Under the pieces are notes generated by a model. That model saw nothing but the letters and a program-made list of their open reading frames with translations. It did not search any database and had not been told where the DNA came from. The translations under genes were made by a program, and so were the position numbers. From Chitinophagales bacterium (GTDB taxonomy: Bacteria > Bacteroidota > Bacteroidia > Chitinophagales > CAIOSU01): DNA of 64,000 nucleotides. Position 1 is the first letter of the stretch, and each line of letters begins with the position of its first letter. The stretch covers positions 1,634,591-1,698,590 of the forward strand of contig BPHB01000001.1 of the NCBI GenBank assembly GCA_026003335.1. The letters run 5' to 3'. Below are positions 1-64,000 of this stretch, piece after piece.

Positions 1-49
1 AACAGCTTACCGCTTAAAGTAATGGACCATTTATGAGGCAACTGCAGCA

Positions 50-547
50 TCAGTTTAGCTTCATTTCGTCTACTAAACTTGCCACATACGCATCATGCGC
101 TTGTTTTTCCTGCAACTCGCGTCTGAGTATTTTTTCGGCCAGCTCAATGACAAGCTTACCCACCTGGTTTTTCACATCCACCAGGGCCGCCATTTTCTGG
201 TTTTCAATTTCCACACGCGCACTGGCCACTATTTTATGCGCCTCTTCCTTGGCTTTTTCCCTGGCATCCTGAATCAGTTTATCACTAACCTCGCGGGCTT
301 CTTTCAATATGCGGGCACGTTCTTCTTTTGCCTCTGCAAGAATGCGTTCATTATCAGCTTTGAGACGTGCCATTTCCTCCCGGGCTTTCTCAGCCTGCCG
401 GAGAGAATCCGCAATGGAATTTTCCCGTTCCTCAAGGGCTTTGAGAATGGGCTTCCATGCATACTTTTTCAAAATCAGAAACACTGTTCCGAACGCAATG
501 AGCGTCCAGATGATTAAACCCGGATCAGGATTCAACAGGTTTTTCAT
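50..547 (-). CDS. atpF: ATP synthase F0 subunit b
   Basis: This is the peripheral-stalk b subunit, which holds the F1 head against the membrane rotor of the proton-translocating ATP synthase. The 165 residues have the family layout: one N-terminal membrane helix at about residues 8-26 ([19 protein letters not shown]), then a long charged coiled coil rich in Glu, Lys, Arg and Ala to the C-terminus. The length is usual for bacterial b subunits. It follows atpE by 110 nt and atpB further upstream on the same strand, the standard F0 order. The next gene should be atpH (delta), but only 49 bases remain before the window edge. An ATG overlapping the atpF stop (ATG at 50-48) opens a frame to the edge, but its 16 residues do not look like delta, so I did not call it. 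Confidence 0.95.
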
Positions 548-657
548 GGCGGTTATTTATTTAATATAATGTTAAGCGTTTCGTCTTCTCTCCTAAACGC
601 TGCCTAACCGGATAACGGCAGATCCAGGTTTGGCGAGATGAGCAACGATTAACGTAT

Positions 658-903
658 TTATCCAAGGGCCAGAAAACAGATTACTGCACCGAAGAGAGCA
701 ACCCCTTCTATGAGAGCAGCAAAGATGATAGCAGCCGTACGAATATCGTTACCGGCTTCTGGCTGACGCGCTATAGCTTCAGCTGCGCTTCCGCCTATTC
801 TGCCGATACCCAGGCTGGTTCCGATTACAACAAGACCGACACCAATACCTGCCCCCAGGGGACCTATTGTTTCAAGGGCCAGTAAAATAGTTGATAATAG
901 CAT
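658..903 (-). CDS. atpE: ATP synthase F0 subunit c
   Basis: This is the rotor-ring proteolipid of the F0 sector, a hairpin of two membrane helices that carries the protonated carboxylate. The 81 residues show a Gly-rich first helix (GAGIGVGLVVIGTSLGIGRIGG), the polar loop with the conserved A-R-Q-P motif (IARQPEAGNDIR), and a second helix with the ion-binding glutamate in ALIEGVALFG. The glutamine and serine ligands typical of sodium-type c subunits are not evident, so proton coupling is inferred. It sits 21 nt downstream of atpB and is clearly in the same operon. Confidence 0.96.
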   Translation of the reverse strand: MLLSTILLALETIGPLGAGIGVGLVVIGTSLGIGRIGGSAAEAIARQPEAGNDIRTAAIIFAALIEGVALFGAVICFLALG

Positions 904-924
904 GTTTCAAAATTGGTTTTATGG

Positions 925-1995
925 TTAAAGAATAATTTCATCAGAAGAATGGTGCGCTGGCTCCTCCACTGCCTGCCCGATAAAAAGAGCCGTTAAAAAA
1001 GTAAAAATGTAAGCCTGCAGTGCCGCTACAAAAAGCTTTATCATATACATAAAAACGGTGAAGGCGACCACGGCCAATCCGATGCCTAACGAGGGAATCT
1101 CTCCTACACGAGGTCCCAATATAAAAATCAGACTCATGATGCTAAGCAAAACAATGTGGCCGGCAGTCATGTTTGCAAAAAGACGAATCATCAGGGCAAA
1201 GGGCTTTGCCAGCACCCCCACCAACTCAATGGGCACCAGTATCGGCTTCACAAACAGGGGCACACCCGGAGGGGAGATCAAATGACCCCAGTAATGTTTG
1301 TTGCCGCTCAGGTTAATAAGCAGCAGCGACAATGCTGCCAGCGTGAACGTTACGGCAATATTGCCCGTTACATTGGCTGAACCGGGAAAAATCGGCACCA
1401 GACCTAGCAGGTTGTTTAGCCAGATGAAGAAGAACAATGTCAGCATGTAAGGCATGTATTTTTTGTATTTCTTTTCTCCTATAGAGGGGCGGACCACTTC
1501 ATCACGGACAAAGAGAATAATCGGCTCCATAAAAGACTGCAGTCCTTTAGGAGCCTGTCCTTTGCGTTGCTGGTAAGCACGGGCTACCGCAACAAAGATC
1601 CACACCATCAGGGCAGCTACGAAAAACATACTAAACACATTCTTCGTAATAGAGAGATTAAAAAAACTGCCGCCATCCTCGCGCACAATATGTCCGTGGT
1701 CATACCGATAACCTGCATAGGGCACATAGTTATGATCGGGCCCCACAAACTTGCTGGAAAGGAATACCTTAAGCCCATCTTGCTTTGAATAAACTATCAC
1801 CGGCAGGGGAAGATAAAGATGCCCTACAATGTGAAACATGTAATCATCACCAATGTGATGCGCTATAAGCTCAGATGCGTTAAACTCTCCCGCCTCAGAT
1901 GCAGCAAGAGAATGCAGGGGCATGCACAGGATCGTGATTCCCAAACAACCGGCCAGAATCAGCCGCTTAATCATTGATATCTTATTAGAAATCAA
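925..1995 (-). CDS. atpB: ATP synthase F0 subunit a
   Basis: This is the stator membrane subunit that forms the two proton half-channels against the c ring. The essential arginine lies in MIRLFANMTAGH and is followed by the conserved C-terminal helices (FVAALQAYIFTFLTALFIG). At 356 residues it is longer than the E. coli protein because of an N-terminal extension that begins with a signal-peptide-like stretch (MIKRLILAGCLGITILCMPLHSLAA) and a soluble segment of about 90 residues; such extensions are common in Bacteroidota. The annotated start is the longest; Met8 at 1974 is equally plausible and would place the signal peptide directly at the N-terminus. A TATCTTCG box (2056-2049, reverse strand), one mismatch from TAnnTTTG, lies upstream. 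The gene is first of atpB-atpE-atpF. Confidence 0.95.
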   Translation of the reverse strand: MISNKISMIKRLILAGCLGITILCMPLHSLAASEAGEFNASELIAHHIGDDYMFHIVGHLYLPLPVIVYSKQDGLKVFLSSKFVGPDHNYVPYAGYRYDHGHIVREDGGSFFNLSITKNVFSMFFVAALMVWIFVAVARAYQQRKGQAPKGLQSFMEPIILFVRDEVVRPSIGEKKYKKYMPYMLTLFFFIWLNNLLGLVPIFPGSANVTGNIAVTFTLAALSLLLINLSGNKHYWGHLISPPGVPLFVKPILVPIELVGVLAKPFALMIRLFANMTAGHIVLLSIMSLIFILGPRVGEIPSLGIGLAVVAFTVFMYMIKLFVAALQAYIFTFLTALFIGQAVEEPAHHSSDEIIL

Positions 1996-2300
1996 ATAGT
2001 TAGGTTGTTAAAAATAGCTGCGCTGCAGGGCGCTTTAAAATTTCGCTGCGAAGATAGCTACTTTTAACAGATAAAAAAGCCTGCAGGAAGACTTTCTTTT
2101 AAGAATTTTCGCACTCGCGCGCTTATTAAAAGCAGTGACCAAGTTCTAATCATGTATTTTCAGCCGCGGCAAACAGGAGCTCCACCTCTTCACCGAAACA
2201 GGAATCAGGTTTCTTTTTTCTACACAAACAGTTGTGGAGGCCTTGCTATGCCTGGTATGTAAGCTCTAATGTATTGCACTACCAATATGCATGATGTGCG
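1996..2300. other. Gene-free stretch upstream of atpB
   Basis: This 305-base gap lies between atpB and the next reverse-strand gene. It should hold the atpB operon promoter; the best candidate is the TATCTTCG box at 2056-2049 on the reverse strand. I see no convincing short gene, tRNA or strong hairpin in it. Confidence 0.4.
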
Positions 2301-3092
2301 CTAGTCCACCTGTGCCGGACCTACGGGGTTCATCCCTTTTTGCCTCCCGCAGGTAGCCATTTTGTCCTTGGAGTAATTTCCAAATCCCATAGTCATCATT
2401 ACATAAAAGCCATCGGGAGCAAAATCCGGGGCATTTATGAGTTTGCCACCACCGTGTTTCCAGTTATCCGAAGGTATGGCAAGCTGGTAACCCGCCCTTA
2501 ACCCCTTAATGGGACCGCGCATTACGCCCTCTTCTCCTTTCTTACCAAAGAGGTAATCCATCCTTATGGAAAAATCAAACAGGAAGTTTTTTAAAATCAG
2601 GTTGTATTCATTGGCCCCGACATCCGCATTGGTAAGCTGAGAAACGGGGATATCCCCCTCACGGGTCACATTCAGGCTCAGGCGGGAATGCCCGATACCT
2701 ACCATCGGGCTGAGCCGGAAAGCCGGCATATCAATAACAGAGAAACCGGCACTCAGTACAGTTTTCATCAGCATGGACCGGTGCGTGGTACCCTCATCAT
2801 TTTTTCCCCAACTATCCTGCAGGCGGGTACCGCTGAACATCATACTTAAATCAAGCGCTGTGACTATTCCTTTAAACTGAAGGCTAAACCCCATGCCCAG
2901 CGGCAGATAATGATTTTTTACAGGGGTTGCTTCCTTCGGCACTAGTGCGCCAAGCACATTTTGATCTATGTTAGCATAACCAGCTCCCAAATACAGGGAA
3001 CTCCCATAATGCTTTCCTATAATCTGCGCGTGTGTGCTTACAACAAGCAACAGGGGCAGGACGGAAGACAAGAGTACTTTTTTTGTATTCAT
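2301..3092 (-). CDS. Outer-membrane beta-barrel-like protein, unknown
   Basis: I do not recognise a named family. The 263-residue protein starts with a clear signal peptide (MNTKKVLLSSVLPLLLVVSTHAQ). The mature part alternates short hydrophobic and polar stretches with many Gly and aromatic residues, such as SSLYLGAGYANI, GLRAGYQLAIP and FYVMMTMGFGNY, as expected of an outer-membrane barrel. The last strand is followed by a short Lys- and Cys-containing tail (KDKMATCGRQKGMNPVGPAQVD), so the C-terminus is not a canonical aromatic-ended beta signal. It stands alone between the atp genes and a gene-free stretch. The hairpin AAAGCC-GGAC-GGCTTT at 3114-3129 lies in its presumed leader. Surface or porin-like location is inferred; function is unknown. 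Confidence 0.7.
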   Translation of the reverse strand: MNTKKVLLSSVLPLLLVVSTHAQIIGKHYGSSLYLGAGYANIDQNVLGALVPKEATPVKNHYLPLGMGFSLQFKGIVTALDLSMMFSGTRLQDSWGKNDEGTTHRSMLMKTVLSAGFSVIDMPAFRLSPMVGIGHSRLSLNVTREGDIPVSQLTNADVGANEYNLILKNFLFDFSIRMDYLFGKKGEEGVMRGPIKGLRAGYQLAIPSDNWKHGGGKLINAPDFAPDGFYVMMTMGFGNYSKDKMATCGRQKGMNPVGPAQVD

Positions 3093-3706
3093 GGCAAAAA
3101 AAATTGTGTATTTAAAGCCGGACGGCTTTCTATAAAATTAACAGAAATACAAAAGAAAAGTTTTACAGGGTCTGTTTGGCAGGTACACCTCACGCCTGCA
3201 CATATTTGTAGATGATAAGTAGAGCTGACCCAACGGGCGCAGTTTTTTAAGAAAAAAGCGAACAAGCGCGCTTTAAAAATGTGTGCCACATCCGTGCGGA
3301 AAAACGATTAATACCCCGTTGTTTTCTGAGCCAGCATATCATCATGAGTTTTTTGAGAGCATCATTAAATGCGCGCCCCGGTGTTTTGCCGGAGTGCCTT
3401 TTGCATAATAGTGGGTGTGCGTTGTTGGAAATCATTCCTCCATGCATCCAGGTCATGCCGCGATTCATCAAAGAGAGATGGCGCGCTTTTTAAAGTCCAG
3501 CGAATAAAAAATACATTCCATCCGCAGTGCAGAAAAGCTGTGCGCAAAAGTCATTGCTCCTATAGCTGCAGCGACCTGAATCCAGTTTTGATTTATTTAG
3601 TATTAATTTTCGTTTCAGAACAATTTCAGGGGCACTATACATGGGGTTTCCCTTTCATTCTTAACTACGTGCCTGATTAGAGTGGTAAACACTGCATATA
3701 ACAAAA
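3093..3706. other. 614-base stretch without a supported gene
   Basis: Short open frames occur on both strands, including a 103-codon frame at 3369-3680 (+) and overlapping frames at 3247-3471 and 3365-3547 (-). None has a recognisable domain, a signal peptide or normal composition; they are Cys-, Arg- and His-rich as expected of random frames. The two reverse frames could be read as one degenerate gene with a frameshift, but the support is weak. The 3' end should hold the promoter of the sulfatase gene at 3707. Confidence 0.35.
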
Positions 3707-5527
3707 GTGAAAAACCGCTTGCTTTTCTTTTTGAGTTATGCCCTGTTTTGGCTCGCATTTTTCTTTACGATAAGACTCGCTTTTATTACGGTGAATTTCC
3801 TGGATGCCGGAATGACTCTCTCCCTCATTGAATTTAAGGGGGCTTTTGTTCACGGTTTTAAACTTGATCTTTCGGCAACAGCTTATCTGATGCTTATTCC
3901 AGGTATGCTGCTTGCATTCTCCAATATCATAGGCAACACAAAAAGCCTTATCACTTTGTACACAACGGTGATGGCAGGAGTCATCATTTTATTCACCATT
4001 GTTGACCTGCGTTTCTATAAATATCTGGGAGCCAGATTAGACATCGCGCCTTTCAGGTTTTTGAAAAGCCCGAAAGCGGTATTTGCTTCACTCACTATTG
4101 GGGATTTTGTCATACCGCTCTCCATTGCTGCACTGCTTGCAGTCATTTTCATTTTTATTTACAGAAAACTCATTCCGCCCATAACCGGTAAGGGGAATAA
4201 ATATGTCGTTCCCTTTTCCTTTTTGCTACTTGATGCCGCTTTGATTATCCCTATGCGCGGGGGAATCGGTCTGGCGCCAATCAATATCGGTTCGGTTTAT
4301 TTCAGCAATAATTTATATGCCAACCACTGCGCCATTAATTTGCCCTGGAATGTGGTCTATTCTATCACGATGCTTAATGCAGTGGAAAACCGTTACAACT
4401 TCATGGATGCACAAAGTTGCCAGGCTCTGATGCAAAAATTATATCCGGAAAAGAGGACCGTCCGTAATGTATTGAAAACAAACCGCCCGGATATTCTATT
4501 GATTGTGCTGGAAAGCTTTACAGCCAAGATGCTCCACATGCAACGCGATGGAAAAGCAATCACCCCGGAGCTGAACAGGCTCGTACGCCAGGGAGTATAT
4601 TTTTCCAATTTCTATGCGTCAGGCGATAGGACCGACAAAGGCCTTCCGGCTATCTTGAGTGGCTACCCGGCTCAACCGGTTACCTCTATAATTAATATCC
4701 ACAAAAAAATGGAAACCCTGCCCAATATCATCCGTGAGTTGAAAAAGGCAGGTTATGAGACCTATTTTTTTTATGGCGGTGACATTGACTTTTCAAACTT
4801 TCGCTCCTACCTGCTGCATGGTGGAATTGCACACCTGATCACCCAGGAGGCTTTTCCAACATCTACACCAAGGGCAAAATGGGGCGTGCATGATGGCATC
4901 GTGCTGGACACCGTAGCCGCGAGAATTTCCACCATGCAGTCTCCGTTTTTCACTGTTGTCTTACTGCTCAGTAGCCACGAACCTTATGTTATTCCCGAAG
5001 AGCCCCTGTTTGAAGGGGACGACCAGGAAATATTGTTCCTGAATGCTGCACATTACACAGATAAATGTGTTGGCCGTTTTATTGAAACAATACGCCAAAG
5101 CCCCACATGGAGTAATTTGCTCATCGCAATAACTGCTGACCATGGGCACAAATGGCCGGGAAACACCGAAATGAACCACCCGGAGAAATTCAGGATTCCG
5201 TTTTTGCTCACAGGAGGTGCTCTAACGGTAAGTGATTCCGTCATAACCGTGATTGGCTCACAAACAGACATAGCCACTACCCTCCTTGATCAACTGTACA
5301 TCCCGGCAGATTTTCGTTTCGGAAAAAATTTGTTAGCCCAGGATGTCATCCCGTTTGCATGGTATTCCTTTAATGACGGCTTTGGATTTGTAACCCTTCA
5401 CGGCACCCTAGTCTATGACAACCGCCTGGGAGATTTTACGCGGTCTGACTCGGGTGTTACGGAAGAACAAAAACTGACGGGGAAAGCCTACCTGCAAACG
5501 GTGATGGCAGATTATGCATCCCGTTGA
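3707..5527 (+). CDS. LTA synthase-like membrane sulfatase
   Basis: This is a membrane-anchored enzyme of the alkaline phosphatase/sulfatase superfamily, closest in layout to lipoteichoic acid synthase and phosphoglycerol/phosphoethanolamine transferases. About five membrane helices fill residues 5-185. The periplasmic catalytic domain follows: LIVLESF with the metal ligand Glu269, the nucleophile region GDRTDKGL with Thr309, SSHEPY with His424, and TADHGH with Asp478-His479. The 606-residue length fits the family. The start is a GTG at 3707 directly before a Lys/Arg and a hydrophobic segment. In a Gram-negative the likely substrate is a lipid, glycan or lipopolysaccharide headgroup rather than teichoic acid; that is inference. 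It has no operon partner. Confidence 0.88.
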   Translation: MKNRLLFFLSYALFWLAFFFTIRLAFITVNFLDAGMTLSLIEFKGAFVHGFKLDLSATAYLMLIPGMLLAFSNIIGNTKSLITLYTTVMAGVIILFTIVDLRFYKYLGARLDIAPFRFLKSPKAVFASLTIGDFVIPLSIAALLAVIFIFIYRKLIPPITGKGNKYVVPFSFLLLDAALIIPMRGGIGLAPINIGSVYFSNNLYANHCAINLPWNVVYSITMLNAVENRYNFMDAQSCQALMQKLYPEKRTVRNVLKTNRPDILLIVLESFTAKMLHMQRDGKAITPELNRLVRQGVYFSNFYASGDRTDKGLPAILSGYPAQPVTSIINIHKKMETLPNIIRELKKAGYETYFFYGGDIDFSNFRSYLLHGGIAHLITQEAFPTSTPRAKWGVHDGIVLDTVAARISTMQSPFFTVVLLLSSHEPYVIPEEPLFEGDDQEILFLNAAHYTDKCVGRFIETIRQSPTWSNLLIAITADHGHKWPGNTEMNHPEKFRIPFLLTGGALTVSDSVITVIGSQTDIATTLLDQLYIPADFRFGKNLLAQDVIPFAWYSFNDGFGFVTLHGTLVYDNRLGDFTRSDSGVTEEQKLTGKAYLQTVMADYASR

Positions 5528-5969
5528 ACGTGATGGCCGGGTTATCTGGCTGGCAGTAGCATGGATAAGACGGATGAAAACCTGCAAGCCCAGATAGCAT
5601 CTCCATTTCACAACTTCTGCTGAAGGCTGTCCCGCATTTTCTCTTTAACCACACTATTGTGCCCATTTGATTTTAGCTGGATTGTTCTGCCTTTAAAGGG
5701 TGGTTTTAAAAACCCTTGTTTTCTTATAGGTTAAACGCAAAGCACTTACGCAGGCGGGTGCAGTGGAATTCAGCAGCCTCTCCTGTATGCTCATCTCAGT
5801 ATACCATCACCCGGACAGCTTGATGATATTTCCTAAAATGCAGTTGCAGGCGGATGCATAAAAACATTATCGCCATGCAGAACATAGACTAAGCTCCATA
5901 AACGGGCAACCATGAATTATCGCTAAACCGTATCGGTCATGGTTAAATTATCCATAATTTCGCCCTTCT
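5528..5969. other. 442-base intergenic stretch
   Basis: I see no supported gene here. A weak hairpin (AAGGGT at 5696-5701 pairing with ACCCTT at 5712-5717, followed by GTTTTCTT) could end the sulfatase transcript, although it lies about 170 bases past the stop codon. A TAATTTCG box at 5955-5962, one mismatch from TAnnTTTG, sits just before the next gene, but at only 7 bases from the ATG it would give an almost leaderless mRNA. Confidence 0.35.
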
Positions 5970-6677
5970 ATGTGTGTCTTGGGCTTTGGTAAAATAAACG
6001 CCACCGCTTTGGCGATGATTCTTTGTCTCTCTGTCAGCTTGTGTGTGGCCCAGGACTATGATGAGCACATTCGTTTCCCAAAGGAGAAATTGCAACACTA
6101 CGACAAACAATTCCGCAAGGAGCAGCGTAAGGAAAAGGAGCGCAGAGGACAGGTAATCAAATTTGCTCCGCTGGCATTGATAATGGGGCAAATACCTTAT
6201 GCTGCAGAGCTACGGCTGCTTTATGAAGTTGCCATCGGACCCCGGCAATCCCTGTTTGCAGGCGCATCTTTTAATTTTCAGAATTTTTTGACACAGGCCA
6301 TTTGGGATTCTATTAACAGCCAAGGCTACAACTTTCAGGATGTTTATGGCTATCGGGTTCAGGGGGGCTACAAGTATTTTCCCGTTCCTTCCAACATAGC
6401 TCCTCGAGGACTATTTATAGGACCGCATGTTTCATACAACACACTGACGGCTCGCGATCGCGATTACCCGGATGACAGGCTCCGGTTTATTTATTTTAAT
6501 GTGAACTTTCTTGGGGGGTATCAGCTTATAGCAGGCCGCTTTGTACTGGAAGCAGTATCGGGCATTGGCTACAAACGAAATTCTGTGGAATACTATACTG
6601 GCGGAGTGAAAACCGATCAGGAAGTGATTCACTTCATTAAGCCTACTGTTACCATGAACCTGGGTATCAACTTTTAA
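5970..6677 (+). CDS. Outer-membrane beta-barrel-like protein (DUF3575-like)
   Basis: This 235-residue protein of unknown function has an N-terminal hydrophobic signal ending near AMILCLSVSLCVAQ. Next comes a short, highly charged linker (KEQRKEKERRGQ), then a region of alternating beta strands to a final strand TVTMNLGINF, whose terminal Phe is the usual beta-barrel assembly signal. Phrases such as ALIMGQIPYAAELRLLYEVAIGPRQSL and GLFIGPHVSYN resemble small Bacteroidota outer-membrane proteins of the DUF3575 kind. Met16 is an alternative start but leaves a short signal peptide. It converges with the large adhesin gene, whose stop is 9 bases away on the other strand. Confidence 0.7.
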   Translation: MCVLGFGKINATALAMILCLSVSLCVAQDYDEHIRFPKEKLQHYDKQFRKEQRKEKERRGQVIKFAPLALIMGQIPYAAELRLLYEVAIGPRQSLFAGASFNFQNFLTQAIWDSINSQGYNFQDVYGYRVQGGYKYFPVPSNIAPRGLFIGPHVSYNTLTARDRDYPDDRLRFIYFNVNFLGGYQLIAGRFVLEAVSGIGYKRNSVEYYTGGVKTDQEVIHFIKPTVTMNLGINF

Positions 6678-6685
6678 CCCGAAGG

Positions 6686-9600
6686 CTATCGCATCACCGT
6701 GATGGTGCCGGTTTTTGTCCTCTCCTCATTATTGGTAAATAACACCTTAATCATATACACATAGGCCCCCTGTTGTGCTTCCTTGCCGTTGTACGTTCCA
6801 TCCCACCCCTCCCTTTCATCATTGGGCTGTTGATTGGGATTATAGTACACCTCTGCTCCCCACCGGTTGAAAATCCTGACCTCAATATTCTTTGTACCAT
6901 AGGCGTGGAAGGAAAAGCGATCATTTACTCCGTCATTGTTGGGCGTAAAAATGTTAGGAATAAATATCTGATATTCCTCCCGAACCACTACTCGTACTAC
7001 CGCACTGGCTGAACACCCATTGTTGTCAATCACCGTCACCGTGTAAACGGTGGTTTCCTGTGGGTTGGCTGAAGGCTCCAGGCAATTTGTGCAGCTCAAC
7101 CCATCCGCAGGACTCCAGTGAACAGAATCTATCACCACTCCCGGTGGAATTAATATAGGCTTGAGCGGTACTGTCATCCCTTTGATGATTTCCACGTCAC
7201 CACCGTAGGAAAGGAAGAATTCGTCTCCCTGATTGATTGAAGCACTCACGGCTGTTTGACATCCATTGGCATCCCTTACAACTATGGCATAATCTCCTGC
7301 CCTCAGCCCATTGAAAGTGCTGTCATTCTGGAAGATAATTCCGTTTATAGAATATTGAAGGGGAGCCACTCCTCCAGCTGCTGAAACGGTAATGCTACCA
7401 TTGTTGCCTCCTGCGCAGGTTACGTCCGTTGTTCCCACAAGCGAAGCAGTGAGCTCCAGTGGAGACGTAATGACAAACGTGTCCGAAATACTGCAATTAT
7501 TTGCATCAACAGCAGTAATGGAGTAGGTGCCGGGCCCTACCCCTACCAAATCTTCATTTTGAGTGAAGTTGCTCCAGTTGTACACATAACCCGGAGTTCC
7601 TCCAGTTACGTTTACGTTAACGCTCCCATCATTGGCGCCAAAGCACGAAACGTGATGAATACTTTCCAGACCAATAAACATGACGGGCGACTGTCCAACG
7701 GTGGCTGAAAAAGTGGCTGTACAATTGTTGCCGTCTGTTACAGTAAGTGTGTAGGTGCCTCCGCCCACGTTGATAAGGTTTTGAGTCGTACGATTATTAG
7801 ACCAAAGGAAGGAGTAGGGAGCGGTTCCACCGGTTACATTTACTTCAACCAGGCCATCCTGCGAATTGAAGCAGCTGGCCGGCACCGTTCTAATTAAGGT
7901 AATATTCAATGGTGGAGCCTGTGTTATACTTACCTGCTGCAGGGCAAGACAGCCGATAGCATCCCGTGCCGTTACCGTGTAGTTTCCTACCGGCAGATTA
8001 TTAAATGTGCCGGAATTCTGGAAGTTCACTCCGTCAAGGGAGTACTGGTATGGTGGCGTGCCATTGGAAGCAGCAACAGTAATGCTTCCGGAGCTGTCTC
8101 CGTTGCATGCCACATTTACCTGATTCAATACCTGCAACAATACGGTAGTCGTAAATCCAATGGTGAAGCTATCCGTAGTTTCGCAAAACTTGTCATCACG
8201 AATGGTAAACGGAAAATCACCTGCTGTAAGCCCATTAAAGGTAGGACTGGACTGAAAGGGGCCTCCGTTATATGAAAAACTGTAGGGAGGAGTGCCTCCG
8301 CTGCCGGATAAAGTAATGCTGCCATCGGAGATACCCAGACAGGTGGCATCTGTTGTGCTGACGACATCTATTTTTAACGAGTCCGGTTCAAAAATGGTGA
8401 ACGTAATGGAGTCTTCACAGTTGTTATCATCTCTGACATAGTATGTATAGTTGCCTCCCGGCAAACGGTCAAAAAAGCCGCTTTGCACATAGTTGATTCC
8501 GTTTTTTGAAAAATAATAGGGAGCTGTGCCTCCTGAAGCGGTTAGTACAACTACTCCATCGGTACGTCCGATGCAGGAAATATTTATCTGAAAAAGTACA
8601 GACGGCACCAGCGGTGCTGGCTCACCAATGGTAACGGTGTTCAGTGTCTGGCAGTTGTTGCTGTCTCTGACATAGATATTATAAATGCCTGCCGTAAGGC
8701 CGGTAAAGTTTCCGGAAGACTGATAATTTGTGCCATCAATAGAATAAGTGTATGGCATAACCCCACCCGTGCCGGTAACACTAAAGGAACCGTCTGAGCC
8801 GCCATTACAACGCACATTAGTCACCGATTGTACGATGCTGCCCAGTACCGAGGGTTCAAAAATATTAAAACCGGCAGAGGCCGTGCAGCCATTGGCGTCA
8901 CGCACGGTAAGCAGATGAAATCCGGTTGAAAGACCTGTAAAGCTGTTGGTCGTCAGAAAGGGGCCGCTGTCCAATGAGTACTCATAAGGGGGTGTACCAT
9001 TAGTGGGATTAGCCGTAACAGCCCCGTCATTGGCTCCATTACACGAAATGTTGGTTACCGTCAGATTGGGCTGAATAGCGGCAGGAGCACTTATGGTAAC
9101 AGCATTTTGTGCAAGGCAATTATTGGCATCTTTTACCACTACGGTGTATGTACCCGCTCCAAGTCCTGTGAGAATGTTATTGTTTTGAAAAATGTTTCCT
9201 CCATCACTGGAATACTGATAAGGCGGTGTTCCGCCTGTTGCAGTTACTGCAATACTGCCGTCATTGCCGCCATTGCAAACCGGGGGAGTCACGGACGTGG
9301 TAAAGGTCAGCACGGGCGGCTGTGAGACCGTAGCAGAGCCGGTGGCTGTGCAGCCGGTAGCATCCGTAACGGTAACTGAATAAGTGCCCACTCCAAGACC
9401 CGTCAGCAACGCGGTATTGCCCAGATTAGGGCTCCATGTATACGTAAACGGAGCCGAGCCGCTGGTGACAGTGGCCAGCACTGAACCGTTATTACCTCCG
9501 TTACAGGATACATCTGTTGCCACTACGCTAACACTCATCAGGGCAGAAGGATCATCGGTGATGGTCAGGGTAAAGATACCCTGTGCTGCTGCGGTGGCTC

Positions 9601-10585
9601 CGTCCACCACCACTTTGTAGGTGCCTGGTGTACAAAGGTTCGTAGTAATCTGCGACACATTGCCGCAGAAATTGTCATTCACGGCAATCTGATTACAGGC
9701 ATTATCCAGCAGATACAATACGGTGTTAAAAGCCGTACCTGCACCGCAAAGGGAAATTACCACACCTGTAACAGTTGTTGTTGTGAACTCATAGTAGACA
9801 TCCTTACCCGAGCTGGCAGCAAAGTTGTTGGAGTAGCATTCGTTGCTATTGAAATGGGTCAAAGAGCCGCCTGAAGGCAGGGTGCCCAGGTTAATAGTGT
9901 TGCTACAGGAAGTGCCGCGGGTATAGCGCCAGTACGATTCAATACGCGGCAGATATCCCGAGCAGCTGCCGGTAACATATCCATGGCTGTACCACTGGCA
10001 TGGAGGGCCAAGCCGATAGTCCAACTGTGTACGATACGGATTCGCATCGCAACGATTATCGTCTCCGGTAGTTACACCAACACAGGCTCCAAAAACAACC
10101 ACACCGCAACACGTGGAGGGGTTGTAGTTACAACGACTACCACCGCAGAGGAAATCACTGTCTGCATCATCTTCATAGTTGTCCATACGGATGTCAAAAA
10201 ACTGCGGCACCGTAGCACCAGGATAGATAAAGCTGAAAATGGTGGTATTGAAATCCGTGGATACTCCGGGCGGGTCAAAATTTTGTTGGAGGCATTGTCC
10301 GCCAGTCCACCCTACTCCGTCCACATCGGCATTGTCTCTGGCCCACACGTGATAGGTCATTTCGTCAGGTGAAAAGCCTATACCAAAAACACTGGCATCG
10401 GTAGCGCTCACCTGCGTGTTGATTTCTCTGACCTTTACCTGTAGCTCAATAGGGCCATCGTTGTAGGTCTGCGCAATCATGACCAGTGGAGCAAGAGCTA
10501 TAACACCAATCAGGGCAGGCAGACGGAAGAGTAATTTTATATTCTGCATAGAAAAATGCTTTTGTTCTAATCCGGATGTATGCAA
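6686..10585 (-). CDS. SprB-repeat surface adhesin, T9SS type B cargo
   Basis: This is a large secreted surface protein. After a signal peptide (likely start Met13 at 10549, MQNIKLLFRLPALIG) comes a Cys-rich N-terminal region of about 320 residues (for example CGGSRCNYNPSTCCG) including a pre-peptidase-like domain near 230-350. Ten SprB repeats follow at about residues 350-1110, each opening with a C-N-G-G-x-D-G-S type motif, then GGTPPYxYS and a GLxxGxYxVxVxDxxxC ending. The C-terminal 90 residues are a gliding-motility-type sorting domain (IFIPNIFTPNNDGVNDRFSF ... FNRWGAEVY ... GxYVYMI), class B of T9SS. SprB repeats occur in the mobile gliding adhesin of Flavobacterium; an adhesive or motility role here is inferred. 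Cys pairs within repeats may form disulfides. Confidence 0.9.
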   Translation of the reverse strand: MHTSGLEQKHFSMQNIKLLFRLPALIGVIALAPLVMIAQTYNDGPIELQVKVREINTQVSATDASVFGIGFSPDEMTYHVWARDNADVDGVGWTGGQCLQQNFDPPGVSTDFNTTIFSFIYPGATVPQFFDIRMDNYEDDADSDFLCGGSRCNYNPSTCCGVVVFGACVGVTTGDDNRCDANPYRTQLDYRLGPPCQWYSHGYVTGSCSGYLPRIESYWRYTRGTSCSNTINLGTLPSGGSLTHFNSNECYSNNFAASSGKDVYYEFTTTTVTGVVISLCGAGTAFNTVLYLLDNACNQIAVNDNFCGNVSQITTNLCTPGTYKVVVDGATAAAQGIFTLTITDDPSALMSVSVVATDVSCNGGNNGSVLATVTSGSAPFTYTWSPNLGNTALLTGLGVGTYSVTVTDATGCTATGSATVSQPPVLTFTTSVTPPVCNGGNDGSIAVTATGGTPPYQYSSDGGNIFQNNNILTGLGAGTYTVVVKDANNCLAQNAVTISAPAAIQPNLTVTNISCNGANDGAVTANPTNGTPPYEYSLDSGPFLTTNSFTGLSTGFHLLTVRDANGCTASAGFNIFEPSVLGSIVQSVTNVRCNGGSDGSFSVTGTGGVMPYTYSIDGTNYQSSGNFTGLTAGIYNIYVRDSNNCQTLNTVTIGEPAPLVPSVLFQINISCIGRTDGVVVLTASGGTAPYYFSKNGINYVQSGFFDRLPGGNYTYYVRDDNNCEDSITFTIFEPDSLKIDVVSTTDATCLGISDGSITLSGSGGTPPYSFSYNGGPFQSSPTFNGLTAGDFPFTIRDDKFCETTDSFTIGFTTTVLLQVLNQVNVACNGDSSGSITVAASNGTPPYQYSLDGVNFQNSGTFNNLPVGNYTVTARDAIGCLALQQVSITQAPPLNITLIRTVPASCFNSQDGLVEVNVTGGTAPYSFLWSNNRTTQNLINVGGGTYTLTVTDGNNCTATFSATVGQSPVMFIGLESIHHVSCFGANDGSVNVNVTGGTPGYVYNWSNFTQNEDLVGVGPGTYSITAVDANNCSISDTFVITSPLELTASLVGTTDVTCAGGNNGSITVSAAGGVAPLQYSINGIIFQNDSTFNGLRAGDYAIVVRDANGCQTAVSASINQGDEFFLSYGGDVEIIKGMTVPLKPILIPPGVVIDSVHWSPADGLSCTNCLEPSANPQETTVYTVTVIDNNGCSASAVVRVVVREEYQIFIPNIFTPNNDGVNDRFSFHAYGTKNIEVRIFNRWGAEVYYNPNQQPNDEREGWDGTYNGKEAQQGAYVYMIKVLFTNNEERTKTGTITVMR

Positions 10586-10716
10586 ACGGGGCAGTACATT
10601 TTAAGGTAAACCGTCATAAAAATAAGATTTTTTAGATGGGTCAGGCAATAGTACCCTAAGGGTTTTTAATTTCAGACGGCTGCGCTTTAGCGGTCGGGGA
10701 GGCACGGACGTCCGTA

Positions 10717-12009
10717 TCAAATGATCATGGCTGCACCAACCGTTTCATTAGTACCCTCATCAATCAATATCAGGCTTCCTGTATTGCGGTTTCTGCGATA
10801 GGAGTCATAAAACAGGGGCGTGGTAGCACGAATGGATATGCGCCCTATGTCATTAAGGCCTATACTAAGGTCCGTTTCATTGCGATGCAGTGTGTTGATA
10901 TTGAGTTTATAGCGTATGTCCTTCACAACACAACGCGCCTCTTTGGTGGTATGTTTTATAGCGTATTTACCTTTTAACTGAAGTGGCTTTTCATTTAGCC
11001 AGCATACCATCACATCCAGATCCTGGCCAATATGCGGTACGTTGTTTTCACGAACAATCATATCACCGCGGCTGATGTCAATGTCGTCATCCAGGCGAAG
11101 GGTAACGGACATGGGCGCAAAAGCCTCCTGTAGGTTTTGCTTGTAAAGGTCAATAGCCTGAATGGTAGTCGTCAATCCGGAAGGCAGAGCCATCACTTTA
11201 TCACCCACTTTAAAGACTCCGCCAGCGATTCTGCCGGCATAGCCTCGATAGTCATGAAAGGCTGTGTTCTGTGGTCGTATGATGTATTGCACCGGAAACC
11301 GGCAATCAATATGATTATGGTCGCTTGCAATATGTATGGTCTCCAGCAGATACATGAGGGTTGGGCCCTCATACCAATCCATATTTTTTGATCGGCTCAC
11401 CACATTATCCCCCTTGAGGGCGCTTATGGGGATAAAAGTAATATCCGTAACATCCAGCTTGGTGGAGAAACCCTCAATCTGCTGGCGTATGTTTTCAAAA
11501 ACTTCCTCTTTATAGTCCACCAGATCCATTTTATTCACACAGATGCAGATATGAGGAATACGCAGCAAAGAGGCGATGAACATGTGGCGGCAGGTTTGTT
11601 CCACCATGCCATGACGGGCATCTATCAGAATGAGAGCCAGGTTGGCCGTAGAAGCACCCGTAACCATATTGCGCGTGTACTGAATATGCCCGGGTGTATC
11701 GGCAATGATGAATTTGCGATGCGGTGTATGAAAATAGCGGTAAGCCACGTCAATAGTGATGCCCTGTTCGCGTTCGGCACGCAACCCATCGGTCAGCAGC
11801 GCGAGGTTTACATATTCCTCGCCTCTTTGTTCGCTGATTCTTTTTATAGACTCATACTGGTCTTCAAAAATGGATTTGCTGTCATAGAGCAACCGACCTA
11901 TGAGGGTGCTTTTCCCATCATCCACACTGCCGGCTGTGGTGAAACGCAGCAGCTCCATTTTCAGGTATTGGTTGCTATTAAACTGGCGATCACGGTTAGC
12001 CGTTGTCAT
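10717..12009 (-). CDS. cysN: Sulfate adenylyltransferase large subunit
   Basis: This is the GTPase subunit of ATP sulfurylase. Together with CysD it makes adenosine 5'-phosphosulfate from sulfate and ATP, driven by GTP hydrolysis. The EF-Tu-like GTPase motifs are all present: P-loop AGSVDDGKST at residues 26-35, DTPGH near 100, and NKMDLVD near 158. Two beta-barrel domains follow. At 430 residues it lacks the C-terminal APS kinase fusion found in NodQ-type proteins, in keeping with the separate cysC in the operon. The start lies 24 nt after the cysD stop. Order of transcription is cysC, cysD, cysN. Confidence 0.96.
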   Translation of the reverse strand: MTTANRDRQFNSNQYLKMELLRFTTAGSVDDGKSTLIGRLLYDSKSIFEDQYESIKRISEQRGEEYVNLALLTDGLRAEREQGITIDVAYRYFHTPHRKFIIADTPGHIQYTRNMVTGASTANLALILIDARHGMVEQTCRHMFIASLLRIPHICICVNKMDLVDYKEEVFENIRQQIEGFSTKLDVTDITFIPISALKGDNVVSRSKNMDWYEGPTLMYLLETIHIASDHNHIDCRFPVQYIIRPQNTAFHDYRGYAGRIAGGVFKVGDKVMALPSGLTTTIQAIDLYKQNLQEAFAPMSVTLRLDDDIDISRGDMIVRENNVPHIGQDLDVMVCWLNEKPLQLKGKYAIKHTTKEARCVVKDIRYKLNINTLHRNETDLSIGLNDIGRISIRATTPLFYDSYRRNRNTGSLILIDEGTNETVGAAMII

Positions 12010-12033
12010 TTTTTGTTATCTGCTTTAAGAAAT

Positions 12034-12939
12034 TTAAAAATACCCTTCCCTTTTGCGGTCTTCCATAGATGTTTCTGAACGCTTGTCATCGGCACGGCCT
12101 CCCCGTTCGGTTATGCGTGAAGAGGCCACTTCTGCAATGATGTCATCCACGGTGCGCGCTGCAGAGAGTGTTGCCCCGGTGCTGGTAGCATCACCGATAG
12201 TACGAAACCGTACTATCATTTCTTCAGTTTTTTCATCCGGTTTGAGGCGAATAAAATCAGTCTTTGCCAGAATAATACCGTTGCGGACAAAGCATTCGCG
12301 TTTATGAGAAAAGTACAGCGAGGGCACTTCAATATTTTCCATGCGTATGTATTGCCAGATATCCAGTTCCGTCCAGTTGCTGAGCGGGAAAATCCGGAAG
12401 TGCTCGCCCACGTGTTTTCTGCCATTAAACAGATTCCAGAGCTCGGGGCGCTGGTTTTTAGGATCCCACTGACCGAATTCATCACGATGCGAGAAAAAGC
12501 GCTCTTTGGCTCTGGCTTTTTCTTCATCCCGCCTGGCTCCGCCCAGTGCGGCATCAAATTTATATTCCTCAATGGCATCCAGCAGTGTGGTGGTTTGCAA
12601 TCGGATTCGGCTGGCTTCATAGCCGGTTTCTTCACGCACCCGGCCCTTATCAATAGATTCCTGCACTGAGGCGACAATCAACCTGACACCCATTTTTTTT
12701 ACCAGCTCGTCCCGGAACTGCAGTGTTTCAGGAAAATTATGACCGGTATCCACGTGCATCAGCGGAAAGGGTATAGCTGCTGGATAAAAAGCTCTGTGGG
12801 CAAGATGGGTCAACACAATAGAGTCTTTACCTCCGGAAAACAGTAGCACCGGATTCTGGAAGGTTGCCGCTACTTCGCGGATCACAAAAATGGATTCCGC
12901 TTCCAGTTCCTTTAAGTGATTGAGATGATAGTTGATCAT
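12034..12939 (-). CDS. cysD: Sulfate adenylyltransferase small subunit
   Basis: This is the catalytic adenylyltransferase subunit of ATP sulfurylase, partner of CysN. It is a PP-loop ATP pyrophosphatase-type fold with the signature SGGKDS at residues 35-40 and the conserved basic region GGARRDEEKARAKERFFSHR. The C-terminal part (GDATSTGATLSAARTVDDI) and the 301-residue length match the family. It follows cysC by 19 nt and precedes cysN, so the three are almost certainly one transcript. Confidence 0.97.
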   Translation of the reverse strand: MINYHLNHLKELEAESIFVIREVAATFQNPVLLFSGGKDSIVLTHLAHRAFYPAAIPFPLMHVDTGHNFPETLQFRDELVKKMGVRLIVASVQESIDKGRVREETGYEASRIRLQTTTLLDAIEEYKFDAALGGARRDEEKARAKERFFSHRDEFGQWDPKNQRPELWNLFNGRKHVGEHFRIFPLSNWTELDIWQYIRMENIEVPSLYFSHKRECFVRNGIILAKTDFIRLKPDEKTEEMIVRFRTIGDATSTGATLSAARTVDDIIAEVASSRITERGGRADDKRSETSMEDRKREGYF

Positions 12940-12958
12940 AGTTCTCCTCTCCGGTTTT

Positions 12959-13585
12959 TTATGCCCGGTTCTCAGGTTTGCCGCTTTGATAAGTTATTTT
13001 AGGTAAAATGAATTCCATTACTTTTTCTACTGATTGATCAATATTAAGCTGATCGGTTTTTACCTCTACATCGGGCTTGAGGGGAGCCTCAAAAGGTGCA
13101 TCGATTCCGGTAAAGTCTTTAATTTCTCCTTGCCTTGCTTTTTTATACAGCCCTTTTACATCACGTTGTTCACACACCTCCAAAGGGGCATTTACATAGA
13201 TTTCAATGAAGTCTTCCGGGCCAATAATATCCCGGGCCATCTGTCGCAATTCCCGGAGCGGGCTAACAAAACAGTTTATCGTAATCACTCCGCAGTTGAG
13301 AAACAGTTTTGAAACTTCTGCAATCCGCCTGATATTTTCCTTTCTGTCCTCTTGCGAAAATCCAAGATTTTTGTTTATCCCTGACCGCACGTTATCGCCA
13401 TCCAGCACCATGGTGAAGAAACCTTTGGCGTGCAGTTCTTTTTCCAAATGATGTGCGATGGTACTTTTTCCGGAACCGGACAGGCCGGTAAACCAGATGA
13501 CCCGGGCACGCTGGTGCAACTGCCTTTCTTTATCTTCACGCATCAGCAGACGATCAAAAACAGGATAAATATGCTCGGCACTCAT
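12959..13585 (-). CDS. cysC: Adenylylsulfate kinase
   Basis: This kinase phosphorylates adenosine 5'-phosphosulfate to PAPS, the activated sulfate used for reduction or by sulfotransferases. The P-loop GLSGSGKST is at residues 34-42. The conserved LDGDNVRSGINKNLGFS and FVSPLRELR segments follow, and the length of 208 is usual. It is the first gene of the cysC-cysD-cysN operon. A TATCTTTG box lies just upstream. No PAPS reductase, sulfite reductase, CysQ or sulfotransferase gene is seen nearby, so this window does not show whether the PAPS feeds cysteine synthesis or sulfation. Confidence 0.96.
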   Translation of the reverse strand: MSAEHIYPVFDRLLMREDKERQLHQRARVIWFTGLSGSGKSTIAHHLEKELHAKGFFTMVLDGDNVRSGINKNLGFSQEDRKENIRRIAEVSKLFLNCGVITINCFVSPLRELRQMARDIIGPEDFIEIYVNAPLEVCEQRDVKGLYKKARQGEIKDFTGIDAPFEAPLKPDVEVKTDQLNIDQSVEKVMEFILPKITYQSGKPENRA

Positions 13586-13598
13586 TTTTTACAGGACG

Positions 13599-13606
13599 CA
13601 AAGATA
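13599..13606 (-). promoter_or_regulatory. Putative -7 promoter box for cysCDN
   Basis: Read on the reverse strand the bases are TATCTTTG, an exact match to the Bacteroidota sigma factor -7 consensus TAnnTTTG, 14-21 bases before the cysC start. No clear TTTG/TTG -33 partner is seen, so this is suggestive only. Confidence 0.4.
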
Positions 13607-13675
13607 ACCTGAGCCGGTTTTCTTTTTCATAAATGACAGGGCTTATGTATCTTTAGCCCCAATGTATAGCTGCTT

Positions 13676-14857
13676 TCACATAGCCGCTACGGCATAAGCC
13701 ATAAAACCCATGCCTATTTCCAGTGCACGCTCATCAATATCAAAGGTAGGGGTGTGCACAGGCGAGCAGATGCCGCGTTGCGCGTTACCTGTGCCCAGGC
13801 GGTAAAAACAGGCAGGAATATGATGAGAGTAGAAAGCAAAATCCTCTGAGCCCATGCGCATATCCATTTCTACCACATTGGATGCACCGACATAGTCTGC
13901 TGCCCTGAGAGCGATGGTTTCTGTGAGCTGAGAGTCATTAATGAGCACCGGATAGCTTTCCACGATGTTAAAGACACAGCGTCCGCCCATGGAGGCTGCT
14001 AGCTGTTCGGCCAGTTGCTTCATCCTTACTTTTGCCTCCTTTCTCCATTGTTCGTCAAAGGTGCGGAAGGTGCCTTCTATTTTCACTTCATCCGGAATGA
14101 TATTGGTGGCTCCATTCGCGATGACTTTTCCAAACGATAACACAGACGGTATCAGAGGGCTCGCCTGGCGGCTCACAACCTGCTGAAGCCCAACAATGAC
14201 ATGCGAAGCAATCAGCACCGGATCAATGAGCTTGTGCGGCTGTGCTGCATGCCCGCCTTTGCCCTTGATGGTAATGTACAGCTCATCTGAAGAAGCCATG
14301 AACACTCCCTTTCGGATGCCAATTTTGCCAACCTCTAATTCAGGTGTTACATGCTGACCGAGTATGCAGGCAGGTTTGGGATTTTTTAAAACGCCCTCTT
14401 TAATCATTACGGATGCTCCTCCCGGAGCCTTTTCTTCTGAGGGCTGAAAGATGAATTTCACCGTGCCCTCCCATTCGTCACGCAGATGCGCAAGAATGCG
14501 GGCAGTGCCCAGAAGACTTGCCATATGTACATCATGCCCGCAGGCATGCATCACGCCAGGATTCCTTGAGCGATAGGACACCTTGTTTGCTTCTTCAATG
14601 GGGAGTGCATCCATATCGGCCCGGAGGGCAATAATTTTTTTCTTAGGGTTTTTTCCTTGCAGCAGGGCTACAATGCCGGTTTTTGCAACACCGCTTTTAA
14701 AGGGAATATTAAACTCTTTCAGGCGGCTGGCAATGAAACGGGCAGTGTTGTTTTCCTGAAACGCCAGCTCCGGCTGCACATGCAATGCATGGCGGTAAGC
14801 AACTACATCACCAAAAAAGCGCGATGCCAGCGAGCGGATTTTATCAGCATGCAGCAT
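13676..14857 (-). CDS. M20-family amidohydrolase
   Basis: This is a metal-dependent amidohydrolase of peptidase family M20, subfamily D (N-acyl-amino-acid, hippurate or IAA-amino-acid hydrolases). The zinc-site motif MHACGHDVHM covers residues 103-112, with Cys106, His108 and Asp109 probably relevant. It is followed by FQPSEEKAPGGA with the catalytic glutamates, and by a dimerisation domain with GKGGHAAQPH. The 393-residue length is normal. No signal peptide is seen, so it should be cytoplasmic. It starts 3 nt after the SPOR protein stop, indicating translational coupling. Its exact N-acyl substrate cannot be read from the sequence. Confidence 0.92.
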   Translation of the reverse strand: MLHADKIRSLASRFFGDVVAYRHALHVQPELAFQENNTARFIASRLKEFNIPFKSGVAKTGIVALLQGKNPKKKIIALRADMDALPIEEANKVSYRSRNPGVMHACGHDVHMASLLGTARILAHLRDEWEGTVKFIFQPSEEKAPGGASVMIKEGVLKNPKPACILGQHVTPELEVGKIGIRKGVFMASSDELYITIKGKGGHAAQPHKLIDPVLIASHVIVGLQQVVSRQASPLIPSVLSFGKVIANGATNIIPDEVKIEGTFRTFDEQWRKEAKVRMKQLAEQLAASMGGRCVFNIVESYPVLINDSQLTETIALRAADYVGASNVVEMDMRMGSEDFAFYSHHIPACFYRLGTGNAQRGICSPVHTPTFDIDERALEIGMGFMAYAVAAM

Positions 14858-14860
14858 CGT

Positions 14861-15277
14861 TCAGAGTTCTGTCAGTTTTATCTCATCTCTGACAATGAAT
14901 GCCCCTTTAAAGCGTGCTCCTATCTTTTGTAAATCACGGTATGCATCCAGCCTGTTGCGATAGTTTCCGGCACGCAGTTTAAAATTCGGGGCCTGGAAAA
15001 CCACGAATGTCTTCATATCAGGGAACATTTGCACAAACTCTGACTTGGTGTCAAAGACTGTTTTCCGGTTAGGACTGGCAATAATCTGTATCCGATAACC
15101 GGGTATGGTCTGCTTTTGCTGGTGTACGTGGGTATAGCGCTCTACAAGAGAATCCAGTCTCGCATCCCGAATGATGACAACGCTGTCAGACTGCGCATTG
15201 GCTTGTACTCCCCCACAGGTAAGAAAGCAAAATAATAATACACCAGCCTTAACAACCGAAGAGGCTTCAGACTTCAT
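14861..15277 (-). CDS. SPOR-domain secreted protein
   Basis: This 138-residue protein has a signal peptide ([20 protein letters not shown] ... ANAQ) followed by about 70 residues resembling the SPOR domain, which binds denuded peptidoglycan glycan strands. Support comes from the pattern [31 protein letters not shown] and [11 protein letters not shown] chose Met at 15277, which overlaps the 3' end of secA by 11 nt and places a signal peptide at the N-terminus; the open frame extends to 15406 but those codons lie inside secA. Met at 15286 is the alternative. It lies between secA and the amidohydrolase gene, with tight spacing on both sides. A role in cell-wall or division-site binding is inferred. 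Confidence 0.75.
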
Positions 15278-18200
15278 TCTTGCCATGGCAATGCTTATAT
15301 TTTTTGCCGCTGCCACAGGGGCAGGGTTCATTGCGCCCGATTTTCTTTTCCACGCGTACCGGTTCAGGCTTCCTGGGCTGAGGAGGCTGCGGATGTGTCT
15401 GACCATTGCCAGTGGGATTCAGCAAAGCCGAAGCATCTTCACGACCCTCCCGGAGGCGGCTGGGTTCCTGTCTTTTAGGCGCTCTGGCTTCATGTACTTC
15501 ATCTGCACTATGCACGGGTATATTACCCTTGAATACAAAGGATGTAATGTCTTTATTGATGTCGTTCATCAGCTGACGAAACAGCTCAAATGCTTCCAGC
15601 TTATAGATAAGCAATGGGTCTTTTTGTTCATATACAGCCGACTGCACCGATTGCTTCAGATCATCCATCTGGCGAAGATGTTCCTTCCATGCTTCATCAA
15701 TAACCGCCAAAGAGACGGTTTTTTCAAAGGCATTGATGATTTCCCTGCCATTGGTGTCAATAGCTTTTCTAAGATTCACAAGAGCGTGAATGCCGCGCTT
15801 GCCATCCGTAAACGGTATTACAATGTTTTCTACTGTTTCACCTCTTGTGCGATACACTTCTTTAAGAACCGGTAGTGCACGTTCAATGATTTGGTCAGAT
15901 TTACGCTTATAGGCCGCTTTGACTTCATTGAAAAGGCGTGTAATAAGTTCAGCGGATTTGCGACTGTTAAACTCTTGTTCGGTAATTGCCGTATCCACAG
16001 AGAAGTAACGGATGACATCCATTTTGAAGCCTTCATAGTTGCGTTCATGCTGGTAGTGGGTTACCAGTTCCTCGCAGAGGGATTGAAAGGAGTGGATAAG
16101 GTCAACCGAGAGCCGCTCACCAAAGAGCGCATGTCTGCGCTTGGTGTAAATTACCTCGCGCTGGGCATTCATTACGTCATCATATTCAAGCAGTCTTTTG
16201 CGAATGCCAAAGTTATTTTCCTCCACTTTTTTCTGCGCCCGTTCAATGGAGTTGGTGACCATGCGATGTTGAATCACTTCGCCTTCCTCGTATCCCATGC
16301 GATCCATGAGTTTAGCCACCCGCTGCGGGATGAATAGGCGCATGAGGTTGTCCTCCAGGGAAACAAAAAACTGAGAAGACCCCGGGTCGCCCTGACGTCC
16401 TGAACGGCCCCGCAACTGGCGATCTACACGCCTGGATTCATGGCGTTCGGTGCCGATAATAGCGAGCCCTCCGGCTTCTTTCACGCCTGGTCCGAGTTTG
16501 ATATCGGTACCGCGGCCCGCCATATTGGTGGCAATGGTCACGGTTCCGGCTTTTCCGGCTTCGGCCACTATTTCTGCTTCGCGCTGATGGTGTTTGGCAT
16601 TAAGCACGTTGTGTTTAACGCCTTTCATATTGAGCATGCGGCTAAGCAACTCCGACACTTCTACAGAAGTGGTTCCTACTAAAACCGGACGGCCTTTTTC
16701 TCTTTCTTCAAGAATACGATTGATGATAGCATTGTATTTTTCCCGCACGGTGCGGTAAACGAGGTCTTCCATGTCTTTACGGATAACCGGTTTGTTAGTA
16801 GGTATGACTACCACGTCCAGTTTGTAAATCTCCCAGAATTCTCCGGCTTCGGTTTCCGCGGTACCAGTCATGCCGGCCAGCTTATGATACATCCGGAAAT
16901 AATTCTGCAATGTGATAGTAGCAAAAGTTTGCGTAGCCGCTTCCACTTTCACATTTTCTTTGGCCTCAATAGCCTGATGCAGGCCGTCAGAATAGCGCCT
17001 GCCCTCCAGAATACGACCGGTATTTTCATCCACAATTTTTACTTTGCCGTCCATGACCACATACTCCACATCCCGTTCAAAGAGCGTGTAGGCTTTCAGC
17101 AGCTGATGCACACTGTGGATGCGCTCGGATTTGATGGCAAAATCCTGCATCAGCTGATCTTTAAGTTTCATTTTTTCCGCGGGTGGCAAATCTTTTCTTT
17201 CTATCTCAGCTATTTCGGAGCCTACATCGGGTAATATGAAAAAGTCCGGCTCTTCGCCTGCTTCGGTAATGAGCTCAATACCTTTTTCGGTGAGTTCAAC
17301 GCTGTTGTTTTTTTCATCAATGACGAAATAAAGGGCTTCATCTACCTTCGGCATGTTTTTAGCCTGGTCTTGCAGGTAATAGTTTTCGGTTTTCTGCAGA
17401 ATGGTTTTTATACCGGGCTCACTGAGGTACTTTATTAGAGCCTTGTTTTTGGGCAAGGCGCGGTAGGCACGTAACAAAGCCAGCCCACCGGTGTTTTCAT
17501 CATCTTTTCCTTCGGCAATCAGCTTTTTGGCTTCATTCAGTAAAGTATTCACCACTTTGCGCTGGGCTTCAACAAGTTTTTGAATGCGGGGTTTCAGGTT
17601 GTAAAACTCCTGCTGGTCGCCCCGGGGAACGGGGCCGGAAATGATCAGCGGGGTGCGCGCATCGTCTATAAGCACAGAATCCACCTCATCCACCATGGCA
17701 AAATGCAGCTTGCGCTGTACCAGCTCTTCGGGGCTTCTGGCCATGTTGTCGCGCAGATAGTCAAAGCCAAATTCATTGTTGGTTCCGTAGGTGATGTCTG
17801 CATTGTAGGCTTTTCTGCGTTCAGGCGAATGAGGCGGATATTTGTCAATACAATCTACTGTAATGCCGAGGAACTGAAATATGGGCCCCATCCATTCGGA
17901 GTCGCGCCTGGCCAGATAATCGTTCACCGTAACGATGTGCACACCTAAGCCAGCAAGGGCGTTGAGGTAGGCGGGGAGTGTAGCCACCAATGTTTTCCCC
18001 TCACCGGTAGCCATTTCGGCTATCTTGCCCTGATGCAATACAATACCGCCTATCAGCTGCACATCGTAGTGCACCATGTCCCAGGTAACAAGGTTACCGG
18101 CAGCCATCCATTGGTTATCATAGCGTACTTTATCGCCCTCTACCCGGATGTTGGAAAATTTTACAGACAAATCCCGATCAAGCTGTGTGGCCGTTGCTTC

Positions 18201-18596
18201 CAGGGTTTTGTTTTCTCTGAATCTGCGGGCGGTTTCCTTCACTACCGCAAAAGCCTCCGGCAAAATCTGGTTCAGCACCTTTTCCAACTCCTTGTCACGC
18301 AGCTTTTGCTTTTCATCTATCTGCTTATAAATCCTCTCCTTTTCTTCAGGATCCAGGTCAGGGTTTTCTTCGGCTTTCTTTTTCAGGTCTTCAATTTCAG
18401 CATCCAGTTCAGCCAGAAAATCCTTAATTCTCTTCCTGAATTCATTGGTTTTGGCCCGGAGTTCATCATTGGAGAGCGAAGCCAGTTTGGCAAACTCTTT
18501 ATTGATTTGCTCCACCAAGGGGGCGAGCTCTTTTATGTCTCTCTGTGATTTACTGCCAAAGATTTTGGCTATTGTTTTATTGATAAAATCCAACAT
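15267..18596 (-). CDS. secA: Preprotein translocase ATPase SecA
   Basis: This is the motor ATPase that drives Sec-dependent export. Walker A is [11 protein letters not shown] near residues 195-205. The Walker B/DEAD equivalent is in [17 protein letters not shown], and the helicase motif [14 protein letters not shown] follows later. At 1109 residues it is longer than the E. coli protein (about 900) owing to insertions usual in Bacteroidota, one being a charged coiled-coil insert at about residues 60-110. The C-terminus carries the zinc-binding SEC-C motif [18 protein letters not shown]. The SPOR-domain gene overlaps its 3' end. It is divergent from purD, with a possible TAnnTTTG box about 50 bases upstream. 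Confidence 0.98.
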
Positions 18597-18648
18597 GACA
18601 GGAACTGCACGGAGCAGTAAAAAAATTTCGGATTAACAAGATGAAAAG

Positions 18649-18656
18649 CAAAAATA
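18649..18656 (-). promoter_or_regulatory. Putative -7 promoter box for secA
   Basis: Reverse-strand bases read TATTTTTG, an exact TAnnTTTG match, 53-60 bases before the secA ATG in the 127-base secA/purD divergent region. No clear -33 element is seen. Confidence 0.35.
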
Positions 18657-18702
18657 AGACTAATAAGCTACGCTTTAGGCTGCCGGTAGGAGGATAAAAT
18701 TT

Positions 18703-18710
18703 TACTTTTG
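18703..18710 (+). promoter_or_regulatory. Putative -7 promoter box for purD
   Basis: The bases TACTTTTG match TAnnTTTG and end 13 bases before the purD ATG, implying a very short leader. A CTTTAG about 20 bases upstream might act as a poor -33 element. Confidence 0.4.
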
Positions 18711-18723
18711 GGAAAAAGTTGCG

Positions 18724-19992
18724 ATGCACATTCTGTTGCTGGGGGGCGGAGGACGCGAACATGCCTTTGCCTGGAAAATAGCACAAAGCCGTTTTTGTAA
18801 AAAGTTATTTATTGCTCCGGGAAACGGGGGCACGCTTCAGCTGGGCGAAAACGTAACACTGCAGGTCAATGACTTTGCAGAGGTTGAACGGCTGGTGATT
18901 CGTGAGAAAATTGATATGGTTGTGGTCGGTCCTGAAGATCCGCTGGTAAACGGCATTGTGGATTATTTTCAGGCCAGCAGGGGCCTACAGCATGTGCCTG
19001 TGATAGGTCCTCCGCAGGCGGGTGCACAACTGGAAGGGAGTAAAGCCTTCTCCAAGAAGTTTATGCAACGGCATGGAATTCCCACGGCTCCTTACCTGGA
19101 AGTGCAGCAGTCCACGCTGGAGGAAGGCTTGGCTTTTATTGACCAGCTTCAGCTTCCGGTTGTTTTGAAAGCTGACGGCCTGGCTGCCGGGAAAGGAGTG
19201 TTGATTTGCCCGAGCCACAAGGATGCCCGCGAGCAGCTTTCCCTAATGCTCAATGGCCTTTTTGGCAAGGCCAGCCAAAAGGTGATTATTGAGCAGTTTC
19301 TCTCCGGAAAGGAGTTTTCGGTATTTATTCTCACTGACGGACGAAGCTATAAGTTGCTGCCGGAAGCTAAAGACTATAAGCGTGTGGGAGAAGGAGATAG
19401 CGGCCCCAACACCGGAGGTATGGGAGCTGTTTCTCCGGTGCCTTTTGTCAGCTCTGCCATGCTCAATAAAGTAGAGCAAAAAATTATACTCCCTACTCTT
19501 AATGGTCTGCGTAAGGAAGGCATATCCTATAAGGGGTTTCTCTATTTCGGGCTTATGCAAGTTGCTGATGAACCATATGTAATTGAGTATAACTGCCGGA
19601 TGGGGGACCCGGAAACTCAGGTAGTGCTTCCCCGCATAGAATCGGATTTAATAGAATTATTCCGTTTGGCAGTTGAAGGTAATTTAGACCAGGCTGACTT
19701 AAAGATCAAGCCGCAAACCTGTGCTACGGTTGTGCTTGCTTCAAAGGGCTATCCGGGCAGTTATGAAAAAGGCAAAGAGATACAGGGGGCCTCTTCAGTT
19801 AAAGACTGTATGGTTTTTCATGCCGGCACGCAATGGGTAAACGGTAGGCTCGTGACCAGTGGGGGGCGTGTGATGTCCGTATCGGCCTATGGGAATGATT
19901 TCCGGACGGCCATCCAGAATGTTTATTCCTGCGTTGGCAAACTAAGCTTTGACGGCATGTATTACCGTTCTGACATTGGATTTGACTTATAG
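18724..19992 (+). CDS. purD: Phosphoribosylamine--glycine ligase
   Basis: This is GAR synthetase, the second step of purine biosynthesis, which joins glycine to phosphoribosylamine with ATP. The N-terminus MHILLLGGGGREHAFAWKIA is the family signature. The ATP-grasp domain follows with VVLKADGLAAGKGV, and with the conserved GEGDSGPNTGGMGAVSP and YNCRMGDPETQ. The length of 422 is as expected. It stands alone and is divergent from secA. Confidence 0.97.
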   Translation: MHILLLGGGGREHAFAWKIAQSRFCKKLFIAPGNGGTLQLGENVTLQVNDFAEVERLVIREKIDMVVVGPEDPLVNGIVDYFQASRGLQHVPVIGPPQAGAQLEGSKAFSKKFMQRHGIPTAPYLEVQQSTLEEGLAFIDQLQLPVVLKADGLAAGKGVLICPSHKDAREQLSLMLNGLFGKASQKVIIEQFLSGKEFSVFILTDGRSYKLLPEAKDYKRVGEGDSGPNTGGMGAVSPVPFVSSAMLNKVEQKIILPTLNGLRKEGISYKGFLYFGLMQVADEPYVIEYNCRMGDPETQVVLPRIESDLIELFRLAVEGNLDQADLKIKPQTCATVVLASKGYPGSYEKGKEIQGASSVKDCMVFHAGTQWVNGRLVTSGGRVMSVSAYGNDFRTAIQNVYSCVGKLSFDGMYYRSDIGFDL

Positions 19993-20017
19993 TCTCGTTT
20001 TTTTATATGTCGGCCCC

Positions 20018-20056
20018 AAAAAAATCAGCGGGCTAATATTTTCCTTAGCCCGCTGA
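20018..20056 (-). terminator. Rho-independent terminator (reverse strand)
   Basis: A perfect 12-bp inverted repeat, TCAGCGGGCTAA (20025-20036) and TTAGCCCGCTGA (20045-20056), encloses an 8-base loop. On the reverse strand it is followed by seven T residues (20024-20018). It sits 36 bases past the stop of the 57-residue gene and would end the transcript that starts at the giant beta-helix gene. It may also help end purD from the other side. Confidence 0.8.
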
Positions 20057-20092
20057 CAGGATTATTTGATTTTCTATCTTCTCCTGCTGCGC

Positions 20093-20266
20093 TCAGAGCT
20101 CCTTTTTATTAGCAGAGTCATATATCTTCTTCCCTACAAGAACCCCTCCTCCGGCAAGCAATAACCACGATGCCGGATCCAAAGGCACTGCACTGGGCGG
20201 AGGTGCCTGCGCCAACACCGGCACTGCCACACCCACCATACATAGGAAAATCAGAAGTTTTCTCAT
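20093..20266 (-). CDS. Small PID-CTERM-like membrane peptide
   Basis: This 57-codon gene starts with ATG at 20266 and stops at 20093. The first 20 residues are a clear signal peptide (MRKLLIFLCMVGVAVPVLAQ). A Pro-rich spacer (APPPSAVPLDPAS) follows, then a Gly/Leu hydrophobic helix (WLLLAGGGVLVG) and a basic end (KKIYDSANKKEL). The layout, short acidic Pro-x-Asp element, hydrophobic helix and KKxYD, resembles the PID-CTERM micro-proteins annotated in many Bacteroidota, whose sorting role is proposed rather than proven. It is 43 bases downstream of the 2697-residue secreted protein on the same strand and is followed by a strong terminator, so the two probably share a transcript. Confidence 0.75.
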   Translation of the reverse strand: MRKLLIFLCMVGVAVPVLAQAPPPSAVPLDPASWLLLAGGGVLVGKKIYDSANKKEL

Positions 20267-20309
20267 TTCGCTTGTTTTTTATTTACCGATTATTAAAGTT
20301 ACTACTATT

Positions 20310-23300
20310 CTACTGTCCCAGCATCACTTTCACCACCTGAATTTTGTTGTGGACTGTGACTTTTACAAAGTACTGTCCTGCTGCCGGGGCTGTCAGGTGT
20401 ATTTTGTACCGTCCTTGTGTGGATACTCTGGAGGTATAAACTTCCTGACCCAGCACATCATATACTGCAACTTCACCTACACCCGCTTCCGGCATATTCA
20501 GATTGACATAAATCGTTTGATGATGCCCGTATATCTTAAGTTCTTCCTCTGCGGTGCCGCCTATGCCGGTAGTGGTTTGTTTCAATACCTCAATAGTTGC
20601 ATACATGTTGCTGTAGCAATCTGCATTCCGCGCTCTCAGTTTTACCACATACGTGCCCGGCTCTGCATAGGTGTGTACGGGATTTATTGTGTCCGTTACG
20701 ACAGTGCCATCCCCAAAGTCCCACTCATAATCCTGAGCGCCTGTGGAGAGATTGGTAAACTGAATGGTTTCACCTGCCAATACTGCCGGCTGGGACATTG
20801 TGAAAGCAGCCTGCACCATTTGCTTGCCATCTATCTGTACCGACCGCATGAATTGATAGCCATACTCATCGCTAAACTGCAGGGTGTACTCTCCGTCTTC
20901 CAGATTCCCAATGAAAGCGGTGCCGTTGAAGTCATTCCCCTTGGCTACCAGGTTGCCTTGAGCATCGGTTACGACATAGTTCCACTTCTTACTGCCATCC
21001 TGTACAAGGGTAATTTGTCCATCTGCTCCATTGCAGCTTTCACTCATTATGTTTATCTGCAGCGGTACATTAAAATGCAGATAAAAACGATCAGCTACCT
21101 GGGTGGGAGCGGCAAGTGCGAACGTATAGGTCGGATGCAAGCGCAGGTTGTGGAAGGTACCTGTCATACGATCTTCCAGGATGACTGCTACAGACTCATC
21201 CAAATTCTCCAACGCCTTAAGTCCAAAGGTGTATGTGCCTGCCAGCCCTGCATCCAGGCCCAGGGCAACCGTTTTGTCAGTAGTCAATGCACTTAATGCC
21301 TGTATCATATAGTCGGCATTACCTATCTTGGTATACAGCGCCAGATATTGATTGCCCCGCATCTTTTTAGCATCATAACCTAAATCATACCCATCGGTAG
21401 CATCATCAATAAAGGCTACCAGCACTTCATTATAGAGCCCATGATTGTTAGTGACATTCACCCAGAGCCGTTCAATGGGTTTCTGCCTGAAAAATACGGT
21501 ATTGGTTGTACTACGCATGCCGTTGTTGAAAGTAACCGTGGCAGTACCTGGATCAATTTTTTCTACGAAAAAGCCCTGACCAGTAGCAATATGACCGTTT
21601 GGCACTTTGGACGGATTGTTAGGTCCGGCAACACCTCCGGCACCACTCCATGCAGCGAAGTCAGTTTTGGAATAGCCTGCGCCTCCGGTAGCATCATCAT
21701 CCCAGAACCAGGTGACACCGGTAACGGTGCCATTGCCGAAGAAGGGGGGGCCTGCAGGACCGTTAACATTCATGAACTCCGTAGCACTCATTGCCGAGGG
21801 GAAGGGATTGCCCAGCAGGTTGTAGGGTACACCATTAGCTCCTGAGCCTGCTTTAATGGTTACATTAATCGCAGGATTGGTATTGAGGTGATCAGCCTGA
21901 CCGATAAATTGCACCGTTCCGGCCTGTACAGAAATATATCCAATTCCCGCCTGCATAGCTCCGCTAACGGGAACCCATCCTCTCTGCAGGCCAATGGTGG
22001 TGTTAGGATCAGTGGCCAGTAACGGATCATAATAGTGCGTGCGCTGACCGAGTGCACTCAAATCAACTCCGGAAAGCGGACTGCCCCAGAAGTTCCATAA
22101 GCGTGGTGAGTTAAACCCTACCCTCTTCATGGTGATGGGATGCGCACTGATATTACCTGTGTATGTAGGCGAACCGGCTCCATGCATCAGCTGCCCGCCC
22201 GGTTCCAACGTAAGGTTTCCATTGGTGTTCAGGGTAGCTCCCGTAGCAATGGCTACCAGCCCATTGAATGAAACCGGACCATTCAAAGACTGAGTGCCTG
22301 CTTTGGAAAACACCATAGTTCCGCTTCCCATATTCACTGCAGCCGTATTGTTGATATCTCCGTAAATCCGCAGCTGGGCATTGTTCACATTGGTTACGGT
22401 TATCGTACCTCCAGGGTTAAGCGTTATGTCTCTGACTTCTGCAAAGCCCGGACCGGTAATTTCAGGGAAATGTGGGGCTCCGCTGGGAATCACAACGTCT
22501 GTGGTGGAGGTGGGAACCACTCCGCTGCACCAGTTAGCCGGTGTGAACCAGTCGGTGCTGATCGTACCGATCCAAGCGTTTGCAACACAGAATTCATACG
22601 CACCCGGATCAGGTCCTACCGAAGCTCTGCTATTACCCAGTATGTCATCGGCAACGCCCACGCTGGCCCCGGAACCGTCAATGGATGACACCGTTGGCGT
22701 GAAGTTCCCTACCCCCGGATTGGCAAACACCGGATTCACATTAAGCCCATTGACATCTTTTCCTGCTGCCTGCCATGCTGCAAACGAGGTATATTGGGCA
22801 GCTCCCAATTCCCCGAAGTACAGGCTTCCGGTAGCCCCGGGGCCGAAGAATAACACGTTGTTATTGGCATCCAGCAGGGGACCATTATCTACATCTGTCA
22901 CATCAATGAGCCACTTACTGCCAGTGCCGCCCCGGTTGATATAGAAGATATTGTTCTTTACAGGATGTGCAACATTTGAGTTGCTTGTTGTACCCCAGTA
23001 ATATGCCCGGGTGGTTCCGCTGCCGGAATAAGATGCATCGTCCAGCACGATAGTATTGTGATAGATGCTCACCGTGGCATTGGAGCTAACGTTATCATAG
23101 ATTCCATACTGACTGGATGAGCCGGTAGTAGTCCAGTTGTAAATCAGGTTATTCCTGATGGTCCCGGAAGAGTTGTAGGTAGAGTTGCCCAACACGCGGA
23201 TACCATAGGTACTGGAGCCGCTGGTGATGGTATGGATGCGGTTTTTCTCAATCACATAATTCTCTGTGGCGTTCCAGAAATAAATGCCTGTGTAAGTGGT

Positions 23301-26300
23301 GGTGGTAGTTAAGGTGGGCCGGGAAATGTTGTTGCCGCTCACCGTGGCATTGGTTACGCCCAGGAACTGGATGCCTTCTGCATGCTGGTCAATCAAAGTA
23401 TTGTTGATTACAGCAATATCCGAATGCCGCTCAGCCACAGGAAAGTCTCCCACAATGATGATTCCGTTGCCTCCGCCATTCACTGTATTTCCGGAAATGG
23501 TGACGTTCGTGCTGGGGGGCAGGGTTCCTGTGAGGTAACTGGATGAGCCTGCAGTTGAAATGCCCGCACCGGCAGTGCTGCTGGAGATACTCAGCGGGAT
23601 GTTAATAGTATTGTTGCTGATGGTGAGGTTGGAGGCCCCGTCAATGATGTTAATACCGTAGCCATTGTTGGCATCCAATGCATTAATTACCAGATTATCT
23701 ACGGTAAGGTAATTGACTCCGCTTAATACAAGCGTAGCAATTTCCGGTCTGCTGGTAGTGGTGGCATCATATTGCAACACCTGGCCATTACCATTCAAGG
23801 TAACCGTATTTACGGAGCTGGTATTGGGGATTGCATTGATTACAACATGCTCGGTGTAGGGCCCGTTGGAAACATTGATAGTTACCGCCCCGCACACACC
23901 GAAAGCGGAGAGGTCATCAAAAATGGATTGGAAGGTTTGATAGTTGGTTCCGGAGGCGGCTGCAGCGCTGTTAATGGTGTACGAGCCTGAAAAGCCTTTT
24001 CTCCATCCGGAATACGAAAAGCCGTCATTGGAGGGATTGGGGTCGGCAACACCATTGGGAAGTGAAGATGTTGCCGAGAAATTGTAAAGCGTATTGTTTG
24101 CGATGGAGATAGTCCCCAGGGTAACATTCGTGCTTGCACCTCCGGCCAGCGAGCCTGACCAGTTAACCTGTGTCTGCGATACGCTATTCACAGTCCAATC
24201 AATTTTCACGCTGGTCAGGGTGGCTGTACCCGCATTTGTCAACGTAAAGACCACATCCAGCGTAGCCCCACACGATGAGGCAAGCGAGGGCACTACAAAA
24301 GCCGAGATGGCCGCATCATTGGCAGCAGGGTCAAACTGATAGGCGCCAATATCATAGTCTGGCACTCGTGAATTACCTAAAATATCTACCGTAACACCAC
24401 CATAGGCAATACCCTTGTTATTAATAATACCATTTGTAGGTCTTCTAAGCGTTGCCGATTCAAAGAACGGATTGGCTGAATAGGAATTGGCATCGGCTCC
24501 ATATCCGGAGTTTTGCCAGTCGCTCATCGTGGTATAAGCAGTTGATCCCCTGGAAGCCACATCACCCGAAGGAACATAAATAACGTTATAGTTGCTGTTC
24601 ATGGAAGAGGTAGAGGTTCCAAAAGCAAGGCCGGTGCTGCCGGCTGAAGGTTGCGTGATGCTGAAGATGTTGTTTCTGAGGATGACCCCCAGGTTGCTCA
24701 GACTTTCCACGAAACCTTTGAGTGTGCCGGTGGTGGCATTGGCATCGTCCATGGAAATGGTATTAAAGAAAATTTCCCCGGCCACGCGTGCTTCTATACC
24801 GGTCATGTTGCCTGTCTGCGAGCGCAGATCATAGATTACGTTGTTATAAATCTTTGCCCCTGTCCCTCCAAACAAATAAATGCCGCGGTAGCTGCCGATA
24901 GTGTGTTCATGAGAGATCAGGTTGTTATATACCAACGGGTTCACATTTCCTGAGCCGGCAATCTGAATGGCATTCACCGTGGTGTTGGCTCCTGCACGCT
25001 TGTTTAAGGTGTTGCCACTGATCACTGCTCCGGTGGTGGACTGGAAGTAAATACCATTGGAGCTGAAATCGTAAATGGTGTTGTTTGAAACCACGATATT
25101 GCCTGCCAGACCCGGATTGCCTCCATATACATCTACCCCATAGCCTCCACCGGTGATGGTATTGCCGGTAATGGTGAGATTGCTATAGTCACCGGAAGTG
25201 AGGAAACTGGTTAGCGATGCAGAAGCAATCACACCGCCAAACAATGAAGATGTGAACCCGGTCAGGTCAATATTACAATTGGTGATGGATATATAATGGC
25301 CGGAGTTGTAGATGTGTACGCCCATTCCGCTGGTAGTAGACGTTGGGTCAACCGTGATGTTCAGGTTATTAATGGTAAGGCGGCTTACATCGGTGAGGCG
25401 GATGACATGACGGTCAGTGGTGTTGGTTATCGCCCGTATTGTTTCTCCATTCCCTTGAATGGTAACGGTGTTGGTGGCGCTTACTCCGGGTATGGTAGTG
25501 AATGTTACCTGCTCATTATACGGACCCGAGCCCGGCACAACCGTAATGGTCACCGGCCCGCTCACTCCGCAGGTGGCCAGACGGTCAGCGGCAGCCTGAA
25601 AACTGGTAAAGTTGGTGGAGGAGGCCGCAGCGCCTTTGTTGATGGTGTAGGCACCGCTCAAAGCCTGGCACACGGCAACCGTTGCAGTGGTATCATTGGT
25701 CTGAGAATTGTCGGTAATCCCATTGACAGAATTGATGTAAGCCCGAAGCTCTGAATAAGTCCCCACGTTAAATGGAGTAGTGAAATTCAGGTTGACATTA
25801 TTACCTGTTGTCAGGCTGAGCCCGGTAAAATTCTGCGTTACCGGAGTAATGCCGTCCGTATAGGTAAGATTGACACTGGTAATAGTAGTGGATGAGGTGT
25901 TGGAAATGTTTACCGTAACGGTAGTTGGGCCAGCGGGGGTTGGACCGGAAGGCGACACCCAGGTAATAGCCGCATCCAATCCTAAAGCAGTCCATTCAAT
26001 AGCGCCCGGATCAGGGTTGGTTGCACTGCGGGCTGTTCCGAAAAAGTCATCCGTGATGTCAATGGCATATCCTCCGGCAGTGCTAATCGGGGTTGCAAAA
26101 TTGCCTGCCGAGGTGGCTGTCGGGGTATAATCGTCATTGGAAGGATCATTGAATGACGGGGAAGTATCCTTTGAATTCGCATCCTTGCCGGTGGCGGTAT
26201 TCCATGCCGCCTGAGTAGCATAGCCTGTTGACCCGTTGTAACCAAAGAAATTATTGGAACCTGTTCCGGAAATATAAATCACATTGTAATCAGAATCATC

Positions 26301-28403
26301 CAGCTGACCGGAGGAGCCATAACTGATCCCTCGCCTGGTGCCGGTGGTCCATGACGGGCCATCCTTCGTGATGACCACAATGTTGTTTTTAAACTCATTA
26401 CCGGCATTGGAGGTGTTGCCGCTGGTATAATAGCCGTAGGTCAATCCTGTGGTGGTAGGTGCATTCTGCTGGTCAAAAACGATGGTATTGTAAAATACCT
26501 TCAGGTAGGTATTATCAAAATTGTAGATGCCATACATACCCTGTGTAGTACCTGCAAAATCGAAACTGTAAATAAGGTTGTTGTAAATAAAATTCGCATC
26601 GGCTTCAGAAGTGCCGGCATCATTGCCGGTAAGATAGATGCCATAAGGATTGGTAGTGGTCGTGCTGTTGGCATAGGGGTCATAGATGCGGTTTTTATAG
26701 ACCTTGCACCGGATGTTATCGGTAGTCATGTAGATGCCATAAAAACCCCCGGTGGCAGATAAGGTTGGCCGGTGAAGCTGGTTTTGATAGACCAAAGCCC
26801 CGTCCAGAGTGCTCAGGTAAATTCCGTAGGAATAATAGTCCTTAATGTCGTTACCGCTGATGACATTACCGGTGCATCCGGTTCCGTTGCCGTTGAAGTA
26901 GATGCCATGGTAGCTGCCGGTAATGGTGTTTCCGCTAAAGGTATTGTTATTAAGATTAGCACCGGCTGTGCTATAGCTTGTTGCTGACCCGTTGGCCAAA
27001 ATACCCACTGCATTCCCTGCCGTGCTGCTGGCCGGCACGGTGATGTTGCAGTTTGAAATCGTGTTGTTGCTGGCTGAATTATAGAGCTGCACCCCCCAGC
27101 CGTAGGTGGCATCGGTGCTGTTGATATTAAGCTGATTGATTGTCAAATACTGTGTGCCGTTGAGCGCAAAAACCGCCCTGCTGGAAGAGGTGGCCGCAAA
27201 GTTGACTGTGCGGTTGTTGCCGTTGATGGTGATGGTGTTGGTGCTGCTGGAGCCTGCAATATTGTTGAATACCACGGTAGCTGATTCATTAAAGGGTCCA
27301 TTCTGCACCGTAAAGGTTACCGGCCCGCTGATGCCGCAGGTATTCAAAAAATCAGCAGCATGGGCGAAGGTGGCAAAGTTGGTGCCTCCTGTGGTAGCTG
27401 CACTGTTAATGGTGTAGGCGCCAGAGAGGGCGCTGCAGATTTTAACGGTTGCTGTCCCCAGATCATTGGCGGTGTTGGCGTCTGCACTTCCATTGGGATT
27501 GGATGTTTGCGCCAGAATCACGTAATAGCCTAAAGTGGAAAAATTATAGGTGCCCAAGGTAACGGTGGTGGAGCTGTTGCTGGCCAGGGAACCCGTCCAG
27601 TTGTAAGTATTCCCCAGCGAGCCGATCCCCCAGTTGATGGTGACACTGGTGAGAGTGGCGGTGCCATGGTTTCTGAGTGTTACTTCCACGTTATGTATAC
27701 CCGGAGCGGTGCCATCCACCGGGGCATCTACCGAAACGATGCCGGCATCATTGGCGGCTGTGGAGACAACATCAAAACCAAAGTTGGCGCGCGTGGTTGT
27801 CAAGGTACCCGTTGTGTTCGTCACAGTGCTGGTATATAGTTTTCTGTTGGTGCCGGAGGCATCAGAGGTGCCGGTTCTCACGGCCCAGCTGGTGCTGGTA
27901 GGGCTGGTGCTCCATCTGGTCTCCACTACCACACTTTGATTGGGGTCGTAACCGGTGAAAGGAGTAGTAAGCGGTATCGCAAACCAGTCGCCAGCAGTGC
28001 CTGCCGGAATGGTTATGCTGCCGGAGAAGTTGGCCGGTCCCGGAGGAGTGAGAAAAGTAGTGGTTAAACTCGTGGCTGTGGTTTGCCAGATATACACCTC
28101 CAGATCCGTGAAGGTCTGGGCAGTAGTGCTATTGTACATAAAGTACACTTTATCAATATTCCCCGATGCTGAAGGAAACCCCAGGTCGGCAGGCGTGTAA
28201 AGCTGCTGGGTTTTTCTGGCACTGGTGGAGCCCAGTTGGAAAGTCGTATTGCTGGTGCCGCTATTGTTTCTTGAAACAAATGTCTGTGCGTAAACATCCG
28301 CAGATAACAGAACACAGCCTGTGCTGAATAATGCACTGATAACAATAAAGCTTAATGCGCGGACATTGAAGCAGCGTATCAAACAATCAAAACCGTTTCT
28401 CAT
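20310..28403 (-). CDS. Giant secreted beta-helix protein, T9SS type A cargo
   Basis: This 2697-residue surface or secreted protein has a signal peptide ending at DVYAQ (about residue 40). It contains three copies of a large unit, starting near residues 215, 810 and 1360. Each copy opens with a CARDB-like segment (NDAGIVSVDAP, DAAITWVSPSG, NDAAISAFVVP) and continues with SGxYTINxxAAxxGTNF and a long right-handed beta-helix with NNxIxNN-type coils (roughly 325-800, 910-1340, 1465-1930). A Trp/Asn-rich region from about 1940, a PKD domain near 2540-2605 (YEWDFGDGTV) and a type A sorting domain (2614-2697, ending QVVKVMLGQ) complete it. Beta-helices of this kind bind or cleave polysaccharides, but no catalytic motif is evident. 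It is divergent from the gene at 28695. Confidence 0.9.
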   Translation of the reverse strand: MRNGFDCLIRCFNVRALSFIVISALFSTGCVLLSADVYAQTFVSRNNSGTSNTTFQLGSTSARKTQQLYTPADLGFPSASGNIDKVYFMYNSTTAQTFTDLEVYIWQTTATSLTTTFLTPPGPANFSGSITIPAGTAGDWFAIPLTTPFTGYDPNQSVVVETRWSTSPTSTSWAVRTGTSDASGTNRKLYTSTVTNTTGTLTTTRANFGFDVVSTAANDAGIVSVDAPVDGTAPGIHNVEVTLRNHGTATLTSVTINWGIGSLGNTYNWTGSLASNSSTTVTLGTYNFSTLGYYVILAQTSNPNGSADANTANDLGTATVKICSALSGAYTINSAATTGGTNFATFAHAADFLNTCGISGPVTFTVQNGPFNESATVVFNNIAGSSSTNTITINGNNRTVNFAATSSSRAVFALNGTQYLTINQLNINSTDATYGWGVQLYNSASNNTISNCNITVPASSTAGNAVGILANGSATSYSTAGANLNNNTFSGNTITGSYHGIYFNGNGTGCTGNVISGNDIKDYYSYGIYLSTLDGALVYQNQLHRPTLSATGGFYGIYMTTDNIRCKVYKNRIYDPYANSTTTTNPYGIYLTGNDAGTSEADANFIYNNLIYSFDFAGTTQGMYGIYNFDNTYLKVFYNTIVFDQQNAPTTTGLTYGYYTSGNTSNAGNEFKNNIVVITKDGPSWTTGTRRGISYGSSGQLDDSDYNVIYISGTGSNNFFGYNGSTGYATQAAWNTATGKDANSKDTSPSFNDPSNDDYTPTATSAGNFATPISTAGGYAIDITDDFFGTARSATNPDPGAIEWTALGLDAAITWVSPSGPTPAGPTTVTVNISNTSSTTITSVNLTYTDGITPVTQNFTGLSLTTGNNVNLNFTTPFNVGTYSELRAYINSVNGITDNSQTNDTTATVAVCQALSGAYTINKGAAASSTNFTSFQAAADRLATCGVSGPVTITVVPGSGPYNEQVTFTTIPGVSATNTVTIQGNGETIRAITNTTDRHVIRLTDVSRLTINNLNITVDPTSTTSGMGVHIYNSGHYISITNCNIDLTGFTSSLFGGVIASASLTSFLTSGDYSNLTITGNTITGGGYGVDVYGGNPGLAGNIVVSNNTIYDFSSNGIYFQSTTGAVISGNTLNKRAGANTTVNAIQIAGSGNVNPLVYNNLISHEHTIGSYRGIYLFGGTGAKIYNNVIYDLRSQTGNMTGIEARVAGEIFFNTISMDDANATTGTLKGFVESLSNLGVILRNNIFSITQPSAGSTGLAFGTSTSSMNSNYNVIYVPSGDVASRGSTAYTTMSDWQNSGYGADANSYSANPFFESATLRRPTNGIINNKGIAYGGVTVDILGNSRVPDYDIGAYQFDPAANDAAISAFVVPSLASSCGATLDVVFTLTNAGTATLTSVKIDWTVNSVSQTQVNWSGSLAGGASTNVTLGTISIANNTLYNFSATSSLPNGVADPNPSNDGFSYSGWRKGFSGSYTINSAAAASGTNYQTFQSIFDDLSAFGVCGAVTINVSNGPYTEHVVINAIPNTSSVNTVTLNGNGQVLQYDATTTSRPEIATLVLSGVNYLTVDNLVINALDANNGYGINIIDGASNLTISNNTINIPLSISSSTAGAGISTAGSSSYLTGTLPPSTNVTISGNTVNGGGNGIIIVGDFPVAERHSDIAVINNTLIDQHAEGIQFLGVTNATVSGNNISRPTLTTTTTYTGIYFWNATENYVIEKNRIHTITSGSSTYGIRVLGNSTYNSSGTIRNNLIYNWTTTGSSSQYGIYDNVSSNATVSIYHNTIVLDDASYSGSGTTRAYYWGTTSNSNVAHPVKNNIFYINRGGTGSKWLIDVTDVDNGPLLDANNNVLFFGPGATGSLYFGELGAAQYTSFAAWQAAGKDVNGLNVNPVFANPGVGNFTPTVSSIDGSGASVGVADDILGNSRASVGPDPGAYEFCVANAWIGTISTDWFTPANWCSGVVPTSTTDVVIPSGAPHFPEITGPGFAEVRDITLNPGGTITVTNVNNAQLRIYGDINNTAAVNMGSGTMVFSKAGTQSLNGPVSFNGLVAIATGATLNTNGNLTLEPGGQLMHGAGSPTYTGNISAHPITMKRVGFNSPRLWNFWGSPLSGVDLSALGQRTHYYDPLLATDPNTTIGLQRGWVPVSGAMQAGIGYISVQAGTVQFIGQADHLNTNPAINVTIKAGSGANGVPYNLLGNPFPSAMSATEFMNVNGPAGPPFFGNGTVTGVTWFWDDDATGGAGYSKTDFAAWSGAGGVAGPNNPSKVPNGHIATGQGFFVEKIDPGTATVTFNNGMRSTTNTVFFRQKPIERLWVNVTNNHGLYNEVLVAFIDDATDGYDLGYDAKKMRGNQYLALYTKIGNADYMIQALSALTTDKTVALGLDAGLAGTYTFGLKALENLDESVAVILEDRMTGTFHNLRLHPTYTFALAAPTQVADRFYLHFNVPLQINIMSESCNGADGQITLVQDGSKKWNYVVTDAQGNLVAKGNDFNGTAFIGNLEDGEYTLQFSDEYGYQFMRSVQIDGKQMVQAAFTMSQPAVLAGETIQFTNLSTGAQDYEWDFGDGTVVTDTINPVHTYAEPGTYVVKLRARNADCYSNMYATIEVLKQTTTGIGGTAEEELKIYGHHQTIYVNLNMPEAGVGEVAVYDVLGQEVYTSRVSTQGRYKIHLTAPAAGQYFVKVTVHNKIQVVKVMLGQ

Positions 28404-28694
28404 GACGAGTGGGATTTAATATTTTTAAAAAATTTATGTTTCCTAGTTTACTGTACTTGCAGAATATACCTTAGGTTTTTTAAGGGATACTTCAATTTTG
28501 CATAGCGAAAGGTAGTAAGGAAGAGCAGAAGATGATAGCCTCATCTTTTAAAAGAAGTCAGGTCAGTAAAAACAAAAAGGGTAAAAATAAAATGGTTGAT
28601 TTTCAGTAATTTGCAAATAATAGGTTCGGATATTTTGCGCGAAAAATTTCTAAGTCTATATTTAAAATAAGGTCAGACATATAAAATTATCCGC

Positions 28695-30260
28695 GTGAAA
28701 GCATCGCACCTTATCACCATTCAGAAGCTGGCATTGCTGCTGGATGACTTCTATCTGGAACAATTCAGGAAGTACCTAACCCATATAAAGGCACAGAAAT
28801 CGCTGGCACTGATAGAGCATATCCGTGCAGGGGGCTTTGCAGCCACGGCCTCCGATATGTGCCGCTTGCTCTATGGGAAAGATGATGCTCACGCCCGCCA
28901 TGCCTTTAATGAGCTGGCTTCGGCTACGTTGCGGCATACTTCCATATTGGCCCGCAATTATCCGGATTATCTTGCATCTAATGTGCACAGAATAGCCTTA
29001 TGTGTCAATGAAGGACGTACCGAAGAGGCACGGCTGCTGGCAGAGATCTTATTGGATGTATCCAAAAAAATTTGTGATTATTCCACACAGGTATTCTGCC
29101 TGACATTTTTGTCACAAGAAGCTTATCTCAATAAAAATACACATGAGGGTCTGCGATATGAGGAGCAGCTACTGGAAGTTATCCGGCATCAGGAAACCTA
29201 TTTCCGGCTGGATAAACATTTCCGGCAAAAGCTCAATCCGAGTATGATTGATATCTTTAAGAAAAAGGACATCAGGGAAGCGTTAGAATATTTAAAACCC
29301 TACTTCAATCATACCTCTCTGCGCATCAATCTTTTTGCGCGCTATGCCTATATCTCCGGAGTGTATTTCCTGCAACCGGAAGAGTTTGAATCACGGGAAA
29401 TGTATGATCAGTTTCTTCCCCGTCTGATTTCGGATTTGCAAAATGCCAGTTACGTGGTGTTCCCTGCCTTCAATGATATACAGACATCTTTAACATTCTT
29501 CTGGATAAACTCACCCTATCTAAATCTGGCCAATAAAAAACACCAGGTAGAGTTTGAGCGATGGACGCAAGGGTTTCGGAAGGTAAACTTCTGGAAATAC
29601 TATCTGAACAGACCTGAAGTTCTGGCTCTGAGCATTAAAACCAACCATTATGTATTCAAATACACGCGGGTAGCACATCGTAAACTTGAAAAACATGCAG
29701 CCAATCAGCTATACTCTTCCCGTGACGTGGAGGACATGTCCCAACTGATCAAACGATGTGAGCTCCTTCTGACGGACACACATCTGCATGCGCGATATGA
29801 AAAATATTTAATCAACCTGCGGCCTGTATATGCCAGCCTTTTAATTCTGCACCCGCACAAACCCTATCAGGATGGAGTACAATTTCTGGAATCCACCCTC
29901 ATTTCCTACCAGCAGACCAATATTAAAATTCTGGCAGACAATATTTTTTCCTGGCTCCTCATAGGTTATTTCTGCATGAAAGATTATGGCGCCTGTGCCG
30001 ATGCCTACGCCCGTTACCAAAAGATTGTAAAAGGCCGCGTTTCTTATCCCATGAACGACATCATTATCCACTTTTACTATTACCTCTCAAGATGGGTAGT
30101 AAGCCGAAAACCCCAGTTTGTCCAGAAGCTGAGGAATACCTATAACAATGTGCCCAAAGAAAATACCCAGCAATCGGTGAAACAGACGCTTATGGAGGTA
30201 GCTGCTGATTTTGGCGCTATCTTATCTGATGAAGCAATAGCCGAAAGAGACATTGCATGA
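28695..30260 (+). CDS. Cytoplasmic helical-repeat protein, unknown
   Basis: I do not recognise a named family. The 521 residues lack a signal peptide and membrane helices and are almost entirely amphipathic helix, as in TPR-like solenoids (for example NVHRIALCVNEGRTEEARLLAEILLDVSKK). The start is a GTG at 28695. It resembles in length, helix pattern and N-terminal layout (a short IQxL leader, then a hydrophobic and basic helix) the protein encoded at 50871-52310, and the two may be distant paralogues. It is divergent from the giant beta-helix gene with a 291-base gap. A scaffold or regulatory role is possible but unsupported. Confidence 0.7.
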   Translation: MKASHLITIQKLALLLDDFYLEQFRKYLTHIKAQKSLALIEHIRAGGFAATASDMCRLLYGKDDAHARHAFNELASATLRHTSILARNYPDYLASNVHRIALCVNEGRTEEARLLAEILLDVSKKICDYSTQVFCLTFLSQEAYLNKNTHEGLRYEEQLLEVIRHQETYFRLDKHFRQKLNPSMIDIFKKKDIREALEYLKPYFNHTSLRINLFARYAYISGVYFLQPEEFESREMYDQFLPRLISDLQNASYVVFPAFNDIQTSLTFFWINSPYLNLANKKHQVEFERWTQGFRKVNFWKYYLNRPEVLALSIKTNHYVFKYTRVAHRKLEKHAANQLYSSRDVEDMSQLIKRCELLLTDTHLHARYEKYLINLRPVYASLLILHPHKPYQDGVQFLESTLISYQQTNIKILADNIFSWLLIGYFCMKDYGACADAYARYQKIVKGRVSYPMNDIIIHFYYYLSRWVVSRKPQFVQKLRNTYNNVPKENTQQSVKQTLMEVAADFGAILSDEAIAERDIA

Positions 30261-30299
30261 GCCAGGCGCAACGTGGTATGCCTCCAGGCCTCCTATCTC

Positions 30300-32408
30300 T
30301 CAAAGCCGAATTACTTTGCGCACAAAAGACTTCCCTTGCAAAATAATTTTCACCAGATACACTCCCGCGGGTAACTCTTGAAAGGGCAAATGTATCCGGT
30401 TTATCCCTGCATACCCGTCAAAGCTCATTCGGTGCACCGGATAACCCTGGGAGGTAAAAACATCCACCTGCATGAGCTGCGGGAAGCCCAACGTAGCAAG
30501 CATTTCTATCTCATCACGTACGGGATTGGGAAAGAGATATATCTCTTCCTCCAAATGCACTGGTGAGGCTACTGCTGTGGCCGGGCTGATTATAATGGTG
30601 TCAGACTGCGGACAACCGCTATGATCCACTGCGGTGACCGCATACACTCCGCTTGTCCCAACTATAATAGCCGGTGTAGTATCCCCGGTTGACCACAGGT
30701 AGGAGGCAAAACGGTCCGGCACTTGCACGATCAACGAGTCATCCCTGCCCGGAAGGATAGCCTGAGTCTGAATCACCAGGTCACCATCTATGGAGCGAAC
30801 CGGCAACAGGGTTTCCATGGTTATCTGCGAGCGAAACCCTTCAAAACCCGGCAACGGTATTTGAAACGGTAGCGGAATGGTAAACAACACCTCCGCTATA
30901 ACTTTTATCCGATAAGTTCCTCCTTGTGCACACACCTGCTCCCCGCAAAGGGTGATGCACCCGTAACTCGTTACCGGGGGATACATGCCCGGATAATACG
31001 TATGCTGATTGCCGGCCTGATCGCTCTGCCAGAAAAAACCTTCCGGCAGTCCATCCAAAAGCAACCGATATGTCCTTACGGGCACCGGAATATCCGGCAC
31101 AAAACGCAGCAGGTCACGCAGATTACCGAAACCCGGAATTTGAATGTCCGGTATATTCGCGCGGGAAAGCAACAGCTGTGCCCCCAGGGTATCCGGCAGG
31201 AAGAAACTGAAGCTAGCCAGATAGTCTTGCCCGGTGAGGGCTTCGGGCAGGCGAAGCTGACACACTGCCGGTCCCGAAGTAGTGCACCCCTGGTGATTCA
31301 CCGTGCAGAACGAACTGCATGGATACATACATCGGAAGGAATCAATAATAACCTCAATGGAATCGGTGTGTGTACATTGTCCGTTGCTTACGGTAAGAAA
31401 AAAGCGTTTCGTCTGGGTTAAACCAAAAACTACCGGGTCTGCGATAGCCGGCTCACTCAGGTTTGTAGCCGGTTGCCACAGATAGGTATTGCCTCCGGAA
31501 CCATGAAGCCGTATCACCTGATAGGGGCAAATAACCGTGTCGTTCCCGGCCATAGCCTCCAGGTTTCGGAATTCTGCAGAAACCTGTTGTACACATCCGC
31601 TGCTGTCGGTTACAGCAACCGTTACAAGTCCGGGCTGCTTGATAAATACGGAATCATCTGTCTGGCCGGATGACCAGCTATAGGCTGTAAAGCCCGGCAC
31701 ATAGGCCTTGATAGAGTCACCCGGGCAGAGGTAATTGGTAGCCGGTTCGGTTAGTATAGCTGCAGGCGTCACGCCCCTGTCAATAAGAAACACAGAGCGC
31801 AGGTTGTAATTCACCCGAACGGTATCCGGAAGCAATCCTGATGGAATAAGGTTAAACGGGAAAGGTGCCTGCGCCAGGTCGATCTGAGTCAGATCCAGAT
31901 ATAAGGTAAAAAACAATTGTACGTTGTGGGCTCCTGAAAAACCACATAACATTCCACACAGGTTAACGCATCCAAATTGACTTGCAGGGTTCAGCGTATC
32001 CGGAGCGTATGAGCAGGGACCTGCCATTCCCCCATCACAGGTATAGCTTAACCCCTGGGGAGCTTTCACCGAATCCAGGGTGACGCCATAAAGCCCGACA
32101 ACGATAAAATCACCCAGCTTAATAGTATCTACTGTGAGATTAACTATCGGAATGGTTAATGGCTGAGGCAGCACAATGCGATCAATTGCAACCTGAGCGG
32201 GCATGAAAAAAGTCAGGTTTTCATCTACTGATGTACCCGCAGACGCGGGACCCAGCGTGTCAGGACATACAGCTCCAAACTGGCCATAACATAAAAAAGA
32301 GGTATCTACCTGACAAGCTCCGCAGTTACCTCCCGCTCGTAAAAGGGTGGGAATAACTCCGGTCAGCAAGCTTAACCACAAAACCAACAAATCAGCCGGC
32401 TTATACAT
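30300..32408 (-). CDS. Secreted duplicated-module protein, T9SS type A
   Basis: This 702-residue exported protein starts with a signal peptide (YKPADLLVLWLSLLTGVI ... RAGG). It has two diverged copies of a Cys-containing module (about 30-205 and 365-560), each with a G-C-x-x-L-C-G element (FGCVNLCG, YGCITLCG). An Ig-like segment (TNYLCPGDSIKAYVPGF ... YSWSSGQTDD) and further PxTNLSEPAIADPVVF-type repeats lie between and after them. The end is a type A sorting domain (about 616-702, IYLFPNPVRDEIEM ... GVYLVKI ... FVRKVIRL). It is the most divergent member and the last gene of the four-gene paralogous array running down from 37783. The ligand or substrate is unknown. Confidence 0.8.
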   Translation of the reverse strand: MYKPADLLVLWLSLLTGVIPTLLRAGGNCGACQVDTSFLCYGQFGAVCPDTLGPASAGTSVDENLTFFMPAQVAIDRIVLPQPLTIPIVNLTVDTIKLGDFIVVGLYGVTLDSVKAPQGLSYTCDGGMAGPCSYAPDTLNPASQFGCVNLCGMLCGFSGAHNVQLFFTLYLDLTQIDLAQAPFPFNLIPSGLLPDTVRVNYNLRSVFLIDRGVTPAAILTEPATNYLCPGDSIKAYVPGFTAYSWSSGQTDDSVFIKQPGLVTVAVTDSSGCVQQVSAEFRNLEAMAGNDTVICPYQVIRLHGSGGNTYLWQPATNLSEPAIADPVVFGLTQTKRFFLTVSNGQCTHTDSIEVIIDSFRCMYPCSSFCTVNHQGCTTSGPAVCQLRLPEALTGQDYLASFSFFLPDTLGAQLLLSRANIPDIQIPGFGNLRDLLRFVPDIPVPVRTYRLLLDGLPEGFFWQSDQAGNQHTYYPGMYPPVTSYGCITLCGEQVCAQGGTYRIKVIAEVLFTIPLPFQIPLPGFEGFRSQITMETLLPVRSIDGDLVIQTQAILPGRDDSLIVQVPDRFASYLWSTGDTTPAIIVGTSGVYAVTAVDHSGCPQSDTIIISPATAVASPVHLEEEIYLFPNPVRDEIEMLATLGFPQLMQVDVFTSQGYPVHRMSFDGYAGINRIHLPFQELPAGVYLVKIILQGKSFVRKVIRL

Positions 32409-32534
32409 GGCTTTTCTTCCGGGCTACAATGGAACCGCGCATTTCTTCTTTCAATCAGTACGCATTTAAAGAGGCCTGCCGTTGACTTAATATCGGTTCT
32501 CCATCTTTGTTTTGAAACTTGCCACCTACAATCA

Positions 32535-32604
32535 TTAGCGCATCACTATCTTTTCCACCGCGGAGAAGCTTTTACCTGCCAGCCGCAGAATGTAAAAGCC
32601 TCCC
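32535..32604 (-). other. Out-of-frame remnant of the sorting-domain C-terminus
   Basis: From 32604 down to the stop at 32537-32535, the frame one base off from the annotated gene reads GGFYILRLAGKSF ... KIVMR, which is the standard end of a T9SS type A domain. Removing one G from the GGG run (CCC at 32602-32604 on the + strand) joins it in frame to the upstream gene. The upstream frame instead runs to a stop at 32574-32572 through GRLLHSAAGR. Confidence 0.8.
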
Positions 32605-34023
32605 GGCAATCGGAGGTAAAGCTAAAATAGCAGCAGTTCCCGCACCGAAATACCCATCACCAGAACCTACTAAACGACCGTCTGAAGCATGTAGAGTGTA
32701 AAGAATAGACAAGGAGAAACCGGTAAGGTTTTCCACCAAAATGTTTCCGGATACATCTGTACGCACCGAAAATCCTGTTGCAGATGAAACAGGAGATACT
32801 CCCGTTGACAGGTCCAGCAGATAAACCAGCGTATCAGTCCTGCCACAATTCCCATATGCAATGAGGGTCACCTCATAGGGCTTGCGCTGAGGGTATTGAT
32901 GGTTAGGGCTCGTGTCGGTAGATGTTTGTCCATCCCCAAAATCCCAATAATAGCCGGTGGCGCCTGTTGAAGTGTTACTAAACAACACATTAAAATTATT
33001 GGGAATAGCATTGAATGAAGCCTGAGGAGTCAGGGAGTCTATGGTAATGGTTACTGTTTCCTGTGCACTGCAATTTTCATTTACCACCGTCACGGTATAG
33101 GAGGTAGTGCTCTCCGGATAGGCAACCGGATCAGCCACAGCCGCATCACTTAATCCGGTGGCGGGATGCCACATGTAAGAAGTGCCCCCGGAAGCAAACA
33201 ACTGCACGCTGTCTCCCGGGCAGATGACTGTATCTGCAGAAACCGTTACCACGGGCACCTGTCCGTAGGTCACTTCCACAGCGTCTGAAACCGTGGTGCC
33301 ATTGCCATCTGACACTACTACCGTGTAAATGCCCGGATGGGTGGGATACAACAGCGGGTCTGCAGCATTCGGATCAGATAAGTACATACCTGGATTCCAG
33401 ATAAAGTTATAAGGAGGAAAGCCTCCGCTCACGTGGGTATGTAAGGGAACGGTGTCACCCTCACAGATGCGCCCGGTATTTATGGAAGCATTGACATAAA
33501 GTGCGCCCGGATAGAGCGTATTCGGACAGGGCGCACCCGGGGCAACCACAGTCAGGCTGTAACCCAGACCGTTAGAAGCAAGAAACTGTGAATCCGCCAC
33601 AAACTGAATCGGACCACCGCTCCCGATGCGGATGGTAAGCGTAGCCCGGAAATTCAGATGATACACGCCCGGAGGATCGTTGGTAAGTCCGCTGACCCTT
33701 ACACAGCCGTTTTCACCGCTGGTGTAAACACATCCCGGGTTGTGACAGCTATAAGTGAGGCCTGACGGAAAGTTGCCAATGGAATCTATCTTTACCGAAT
33801 CAATGATAATGGTGACTCCCGGCAGCCCAATGTAGCTGCCATCAATGAATGAAAAATTCTTAAACTGAATCACTTCATCGTAATAGTACCCCTGTTCCAC
33901 ACAAGCCAGCAAGGAATCACCCGGATAAAAGCCTACCTGGGTAATACCCATATTCGGAGTGCACTGTGAACGGGCCGAAAAACACGCCAAGACGATAAAA
34001 ATGATACCCAGAAACTGACGCAT
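32572..34023 (-). CDS. Secreted module/PKD protein with frameshifted sorting domain
   Basis: This 483-residue exported protein has a signal peptide (MRQFLGIIFIVLACFSARSQ), then the array's shared Cys module (about 20-175: QCTPN, LLACVEQG, NFPSGLTYSC, ENGCVRVSG). Two Ig-like segments follow (one with ICPGDSVQLFASGGTSYMW), then a PKD domain near 335-400 (YYWDFGDGQT). The type A sorting domain begins normally (GNILVENLTGFSLS) but is interrupted by an extra G, so the last 22 residues are replaced by an unrelated short tail. If the shift is real, the protein would no longer be recognised by T9SS and would stay in the periplasm. If it is a sequencing error, the gene extends to 32535. Confidence 0.8.
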   Translation of the reverse strand: MRQFLGIIFIVLACFSARSQCTPNMGITQVGFYPGDSLLACVEQGYYYDEVIQFKNFSFIDGSYIGLPGVTIIIDSVKIDSIGNFPSGLTYSCHNPGCVYTSGENGCVRVSGLTNDPPGVYHLNFRATLTIRIGSGGPIQFVADSQFLASNGLGYSLTVVAPGAPCPNTLYPGALYVNASINTGRICEGDTVPLHTHVSGGFPPYNFIWNPGMYLSDPNAADPLLYPTHPGIYTVVVSDGNGTTVSDAVEVTYGQVPVVTVSADTVICPGDSVQLFASGGTSYMWHPATGLSDAAVADPVAYPESTTSYTVTVVNENCSAQETVTITIDSLTPQASFNAIPNNFNVLFSNTSTGATGYYWDFGDGQTSTDTSPNHQYPQRKPYEVTLIAYGNCGRTDTLVYLLDLSTGVSPVSSATGFSVRTDVSGNILVENLTGFSLSILYTLHASDGRLVGSGDGYFGAGTAAILALPPIAGRLLHSAAGR

Positions 34024-34045
34024 GGCTCCGGTAAGTTACGAAAAT

Positions 34046-34080
34046 AAAATTCTGCCCTCTTTGATGGAGGGCAGAATTTT
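34046..34080 (-). terminator. Strong hairpin terminator
   Basis: A perfect 14-bp stem, AAAATTCTGCCCTC (34046-34059) with GAGGGCAGAATTTT (34067-34080), encloses a 7-base loop. On the reverse strand it is followed by TTTTATTTT-like sequence. It lies 28 bases past the stop of the 730-residue gene and directly upstream of the next array gene, so the array is not a single simple operon. Confidence 0.8.
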
Positions 34081-34107
34081 ACAGGTATTATTCCACTTTG
34101 GACAGGG

Positions 34108-36300
34108 TTAGTGCAGAATCAGCTTCCTGACTCCGAAACCCTTGTCGCTATCAATCCTTATGGTGTAAACGCCTTTGGCGAAGCCAGTCAAATCCAGCTG
34201 TTTTTCCACTCTTCCGCTGACAGCAGGCAGCGCTTCCTGATAAACGGATTTACCAGTCAGATCAAAAATCTGTATTGCATATGCTGTTGCCGTTTGACCG
34301 GCAGCCAGCTTCAGGTTGACCGCTCCTGCAGACGGATTGGGGAATACCTCAAAGGATAAGTCATATTCTACCGCAGCCACGAACACTCCCGTTATGTTGA
34401 CGGTTTGCGTGTCTCGTGCCGTACCACAGCTATTGGTAACCGTTAGAACGACATTGTAGGTACCATTGGCATTGTAGGTATGTGGTGGAGGATTCTGCCC
34501 TGACACTGCAGGAGTACCATCGCCATAGTTCCATGAATAGGTAGTGCCTCCCCCTGTTGAGGAGTTGTTGGTAACAGTTACTACAGGACCGGATACCTGG
34601 GCTGTAAAGCTGGCTGAAGGACTGGTGCCGGTGCCTACGGTAACCGTAGCGGATACAGTGCCATTTTGATCAGTAGCCGTCACTGAATAAGTGCCCGGTG
34701 CAGAAACCGTAATGGATTGCATCGTGCTCCCGTCTGACCACAAATAGGTAACGCTTCCGGTTTCATATTTTGCCACTGCGGTAAGTGTAGTGGATGCCCC
34801 CGAGCAAATGGTAGGATTACCGGTAATTTCAACTGTAAATGGCGGACAAACATCCCCGCTGGCCACACCGTCAGCATTTACGTCTCTGGCCGGGCAACTC
34901 TGACCGGATTCAATTACACGCGACACATATTTGTAATCCAAACCCAGGGTCGGGGCTCCCAACGTAGACAGCAGCCCATCCAGCTGTGAGATGAGGTCGT
35001 TCAACTCTCCGCTGAAGGTTTGAGAACCCAAAGCCGGTATAGAGAGTGTGATAGTCATATAAATCTTCAACGGATACTGGCCTGTTATTTCCCTCGAAGT
35101 TCCACTGACGCGGATACAGCCGGTTTCACCCGGAGCATATACTAGCTTATCGGCTTCCCAGCTGATGCCACAGGGGAAGTTGGTGATACTGTCAATAATG
35201 ACCGTATCCATCGTAAGCGCAAACCCAAAGACGGAAGCGATAGTATCAAAATTTTCAACCTGCATCGTAAAGTCGTACGGCACATTACGCTCTATGCAGG
35301 GTATTGAATCCGGGCCGGGGAAAACACCCGCATTACCCGTGGGTGGATTGGCCGTGCAGGGACCCAGCTGTACAGTCACTAAAGCAGAAGTGCTATCCTC
35401 GCCACAGCCATTGGAAGCTATCAGCCAAACGGTATAGGTGCCCGCGGCAGCATAGGTATGTGTCGGGCTCGGCATGACGCTGGTATTTCCATCGCCAAAA
35501 TCCCACTGATAAGAAGTTGCATCTACAGAAGTATTGGTAAAGTAGGCCGTGAGGCTGGATGTGTTGAAATTAAAGCCTACAGAAGGCGCCTGACCAGCAA
35601 CAACATTTACAGTGGCTGTTGCGGTATTCCCCTGATCGGTCACGGTAACAGAATAAGTGCCTGTGCTGCTAACAACGATAGACTGAGTGTTGTCCCCCGT
35701 ACTCCACATATAAGTTTCACTGCCACTCCCGTTAGATACCACGGCCGTGAGGGTGTTGGTCTCTCCCGGACAAATAGTGGTGTCTCCTGAAACAACCACC
35801 CCGAGCTGCAGCTGACAGGGGTCGCCTGGATTAATTACTTTCAACTCGTAATTAACCGGAGGTATGGTGCCTCCGGGTATCATGGCAAGCAAGGAGTCCA
35901 GATCCATCGGACCGAATGTTCCCAAACTGGTATTGGCTGTAGCAACAATCTTTAAGGGATAGGTACCAACAGCCGCAGATGTGGTGCCACTAAAGCGTAT
36001 GCACGAAACACTTCCGCCCGGTAACACACAGCTCGCGGGATTGCAGGTATATGTTATGCCGCTGGGGAAACCGGTTATGGTGTCTATTGTAAGATTATTC
36101 AGGGTGACGAAACCGCCAAAGGAGGCTGGTAGCACCACCTGCACATCCTGGATGTACGCAACTGTGCGCTCCACACAGGCTAATGAATCGGAAGGCGGAT
36201 ATACGCCCGGATTGGTAAGGGAAGTATTGGGTATGCACTGAGCATAAATCATGTTATACAGGCACACACTGGCTGTCAGGACAGTAAATATTCTTTTCAT
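34108..36300 (-). CDS. Secreted protein with two modules and two PKD domains
   Basis: This 730-residue T9SS cargo has a signal peptide (MKRIFTVLTASVCLYNMIYAQ) and an internally duplicated architecture. Module 1 (about 21-165, QCIPN ... CVER ... GFPSGITYTC ... CIRFSGT), an Ig-like segment (TICPGETNTLTAV) and a PKD domain (YQWDFGDGNT) are followed from residue 313 by module 2 (PCTANPPTGNAGV ... CIER ... NFPCGISW ... GCIRVSGT), a second Ig-like segment and a second PKD domain (YSWNYGDGTP). A type A sorting domain (about 642-730) ends in GVRKLILH. It probably arose by fusion or duplication of an ancestor like its upstream neighbour. Adhesion or polymer binding is inferred from the folds only. Confidence 0.85.
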   Translation of the reverse strand: MKRIFTVLTASVCLYNMIYAQCIPNTSLTNPGVYPPSDSLACVERTVAYIQDVQVVLPASFGGFVTLNNLTIDTITGFPSGITYTCNPASCVLPGGSVSCIRFSGTTSAAVGTYPLKIVATANTSLGTFGPMDLDSLLAMIPGGTIPPVNYELKVINPGDPCQLQLGVVVSGDTTICPGETNTLTAVVSNGSGSETYMWSTGDNTQSIVVSSTGTYSVTVTDQGNTATATVNVVAGQAPSVGFNFNTSSLTAYFTNTSVDATSYQWDFGDGNTSVMPSPTHTYAAAGTYTVWLIASNGCGEDSTSALVTVQLGPCTANPPTGNAGVFPGPDSIPCIERNVPYDFTMQVENFDTIASVFGFALTMDTVIIDSITNFPCGISWEADKLVYAPGETGCIRVSGTSREITGQYPLKIYMTITLSIPALGSQTFSGELNDLISQLDGLLSTLGAPTLGLDYKYVSRVIESGQSCPARDVNADGVASGDVCPPFTVEITGNPTICSGASTTLTAVAKYETGSVTYLWSDGSTMQSITVSAPGTYSVTATDQNGTVSATVTVGTGTSPSASFTAQVSGPVVTVTNNSSTGGGTTYSWNYGDGTPAVSGQNPPPHTYNANGTYNVVLTVTNSCGTARDTQTVNITGVFVAAVEYDLSFEVFPNPSAGAVNLKLAAGQTATAYAIQIFDLTGKSVYQEALPAVSGRVEKQLDLTGFAKGVYTIRIDSDKGFGVRKLILH

Positions 36301-36391
36301 GTTTAGGATAGTTTGGGTTGAATTGTTTTTTAAAAACAGGGGCGCAATTTATAAAAAAGTTTTTTCCATTCCGCCCTTTTTAACAAAGATT

Positions 36392-37711
36392 TTAATAAAG
36401 AACAATCCGCTGTAAGCCGGACCCTTCAGGACTGTCCACGCGGAGGGTATAAACGCCTTTATTTAAAAAGCGGAGGTCCAGTTGCCGGTTTGTTATTTCG
36501 CTGCCAGGCATGACTGCGTAATAAAGCTGCTTTCCGCTGAGATCAAAAATGCTGATTGTTATTTCCTCTAAGGAATTTTGATGGAAAGAGAGCGTAAACA
36601 GTCCTGTGCCGGGATTGGGCGAAACTGTTAAGCCAATTGTGTTTTCCGGTCCTCGTACAGATGAAACCCCGATATTGACGGTTTGGGCAGCAGTGTCTGA
36701 CCCGCAACTATTGGAAGCAATCAAAGTGATTGTGTATGTGCCGCTGGTGGCATAGGTGTGTATAGGCGGATTTTGTCCGCTTTGTGGAGTGGTTCCGTCA
36801 CCAAAATCCCAGTTGTATGAGGTGGCTCCACCTGTGGTAGTGTTGGTAACGCTGGCATTGGATCCTGTAACATTAACCGAAAAAGAAGCAGTCGGAGCCT
36901 GGTTAACGGTTACGGTTTTGGAAGCCGTAGCGCTTCCGTTCTGGTCGGTCACCGTTACGGAATACGTTGTTGTAGTCGTGGGGCTGACTGTTACCGATTG
37001 CGAGGTGGCTCCGGTACTCCATGCATAAGAAACGGTGCCGGAAGCATTGGAAACGCTGGCCGTAAGCATCGTTGAAGATCCAGCGCACACAGCAGCATTG
37101 CCGGTGATGGTAACCGATAGGCTGGCAGCCGGGCACGCGTTGTTGGATCCTGTTCCGCTGGAGGTAAGGTTGTTGGCAGTGGGACTATAGTCAATGGCAG
37201 GACATGGATTACCGGTTTCTATCACCCTGGAATAGTAACCCAAATCAATACCCAGATTAACTCCTAATTGCTGCAATTGTGTCAGCAAGGTCCCAATCTC
37301 ACCTCCTTGCTCAATATTACCGAATCCCGGCACATTGAGACTTACGGTCATAAATATCAAAAGGGGATATTGCCCTACCGGATCATTTGTGGTGCCGGAG
37401 ACCGTAATACAACCGGTTTCCCCGGCATTGAACGTAGTTTTATTTGCGGACCATGTTATGCCGCAAGGAAAATTTTTCAAGCTGTCAATACGTGCCCAGT
37501 TCATCACTATATTGCCCAAAGGAGAAGAGATGAAAGAGAAATTTTCCAGATACATGGTTATGCTGTAGGGCTTGCCTCGTTCAATGCAGGTAACAGCGGA
37601 AGGGGCAGGTGTTACTCCAGGATTGCCCGTAGGGGCATTGGGTGTACACTGAGCATAAATATTCAAAGAGAAGGCTGCAAAACAACTGATAAGTAAAAAA
37701 CCCTTTTTCAT
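36392..37711 (-). CDS. Secreted module/PKD protein, T9SS type A cargo
   Basis: This is the simplest member of the array. I chose Met at 37711 (MKKGFLLISCFAAFSLNIYAQ), which gives a proper signal peptide; the open frame runs to 37783 but the added 24 residues look untranslated. The 439-residue protein has the shared module (QCTPNAPTGNPGV ... TCIERGKPYS ... NFPCGITWSA ... GETGCITVSGT), an Ig-like segment (AVCAGSSTMLTASV ... YAWSTGATSQS), a PKD domain (YNWDFGDGTTP) and a type A sorting domain (GLTVSPNPGTGLF ... GVYTLRVDS ... LQRIVLY). It is first in the array on the reverse strand and is closest to the second half of the 730-residue neighbour. Confidence 0.85.
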   Translation of the reverse strand: MKKGFLLISCFAAFSLNIYAQCTPNAPTGNPGVTPAPSAVTCIERGKPYSITMYLENFSFISSPLGNIVMNWARIDSLKNFPCGITWSANKTTFNAGETGCITVSGTTNDPVGQYPLLIFMTVSLNVPGFGNIEQGGEIGTLLTQLQQLGVNLGIDLGYYSRVIETGNPCPAIDYSPTANNLTSSGTGSNNACPAASLSVTITGNAAVCAGSSTMLTASVSNASGTVSYAWSTGATSQSVTVSPTTTTTYSVTVTDQNGSATASKTVTVNQAPTASFSVNVTGSNASVTNTTTGGATSYNWDFGDGTTPQSGQNPPIHTYATSGTYTITLIASNSCGSDTAAQTVNIGVSSVRGPENTIGLTVSPNPGTGLFTLSFHQNSLEEITISIFDLSGKQLYYAVMPGSEITNRQLDLRFLNKGVYTLRVDSPEGSGLQRIVLY

Positions 37712-37827
37712 AACCGGTAAATTTTTAACTGAAACTGATTTTAAACTTTGTGGCCGCAAGTTAATAATAAAAAGGCAAAACATACACGAAGACCGTCATT
37801 AATGCTTTTTATCAGAAATTAATTTCC

Positions 37828-39225
37828 TCAAGGAATTTCACCCACCATTTTTTCGGGCACCACCCATTCGTCAAATTGTTTTTCGGTGAGCAGCCCCAGC
37901 TCCACAGCAGCTTGTTTGAGCGTTTTGCCTTCGGCATGCGCTTTTTTGGCAATTTTTGCGGCATTGTCGTAGCCAATTTTTGTATTCAATGCGGTGACGA
38001 GCATCAGCGAATTTTCCAGGTGTCGTTTTATTACCGGATAGTTGGGCTCAATACCTATAGCACAGTGGTCGTTAAATGATTTAGCTGCATCCCCCAGGAG
38101 CCTTGCGGACTGCAGAAGATTGGCGATTATTAAAGGCTTGAACACATTGAGTTCAAAATGGCCGTTTAGTCCGCCAACGGTTATGGCAACATCATTGCCC
38201 ATCACCTGCGCGCATACCATAGTAAGGGCTTCGCATTGTGTGGGGTTTACTTTACCCGGCATAATGGATGAGCCGGGTTCATTAGCCGGAATGAGAATTT
38301 CCCCTATGCCACACCGCGGACCGGAAGCCAGCATACGGATATCATTGGCTATTTTAAACATGCTTACTGCCAGAGTTTTCAGGGCTGCTGATGTTTCCAC
38401 GCAGGCATCATTGGAAGCCAGAGCTTCAAACTTGTTGGGAGCGGTTACAAAAGGGAGGCCGGTGAGCTTGGCAATTTCTCCGGCAACCAACGCGGCATAA
38501 CCTTTGGGGGCATTGATTCCGGTGCCCACGGCCGTTCCGCCCAAGGCAAGTTCAGCAAGGTGTTTCAGCGCATTTTTTACCGCTTTCAGACCATGGTCAA
38601 GCTGGGAAACATAGCCTGAAAACTCCTGTCCCAACGTGAGTGGCGTGGCATCCATGAAGTGTGTTCTGCCTATCTTCACCACTTTCCTGAAGGCTTTGGA
38701 TTTCTTTTCCAGTGTTTTTCTGAGCTGCTCCACAGCTGGAATAGTGTTTTCAGTAATCAGTTTATATGCAGCAATATGCATAGCGGTAGGAAAGGTATCA
38801 TTAGATGATTGTGATTTATTTACATCATCATTGGGATGCAGAATTTTTTTCTCGTCTGTCAGTTTCCCCCCGCTGAGCACGTGTGCACGGTTGGCAATCA
38901 CTTCATTGACATTCATATTGGTTTGCGTACCCGAGCCGGTCTGCCAGATAACCAGAGGAAACTGATCATCCAGCTTGCCGGAAAGTATTTCATCGCACAC
39001 CCGGCTGATGAGTTCTGCTTTCTTTTTATCCAGTACCCCACATTTATGATTCGCCATGGCAGCTGCCTTTTTTACTATGGCAAAAGCACGGATAACTTCT
39101 ACCGGCATGCTTGCTTCTGGTCCGATTCTGAAATTGTTGCGGGAACGCTCCGTCTGCGCACCCCAGTATTTATCAGCAGGCACATCTACATAGCCGAGAG
39201 AATCTTTTTCTTTTCTGGTTTTCAT
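37828..39225 (-). CDS. fumC: Fumarate hydratase class II
   Basis: This is the iron-independent fumarase of the TCA cycle, which interconverts fumarate and malate. The superfamily signature [16 protein letters not shown] is present with its catalytic serine loop, as are [14 protein letters not shown] and [16 protein letters not shown]. From Met at 39225 ([16 protein letters not shown]) the protein has 465 residues, the normal length. The open frame begins at 39282, but a TATATTTG box lies inside that extension, which supports the shorter start. The C-terminus ([12 protein letters not shown]) is typical. Confidence 0.96.
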
Positions 39226-39258
39226 AGGCGGAATAACTTGGAGAATACCTTTGGACAG

Positions 39259-39266
39259 CAAATATA
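39259..39266 (-). promoter_or_regulatory. Putative -7 promoter box for fumC
   Basis: Reverse-strand bases TATATTTG match TAnnTTTG exactly and lie 34-41 bases before the Met start at 39225. This helps choose that start over the upstream in-frame codon at 39282. Confidence 0.4.
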
Positions 39267-39413
39267 CACAGGGTAGTGACACTCCCTTTTCTTTTATCTG
39301 CTAATCCGCAAGTAGATTATTTAAGTGGATGCAGGTATTTGCTTCCCATCTGAAGTTTAGCTGAAGAATTCATTTCATTCTTGAAAGCCCGTACTGCTTT
39401 GAGTTTAAGGAAC

Positions 39414-40727
39414 CTATCCCCCGGTTTGATATTCCAGAATTTTTTCCAGACCGATTCTACGTGAACCTTTCAGAAGAAAGGTCGTATGGGCAAACCGTTG
39501 CTTTTTCATCCATTCTGCCGCTTCACTGCTGGTCTTAAAATGAAGCGCCTGGATATGGTCTTTAACTTTTCCAAACTCTTCCCCTACCAGTATCACTTTT
39601 TGCAAACCCAGGCTCCTGATAAGTTTCACCATGGCAAGATGTTCATCATAGCTGGCTTCCCCCAACTCCAGCATATCGCCCAGTATGGCCACCTTATTTT
39701 CCGATGGTATGGATGCAAAGTTTTCAAGGGCTTGTTGCATGCTGGTAGGATTGGCATTGTATGCATCCAGAATAATGGTATTACTATTGAGGGTTATCAG
39801 TTGAGAACGATTGTTGGCAGGGACATACTTCTGCAGAGCCTCCTGAATGTGGGCATCGGAGACGGAAAAATGCTTTCCCACAGCTACGGCAGCCATAGCA
39901 TTTTCAAAATTGTATTTTCCGGTAATGCGAGTGGTGACCGTGATGGTTTCTTTTTGTTCCGAATAATAGCGAAAAACCAGATAGGGATAGGACGAAAGTA
40001 TTTCGCCCGCATAGGTTGCCTGAGGCGAACCGCCATAAGTAACGCTATTTTCAAGTATGCGGGAGGCTGCCATGAGGTCTTGGTCGGCTATGTTTATAAA
40101 ACCAGTTCCTTTCACTGTCGCCAGATGCTCATAGAGCTCGGCATTGGTCTTAAGGGTGTTTTCAACCGTTTTAAACGTTTCCAGGTGGTCTTTGCCGGTG
40201 TTGGTAATCAGTCCATGGGTAGGGCCGGCAATTTCACATAGCAGCCGGATATCTCCGCGCTGACGTGCGCCCATTTCAATCACAGCTATTTGCGTGGAAG
40301 GGGTAATCTTCAAAAGAGTGAGCGGCACTCCAATTTCATTATTCAGGTTGCCGGAGGTAGCTAAGGTGCAAAAGGTAGTTTGCAACACAGATGCTATTAG
40401 CTCTTTGGTGGTGGTTTTACCGTTACTTCCGGCAACAGCTATCAGTGGAATTTGCATTTTTCTGCGGTGAAAAGCGGCCAGACGCTGCAACGCCTCCAGG
40501 GTATTTTCCACAAGAAAGAATCTTTCCGCATCTTTTTGATATTGTGGCTCATCAATCACCGCAGCCAAAGCCCCCTTGCTGATTGCTTCGGAGGCATATG
40601 CATTGCCGTTGTAATGAGGCCCTTTTAAGGCAAAAAACAACGCACCCGGTTGTATTGTCCGCGAATCGGTGGATACTCCGCTGGCATCACGAAAAAGCCT
40701 GTAAAGCTGCTCAATGGCGGCTGTCAT
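39414..40727 (-). CDS. murF: UDP-MurNAc-tripeptide--D-Ala-D-Ala ligase
   Basis: This cytoplasmic Mur ligase adds D-Ala-D-Ala to the UDP-MurNAc-tripeptide, the last soluble step of peptidoglycan precursor synthesis. The ATP-binding loop VAGSNGKTTTKE covers residues 98-109. The substrate-binding N-terminal domain has the STDSRTIQPGALFFALKG motif, and DAYNANPTSMQQAL and ILGDMLELG are typical of MurF. The 437-residue length fits. It lies downstream of gldJ, from which it is separated by a terminator hairpin; the gldJ-murF neighbourhood is also known in Flavobacterium. Confidence 0.95.
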   Translation of the reverse strand: MTAAIEQLYRLFRDASGVSTDSRTIQPGALFFALKGPHYNGNAYASEAISKGALAAVIDEPQYQKDAERFFLVENTLEALQRLAAFHRRKMQIPLIAVAGSNGKTTTKELIASVLQTTFCTLATSGNLNNEIGVPLTLLKITPSTQIAVIEMGARQRGDIRLLCEIAGPTHGLITNTGKDHLETFKTVENTLKTNAELYEHLATVKGTGFINIADQDLMAASRILENSVTYGGSPQATYAGEILSSYPYLVFRYYSEQKETITVTTRITGKYNFENAMAAVAVGKHFSVSDAHIQEALQKYVPANNRSQLITLNSNTIILDAYNANPTSMQQALENFASIPSENKVAILGDMLELGEASYDEHLAMVKLIRSLGLQKVILVGEEFGKVKDHIQALHFKTSSEAAEWMKKQRFAHTTFLLKGSRRIGLEKILEYQTGG

Positions 40728-40748
40728 AAACTTCTTTGCTGCAAAATA

Positions 40749-40778
40749 AAAAACCTCTCCTGATGCGGAGAGGTTTTT
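40749..40778 (-). terminator. Terminator between gldJ and murF
   Basis: The stem AACCTCTCC / GGAGAGGTT around the 6-base loop TGATGC (about 40752-40775) is flanked by A-runs on one side and T-runs on the other, so it can act in both directions. For the reverse strand it lies about 20 bases past the gldJ stop and just before the murF start. Confidence 0.75.
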
Positions 40779-40798
40779 AATGCCATTGCAGTGCCTTT

Positions 40799-42283
40799 TT
40801 ATTTCCTTTTAAAACGGTTTCCACCTTCCTTGTAGTTGCCTGCCGGGCTACCTACTCTATCCATGGCACAGCGGAAGCCGATGGTTGCCGTAGCCTGAGC
40901 TTCATCCAGATATCTGCGGGTTCCGGGAGAGAGGTAGTAAGCACGGTCAGCCCAGGAGCCTCCCTTGTACACGCGAGCACGGTTGGTAATTAGGGAAGTC
41001 ACTACACCCGCGCCGGGGTCACCAAAATATTTTGCTCCGGAGATTTCATCTCCGTCAAGGTAATCTCTGACATCAGCTTTTTTGTAGTTGAGCCGATTCA
41101 CATGATCTTCATCTTTTTCTACCACGTATTTAACTCTCCCGAGACTATCTTTTTCTACCGGTATGCCGTCAGCATCCAGTTCCTTTGTCATGAACACGTT
41201 ACCCCGGAAGGGATTTAACTCATCGGCATCCAGGTGTGTCATGGGTCTGTAGATATCCATCACCCATTCGCTGACATTACCGGCCATATTGTAAAGGCCA
41301 AAGTCATTGGGCCAGTAAGAATCTACAGGTGCCGTGATTTCAGCATTGTCATTCAGCTTACCAGCAACACCCATGTAGTCGCCTTGTCCCCGCACGAAGT
41401 TGGCCAGAAACTCACCCTGCCAGCTGCCGCTTTTCGGATACCGCACGCTAGTTCCGTTCCAGGGGTAAATTCTCCGGTCAGTGATTCTTTCTTCATCTGG
41501 ATAAGGTTGATTGCCTTTCAGGGCAAGAGCTGCATATTCCCATTCAGCCTCGGTGGGCAGCCGGTAGTCAGGCAGCAGTATGCCATCTTCAAACCGCACC
41601 GGCCGCTCTCCTGAGCCTGCGGGATTTAAGTCAGGAAGATTTTTTTTCACCATGCCTTCATATTGTCCGATGAGATAGGCATCGGTGTTAAAGTTGTCTT
41701 CATTGACCTGATTGGGATTGACTTCAAGAATACCCCTGTCAATCAGTATTTTTTCATTTACGCGGTCGGTTCTCCATTTACAATATTCATTAGCCTGTAA
41801 CCAGCTTACCCCCACTACCGGATAGTTGGCATAAGCCGGATGACGCAGGTAATATTCCACATAGGGTTCGTTGTAGGCAAGCTCGCTGCGCCATACAAGA
41901 GTGTCCGGGAGAGCTCTTTTAACTACTTCGGGATAATCGGTTCCGAAAACACGACCGAGCCAGTAGAGGTACTCCCGGTAGTGCAGGTTAGATATTTCGG
42001 TTTCATCCATGTAAAAGGATTTCACCGTAACTCTGCGCGGTACGTTATTCCAGTCATAGGTAATATCCTGCTCAGTGGCTCCCATGGTAAAGGTGCCGCC
42101 CTCAATCAGCACGAGGCCGGGACCGGTTTCCTGGCCGGCATAGTCTATTCTTTCAAAGCCGCCCCAATCAGGGTCATTGTAGTTCCACCCGGTGGTTGAG
42201 GATTGATCTTTTGAACAGGATGACAGCAGTAGGCCTCCTGCAACCACACATACCAAAACATTCAGCAGGCTGATTTTTTTCAT
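40799..42283 (-). CDS. gldJ: Gliding motility lipoprotein GldJ
   Basis: GldJ is an outer-membrane lipoprotein, with a formylglycine-generating-enzyme (SUMF1) fold, needed for T9SS function and gliding in Bacteroidota. The signal peptide ends in the lipobox LLSSC (Cys23). The N-terminal TGWNYNDPDWGGF and LIEGGTFTMGATEQDITYDW, the FYMDETEISNLHYREYLYWL segment, the NYPVVGVSWLQANEYCKWR block and the final GFRCAMDRVG match GldJ more closely than its relative GldK/PorK. The length of 494 is normal. It is close to a PorP/SprF-like gene and to porU-porV, as in Flavobacterium johnsoniae. Confidence 0.9.
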   Translation of the reverse strand: MKKISLLNVLVCVVAGGLLLSSCSKDQSSTTGWNYNDPDWGGFERIDYAGQETGPGLVLIEGGTFTMGATEQDITYDWNNVPRRVTVKSFYMDETEISNLHYREYLYWLGRVFGTDYPEVVKRALPDTLVWRSELAYNEPYVEYYLRHPAYANYPVVGVSWLQANEYCKWRTDRVNEKILIDRGILEVNPNQVNEDNFNTDAYLIGQYEGMVKKNLPDLNPAGSGERPVRFEDGILLPDYRLPTEAEWEYAALALKGNQPYPDEERITDRRIYPWNGTSVRYPKSGSWQGEFLANFVRGQGDYMGVAGKLNDNAEITAPVDSYWPNDFGLYNMAGNVSEWVMDIYRPMTHLDADELNPFRGNVFMTKELDADGIPVEKDSLGRVKYVVEKDEDHVNRLNYKKADVRDYLDGDEISGAKYFGDPGAGVVTSLITNRARVYKGGSWADRAYYLSPGTRRYLDEAQATATIGFRCAMDRVGSPAGNYKEGGNRFKRK

Positions 42284-42349
42284 AAATCTTTTGGTTTTTC
42301 GCTTATCAAAGTTTTTAAGGAACGCTAAGATAAGTTGTTTATTGTAAAA

Positions 42350-43372
42350 TCAAAAATTCAGAAATCGCGGGCATTCCAATTGTCCTTTCAGACGCTTTGA
42401 GTTCAGGGAATTGTCATCACCTCCCATGTTGAACGTAACGGATACTTCATGGGCTCCTCCGGACAAGCCTTGTAATCTGGAAACCGTGTAATCATAGCTG
42501 TACGCGACCTTTACGTACGATACCTTTATCCCTACGACTCCAATAACGGCATCAGAGTTTTTAAAGGTATGTCTGAACCACATTCCCCCATATACGTATT
42601 TGCTGTACAGAAAGGTTCCGGCATTCAGTTGCAAAAATCCGGATTGCTGCATCAGCAATACATTGGGCGACAGAATCAGCTCCCGTTTGGGACGTTTGGG
42701 CAGCAGGTTGATATCGCCTCCGGCATGCACCGAAACACGCAGGGGAAGAATGGCATCATTGCTTTCAAAAAAAGCATCCCTGGGCCGAGAAATATGTACA
42801 ACGGATACTCCCCCATATACGAAAGAGGAGAAAGCCACAAAACCAGCCCCCACATCAGCCTGATGCATACTAAAATCTGAAGGATTAGTTTCGGCCGTTG
42901 GATTAAGATTTCCGAATTCGTCATAAAAGCCAAAAACCGGGTTGATCTGGTCACCGAAGGTAAGCCGCGCCCAATCCACTGAGCGATAAGCATAGCCGCC
43001 CATTGCCCCGATCTTTATTCCGAAATTGCGGCCCAGCCGCAGCTGATAAGCATACATAGCGTTGATATGATAGCTGCTTAGCAGTCCGTTGGCAATACGA
43101 TCCCCCAGGAACTGTATCCCAATACCTCCACTGAGCTTAGGAATATGCATATCGTAAGAAGCTGCAAAGGTTACATATCCCTTGTCAATGGAAGGCCATT
43201 GATTCCGGTAATTCAGATTCACACGCGGCCCATAGGAAATACCTGCCAGCGCGGGGTTCAGATACAGGGGCGCAGCATTAAACTGAGAAAAGTGCGGATC
43301 CTGCCCGTATCCTGCCTGTATTGCCGTAAGCAGGATAACACTCCCCGGTAGAATAAAACGGAAAAGCCTCAT
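42350..43372 (-). CDS. PorP/SprF family T9SS outer-membrane protein
   Basis: This is a 340-residue outer-membrane barrel of the PorP/SprF family. Members are either core T9SS parts or anchor and export partners of type B cargo such as SprB. The family opening is clear after the signal peptide: QDPHFSQFNAAPLYLNPALA, then YRNQWPSIDKGYVTFAASYD, GGIGIQFLGDRI and the late MGGDDNSLNSKRLKGQLECP ending. It lies 66 bases upstream of gldJ on the same strand and is divergent from porU. It could serve as partner for the SprB-repeat protein at 6686-10585, but that is inference, as genomes often carry many paralogues. Confidence 0.9.
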   Translation of the reverse strand: MRLFRFILPGSVILLTAIQAGYGQDPHFSQFNAAPLYLNPALAGISYGPRVNLNYRNQWPSIDKGYVTFAASYDMHIPKLSGGIGIQFLGDRIANGLLSSYHINAMYAYQLRLGRNFGIKIGAMGGYAYRSVDWARLTFGDQINPVFGFYDEFGNLNPTAETNPSDFSMHQADVGAGFVAFSSFVYGGVSVVHISRPRDAFFESNDAILPLRVSVHAGGDINLLPKRPKRELILSPNVLLMQQSGFLQLNAGTFLYSKYVYGGMWFRHTFKNSDAVIGVVGIKVSYVKVAYSYDYTVSRLQGLSGGAHEVSVTFNMGGDDNSLNSKRLKGQLECPRFLNF

Positions 43373-43473
43373 GAAGAAAATTAGGATACTATAATTAATT
43401 AATGTTACGGCAATATCAGAAAAAGTTCATCGTTAACGGTGCACCCAAAACTACCAAAAAAAGCCATTTTACT

Positions 43474-43481
43474 TAGCTTTG
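43474..43481 (+). promoter_or_regulatory. Putative -7 promoter box for porU-porV
   Basis: The bases TAGCTTTG match TAnnTTTG exactly and end 26 bases before the GTG start of porU, in the 135-base region divergent from the PorP/SprF gene. No good -33 element is apparent. Confidence 0.4.
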
Positions 43482-43507
43482 AAGCTACTTAACCGATCAT
43501 TCCTAAC

Positions 43508-46500
43508 GTGAACCGCTTTGTCCTGATTGCCCTGGTAATTCTGATTTCCGCTGATTTAGCCTTTGCGGATGGCACCCTGCGTCTGCAGCGTAAAATATCC
43601 TGGAATGATAGGGTGCTCCCCATTAAAGTATCAGAAAACGAAACAAAAAATGTTTTTTGTTTTGACGGAGCGGTATTCCCCCCCGAAAAAGGGTTTCAAC
43701 CTTACTTTTCCGAAGTAATCTCCACAGGGCCCAATCAGCCTGTGAGTGTGAAACTGGTCAATCCGGTATACAGACCTGCCCCCTCTTTTCCCACTCCGGT
43801 TGCAACGGAACTTATTCCGGAAACTGCGGAAGTAGAATTTTATACCGGCACAATAAAAAAGAGTCAGGCAGTAACTGTTTTGATACCCGCACTGAGAAAG
43901 AACCCTTTTTCCGGCAACGTGGAGCAGTTGATTGCATTTGAATTAGTGATAAATCTAAGCTCCCTGCCAACAGCCTTTAAACGCTCCCCTCCATTTAAAA
44001 CCAGTTCTGTGCTCAGTACAGGCACTTGGTACAAGATAGCCGTTTCCGGAGACCGCGATGGCATCTACAAGATAGATTATGCGTTTATGAAGGAGCTGGG
44101 GGTGAATCCCGACAACCTGGAGCTAAACAGATTTAAAATATATGGTAACGGAGGCGGCATGCTGCCGGAGTATAATGCTGAGTTTCGTCATGATGATCTG
44201 CAGGAAAATGCAATATGGGTAATAGACCTAAACGGCAACGGCTGGTTCAACCAAGGAGATTATATTTTGTTTTATGGCCAAAGTCCGCACCGCTGGAAAT
44301 ATGATAGCGTGACTGAAAAATTCCGGCATCGTTATAATGTGTACTCTGATTTCACCTATTATTTTATCAACACAGATGGCAGCCCGACTTCCAAACGGTG
44401 GAGCTCCATGCCTGCAGAAAACGGAGCCAATCTGACAACCGACACCTATGACGCATACGAATTTTATGAGAAAGATAGAGTAAATCTGATGAAGTCAGGA
44501 CGGGAATGGTACGGAGGTGGCAATACGGAGTACTTTAATTTCGGAATTTCTTCACAGAGCTACTCATTCTCTTTCTCTAATGCAGCTGAACCGGTTTTTA
44601 TCAAAACAGCGATAGCCGGCAGGTCTACCAGCCAGAGCATTTTCTTTAATGTAGCCGTCAACGGTCAGTTGATACATACCCATACCATAGGAAAAGTGAG
44701 CAGTGATTACACCAGCTCCTTTGCCTACGAAGACGTGAAGGAAAGTGCTTATGCTGCCGGCAGCAGTCAGCTTAACGTTACGATTACGCTTGCAAACCCT
44801 TCTGCCGGTGAAGGATGGCTGAACTACATAGAAATAAACGGAAGAAGAAAACTTGTCTATGAAGGTGCTCCTCTTTTTTTTCGCGACACACGCTCGGTAG
44901 GCTCTGGTAATGTTACAGAATTTACTATCCTGAATGCACCTCCGGATATCATTGTACTTGATGTAACCAATCCGGTGCATGCGTTTATCCAACAATATAC
45001 AGCAACCGGAAATGAAATCAGATTTGCCGTTAAAACCGACAGTCTGCGGGAGTTTGTAGCGTTCGCTGACGGTGCCGGATTATCCAAACCGGTTGCGGTA
45101 GGAAAAATAGAAAATCAGAATCTGCATGCAATCAACCAGGCTGATATGATTATTGTTACCCACCCCTCCTTGATGAACGAGTCCCTTCGGCTTAAGTCGT
45201 TTCATGAGTCAAGAGGGCTGACGACCGTGGTAGCAGACATTTATCAGATATATAATGAATTTTCGTCCGGAGCCCAGGACATCACTGCAATACGGGATTT
45301 TGTCCGTATGCTCTACCAACGTGCTACCGACTCCCTGAGCCTGCCTGACTACCTGCTGCTGATGGGGGATGGGTCTTACGATTACAAAGACATTGAGCCC
45401 AACAACACCAACCTGATTCCCACTTATCAGAGCTATGCTTCCCTGAACCCCCTGTCATCTTACGTAACCGATGATTATTTCGGTTTCCTGGACGATTCGG
45501 AAGGGCCTGGAACCAGCACGACCGATCTGATGGATATTGCCATAGGCCGTTTTCCGGTATCCACACCCAGGCAGGCAGCCGATCTGGTTAATAAAATCCT
45601 CCATTATCATGCTACTGCCGCAGATGGAGTCACAGAAACTTTTGGCAACTGGCGCAATGTGCTCTGCTTTGTTGCCGATGATGAAGACGGAGCCCTCCAC
45701 ATGATTCAAGCCGATAACCTGACATCGTTTTTTGAATCCAATTATAAGTCATACAACCTGGATAAAATTTTCCTGGATGCTTATCCGCAGCAGTCTACTC
45801 CGGGTGGCAGTCGTTATCCTGAGGTGAATGAAGCTATCAACCGCAGAATGTTTTCGGGAGCGTTGATTATGAACTATACCGGCCATGGTGGCATTAACGG
45901 CTGGGCCCATGAACGCATTCTGGATATCACCATGATTAACTCCTGGAAAAACTTTGACCGTCTTCCACTCTTTATCACAGCAACCTGCGAGTTCAGCAAA
46001 TTTGACGAACCCGGCATCATATCAGCCGGTGAAATGGTATTGCTGAACCCCAAAGGAGGAGCAATAGCCATGGTAACCACCACCCGGCTGGTATTTGCCC
46101 ACTCCAATTTTGAGATTAACAATAATTTCCTGCGCGATGCGTTTACACCGCTCTCCGACCGAATGCCTACGATTGGTGAATCCGTCATGCGCACGAAAAA
46201 CAAAAATATTGACCTGACCAACAAACGCAAGTTTGTATTGCTGGGCGATCCCGCTCTTATGTTGGCTTATCCGAAATATACTGTAGTTACCACTGAAATC
46301 AATGAAGCCGGAGCCGCTGATGACACTCTTAAAGCTTTAAAGAAAATCAGCATCCGTGGCGAAGTGAGAGACCACAGCCAAAATAGACTCGCTAACTTCA
46401 ACGGAGTGGTGTATTCCACCATCTATGATAAAGCAACCATGGTAACCAGCCTGAAAAATGACCCGGGTGAACCCACTTATCAATTCAACCTGCAGAAAAG

Positions 46501-47347
46501 CATTATCTATAATGGCAAAGCCAGCGTGGACAGCGGCCGTTTCTACTTTGAATTCATCATACCGAAAGATATTGACTATCATTTCGGAACAGGAAAAATC
46601 AGCTACTACAGCCATAACGGCTATGAAGACGCAAACGGCTATACGGAAACAGCAATCGGAGGAACAGCCACTGACTATGTATCCGACACCGATGGTCCGC
46701 AGCTGTCAGTATTTATGAATGATGAAAAGTTTGCCTTCGGAGGTGTTACGAACCCAAATCCCCTTCTGCTCGTAAAACTATATGATCAAAGCGGTATCAA
46801 TACAGTTGGCACGGGAATAGGGCATGATATCACCGCTGTGCTCGATGGTAATACACAAAACACCTTCGTCTTGAACGAATACTACGAAGCCGACTTAAAC
46901 AGTTACCAGACAGGAAAGGTGCAGTATCCGCTGGAAAACCTGCCGGAAGGCCGGCATTCCATCTCGGTAAAAGCCTGGGATACCTTTAACAACTCCGCTG
47001 AAGGCTATACGGAATTCGTGGTTGCCGATGATGCCGTGCTTGCCTTAAAGCATGTATTCAATTACCCGAACCCCTTTACAACAAACACACGGTTTCTTTT
47101 TGAACACAACCGACCCGGAGAAAATCTTCTGGTAACCATTCGCATTATGACCGTTTCAGGCAAGGTAGTAAAAACCATCACTCAAGAAGTGAATACATCC
47201 GGATTTCGTGTAGATAATATCAGCTGGGATGGACTGGATGACTACGGAGACGCCATTGGCAGAGGTGTATACATCTATAAGCTGCATGTAAAAGCCCCGG
47301 ACGGTTCTGTAGCCCATGAATTTGAAAAGCTGGTGATTTTAAGATAA
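43508..47347 (+). CDS. porU: T9SS sortase PorU (C25 peptidase)
   Basis: PorU is the surface cysteine protease that removes the C-terminal sorting domain from T9SS cargo and attaches it to the anchor. After a signal peptide (start GTG; NRFVLIALVILISADLAFA) and a large N-terminal region, the gingipain-like C25 domain covers about residues 545-920. The catalytic His793 is in NYTGHGG and Cys827 in ATCEFSKFDEP. A GDGSYDYKDIEPNN segment precedes them. The protein ends in a C-terminal beta domain of the same kind as its cargo (FNYPNPFTTNTRFLFEH ... GRGVYIYKLHV ... KLVILR). The length of 1279 is usual. porV follows by 16 nt. Confidence 0.95.
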   Translation: MNRFVLIALVILISADLAFADGTLRLQRKISWNDRVLPIKVSENETKNVFCFDGAVFPPEKGFQPYFSEVISTGPNQPVSVKLVNPVYRPAPSFPTPVATELIPETAEVEFYTGTIKKSQAVTVLIPALRKNPFSGNVEQLIAFELVINLSSLPTAFKRSPPFKTSSVLSTGTWYKIAVSGDRDGIYKIDYAFMKELGVNPDNLELNRFKIYGNGGGMLPEYNAEFRHDDLQENAIWVIDLNGNGWFNQGDYILFYGQSPHRWKYDSVTEKFRHRYNVYSDFTYYFINTDGSPTSKRWSSMPAENGANLTTDTYDAYEFYEKDRVNLMKSGREWYGGGNTEYFNFGISSQSYSFSFSNAAEPVFIKTAIAGRSTSQSIFFNVAVNGQLIHTHTIGKVSSDYTSSFAYEDVKESAYAAGSSQLNVTITLANPSAGEGWLNYIEINGRRKLVYEGAPLFFRDTRSVGSGNVTEFTILNAPPDIIVLDVTNPVHAFIQQYTATGNEIRFAVKTDSLREFVAFADGAGLSKPVAVGKIENQNLHAINQADMIIVTHPSLMNESLRLKSFHESRGLTTVVADIYQIYNEFSSGAQDITAIRDFVRMLYQRATDSLSLPDYLLLMGDGSYDYKDIEPNNTNLIPTYQSYASLNPLSSYVTDDYFGFLDDSEGPGTSTTDLMDIAIGRFPVSTPRQAADLVNKILHYHATAADGVTETFGNWRNVLCFVADDEDGALHMIQADNLTSFFESNYKSYNLDKIFLDAYPQQSTPGGSRYPEVNEAINRRMFSGALIMNYTGHGGINGWAHERILDITMINSWKNFDRLPLFITATCEFSKFDEPGIISAGEMVLLNPKGGAIAMVTTTRLVFAHSNFEINNNFLRDAFTPLSDRMPTIGESVMRTKNKNIDLTNKRKFVLLGDPALMLAYPKYTVVTTEINEAGAADDTLKALKKISIRGEVRDHSQNRLANFNGVVYSTIYDKATMVTSLKNDPGEPTYQFNLQKSIIYNGKASVDSGRFYFEFIIPKDIDYHFGTGKISYYSHNGYEDANGYTETAIGGTATDYVSDTDGPQLSVFMNDEKFAFGGVTNPNPLLLVKLYDQSGINTVGTGIGHDITAVLDGNTQNTFVLNEYYEADLNSYQTGKVQYPLENLPEGRHSISVKAWDTFNNSAEGYTEFVVADDAVLALKHVFNYPNPFTTNTRFLFEHNRPGENLLVTIRIMTVSGKVVKTITQEVNTSGFRVDNISWDGLDDYGDAIGRGVYIYKLHVKAPDGSVAHEFEKLVILR

Positions 47348-47363
47348 ATTTGAAAACCTTCTT

Positions 47364-48575
47364 ATGAAAAAGTTGAACCTTCCCTTTATTTTTTCAGCAA
47401 TTATTTTGATTGTATCTGCAGAGGCCTACGCCCAGGCCGGAGGCGGTGGACTGAGAAATGAATATCCCGTTACCACATCGGTTCCTTTCCTGCGCATACC
47501 GCCTGATGCACGTTCCGGTGGAATGGGAGATGTAGGACTGGCTACTTCCGCTGATGCCAACGCCATGTTTCATAACCAGGCGAAGCTGGCTTTTGCCCAT
47601 AAACCGTTGGGATTCTCCATCAATTTCGTTCCCTGGCTGCGAGCCCTGGTAAACGACATTTACCTGGGACAGATTACCGGCTACTTTAAACCAGATGAGC
47701 TCCAGGCAGTAGGCCTCTCCATGAGATACTTTTCTTTGGGAGAAATTCAATTCACCAACCTGCAGGGAGAAAACACGGGGCAGTTTACCCCGCATGAATT
47801 TACCGTAGAAGCCGCCTACGCCCGCCAACTGGTAAAGATTAAAAAAGGGGGAGGCTTCGGTGCATCTCTCGGGTTGCGTTTCATTTATTCTAATCTGGCT
47901 GCTGGCCAGGAGGTTTCGTCCGGAGTGGTCGTAGAACCCGGAATGACCGGAGCAGCAGATGTAGGCTTTGCTTACAATCAGGACTTCAAGGTAGGTCGCT
48001 TTAAGACCAACCTTGCTCTAGGACTTACCTTTACCAACATTGGAGGAAAAATCACCTACACGCAGTCATCCGAAAAAGATTTCATACCAATGAATTTTGG
48101 CCTGGGCTTCCGCTACGAATTCAATATAGATGACCATAATCAGATTAATATAGCTGCAGATGTCAATAAACTGCTGGTTCCCACACCCGATACCACAGAC
48201 GCGGATGGCAACGGCATTCTGGATTACCGTGAAGTGTCGGTAGCCTCTGCTTTTTTCACCTCCTGGGCCGATGCTCCGGGTGGCGCTGCAGAAGAGTTTC
48301 GTGAAGTAATGTGGTCCACGGGCCTGGAATACTGGTATAACCAGATGTTTGCCGTGCGTGCCGGATACTTTCACGAAAACAAAACGAAAGGCAATCGTCA
48401 TTTTTTCACCGCGGGGCTGGGGCTTCGGTTCAGCGTTTTCGGTATAGATTTTTCCTATCTGATTCCCACTTCATCCCAGAGACAGCCCCTGGACAATACC
48501 ATGCGGTTTTCGTTGCTGTTCCAGTTTGACAACATCAAGCGGAAACCTGAAGCCCAACCTACCAGCTCACCGTAA
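47364..48575 (+). CDS. porV: T9SS outer-membrane channel/shuttle protein PorV
   Basis: PorV (LptO) is a FadL-like 14-strand barrel that carries cargo from the SprA translocon to the PorU attachment complex. The 403 residues show a signal peptide ending AYAQ, and the family signature SVPFLRIPPDARSGGMGDVG soon after. Barrel strands fill the rest, and a Thr/Ser/Pro-rich tail follows NTMRFSLLFQFDNI. It is translated from the same transcript as porU (16-nt spacing). A bulged hairpin past the stop (48622-48644, then CTTTTA) may end the operon. Confidence 0.95.
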   Translation: MKKLNLPFIFSAIILIVSAEAYAQAGGGGLRNEYPVTTSVPFLRIPPDARSGGMGDVGLATSADANAMFHNQAKLAFAHKPLGFSINFVPWLRALVNDIYLGQITGYFKPDELQAVGLSMRYFSLGEIQFTNLQGENTGQFTPHEFTVEAAYARQLVKIKKGGGFGASLGLRFIYSNLAAGQEVSSGVVVEPGMTGAADVGFAYNQDFKVGRFKTNLALGLTFTNIGGKITYTQSSEKDFIPMNFGLGFRYEFNIDDHNQINIAADVNKLLVPTPDTTDADGNGILDYREVSVASAFFTSWADAPGGAAEEFREVMWSTGLEYWYNQMFAVRAGYFHENKTKGNRHFFTAGLGLRFSVFGIDFSYLIPTSSQRQPLDNTMRFSLLFQFDNIKRKPEAQPTSSP

Positions 48576-48621
48576 AAAGTAAGCTCAACTTATTCAGCCG
48601 AACCTTTACCGTTCAGTTCAA

Positions 48622-48649
48622 GTTCCTCAGGAATTGAGGGGAACCTTTT
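48622..48649 (+). terminator. Possible terminator after porV
   Basis: GTTCCTCA (48622-48629) pairs with TGAG-GG-GAAC (48635-48644) with a two-base bulge, followed by CTTTTA. It is about 45 bases past the porV stop. The bulge and short T-tract make this a moderate call. Confidence 0.4.
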
Positions 48650-48711
48650 ATGATTATTTGGTATTTAGAATAATATCCTTTCACCAAAAATCTCACCAAA
48701 AATCTGCTTCT

Positions 48712-49086
48712 ATGAACGGCTCAACAGTTTCTTTGGTCGGCAGAGTGATGTTCTGCCTGCCGCTTGTATTATTTGGTTTCAATCATTTTGCAAATGCCCA
48801 GATGATGGCTCCGATGGTACCCATCCCCGGTGGTGTGATTTGGGTATATTTCACGGGGGCTGCATTGCTTGCCGCAGCTGTCAGCATCATCCTCAACAAG
48901 ATGACCAAGCTTTCGGGATTGTTGCTGGGCATCATGCTCATCGCGTTTGCGCTGGGCGTGCACCTGAAGGGCATGCTGGAAGCCACTGATGAGATGGCAA
49001 AAATGACTTTCTTCACAGGCATGATTAAAGATCTTGGCCTGGCCGGAGCTGCATTCTATATCTCCGGGAAGAATTGGGAAAGCTAA
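48712..49086 (+). CDS. Small DoxX-like membrane protein
   Basis: This 124-residue protein has four predicted membrane helices (for example GRVMFCLPLVLFGFNHF, VIWVYFTGAALLAAAVSIIL, LSGLLLGIMLIAFALGVHL and the final LGLAGAAFYISG), as in DoxX/DoxD and SURF4-like proteins. The GFNHF and GKNW elements fit that family. I chose Met at 48712; the frame is open from 48634 but the added codons contain an imperfect 13-bp direct repeat (TCACCAAAAATCT, copied in tandem at 48681-48705) and no signal. Its function is unknown; DoxX relatives are linked to oxidative stress and quinone chemistry. Confidence 0.75.
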   Translation: MNGSTVSLVGRVMFCLPLVLFGFNHFANAQMMAPMVPIPGGVIWVYFTGAALLAAAVSIILNKMTKLSGLLLGIMLIAFALGVHLKGMLEATDEMAKMTFFTGMIKDLGLAGAAFYISGKNWES

Positions 49087-49177
49087 ATCTTACTCGTAAA
49101 GAGACAGTTTATTATCTACCGCAGATACACGCGGATTCTATCTGCTTCTGCGCCCGTCTGCGCTATCAGCGGGATAT

Positions 49178-50674
49178 TTATGTATTGTCCAGCCTAAGTC
49201 CCCGCATAAAATCCACCGTCACCTGTATGTCGTCATACAGGTAGCGGTCTTTGTCGTGGAAGGGTACAATCTTGCGATATTGCGATTTGATTTCTTCTAT
49301 CAGCGGTGAGCTCTTAAGCGGCTTGCGCAAATCCAGCGCCTGCATCGCAGTGAGAAATTCTATCGCCAGTACCTTTTCAATGTTGTACACGATCTTGTAG
49401 CATTTCACGGCTGCATTCGCGCCCATGCTCACATGGTCTTCCTGTCCGTCAGAAGAGGTAATTGTGTCCACAGATGCAGGTGTGGCGAGCTGCTTGTTCA
49501 TACTCACAATGGCTGCGGCTGTGTATTGCGGAATCATCAGTCCGGAATTCAAGCCGGAATGTTCAATCAGGAAGGGTGGCAGGCCTCTCTTGCCGGAAAT
49601 AAGCTGAAACGTTCTGCGTTCGGAGATACTGGCAAGTTCTGACATGCCCATGCCCAGATAATCAATCGCCAATGCCAGCGGCTCGCCATGAAAATTTCCT
49701 CCGGAAAGGATTTTGTCTTCCTCCGGAAAAATCAAAGGATTATCGGTAACCGAATTGATTTCTGTTTCAAACACCTGCTCCACATGTTCTATCACCCCGC
49801 GCACTGCACCATGCACCTGCGGCACACAGCGGAAAGAATACGGATCCTGTATGTTGTGCTTGGGCTGCCGGGCTATTTCACTGCCCTTCAAGAATTCCAG
49901 CACGTTTTTCGCAGATTCCATCTGTCCTTTGAACGGACGCACCTTGTGCACCGCCTCGTGGAATGGCTCGCTCTGACAGTTGAATGCATCCACCGAAATG
50001 GCTGCCGTCAAATCAGCAAGTTGCACCACACGCTGCGACTCCAGAATGGACCAGCATCCCCAAGCGCTCATAAACTGCGTGCCGTTGATGAGGGCAAGAC
50101 CTTCCTTTGCTTTCAGCCTGAGCGGCTCCACTCCGGCTTTCCGCATTGCTTCCTCTGCCTTCATCAGCTCTCCCTTGTAGCGCACGCTGCCCCTGCCAAT
50201 TATCGGCAGCGCAAGATGCGCCAGCGGAGCTAAATCGCCTGATGCGCCCAGCGAGCCTGTGTCCCACACCACCGGATAGATTTGATGATTGAACAACTCA
50301 ATCAGCTTCTCCACTACCTCCGGGCGCACACCGGAATACCCGTGCACCAGCCCCTTCATTTTTAAAATCATCATGATTTTTACTACTTCCGGCATCACCT
50401 CACTGCCCATCCCGCAGGCATGCGAAAGCAGCAGGTTTTCCTGCAACTGCTCCAATTGGTCAGCGGGAATTTCCACATCACACAGTGAGCCGAAGCCGGT
50501 GTTGATGCCGTAGTAGCGCTTTCCCGGCTCCGCCATTTTCTTTTCCAGAAATGCCCGGCAGGCTTGCATTTTCTGACGCGCCTCATCTGCCAGTTTTAAA
50601 TAAAAGGTTTCATTGAGTACGCTGCGCAGTTCGTCCACTTTCAGGTAGCCCGTTGTGATGGAGTAGGTTTTCAT
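49178..50674 (-). CDS. hutH: Histidine ammonia-lyase
   Basis: This enzyme deaminates L-histidine to urocanate, the first step of histidine breakdown. The self-made MIO cofactor triad Ala144-Ser145-Gly146 lies in GSLGASGDLAPLAH, with YYGINTGFG and ALINGTQFM also conserved. From Met at 50674 the protein has 498 residues, the usual length; the frame is open to 50821 but that N-terminal stretch is hydrophobic and atypical. No hutU, hutI or hutG lies nearby, so the pathway must be completed elsewhere. Tyrosine or phenylalanine ammonia-lyases share the fold, so the substrate is inferred from overall similarity to HutH. Confidence 0.9.
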   Translation of the reverse strand: MKTYSITTGYLKVDELRSVLNETFYLKLADEARQKMQACRAFLEKKMAEPGKRYYGINTGFGSLCDVEIPADQLEQLQENLLLSHACGMGSEVMPEVVKIMMILKMKGLVHGYSGVRPEVVEKLIELFNHQIYPVVWDTGSLGASGDLAPLAHLALPIIGRGSVRYKGELMKAEEAMRKAGVEPLRLKAKEGLALINGTQFMSAWGCWSILESQRVVQLADLTAAISVDAFNCQSEPFHEAVHKVRPFKGQMESAKNVLEFLKGSEIARQPKHNIQDPYSFRCVPQVHGAVRGVIEHVEQVFETEINSVTDNPLIFPEEDKILSGGNFHGEPLALAIDYLGMGMSELASISERRTFQLISGKRGLPPFLIEHSGLNSGLMIPQYTAAAIVSMNKQLATPASVDTITSSDGQEDHVSMGANAAVKCYKIVYNIEKVLAIEFLTAMQALDLRKPLKSSPLIEEIKSQYRKIVPFHDKDRYLYDDIQVTVDFMRGLRLDNT

Positions 50675-50870
50675 ATTGGCTGAAAAATACACCTTTATCG
50701 GTAACATTCTACAAAAAGAATCCCTCGTTATTGGCAGACATTCCGCATTCAGAATTAAAACACAGATTACCACAAATATCAACAATGAACTATAAGCGCT
50801 TTGCAATCTATCTCTGAACACCTATGTTTATGAGGTTACTGATTGTGCATCTTTAAAAGTATTTTATTTT

Positions 50871-52310
50871 TTACCCCGAGATCAGTTGCGCCAGAATAGG
50901 CCCTGCCGGCTTTCCCTTCACCCAATAAGCAATGCCTTTTTCGAGCAATTGATTCCTTTTCTCATCCGTTTTTACCGACAGCCGCTGAATCGCAGATAAC
51001 AGCAGCACCTCCTCGGTAGTCAATGCCCGCTTTTTGCTGATGAATCTTTTTGTTGAGAGGATGGAGTACTTAAGCAGCTTTAAGAGTTTTAATTCATATT
51101 GAATAAGTATTTGCAGAATTCTCGCCCTAGTAACGACTTCAAAATCACGGTGTTTTTGGTGATGTGCCAACAACTTGTTAATCCATTCCATACTTTTGTG
51201 AAATTTTTTCTCTACAAAAAAGAGCGTTGCCATGTTCATGTGGATTACCAATGTGTTTTGCAGGTCAAGCAAGCCAAGATAAGAAGAGTAAGCATCCAGC
51301 AGTTTTCTTTCTATTTCCTCGCTGCTATCGCCTCTGCCTGTGTGTATTCTGGTTAAAATTTCATAGTTGATAAATAAATCAAACTTGAGTAGCGACAAAT
51401 TATGAGTATTGACTTTCAGCCCGTTTATCTTTTTAAATACATCTGCTGCTTTTACATATTCGCCCTGAAAGAAATAAGACCATAAAAGAAGATAATATCC
51501 CCGGAATAACTCCTCCCTGTTTTCAAGATGGTTGCCGGGAATTTTCTCCTGGTCATTGAGTATTTTCTGAAGGTAATGCCTGGCAGTTTTATAATCCTGA
51601 TTCATGTATGCAATGGAAATGAAGCTTTTCCAATACAAATGTTGCGCCCTTTTTGAGCGCAAGAGCGTGCTAAAGCGGTTCAGTTGTTTCAAAATATTCT
51701 TTGAAAATTGCTTTTTAATCCGGCTGTCTTCAGCAACCCCCAGCATCATAATCTGGTAGTTGATTTTATTGTTTAACTCCCGAAGGTCGATGATAATTCT
51801 TTGCTGCTCATTCATTTGCTTCTCCTCAGCGACACCCGCAAGGTTATCCCTGAAGTAACGCTCGGCATCGGTGCGGCTTCTTTCGTATTTGTTACGCACT
51901 TCGCACAAGTGAAGAAACAACGCGAATAATTCGTTTTCCCGAGCGAGTGCAATTGCCTTATCCAGAAACCTGACACTCTCACTGTACATTGCTTTTTGGA
52001 AAAGCACTTTTGACTTTTTCAGCAAGTCTATAACTTCATCTTCCGCAGATTTTTCAAGGTGATAATGTGCAAGATGACCGAGTAAATTTTTATATAGCAG
52101 ATGTTTGTAAAGATTCAACTGGTTTAATAACTGCCTGCTTTTTATTTTTCTCTTTATTTTTTTATCAGTAGGATCTTTGGTTTTTGCGATTATATCAAAT
52201 AGAATCATCTCCAGCTTTTGGTGAGAAAGCTCATATCTGGATGAATACAGCCTGAAAAATTTCTTTTCCGCGCTGGTGAGCGATTGTATGAGCTGGTACA
52301 GGGAATTCAT
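50871..52310 (-). CDS. Cytoplasmic helical-repeat protein, unknown
   Basis: This 479-residue protein has no signal peptide or recognised domain. It is Lys-, Leu- and Gln-rich and nearly all helical, resembling TPR-like solenoids (for example SESVRFLDKAIALARENELFALFLHLCEV). I chose Met at 52310 (MNSLYQLIQSLTSAEKKFFR), because that opening is repeated in similar Bacteroidota proteins; the frame is open to 52412. It resembles the protein encoded at 28695-30260 in size and helix layout. Function is unknown. Confidence 0.7.
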   Translation of the reverse strand: MNSLYQLIQSLTSAEKKFFRLYSSRYELSHQKLEMILFDIIAKTKDPTDKKIKRKIKSRQLLNQLNLYKHLLYKNLLGHLAHYHLEKSAEDEVIDLLKKSKVLFQKAMYSESVRFLDKAIALARENELFALFLHLCEVRNKYERSRTDAERYFRDNLAGVAEEKQMNEQQRIIIDLRELNNKINYQIMMLGVAEDSRIKKQFSKNILKQLNRFSTLLRSKRAQHLYWKSFISIAYMNQDYKTARHYLQKILNDQEKIPGNHLENREELFRGYYLLLWSYFFQGEYVKAADVFKKINGLKVNTHNLSLLKFDLFINYEILTRIHTGRGDSSEEIERKLLDAYSSYLGLLDLQNTLVIHMNMATLFFVEKKFHKSMEWINKLLAHHQKHRDFEVVTRARILQILIQYELKLLKLLKYSILSTKRFISKKRALTTEEVLLLSAIQRLSVKTDEKRNQLLEKGIAYWVKGKPAGPILAQLISG

Positions 52311-52632
52311 AGCGCTATATGGTTTTTCGCAAGCAGTTACGGATTTGTGCAGTTGAAAATAGTCATCAGACCTGAAACCGGCATTATGCTTAGGGCGATT
52401 CTTGGTAGTCAAAAAATAAATTTAACGTAAAAAAATTTTTAGCCATTGCCTGCAGATATAAGAAATGGTAATAATTGTAAGAAGGTTTAATCCTGTTCTG
52501 ACAACTTTTTTAAAAATTAAATAGCAGCCCTTTTTTAGTTAAATCGGCAAGGCACTTAGAATGGAAATTTGTGACAGCCCTTTTTAATTTCAACCTGCAT
52601 AGACCATGCAACCCTTTTAAGTCATCCCGCAT
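52311..52632. other. AT-rich divergent intergenic region
   Basis: This 322-base region separates the helical-repeat gene (reverse) from the S15-type hydrolase (forward). It holds two direct copies of CAGCCCTTTTT (52525-52535 and 52575-52585), spaced 50 bases apart, upstream of the hydrolase gene. They could be a regulatory site or chance. I see no gene here. Confidence 0.35.
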
Positions 52633-55600
52633 ATGCAAAACAAAATCCTTTTGTGTGCAATCATTCTGCTCTGTTTGAAAGACGTATTTGCTCAAATACC
52701 GGGAGCCACTATTTATCCGGGTAAGGTAAATATCAACGGCAACCTGGATATGCTCGATGAATTTTCCACCCGATACACTATACCGATTGAGATGCCAGAT
52801 GGCATCAAATTGATGACAGATATCACGTTACCGGAACTGCAGGACAGCCTGACCATTGTACTTCCTGACATAGGCATTCCGGGAATTGCCGGAGAGAGAA
52901 TCACCGTAGTGCAAAAAGGAGTGCAGGTTTTCTATTATGATTCGCTGAACGGGCAGCCTAATCCCAATCCCTATTCTATGCCGATGGTATTAACCCGCAC
53001 CCCATACGATAAAACAAATGACATAGCGGGAAGAATCTTCAGTCTTTTTGGTGCCGCTTATGTCCTGCAGGATATGCGCGGACGCTACAGCTCCGAAGGC
53101 GTTTATTTTCCCATGATGAGCGATAGCTGGAACAAAAATGCCTACCATAACTATATTAAGCATATTCTGGACTACACGCAAATGCAAGACCCGAAAAACG
53201 GCAACCGACATGAAGACGGGTATAACACCATTGAGTACCTTGTAAATCATCTTATTCGGCTATATGATGTTGATGGTAATGGTGTGAAGGATACCTTTAA
53301 AGTATGCAATGGAAGCTTAGGCATGTTCGGAGCATCTGCATTGGGAAATACGCAATATCAGGCGGCTGGCGCTCACCGAATTGATCCAATGGCGCCAGGA
53401 CTGAAAGCGCTCATGCCCATTGTCGCCACTAATGAACATTACCGTTACACCGGTTATCAGAATGGTGTTTTCCGTGAAAGAATCGTTACCGGCTGGCTGA
53501 AGGGACAGATTTTTGATGTGGAAGATGACCTCATTCCGATTGATTTCGACAGGCAAAACAACATTCACACTTCCGCAGATTATGATCTGCCGAAAGAGGT
53601 AACAGTTAACAACAGAACCAGGATGTATCAACCCAACAAGTTTGACGCCTCTACGCTTGCCATTGACCATTTCGTGAGAATGCGCTATCAAAATAACGAG
53701 GGGGAACTTGCTTTACCCGGATACTACCCTAATTCAGTAGGAAGAAGTCAAATGGACGCAAGCCATGCACCCGTTGACGAAAACGGGGAATCTGTAATGA
53801 AAGCAAAGATTGTAAATGGAGTGGCTGTTGATGTTCCCGACAGTGATCCGGATGGAATCCTGGGATTCGGGTCTACCCCTCGTCCGAATCTCAATTACAG
53901 CCGTTATACCAACATGGATGTCCCCTGCTATCACCTCACCGGGTGGTGGGATATTTTCATTGACGGGCAGATTGAAACATGGAGATTGATGAAGGAAAAC
54001 ATCAGTCCCAAAAATGCTGCACTGCAAAAATTAGTCATCGGACCGTGGGCGCACCAAACTGTCGGCAGTACCAAAACGGGTGATATGCAATACAAGGAAA
54101 ACGTGACCGACATCCTTGGATTCAATTTCGGGGATCTCAAGCATTTGGTCATTGAAGACGTTCTGAAATCCGAAGTCGTGGGGTGGTTCCGCTACACCCT
54201 AAACTATAATGACTATGCCAATACCGGGGTTCCGAAAGTGAAGTTACCAAAAAGCAACGTGTGGCAACCGATAGCAGGTGGTACTATCAAAGTGCGGGTA
54301 CCTGCTGAAGATTACAAGATACCCTTTAATACCCTGCTCAATTTCATCAACGGTACCCACGGACTAACCGGCTTGAAAGTCGATATTGACGTGGGCGGAC
54401 TTTTTACCACCATTGTATCCATTGATGTTCCCGCTCTTGGCACACCGATGCTGCCCGAATTGGCAGGTCAGGAGATCTCTGCAATCATTGATTCTATTAA
54501 CTTCTCCGGAGTTGCCAATGTGCGGTTTTATGTTATCGGTCCGATAGCGGATGGCATTGCTGCAAATGCCACTACAGGCAACTATTGGTTCCATTCCGAT
54601 ACCTTCCCTATCGTAAACAATATCCGCTGGACGGATATGTTTCTACACCAAAACGGGAAGCTGGACTATAGCCCGCCTTCTCAAGATGAAGGATATAGCA
54701 TTTACATTCATGACCCTGATGACCCGATTTATACCATCGGAGGCGCCAATATGATTGTGAACCTGCCGGATGGGCATAAAAGCACCGTGGTGAATAATGA
54801 AAAGAGTCAGGGGCAAATTAATCTGGCAGACCCGCGGTGGCGTTACACCACGATGGACAGACATGGAGTGGTGGCTTTTGAAACAGATGTGCTTACGGAC
54901 ACCCTGTGTGTGATCGGCTACCCTGAAGTAAAGCTTTATGCCAAGTCAAGTCCGGGAGGTCAGGTAAACGGACCTACTGACACCGATTTCTTTGTGCGCT
55001 TCCTAGACGTTTACCCCGATGGCAGGCAGTTCTTTGTGGTAGAAGGATGCGTAAATGCCAGGGCCAGGGATTATGCCAAAGCGCTTGCCGAAGCAGACGG
55101 GCTGGAAACGGCAGCCATTGATAATATTCCATTCACCAACATCGAAATTGGAAAGATTTACGAATATCATTTCCGATGTATGCCTATTGCATACACCTGG
55201 GGAGTTGGGCACCGGCTGAAAATTCTCATCAGCAGCAGCAACTACACCCGATATCAGGTCAATCCCAATCTACCCATAGAAGATGGCGACTTTTTCCGCA
55301 GGCAGCCGCTGGATGGGCAGAAATACATTTTCAACGGAGTGGAAATGAAGCCGCGAGTCGCAGTGCAGCGCATCGCACACTCTCTGCAATATCCAACCAG
55401 TATATCACTGCCGGTTTACAATAAAAATTATACGGGCGTGCCGGAAGTGGTGAAGCCGGCAAACGGCAGCCTGATGAGCGTGCTCGTTTATCCCAATCCT
55501 GCATCGGAAGCGGTTAATGTTTACATGAGTATGCCAGGTAGTTATGAACTGATAATGAGCAATGAAATAGGACTGAAAGTTCTCACGGCAACATTTGCCG

Positions 55601-55707
55601 ATGAGTATAATTTGGATATAACCCGCTATGAAAAAGGCATCTACCTCATCGAAGTGCGTAATACAAAAACGAACGAAAGGTGCACGAGTAAATTGGTGGT
55701 GCAGTAG
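52633..55707 (+). CDS. Secreted S15/CocE-type hydrolase, T9SS type A cargo
   Basis: This is an exported alpha/beta-hydrolase of the X-Pro dipeptidyl-peptidase (S15)/CocE-NonD group, which cleaves Xaa-Pro dipeptides, acyl esters or related amides. The catalytic triad is inferred as Ser235 (GMFGASALG), Asp440 (GWWDIFIDG) and His474 (GPWAHQT). A C-terminal jelly-roll domain of the family (about 740-940: YPEVKLYAKSSPGG ... DTDFFVRFLDVYPDG ... YEYHFRCMPIAYTW) follows. The last 80 residues are a type A sorting domain (VLVYPNPASEAVNVY ... GIYLIEVRN). A signal peptide (MQNKILLCAIILLCLKDVFAQ) begins it. The 1024 residues include an unusual insert between the two domains (about 555-690). The natural substrate is not known. 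Confidence 0.88.
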   Translation: MQNKILLCAIILLCLKDVFAQIPGATIYPGKVNINGNLDMLDEFSTRYTIPIEMPDGIKLMTDITLPELQDSLTIVLPDIGIPGIAGERITVVQKGVQVFYYDSLNGQPNPNPYSMPMVLTRTPYDKTNDIAGRIFSLFGAAYVLQDMRGRYSSEGVYFPMMSDSWNKNAYHNYIKHILDYTQMQDPKNGNRHEDGYNTIEYLVNHLIRLYDVDGNGVKDTFKVCNGSLGMFGASALGNTQYQAAGAHRIDPMAPGLKALMPIVATNEHYRYTGYQNGVFRERIVTGWLKGQIFDVEDDLIPIDFDRQNNIHTSADYDLPKEVTVNNRTRMYQPNKFDASTLAIDHFVRMRYQNNEGELALPGYYPNSVGRSQMDASHAPVDENGESVMKAKIVNGVAVDVPDSDPDGILGFGSTPRPNLNYSRYTNMDVPCYHLTGWWDIFIDGQIETWRLMKENISPKNAALQKLVIGPWAHQTVGSTKTGDMQYKENVTDILGFNFGDLKHLVIEDVLKSEVVGWFRYTLNYNDYANTGVPKVKLPKSNVWQPIAGGTIKVRVPAEDYKIPFNTLLNFINGTHGLTGLKVDIDVGGLFTTIVSIDVPALGTPMLPELAGQEISAIIDSINFSGVANVRFYVIGPIADGIAANATTGNYWFHSDTFPIVNNIRWTDMFLHQNGKLDYSPPSQDEGYSIYIHDPDDPIYTIGGANMIVNLPDGHKSTVVNNEKSQGQINLADPRWRYTTMDRHGVVAFETDVLTDTLCVIGYPEVKLYAKSSPGGQVNGPTDTDFFVRFLDVYPDGRQFFVVEGCVNARARDYAKALAEADGLETAAIDNIPFTNIEIGKIYEYHFRCMPIAYTWGVGHRLKILISSSNYTRYQVNPNLPIEDGDFFRRQPLDGQKYIFNGVEMKPRVAVQRIAHSLQYPTSISLPVYNKNYTGVPEVVKPANGSLMSVLVYPNPASEAVNVYMSMPGSYELIMSNEIGLKVLTATFADEYNLDITRYEKGIYLIEVRNTKTNERCTSKLVVQ

Positions 55708-55773
55708 ATAATTTTAACAAACTGAAAATATTGACGAGGCCATGCTCTGAACTATCGGGGATACCGAACAAAA

Positions 55774-55781
55774 TAAGTTTG
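55774..55781 (+). promoter_or_regulatory. Putative -7 promoter box
   Basis: The bases TAAGTTTG match TAnnTTTG exactly and end 34 bases before the start codon of the SBBP-like gene at 55816. Confidence 0.35.
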
Positions 55782-55815
55782 AATAACCAAATCATTGTCC
55801 AAAAATCAATAACTG

Positions 55816-57879
55816 ATGAAGTCAAAAGAGCATCTGATATCTGAAAATCCAAGACGGATTACTAGACTACTGATATTCTGGATGCTGATATCATTTCACA
55901 TTGACTCTCCGGCACAGCCTCCGCACCTGTGGATACGGGCTACTGGTACTGATTGCCAGGCAAGGGCAACCGGCATAGCCGTGGATAACAACGGCAACGT
56001 ATTTGAAGCCGGCTATTTCAGGTCAACCATTTCTAATTTTGACACTACCTTATATGAGTCACCATTTTTCACCGGATTATTATACCGGAATGATACGTAT
56101 CTGTTTAAATATGATTCGCTCGGAAATTTTATCTGGGCGCTAAAAGCTGAAAATTCTTATGAGGATAGTCCCAATGGGATAGTTACGGATGCTGCAGGTA
56201 ATGTATATGTATCAGGATTATATTATGGCGACACACTTACCTTTGGCGGTTTGACAACCACGCATACCGGTCACCTGAATATTAAAGCTTATTTGCTGAA
56301 GGTCAGTCCGGCCGGAACTCCTGTTTGGCTCAGGACCTTTTATGCACCAAGTGACCCTAACGGGTTTCTGAGCTGGGGAATGTGGCTGAATGATATGACC
56401 ATAAATTCCAATCAGGAGCTGATTGTAACCGGCACTATCCGCACCGACTCTTCCCATATTGACGGGTTTATAGTGAAAAATCATGGTGTTAACGGTAGCC
56501 ATACCGATTTCTTCGTAGCAAAATTTAATACCACAACAGGCACAGCCATATGGGTGAAACAGGCCATCAGCGTGAATGGCTATGAAAATGTAGAACAGAT
56601 TACCGTGGACGGGCAAAATGCTATTTATGTGTGCGGTCACACTATCAGTAACACGCTAACGATGGACAACTTTACATTGCAGGCGGCTTCTATCAGCCCA
56701 TCAAATGAAGCGTTTATCTTCAAATTATCTGATTCCGGAGCCGTGCTTTGGGCTGACCGCTTTGGAGCGCCCAACTCGCAAAAGCTCACGCAGGCGCAGG
56801 GCATCACCGTTGACCATTCGGGAAATATTTATGTGGCCGGTGAATTCAGTTCCACAGAATTGCAATTTGGTTCATTCCTGCTTCAAAATAACAATACCCA
56901 ACTGCTCTCCAACGGCTCGCGCGATTTATTTGTAGCAAAATACAACGCTCAGGGAGTAAAGCAATGGGTGAAGGGAATTACGCACAATCTGAATTATGAT
57001 TATTCAGAAAGTATCTTCCGCCTCCAAACCGGTGCCGATAACAATATATATGCCGTAGGTATGTTTCGCGGACAATCCATTACATGGGACAGCATTACTG
57101 TATTTAATTCCATACCCACAGCCACTGCCAGTTCTGCTTACAATCGTATTGACCCTTTCATAGTAAAGTTTGACGCAGACGGTATCCCTTTTTGGATAAA
57201 AACACTGCACAATTCTACTTACAACCATAACCTGCACGATGAAACCCTCACCCGATTTGTTTTGGATAATGGCAATAATTTCTACGGGGCGGGCTTCCTG
57301 CTTACCACTACCCTGGGCTTACTGGTGGATACAACCATTTATTTCCATCCGCTTCCCGGTCCGGACAACTGCAGCAACTCACGGGATGCTTTTATCATAA
57401 AAATACAAGGAACCATGAACTGGTCCGGACCAGATTCCTGCGGTATCACCGTATGTGATGATGGAAATGTCTGTACTATGGATTCCTGCATGAACGGGAT
57501 CTGCGTGTTCACACCCATCATCTGCGATGATGGCGACTCCTGTACAACAGACAGCTGCGACCCGCTGATCGGATGTGTATATACTCCAATTACTGGATGT
57601 GGGGTGAGTGTGAAAGCAACTACTTGGTTTTACGAAAACATCAGCGTATATCCTAATCCTTTCTCGTCACATGCGGTTTTAAATCTAACCACCCCCATTC
57701 GGAACGGCTCGCTGCACATTACTGATTTGACGGGAAAATCCAGAATGATGCTCCGGAATATCGCAGGTGATGTAATTCGCATTGAAAGAAAAAACCTGCC
57801 TGACGGCATTTATGTATTTCATTTAATGGAAAATCAATCACATATCGGCTTGGGAAAACTCGTAATTATTGATCAATAA
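55816..57879 (+). CDS. Secreted SBBP-like repeat protein, T9SS type A cargo
   Basis: This 687-residue exported protein has a signal-anchor-like N-terminus (ITRLLIFWMLISFHIDSPAQ) and seven or so SBBP/beta-propeller-type repeats: GIAVDNNGNVFEAGYF, GIVTDAAGNVYVSGLYYG, TVDGQNAIYVCGH, GITVDHSGNIYVAGEFSS and others, each with a FKY or AKYN strand. Near residues 540-595 a Cys-rich stretch (CDDGNVCTMDSC, CDDGDSCTTDSCD) matches the CTDC repeat first described in Dictyostelium proteins and found in some bacteria. A type A sorting domain (about 604-687, VYPNPFSSHAVLNL ... GIYVFHLME) ends it. The function of such propellers is structural or binding; no enzyme motif is seen. Confidence 0.85.
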   Translation: MKSKEHLISENPRRITRLLIFWMLISFHIDSPAQPPHLWIRATGTDCQARATGIAVDNNGNVFEAGYFRSTISNFDTTLYESPFFTGLLYRNDTYLFKYDSLGNFIWALKAENSYEDSPNGIVTDAAGNVYVSGLYYGDTLTFGGLTTTHTGHLNIKAYLLKVSPAGTPVWLRTFYAPSDPNGFLSWGMWLNDMTINSNQELIVTGTIRTDSSHIDGFIVKNHGVNGSHTDFFVAKFNTTTGTAIWVKQAISVNGYENVEQITVDGQNAIYVCGHTISNTLTMDNFTLQAASISPSNEAFIFKLSDSGAVLWADRFGAPNSQKLTQAQGITVDHSGNIYVAGEFSSTELQFGSFLLQNNNTQLLSNGSRDLFVAKYNAQGVKQWVKGITHNLNYDYSESIFRLQTGADNNIYAVGMFRGQSITWDSITVFNSIPTATASSAYNRIDPFIVKFDADGIPFWIKTLHNSTYNHNLHDETLTRFVLDNGNNFYGAGFLLTTTLGLLVDTTIYFHPLPGPDNCSNSRDAFIIKIQGTMNWSGPDSCGITVCDDGNVCTMDSCMNGICVFTPIICDDGDSCTTDSCDPLIGCVYTPITGCGVSVKATTWFYENISVYPNPFSSHAVLNLTTPIRNGSLHITDLTGKSRMMLRNIAGDVIRIERKNLPDGIYVFHLMENQSHIGLGKLVIIDQ

Positions 57880-58035
57880 TACGTTAAAGAAGTTCCAATA
57901 TGCCTTGGCTTTACGTAATTTGACCAGATGAAATTAGATTACTTTCAATATTACCCATTGTATGACAAACCAGCGTTTATGTCAACAAAGATTTTCTCAA
58001 TAATTTTTTAATTTTCAACCGATAATCTTACTCAT

Positions 58036-58290
58036 ATGGAAAAACACAACAGACGAGAATTCATCAAAATAACCGGCAAAACTCTGCTGTTGACTTCTGC
58101 AATATCGGTAACAGGATTAATCTCGTCTTGCAAAAAAGATGATGATGGGTTCTACGATGACGGATACTATGATGACGGATACTACGATGACGGATACTAC
58201 GATGACGGGTATTACGATGACGGGTACTATGATGACGGGTACTATGATGACGGATATTACGATGATGGTTACTACGATGATGGATATTGA
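58036..58290 (+). CDS. Tat-type lipoprotein with YYDDG pentapeptide repeats
   Basis: The 84-residue product has a twin-arginine motif (NRREFIK) at residues 5-11, a hydrophobic segment and a lipobox ISSC (Cys32), so it is probably exported through Tat and lipidated. After CKK, the whole mature protein is DDDG-F followed by nine YDDG units in a strict five-residue period (DDG at residues 36-38, then every five residues to 81-83), ending in Tyr. It thus exposes about 21 Asp and 18 Tyr. The third-position bases vary between copies (TAC/TAT, GGA/GGG/GGT, GAT/GAC), so the repeat is kept at the protein level. No family is recognised; calcium or metal binding, Tyr crosslinking or glycosylation are possibilities only. 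Confidence 0.75.
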   Translation: MEKHNRREFIKITGKTLLLTSAISVTGLISSCKKDDDGFYDDGYYDDGYYDDGYYDDGYYDDGYYDDGYYDDGYYDDGYYDDGY

Positions 58291-58331
58291 TTGCTAACCT
58301 GTTTTTCCCGCACTTTTAGTGCACCCAATTC

Positions 58332-60449
58332 ATGCTCAAAGCTGCTTTCCTGCACGACACCGACAGTACTTTTCCTGGGTGTGCAGAATTATTTGGCAAG
58401 GCAATTCTGGAAGTAAGTATGCAACATGGCGTGTATGCCGTGTATGACAATCTTACTGATTTCGGCAAAACCAAGGCACTGATTCACGAAAGTGATTTCG
58501 TTATCGTCAACAACACAGTAAAATGTAAGTATGTATTGCAGTTGATAGATTTTCTGGTGCATTGTGGTAAACCCTATGTGAAATGGGAGCATGATTACAA
58601 CTTCTGCACAAAGCGCACCGCCATTTGCTTCGTGGATCGCAAAGTGAAAGGGTGCTGCGACCGCGAGCGGTTCACTGCTTACCGGAAATTATTTGCACAT
58701 GCCAAACTTTCGGTTTTCGCCTCTCCGAAGCATTATGAACTCCACCGGGAAATTTATGGCGAGGCGATTCAACACCCTTTCATCCTGCCACCACCTGTTG
58801 ACGGTGCACACATTCGTCTACTGCCGAAAGAGAAAAACACCGTTTGCTTCATTGGCGATTTGCGATTTAAAAAAGGCGGAAACCGGTTGATTGATTTCGC
58901 CAACGAGAATCCCCACTTTCGCATTGAAGTGTACGGCAGCAACCTGACAGGGCGCACACTGCCGCCAAATATTACGCTAAAAGAAAAAAGACGGAACACT
59001 GAAATACATGAAGCAGTGGCGAAAGCAGAATATCTTTTCCTCCAGCCCGTGTGGCCCGATCCTGACGGCAGAGTGGCAGCTGAGGCATTTTTGGCAGGAT
59101 GCAAAACCATCGGCAATGCAAACGTGGGGTTTCATTCCTTTCCGTTTTATCCCACTCATCCTGAAGAGGCAAGGGAAGCAATACGCAATGCGCCCCATTT
59201 GTTTTGGGAAAAGGTGAAGGAGGCAGTACATGCGCCCGAAAAAAAAGTGCGCTGGAAAAATGTTTTAGTGTTTAAAAGTTTCGGAGGGCTGGGGGATTTT
59301 CTGTTTACCATTCCCGCATTGCATAAAATTGCGGGCGTATCAGAAAAAGTCACTGTTTGCGTTCCGAATGCCTTGCATGGTTTATTGAAAAAGCAGCTCC
59401 CACAATATGAAGTTCAATCCGAAGATTTCATTAAAACAGCCCACCTTTCCGATTATGATAAAATTATTGACCTGAGCAACTACCCCTCTTATCGGGGCGA
59501 CCCGCACACCTATAAAATACCATTTCCTTCGTATCGCAGAATCAGGCAGCATGCCTTCCGGCATTATCTGGATGGCGTTGCCACGCTGCATCCCGAAATA
59601 GACAACGCCTGCGATAGATTCCCTTATTTACAATCATCGGTTGCACCAAAAGAAATATATTTTACCGTACATCCGGGAGCAGGTTTCGCGGCAAAATACT
59701 GGAACCTCTGGAAATACGGGAAGCTGATTCAAAACCTGCTCGACTTGTTTCCCCACCTGCATTGCAAACTGATTCTCGGACCGAATGACCCCAAGCCGGA
59801 AGAGTTGTTTGAAATAATTCCGGAGCGCGTTTCCATTCCGAAAGGCAATCTGGAAATGATTGCGGATGTGTTGGCAGGAGCCCTGTTCCATGTGGGCAAC
59901 GATTCGGGGATGACGCATCTAGCGGGCGCATTCAACACGCCCACCGTTACCATTCACGGACCTACCGGACCCGGCACATGGATGAGTTTTGCCGAACACA
60001 AGGAGCTGATCTGGGGCAAAGCGGGCGTGTGCAACATTCCGTGTAACTATGATACGGCAATTAACTGCGCGCACCGGATTTGTCTGAACTCTGTTACAGT
60101 AGAGCGTGTGCTGAAGCACGTTTTGAAACTGCTGCAAAATATTTTGCCACAACAGAAAAAATTCAGATATATTTTCAATCCCGATGCGCAGGTGCAGCCG
60201 CAGGAGGATGCGTGGATTATTCACTCGGGTGAAAAAGAGTTGCTGATTGAATTTTCGGCAACGGACGAAAAGCAGTGGTTTGAAATGCTTGTGAAAAATG
60301 CATTGCAGCCCGGCTATTTTTCGGAATCGTTCAACGCCCTGCTGGAAGTACTGCAGGAAAATGAGATGCTGTTTAAAGTGCCCGACTTACGCGATAGCGC
60401 TATACAAAAAAATAAATTGCCAAAAACAAACATGGTAACGAAAGCATAA
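58332..60449 (+). CDS. Two-domain glycosyltransferase (GT4-like plus GT9)
   Basis: This 705-residue cytoplasmic protein joins two glycosyltransferase units. Residues 1 to about 305 form a GT-B type transferase (PFILPPPVDGAHI, FIGDLRFKKGG, FLQPVWPDPDGRVAAEAFLA), close to families GT4/GT1-like. From about 313 it continues as a GT9 (heptosyltransferase-like) domain: VFKSFGGLGDFLFTIPALHK, FTVHPGAGFAAKYWN and FHVGNDSGMTHLAGA. An extra C-terminal segment of about 80 residues follows. GT9 enzymes transfer heptose or related sugars to LPS core or other glycans; the sugar here is unknown. It starts 42 nt after the YYDDG gene and is followed by another glycosyltransferase gene. Confidence 0.88.
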   Translation: MLKAAFLHDTDSTFPGCAELFGKAILEVSMQHGVYAVYDNLTDFGKTKALIHESDFVIVNNTVKCKYVLQLIDFLVHCGKPYVKWEHDYNFCTKRTAICFVDRKVKGCCDRERFTAYRKLFAHAKLSVFASPKHYELHREIYGEAIQHPFILPPPVDGAHIRLLPKEKNTVCFIGDLRFKKGGNRLIDFANENPHFRIEVYGSNLTGRTLPPNITLKEKRRNTEIHEAVAKAEYLFLQPVWPDPDGRVAAEAFLAGCKTIGNANVGFHSFPFYPTHPEEAREAIRNAPHLFWEKVKEAVHAPEKKVRWKNVLVFKSFGGLGDFLFTIPALHKIAGVSEKVTVCVPNALHGLLKKQLPQYEVQSEDFIKTAHLSDYDKIIDLSNYPSYRGDPHTYKIPFPSYRRIRQHAFRHYLDGVATLHPEIDNACDRFPYLQSSVAPKEIYFTVHPGAGFAAKYWNLWKYGKLIQNLLDLFPHLHCKLILGPNDPKPEELFEIIPERVSIPKGNLEMIADVLAGALFHVGNDSGMTHLAGAFNTPTVTIHGPTGPGTWMSFAEHKELIWGKAGVCNIPCNYDTAINCAHRICLNSVTVERVLKHVLKLLQNILPQQKKFRYIFNPDAQVQPQEDAWIIHSGEKELLIEFSATDEKQWFEMLVKNALQPGYFSESFNALLEVLQENEMLFKVPDLRDSAIQKNKLPKTNMVTKA

Positions 60450-60507
60450 TAGCTATCTGCCGGGAGGAGCTTAATCTGAATAAAAGTCACGTTCTATTCA
60501 TCCTGGC

Positions 60508-61188
60508 ATGTTAAATAGTTGCTCCATGCAAGCGTACAAAACCATCAGCATCGTTTCCTGCGCCCGCGAGCCTTCTTACCTCGCAGACACCCTGCGCAGT
60601 ATTGAAGAACCCGGTATAGAAGTGGAAATATTTTATCAATCCAAAGATGGAGGTCAGGATATTCCCGCTCTGCGGCAGGAATACAACTGTGCCATTCCAC
60701 GCGTTTATCTCACCGAAAAAATGTACGATGAAGTGCAGCTCAACGGACAGTACAACTATGCCGAAACACTACTTAATACCAAAGACGGATTGATTCTGGA
60801 AGATGATGTGCAAGTTTCAAAAAAATTCATGCAGTATCTGCGCGAAGTGGAAAAACTCATTCCCGATGAAAAAAGCATTGTGACGCTTTACTCTATTAAA
60901 AAATGGAACGACAGCAACAAGTTTGAGCTGATTAAGCTCGCTTCTTCCCATTTCCGCCATACGCAGGCAATGCTCTATCCCGTGCCCGTTGCACGCGCTT
61001 TCGGGCAGCATATCCTGGATCACTTCGGTGCCGAGCCGTATGACAATGCCCTGCGTACCTTTTGCCGCCTGCATGGAACAAAAATTTATGCCGTGAACTA
61101 TTCATTGGTGCAACACATCGGCAAAGTCACCACGGGACTCGGCTATCATCATCAGTCCAGAAATTTTGCGGATGATTTTCTGTCATAA
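60508..61188 (+). CDS. Small GT-A type glycosyltransferase
   Basis: This 226-residue protein begins with the Rossmann-like strand TISIVSCAREPSYLADTLRS and carries the acidic nucleotide-sugar/metal motif LILEDDVQVSKKFM near residue 97. That layout fits a GT-A transferase, closest in feel to GT25/GT54-like proteins with an E-D-D motif. Either Met1 (60508) or Met7 (60526) may be used. No signal peptide is seen. It follows the two-domain glycosyltransferase by about 58 nt and may act on the same glycan. Donor and acceptor are unknown. Confidence 0.75.
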   Translation: MLNSCSMQAYKTISIVSCAREPSYLADTLRSIEEPGIEVEIFYQSKDGGQDIPALRQEYNCAIPRVYLTEKMYDEVQLNGQYNYAETLLNTKDGLILEDDVQVSKKFMQYLREVEKLIPDEKSIVTLYSIKKWNDSNKFELIKLASSHFRHTQAMLYPVPVARAFGQHILDHFGAEPYDNALRTFCRLHGTKIYAVNYSLVQHIGKVTTGLGYHHQSRNFADDFLS

Positions 61189-61282
61189 GCTCATCGCATT
61201 GAATGCACCCTCACTGTATCATTTTCATGAGGTATTACTTATCATAATTTAGCCCATACATACATAAACCTTCTATTATATT

Positions 61283-64000
61283 ATGTTTGTATCAGAATCC
61301 ATGGGCGTGCTTGCAACAGCATTTTTACGATACTATCTTCACATCGTGAAATCCAAAATGCTCTTTGTCGTAGCAGGTATAATCGTGGGCTACGCCTGTG
61401 CAGGGGGTACAGTGTACGAGCTCTACCCCAACTTCCATACGATCGGCATTATGGTAGTATCCGATCAACCCTTCCCACCCAATGTGACAACTTCTGTGCA
61501 CTATGAGGAAAACATCCAGGGCAACTGGAGTGCAGTAAAACAGGGATTGCCGTTATCCAGAGTCAGTGCATCTCAATATGCCGGATGCATTTTGCAGACA
61601 AAACCCGGCACGATGTATCGCATCCGGTGCATCATTATGGACAGCACCACAGTGCTGTTTGACCAAACCGACACGGCAACGGCACGAAATGAGCCTGCGC
61701 ACGTACCCGCCCAGCGAGTGTTTTATGTAAGCCCAGGAGGCTCGGGCATTTCACAGAACATCACCAGCCCCGGCAGTCTGGATCAATCTTTGTTGGATAT
61801 CCTGCAGGCCGGTGACAAAATACTGTTGCTGCCGGGCACCTATTTTACCGGAGGCCTCCAAATAAAGAGCAGCGGCACCGCGCAACAGCCCATAGTCTTT
61901 GAAGGTGACCCCAACGTGGTCTTGGATGGCTCCTTTGCCACACCCATTCAATGGACCCGCGTATCCACCGACACCGCCCATCGGGATTACAACATGTTTT
62001 TGGCAACACTTGGCCCGGTCAATACAAATTGCGTGGTGGCAAATGGAAAAAGGCTCTATCCCTATCGCAACCTTCTGGAGCTTTCGCTCTTTCAAACCAT
62101 CCGACTGATTGACGCCAATGGATACATCTCAGGAAATTTTGATATTGCCCTGGACGGATTTTTCAGGGATGGACGCAACCCCTCGGGAAATTATTTCCCT
62201 TATACCGGCTACAACCCCAACACGTATATCAAATTCACGGATGGCTCGGATACCACGGGGAAAACCATACATGTCTCCAGGCAAAGTTTTGCCTTCAGCG
62301 CAGCCGGCCAGTCGCACATCAGGTTCAGCAATATCACCTTCCGGTATTTCGGTGCAGGCACCACCCGCACGGCATTGCATTTTACCGACTGCGATGATCT
62401 GCTTATTGATAGTTGTCATTTTCAATTCTGCGACCGCGGAGTTTCATTTTATGGAAATGCCGACAACAACATCATCCAGCATTGCCGCTTTGACGATGAT
62501 TTGGGTGACTGGACTTATTTCCAGTTTAAGGAGACCAACGTGGATTATGGACAGCCCAATACTTTTTACCCCAACTTCTTTCCTTTTGCATTTCGCAACA
62601 TGGAACCCGGCCGGGTATATTTTGACCGGGATTTTACAGGCCGGGGTAATGTCATACGGTATAATGTCTTCAATGGCCTGTGTGATGGCATTACCTGCCC
62701 TTCCAGTCCCGGTGATTCCACCACCAGCAGGCATTTTGATATCTATGGCAATACGTTCATGCATGGCGCAGACGATGCCTTTGAGGTGGATGGCAACGCC
62801 TCCAACATCCGCATCTGGGATAATGTCATCCACGATGTAGGCGGCATTTCCGTTGCTCCTCCCTGTTATGGTCCGGTGTATATGTTCCGCAACGTCTTCT
62901 ATGACCTCCCGCAGGACCACTATGAATACATTTATTGGGATATCACAGGCTATCATCTGCACTCGGAGCCTGTGAGTACATCTCCGTTGAAGCTCAACGC
63001 CAGCTATTGCGATCTGCCAGGGGAAATCTATTTTCTGCATAACACCTGCGATGCCGGACCACAGGGACGCGGATTCTATATCCAGCAGCCGCAAGCCCAA
63101 TCCAGCTGGGCAAACGTCATTTCAAGGAACAACATTTTCTACGTTGAATCCAATGAACCGGTGCTCTGGATAAGAGGCACCGATAAAATTGACCTTGACT
63201 ACAACAATTACTACTGCACGCAAACCTTCACTGCCCGGCAGGACCGCCCCGGATATGGATTGTATCACAGCCTGCAGGAAGTATCGCAAAATATTTTAGG
63301 CGATATAAATGATTCCGCTTCGTTCATTGAAACACACGGCTACCAGCTGGATCCATCAGCAGGATGGAAGAATGAGCCTGCGCATGACTACCACCTGCTG
63401 CCTGCCTCAAACATGGTGGATAAAGGCATCCTCATTCCCGGAGTAAACGATGATTTCAGCGGGGCAGCGCCTGACCTGGGTGCATTTGAACTGGTTGTGC
63501 AACGCTCGGAAGATACTGCCTATCACCAAGCGTTAATCACCGATACTACCTACATCCGCGACACGATCACATCCGTGCAAGCCGGAATTACCGATACCAT
63601 TGTAATAAGCGCTGCCGCAGTGAGTTGCGATTCTCTTATGCGGCAAGGAAGTGCATGGGCTATCACTGATTCTTTGTTCCTGAATGATACCTTATTCATA
63701 CACGAAACTTTAAACATACAGGATACGCTTATTGTCGGTTGCACTATTTTCATTACAGACTCCCTGTTCATTCCCGGTGTTGCCAACGGCTGGAAAGGGT
63801 TGCCTGATGATCTGCCCCGAATCTTTCCCAACCCTAATGCTGGTTATTTTTATTTATCGCTGCCTGTCGGCTGGAATAAAAAAGATGTTACCCTGCATAT
63901 TTATGATTTGTCGGGAAAGGAAATCCCGCACACCTGGAACAAAGATGCTGATAACGGAGCGGTGCAGGTGGATAACCTGCATGCACAGGGCGCTTACCTG
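61283..64000 (+). CDS. Secreted beta-helix protein, T9SS cargo (3' end cut)
   Basis: The frame is open from 61283 to the window end without a stop, giving at least 906 residues. A hydrophobic export segment (KSKMLFVVAGIIVGYACAGG) near residues 22-42 suggests the true start may be GTG 61346 or ATG 61358. A fibronectin-like region follows, then a right-handed beta-helix of the pectate-lyase/glycan-lyase kind (about 150-720: FYVSPGGSG, ILLLPGTYFTGG, IRFSNITFRYFG, NVIRYNVFNGLCDG, FDIYGNTFMHGADDAFEVDG). A linker of about 100 residues repeats xDTLxI-type units (FLNDTLFIHETLNIQDTL). A type A sorting domain begins at about 844 (IFPNPNAGYFYLSLP) and is truncated by the edge. The substrate is likely a polysaccharide, inferred from the fold. 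Confidence 0.85.
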   Translation, partial: MFVSESMGVLATAFLRYYLHIVKSKMLFVVAGIIVGYACAGGTVYELYPNFHTIGIMVVSDQPFPPNVTTSVHYEENIQGNWSAVKQGLPLSRVSASQYAGCILQTKPGTMYRIRCIIMDSTTVLFDQTDTATARNEPAHVPAQRVFYVSPGGSGISQNITSPGSLDQSLLDILQAGDKILLLPGTYFTGGLQIKSSGTAQQPIVFEGDPNVVLDGSFATPIQWTRVSTDTAHRDYNMFLATLGPVNTNCVVANGKRLYPYRNLLELSLFQTIRLIDANGYISGNFDIALDGFFRDGRNPSGNYFPYTGYNPNTYIKFTDGSDTTGKTIHVSRQSFAFSAAGQSHIRFSNITFRYFGAGTTRTALHFTDCDDLLIDSCHFQFCDRGVSFYGNADNNIIQHCRFDDDLGDWTYFQFKETNVDYGQPNTFYPNFFPFAFRNMEPGRVYFDRDFTGRGNVIRYNVFNGLCDGITCPSSPGDSTTSRHFDIYGNTFMHGADDAFEVDGNASNIRIWDNVIHDVGGISVAPPCYGPVYMFRNVFYDLPQDHYEYIYWDITGYHLHSEPVSTSPLKLNASYCDLPGEIYFLHNTCDAGPQGRGFYIQQPQAQSSWANVISRNNIFYVESNEPVLWIRGTDKIDLDYNNYYCTQTFTARQDRPGYGLYHSLQEVSQNILGDINDSASFIETHGYQLDPSAGWKNEPAHDYHLLPASNMVDKGILIPGVNDDFSGAAPDLGAFELVVQRSEDTAYHQALITDTTYIRDTITSVQAGITDTIVISAAAVSCDSLMRQGSAWAITDSLFLNDTLFIHETLNIQDTLIVGCTIFITDSLFIPGVANGWKGLPDDLPRIFPNPNAGYFYLSLPVGWNKKDVTLHIYDLSGKEIPHTWNKDADNGAVQVDNLHAQGAYL

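Follow-up and report, generated by a model that had tools for sequence, protein, structure and literature searches.

The repeat lipoprotein gene

Why would a bacterium send a short peptide made almost entirely of one five-residue repeat through the Tat pathway? The question is raised by an 84-residue open reading frame on the forward strand of the window (the whole stretch of 64,000 nucleotides that we analyzed), between positions 58036 and 58290, whose translation reads MEKHNRREFIKITGKTLLLTSAISVTGLISSC-KKDDDG-FYDDG-(YYDDG)8-Y. A twin-arginine leader (RREFIKITG...) runs into the lipobox ISSC (58036-58131), with the acceptor Cys32 encoded at 58129-58131; KKDDD follows the cysteine (58132-58146), and the repeat array, consisting of one FYDDG, eight exact YYDDG units and a last tyrosine, occupies 58150-58287. 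The ten DDG units counted in a previous sequence-only reading are all present, and the array scored 194 in Tandem Repeats Finder, the top of eight rows in the window. The Tat leader and lipobox proposed in that reading also hold, as the leader is conserved in a family of homologs and TatC is encoded in the window's genome (E = 4e-61); generic TAT-signal models gave weak matches to 5-8 of 18 repeat-protein members. Searches of Pfam and NCBIfam returned no family for the repeat protein, in line with the earlier opinion that the design has no name.

The residues after the lipobox cysteine, KKDDD, match C-X-K-(D/E)2-X, the minimal surface-export signal (LES) of Bacteroidetes lipoproteins (PMC5080379), and this match makes display of the protein at the cell surface likely. 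The corresponding stretch in homologs is mostly of the SSDDD or SDDD type, versus KKDDD in the window. The eight YYDDG units differ from one another at 12 nucleotides, every one of them a third codon position, and between adjacent units of 68 distinct family arrays we counted 1238 third-position differences versus 127 at first or second positions. This excess, which had been noticed before in the single array, indicates that the frame and design of the protein are maintained by selection on the peptide and are not the result of recent slippage.

A family of repeat proteins

A scan for the pattern DDGYYDDGY in one genome per species yielded 95 stretches, which on translation separated into scattered unrelated proteins and a coherent set from Flavobacteriaceae. 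Matches in Rhodothermales, Blautia, Streptomyces and others belonged to proteins with neither the leader nor the enzyme described below and were discarded, as were the third match among the Bacteroidota genomes (G394, an unrelated protein), an apparent HHDDG array (L067) that was the antisense of a DTMMM repeat, and the composition look-alikes that were all a protein search against 60 relatives returned. The design is common to about 60 Flavobacteriaceae loci, in Aequorivita, Psychroserpens, Flavobacterium, Hanstruepera, Altibacter, Planktosalinus and other genera, where the leader M-x-RR-x-F-[IL]-K-K-[ST]-G-[QK] precedes a lipobox, then come an acidic stretch and an array that in most cases counts 4-18 repeats. 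Across 61 distinct leaders, RRxF[IL]K is conserved at positions 1-6 and position 9 is glycine in 59. Most of these proteins terminate in repeats; some homologs continue past them into a beta-type C-terminal domain of about 110 residues or a T9SS tail. The majority are repeat-only, and the frame is conserved, which speaks against the concern that the repeat might be a variable tail of a larger Tat protein or a frame lost in relatives.

The domain of about 110 residues (WKVASYIDSGVDETSDYNGYTVDF...) follows the repeats in the long forms of L127, L120 and similar loci. It is unnamed, its L120 member had no match in Pfam or NCBIfam, and it possibly adopts a beta-rich, glycan-binding or lipocalin-like fold. 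In Altibacter lentus (L062, L121), a single enzyme gene is preceded by two tandem repeat lipoprotein genes, one of the short and one of the long form.

Linkage to a glycosyltransferase gene

The functional unit extends past the repeat gene, as a partner glycosyltransferase gene (58332-60449, forward strand) begins 41 bases downstream. The sequence-only reading, which recommended a homolog search and a comparison of neighbors, had missed this gene; on carrying out that comparison, we found a homolog of it to be the next same-strand gene in 57 of 59 assessable non-redundant loci, with a median gap of 69 bases (range -4 to 183, a 4-base overlap occurring once). In one of the two exceptions a second repeat gene intervenes and the enzyme comes after it (L024), while in the other the repeat gene is followed by a stand-alone copy of the enzyme's C-terminal domain (L032). 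The latter is a second locus of Hanstruepera ponticola, whose genome also has a full pair (L033); it comprises the repeat gene, the stand-alone domain and a GT2 gene, and could be a variant of the system in minimal form or else a remnant. At another locus (L138, in G817) the enzyme match contains one in-frame TGA, and this copy is possibly decaying.

Presence and absence across genomes follow the same pattern. Of 395 Bacteroidota genomes, the 2 that carry the enzyme are also the 2 that carry the repeat, and among 399 Flavobacteriaceae genomes all 24 with the exact repeat fell among the 28 with the enzyme. Three of the remaining four carry variant repeats directly upstream (YYGDG in one, a degenerate form in another, and YYVDG/YYMDG/YYEDG/YYNDG in the third), and the locus of the fourth lies at a contig end; counted in this way, 27 of 27 assessable enzyme-bearing Flavobacteriaceae have a repeat protein directly upstream. 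The Fisher values for co-occurrence, 1e-5 and 1e-34, are both made too optimistic by shared ancestry. Moreover, when the enzyme was later found in a genome from another family of the window's order (G875), the gene directly upstream coded for a protein with YYSDG-YYSDG, as the linkage predicts. The leader of that protein matches at 20 of 31 residues, and its two repeats are followed by a T9SS sorting tail. As it has no second arginine and no lipobox, Tat export and lipidation are not universal in the family, and its sequence shows lipidation to be exchangeable for T9SS secretion. Both genes are absent from the closest relatives of the window's genome, so the pair was gained or lost as a unit, and a search of plasmids found no relative other than generic heptosyltransferases. 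Judged from these comparisons, the link between the repeat protein and the enzyme is about as firm as comparative genomics allows.

Domain organization of the partner enzyme

The 705-residue enzyme is made up of three parts. Residues 1-300 (58332-59231) form a GT4-like half, with a weak match to Pfam Glycos_transf_1, and residues 308-604 (59253-60143) form a GT9 half (Pfam Glyco_transf_9, E = 4e-16). An alignment of 35 members revealed invariant cysteines in both halves: Cys92, 99, 108 and 109 in the first, and Cys567, 571, 579 and 584 (60030-60083) in the second. The AlphaFold model of the enzyme has a pLDDT of 82, and its nearest Foldseek matches are WaaC, a Veillonella GT9 protein and TibC, followed by Gtf3/GtfC of serine-rich-repeat glycosylation; by sequence, the nearest solved proteins are WaaC and WaaF. 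In a maximum-likelihood tree of the enzymes, the window copy sits on a long branch and joins the copies from Psychroserpens algicola and G660 (support 100/100), separate from the remaining forms of Flavobacteriaceae; with branches this long, its exact position is unsure.

The final 75-80 residues form a separate domain (residues 611-690, 60162-60401), the one that exists by itself in H. ponticola. We modeled this stand-alone homolog with AlphaFold (pLDDT 94) and compared it with 350,542 PDB chains using Foldseek. The best 16 matches were all RRE-bearing RiPP proteins and not generic winged helices, and they included ThcOx, TruD, McbB, a cyanobactin heterocyclase, PbtF and MccB, with probabilities of 0.75-0.99, TM-scores of up to 0.67 and E-values of 0.06 or worse. 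RiPP recognition elements (RREs) are the clamps that hold the peptide in pathways for modified peptides. PqqD/RRE sequence profiles gave no meaningful Pfam match in 40 members, and there was no sequence relative in the PDB. The strict definition of an RRE demands the element order bbb-aaa with three helices (PMC12710340), whereas our model reads bbbb-aa-b. Because of the weak E-values, the failed profiles and the departure from the three-helix rule, we call the domain RRE-like and not an RRE, the similarity being one of fold. On the basis of that fold, we propose that it may serve as a clamp for the precursor.

The glycosyltransferase modules vary by locus: GT4-GT9 in one arrangement, GT9 alone accompanied by a DUF5672-GT2 protein in another, GT2 alone in a third, and an extra GT4 in G875. 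The repeat and the RRE-like domain persist while these modules change, which is how a shared recognition system would be expected to look; an architecture that varies in this manner does not prove any single chemistry. A further open reading frame, GT25-like by weak Pfam matches (60508-61188, forward strand), is a possible third glycosyltransferase. Its membership in the unit is unproven and it has no homolog among the related loci, and we left it outside.

The tyrosines of the repeat

In 469 repeat units, the two tyrosine positions are occupied by tyrosine in 467 and 468 cases, respectively, while the third position tolerates G, N, E and C, and in variant arrays also V, M and S. The general O-glycosylation motif of Bacteroidetes is D-S/T, and the 2720 repeat residues analyzed contain six serines and no threonine. 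Considering the near absence of serine and threonine and the essentially invariant tyrosines, tyrosine is likely the only reasonable acceptor, provided that the repeats are O-glycosylated. Sugars linked to tyrosine have precedents in bacterial S-layers (PMC2943079) and, within a RiPP, in cacaoidin (PMC8068269), but in those cases the enzymes are different and the substrates are not tandem YYxDG lipoproteins.

A proposed two-gene glycolipoprotein system

We propose that the open reading frame at 58036-58290 encodes the precursor in a RiPP-like glycolipoprotein system of two genes, in which the repeats are glycosylated, most likely on tyrosine, a reading to which we assign a probability of roughly 0.6. 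It builds on what the sequence and its comparison across genomes establish, namely the anatomy of the precursor, the presence of TatC, the linked enzyme with its domains, the strict co-occurrence and the constraint on YYxDG. The precursor, with its Tat leader and tandem YYxDG array, would be held by the neighboring enzyme through the C-terminal RRE-like domain, while the glycosyltransferase domain or domains would glycosylate the repeats, with an O-link to tyrosine as the most likely attachment. Since this modification would take place in the cytoplasm, the finished precursor would then leave via Tat, its leader would be removed, Cys32 would be lipidated, and the KKDDD signal would direct the lipoprotein to the outer face of the cell; there it would display its glycans in a row, densely packed and evenly spaced. 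The Tat pathway accepts material already finished in the cytoplasm, and glycosylation there fits this export route; according to our proposal, the repeat peptide takes the Tat route because it is modified first. Glycosylation of the repeats is probable from the comparative evidence, and the display could serve in adhesion, in gliding or as a protective coat. Among the options listed in the sequence-only reading, that of a modification substrate is the one best suited to a linked glycosyltransferase with an RRE-like domain.

We give even odds to a further claim, that these loci represent a class of gene-encoded glycopeptides that is new. In this reading, a lipoprotein exported by Tat and anchored at the surface would be hyperglycosylated on the tyrosines of its tandem YYxDG repeats by a dedicated cytoplasmic glycosyltransferase guided by an RRE-like domain, and the glycosyltransferase modules would be exchanged between loci while clamp and repeat stay constant. 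The open-access library that we searched, whose scope leaves out most subscription journals, held no paper on such a system, and its single occurrence of "YYDDG" was in an unrelated polymer paper; within the libraries searched, no described family or paper covers it. If the proposal is true, it joins precursor-guided peptide modification through RRE-like clamps with bacterial protein glycosylation, and tyrosine glycosylation gains a system of just two genes, minimal in genetic terms, in which the sequon of five residues is readable and the natural substrate offers multiple sites, which makes it attractive for glycoengineering. It would also provide a concrete reason for routing a disordered repeat peptide through Tat, namely to modify and then export, and it would predict that many Flavobacteriaceae of marine and fresh waters bear a glycan coat that has gone unnoticed.

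Alternative explanations

The lipoprotein might instead anchor or prime a longer polysaccharide at the surface, with the enzyme starting or extending a polymer on the tyrosines, in the manner of glycogenin, and not placing one short sugar on each repeat. Two glycosyltransferase halves within one protein, the third such domain in G875 and the DUF5672/GT2 protein that comes next in Psychroserpens-type loci would all suit a polymer. However, genes for a polymerase, a flippase or export do not recur next to the pair, and the unit is just two genes in most Flavobacteriaceae loci, so we consider this possibility unlikely, even if it is the strongest of the competitors.

Slightly less probable still is that the enzyme acts on lipopolysaccharide or another acceptor, with the repeat lipoprotein left unmodified and co-expressed in a helper role, for instance as scaffold or glycan receptor. 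The usual acceptor of GT9 and GT4 enzymes is lipopolysaccharide or capsule, the former being the classical one for GT9, the nearest solved sequences are those of WaaC and WaaF, and strict linkage of the pair holds for any acceptor. Against this, such a role explains neither the RRE-like domain nor why, in H. ponticola, this domain persists as a gene of its own, flanked by the repeat gene and the GT2 gene, and it offers no reason for near-invariant tyrosines beside a free third position. Furthermore, the HldE domain, a marker of the ADP-heptose pathway, is present in the window's genome and absent from 14 of 14 enzyme-bearing Flavobacteriaceae tested. We therefore rejected ADP-heptose as the general donor, and its use in Flavobacteriaceae seems unlikely on this genomic evidence.

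That the repeat is an unmodified acidic-aromatic polymer, binding calcium or iron or forming tyrosine crosslinks, appears quite improbable. The high content of Asp and Tyr would agree with it, and Tat is capable of exporting cofactor-loaded proteins, but substitution is free at one of the two acidic positions (YYGDG, YYVDG, YYMDG and YYSDG, and also N or E), with the tyrosine pair kept, and the earlier suggestion of a folded, metal-loaded passenger is not supported. The suggestion of tyrosine crosslinking fares no better, as the constant partner is a glycosyltransferase and neither an oxidase nor a metal-handling gene recurs beside the pair in related loci. Lastly, a chance or decaying reading frame with no function, which the simple tandem repeat and the patchy distribution (1 of 61 relatives) might suggest, is contradicted by the codon-position counts of the 68 arrays and by the conservation of the leader and of the linked enzyme across deep divergence, and can be practically dismissed.

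Relation to known systems

The proposed glycolipoprotein system resembles RiPP pathways such as those of ThcOx, TruD, MccB and PbtF in its short precursor with a conserved leader and a repetitive core, in the adjoining dedicated modifier, and in the small separable domain, which is predicted to have an RRE-like fold and also occurs as a gene by itself. It differs from them in having a GT4-GT9 fusion as its modifier, two helices instead of three predicted in the domain, a lipoprotein signal of the Tat type as the leader and, as the product, a surface protein anchored in the membrane in place of a released peptide.

With the bacterial autotransporter heptosyltransferases TibC/AAH (BAHT) it shares the GT9 fold, assigned by Pfam Glyco_transf_9 and by the presence of TibC among the top Foldseek matches, a set of four invariant cysteines towards the end of the GT9 domain and, as proposed here, a repetitive exported protein as the target of hyperglycosylation. 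TibC has an N-terminal beta-barrel and a four-cysteine iron finger (Cys339/342/358/370), and modifies serines of autotransporters with ADP-heptose as the donor (PMC4358343). The window enzyme, in contrast, has a GT4-like half and an RRE-like domain, and its cysteines are spaced x3-x7-x4, differently from those of the iron finger. It scored 21.5 bits against a cut-off of 200 with NCBIfam TIGR04414; serine and threonine are nearly absent from the repeats, and a supply of ADP-heptose is not indicated in the Flavobacteriaceae that lack HldE.

Gtf3/GtfC of serine-rich-repeat adhesins, which appear among the Foldseek matches, offer a parallel in a repeat protein glycosylated in the cytoplasm before a special export route, as we propose here. 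The likeness of the enzymes is one of fold, and those systems have a serine-rich acceptor, accessory Sec export, a Gram-positive host and no RRE-like domain. The Cys-Xaa-Xaa-Xaa repeat targets of radical SAM enzymes (TIGR04117) similarly combine a short leader and a repeated unit with a linked modifying enzyme, but the repeat residue and chemistry are different and no radical SAM enzyme recurs here; one of 18 members matches that model weakly, in the leader only (E = 0.002, 18 bits versus a cut-off of 50).

Finally, upstream of the repeat gene, at 55816-57879, lies the gene of a beta-propeller protein (SBBP) that has Cys-rich repeats of the Dictyostelium type as well as a T9SS tail, and the region from 61283 to 64000 codes for a large protein predicted as a right-handed beta-helix; it bears a T9SS sorting domain and continues past the end of the window.
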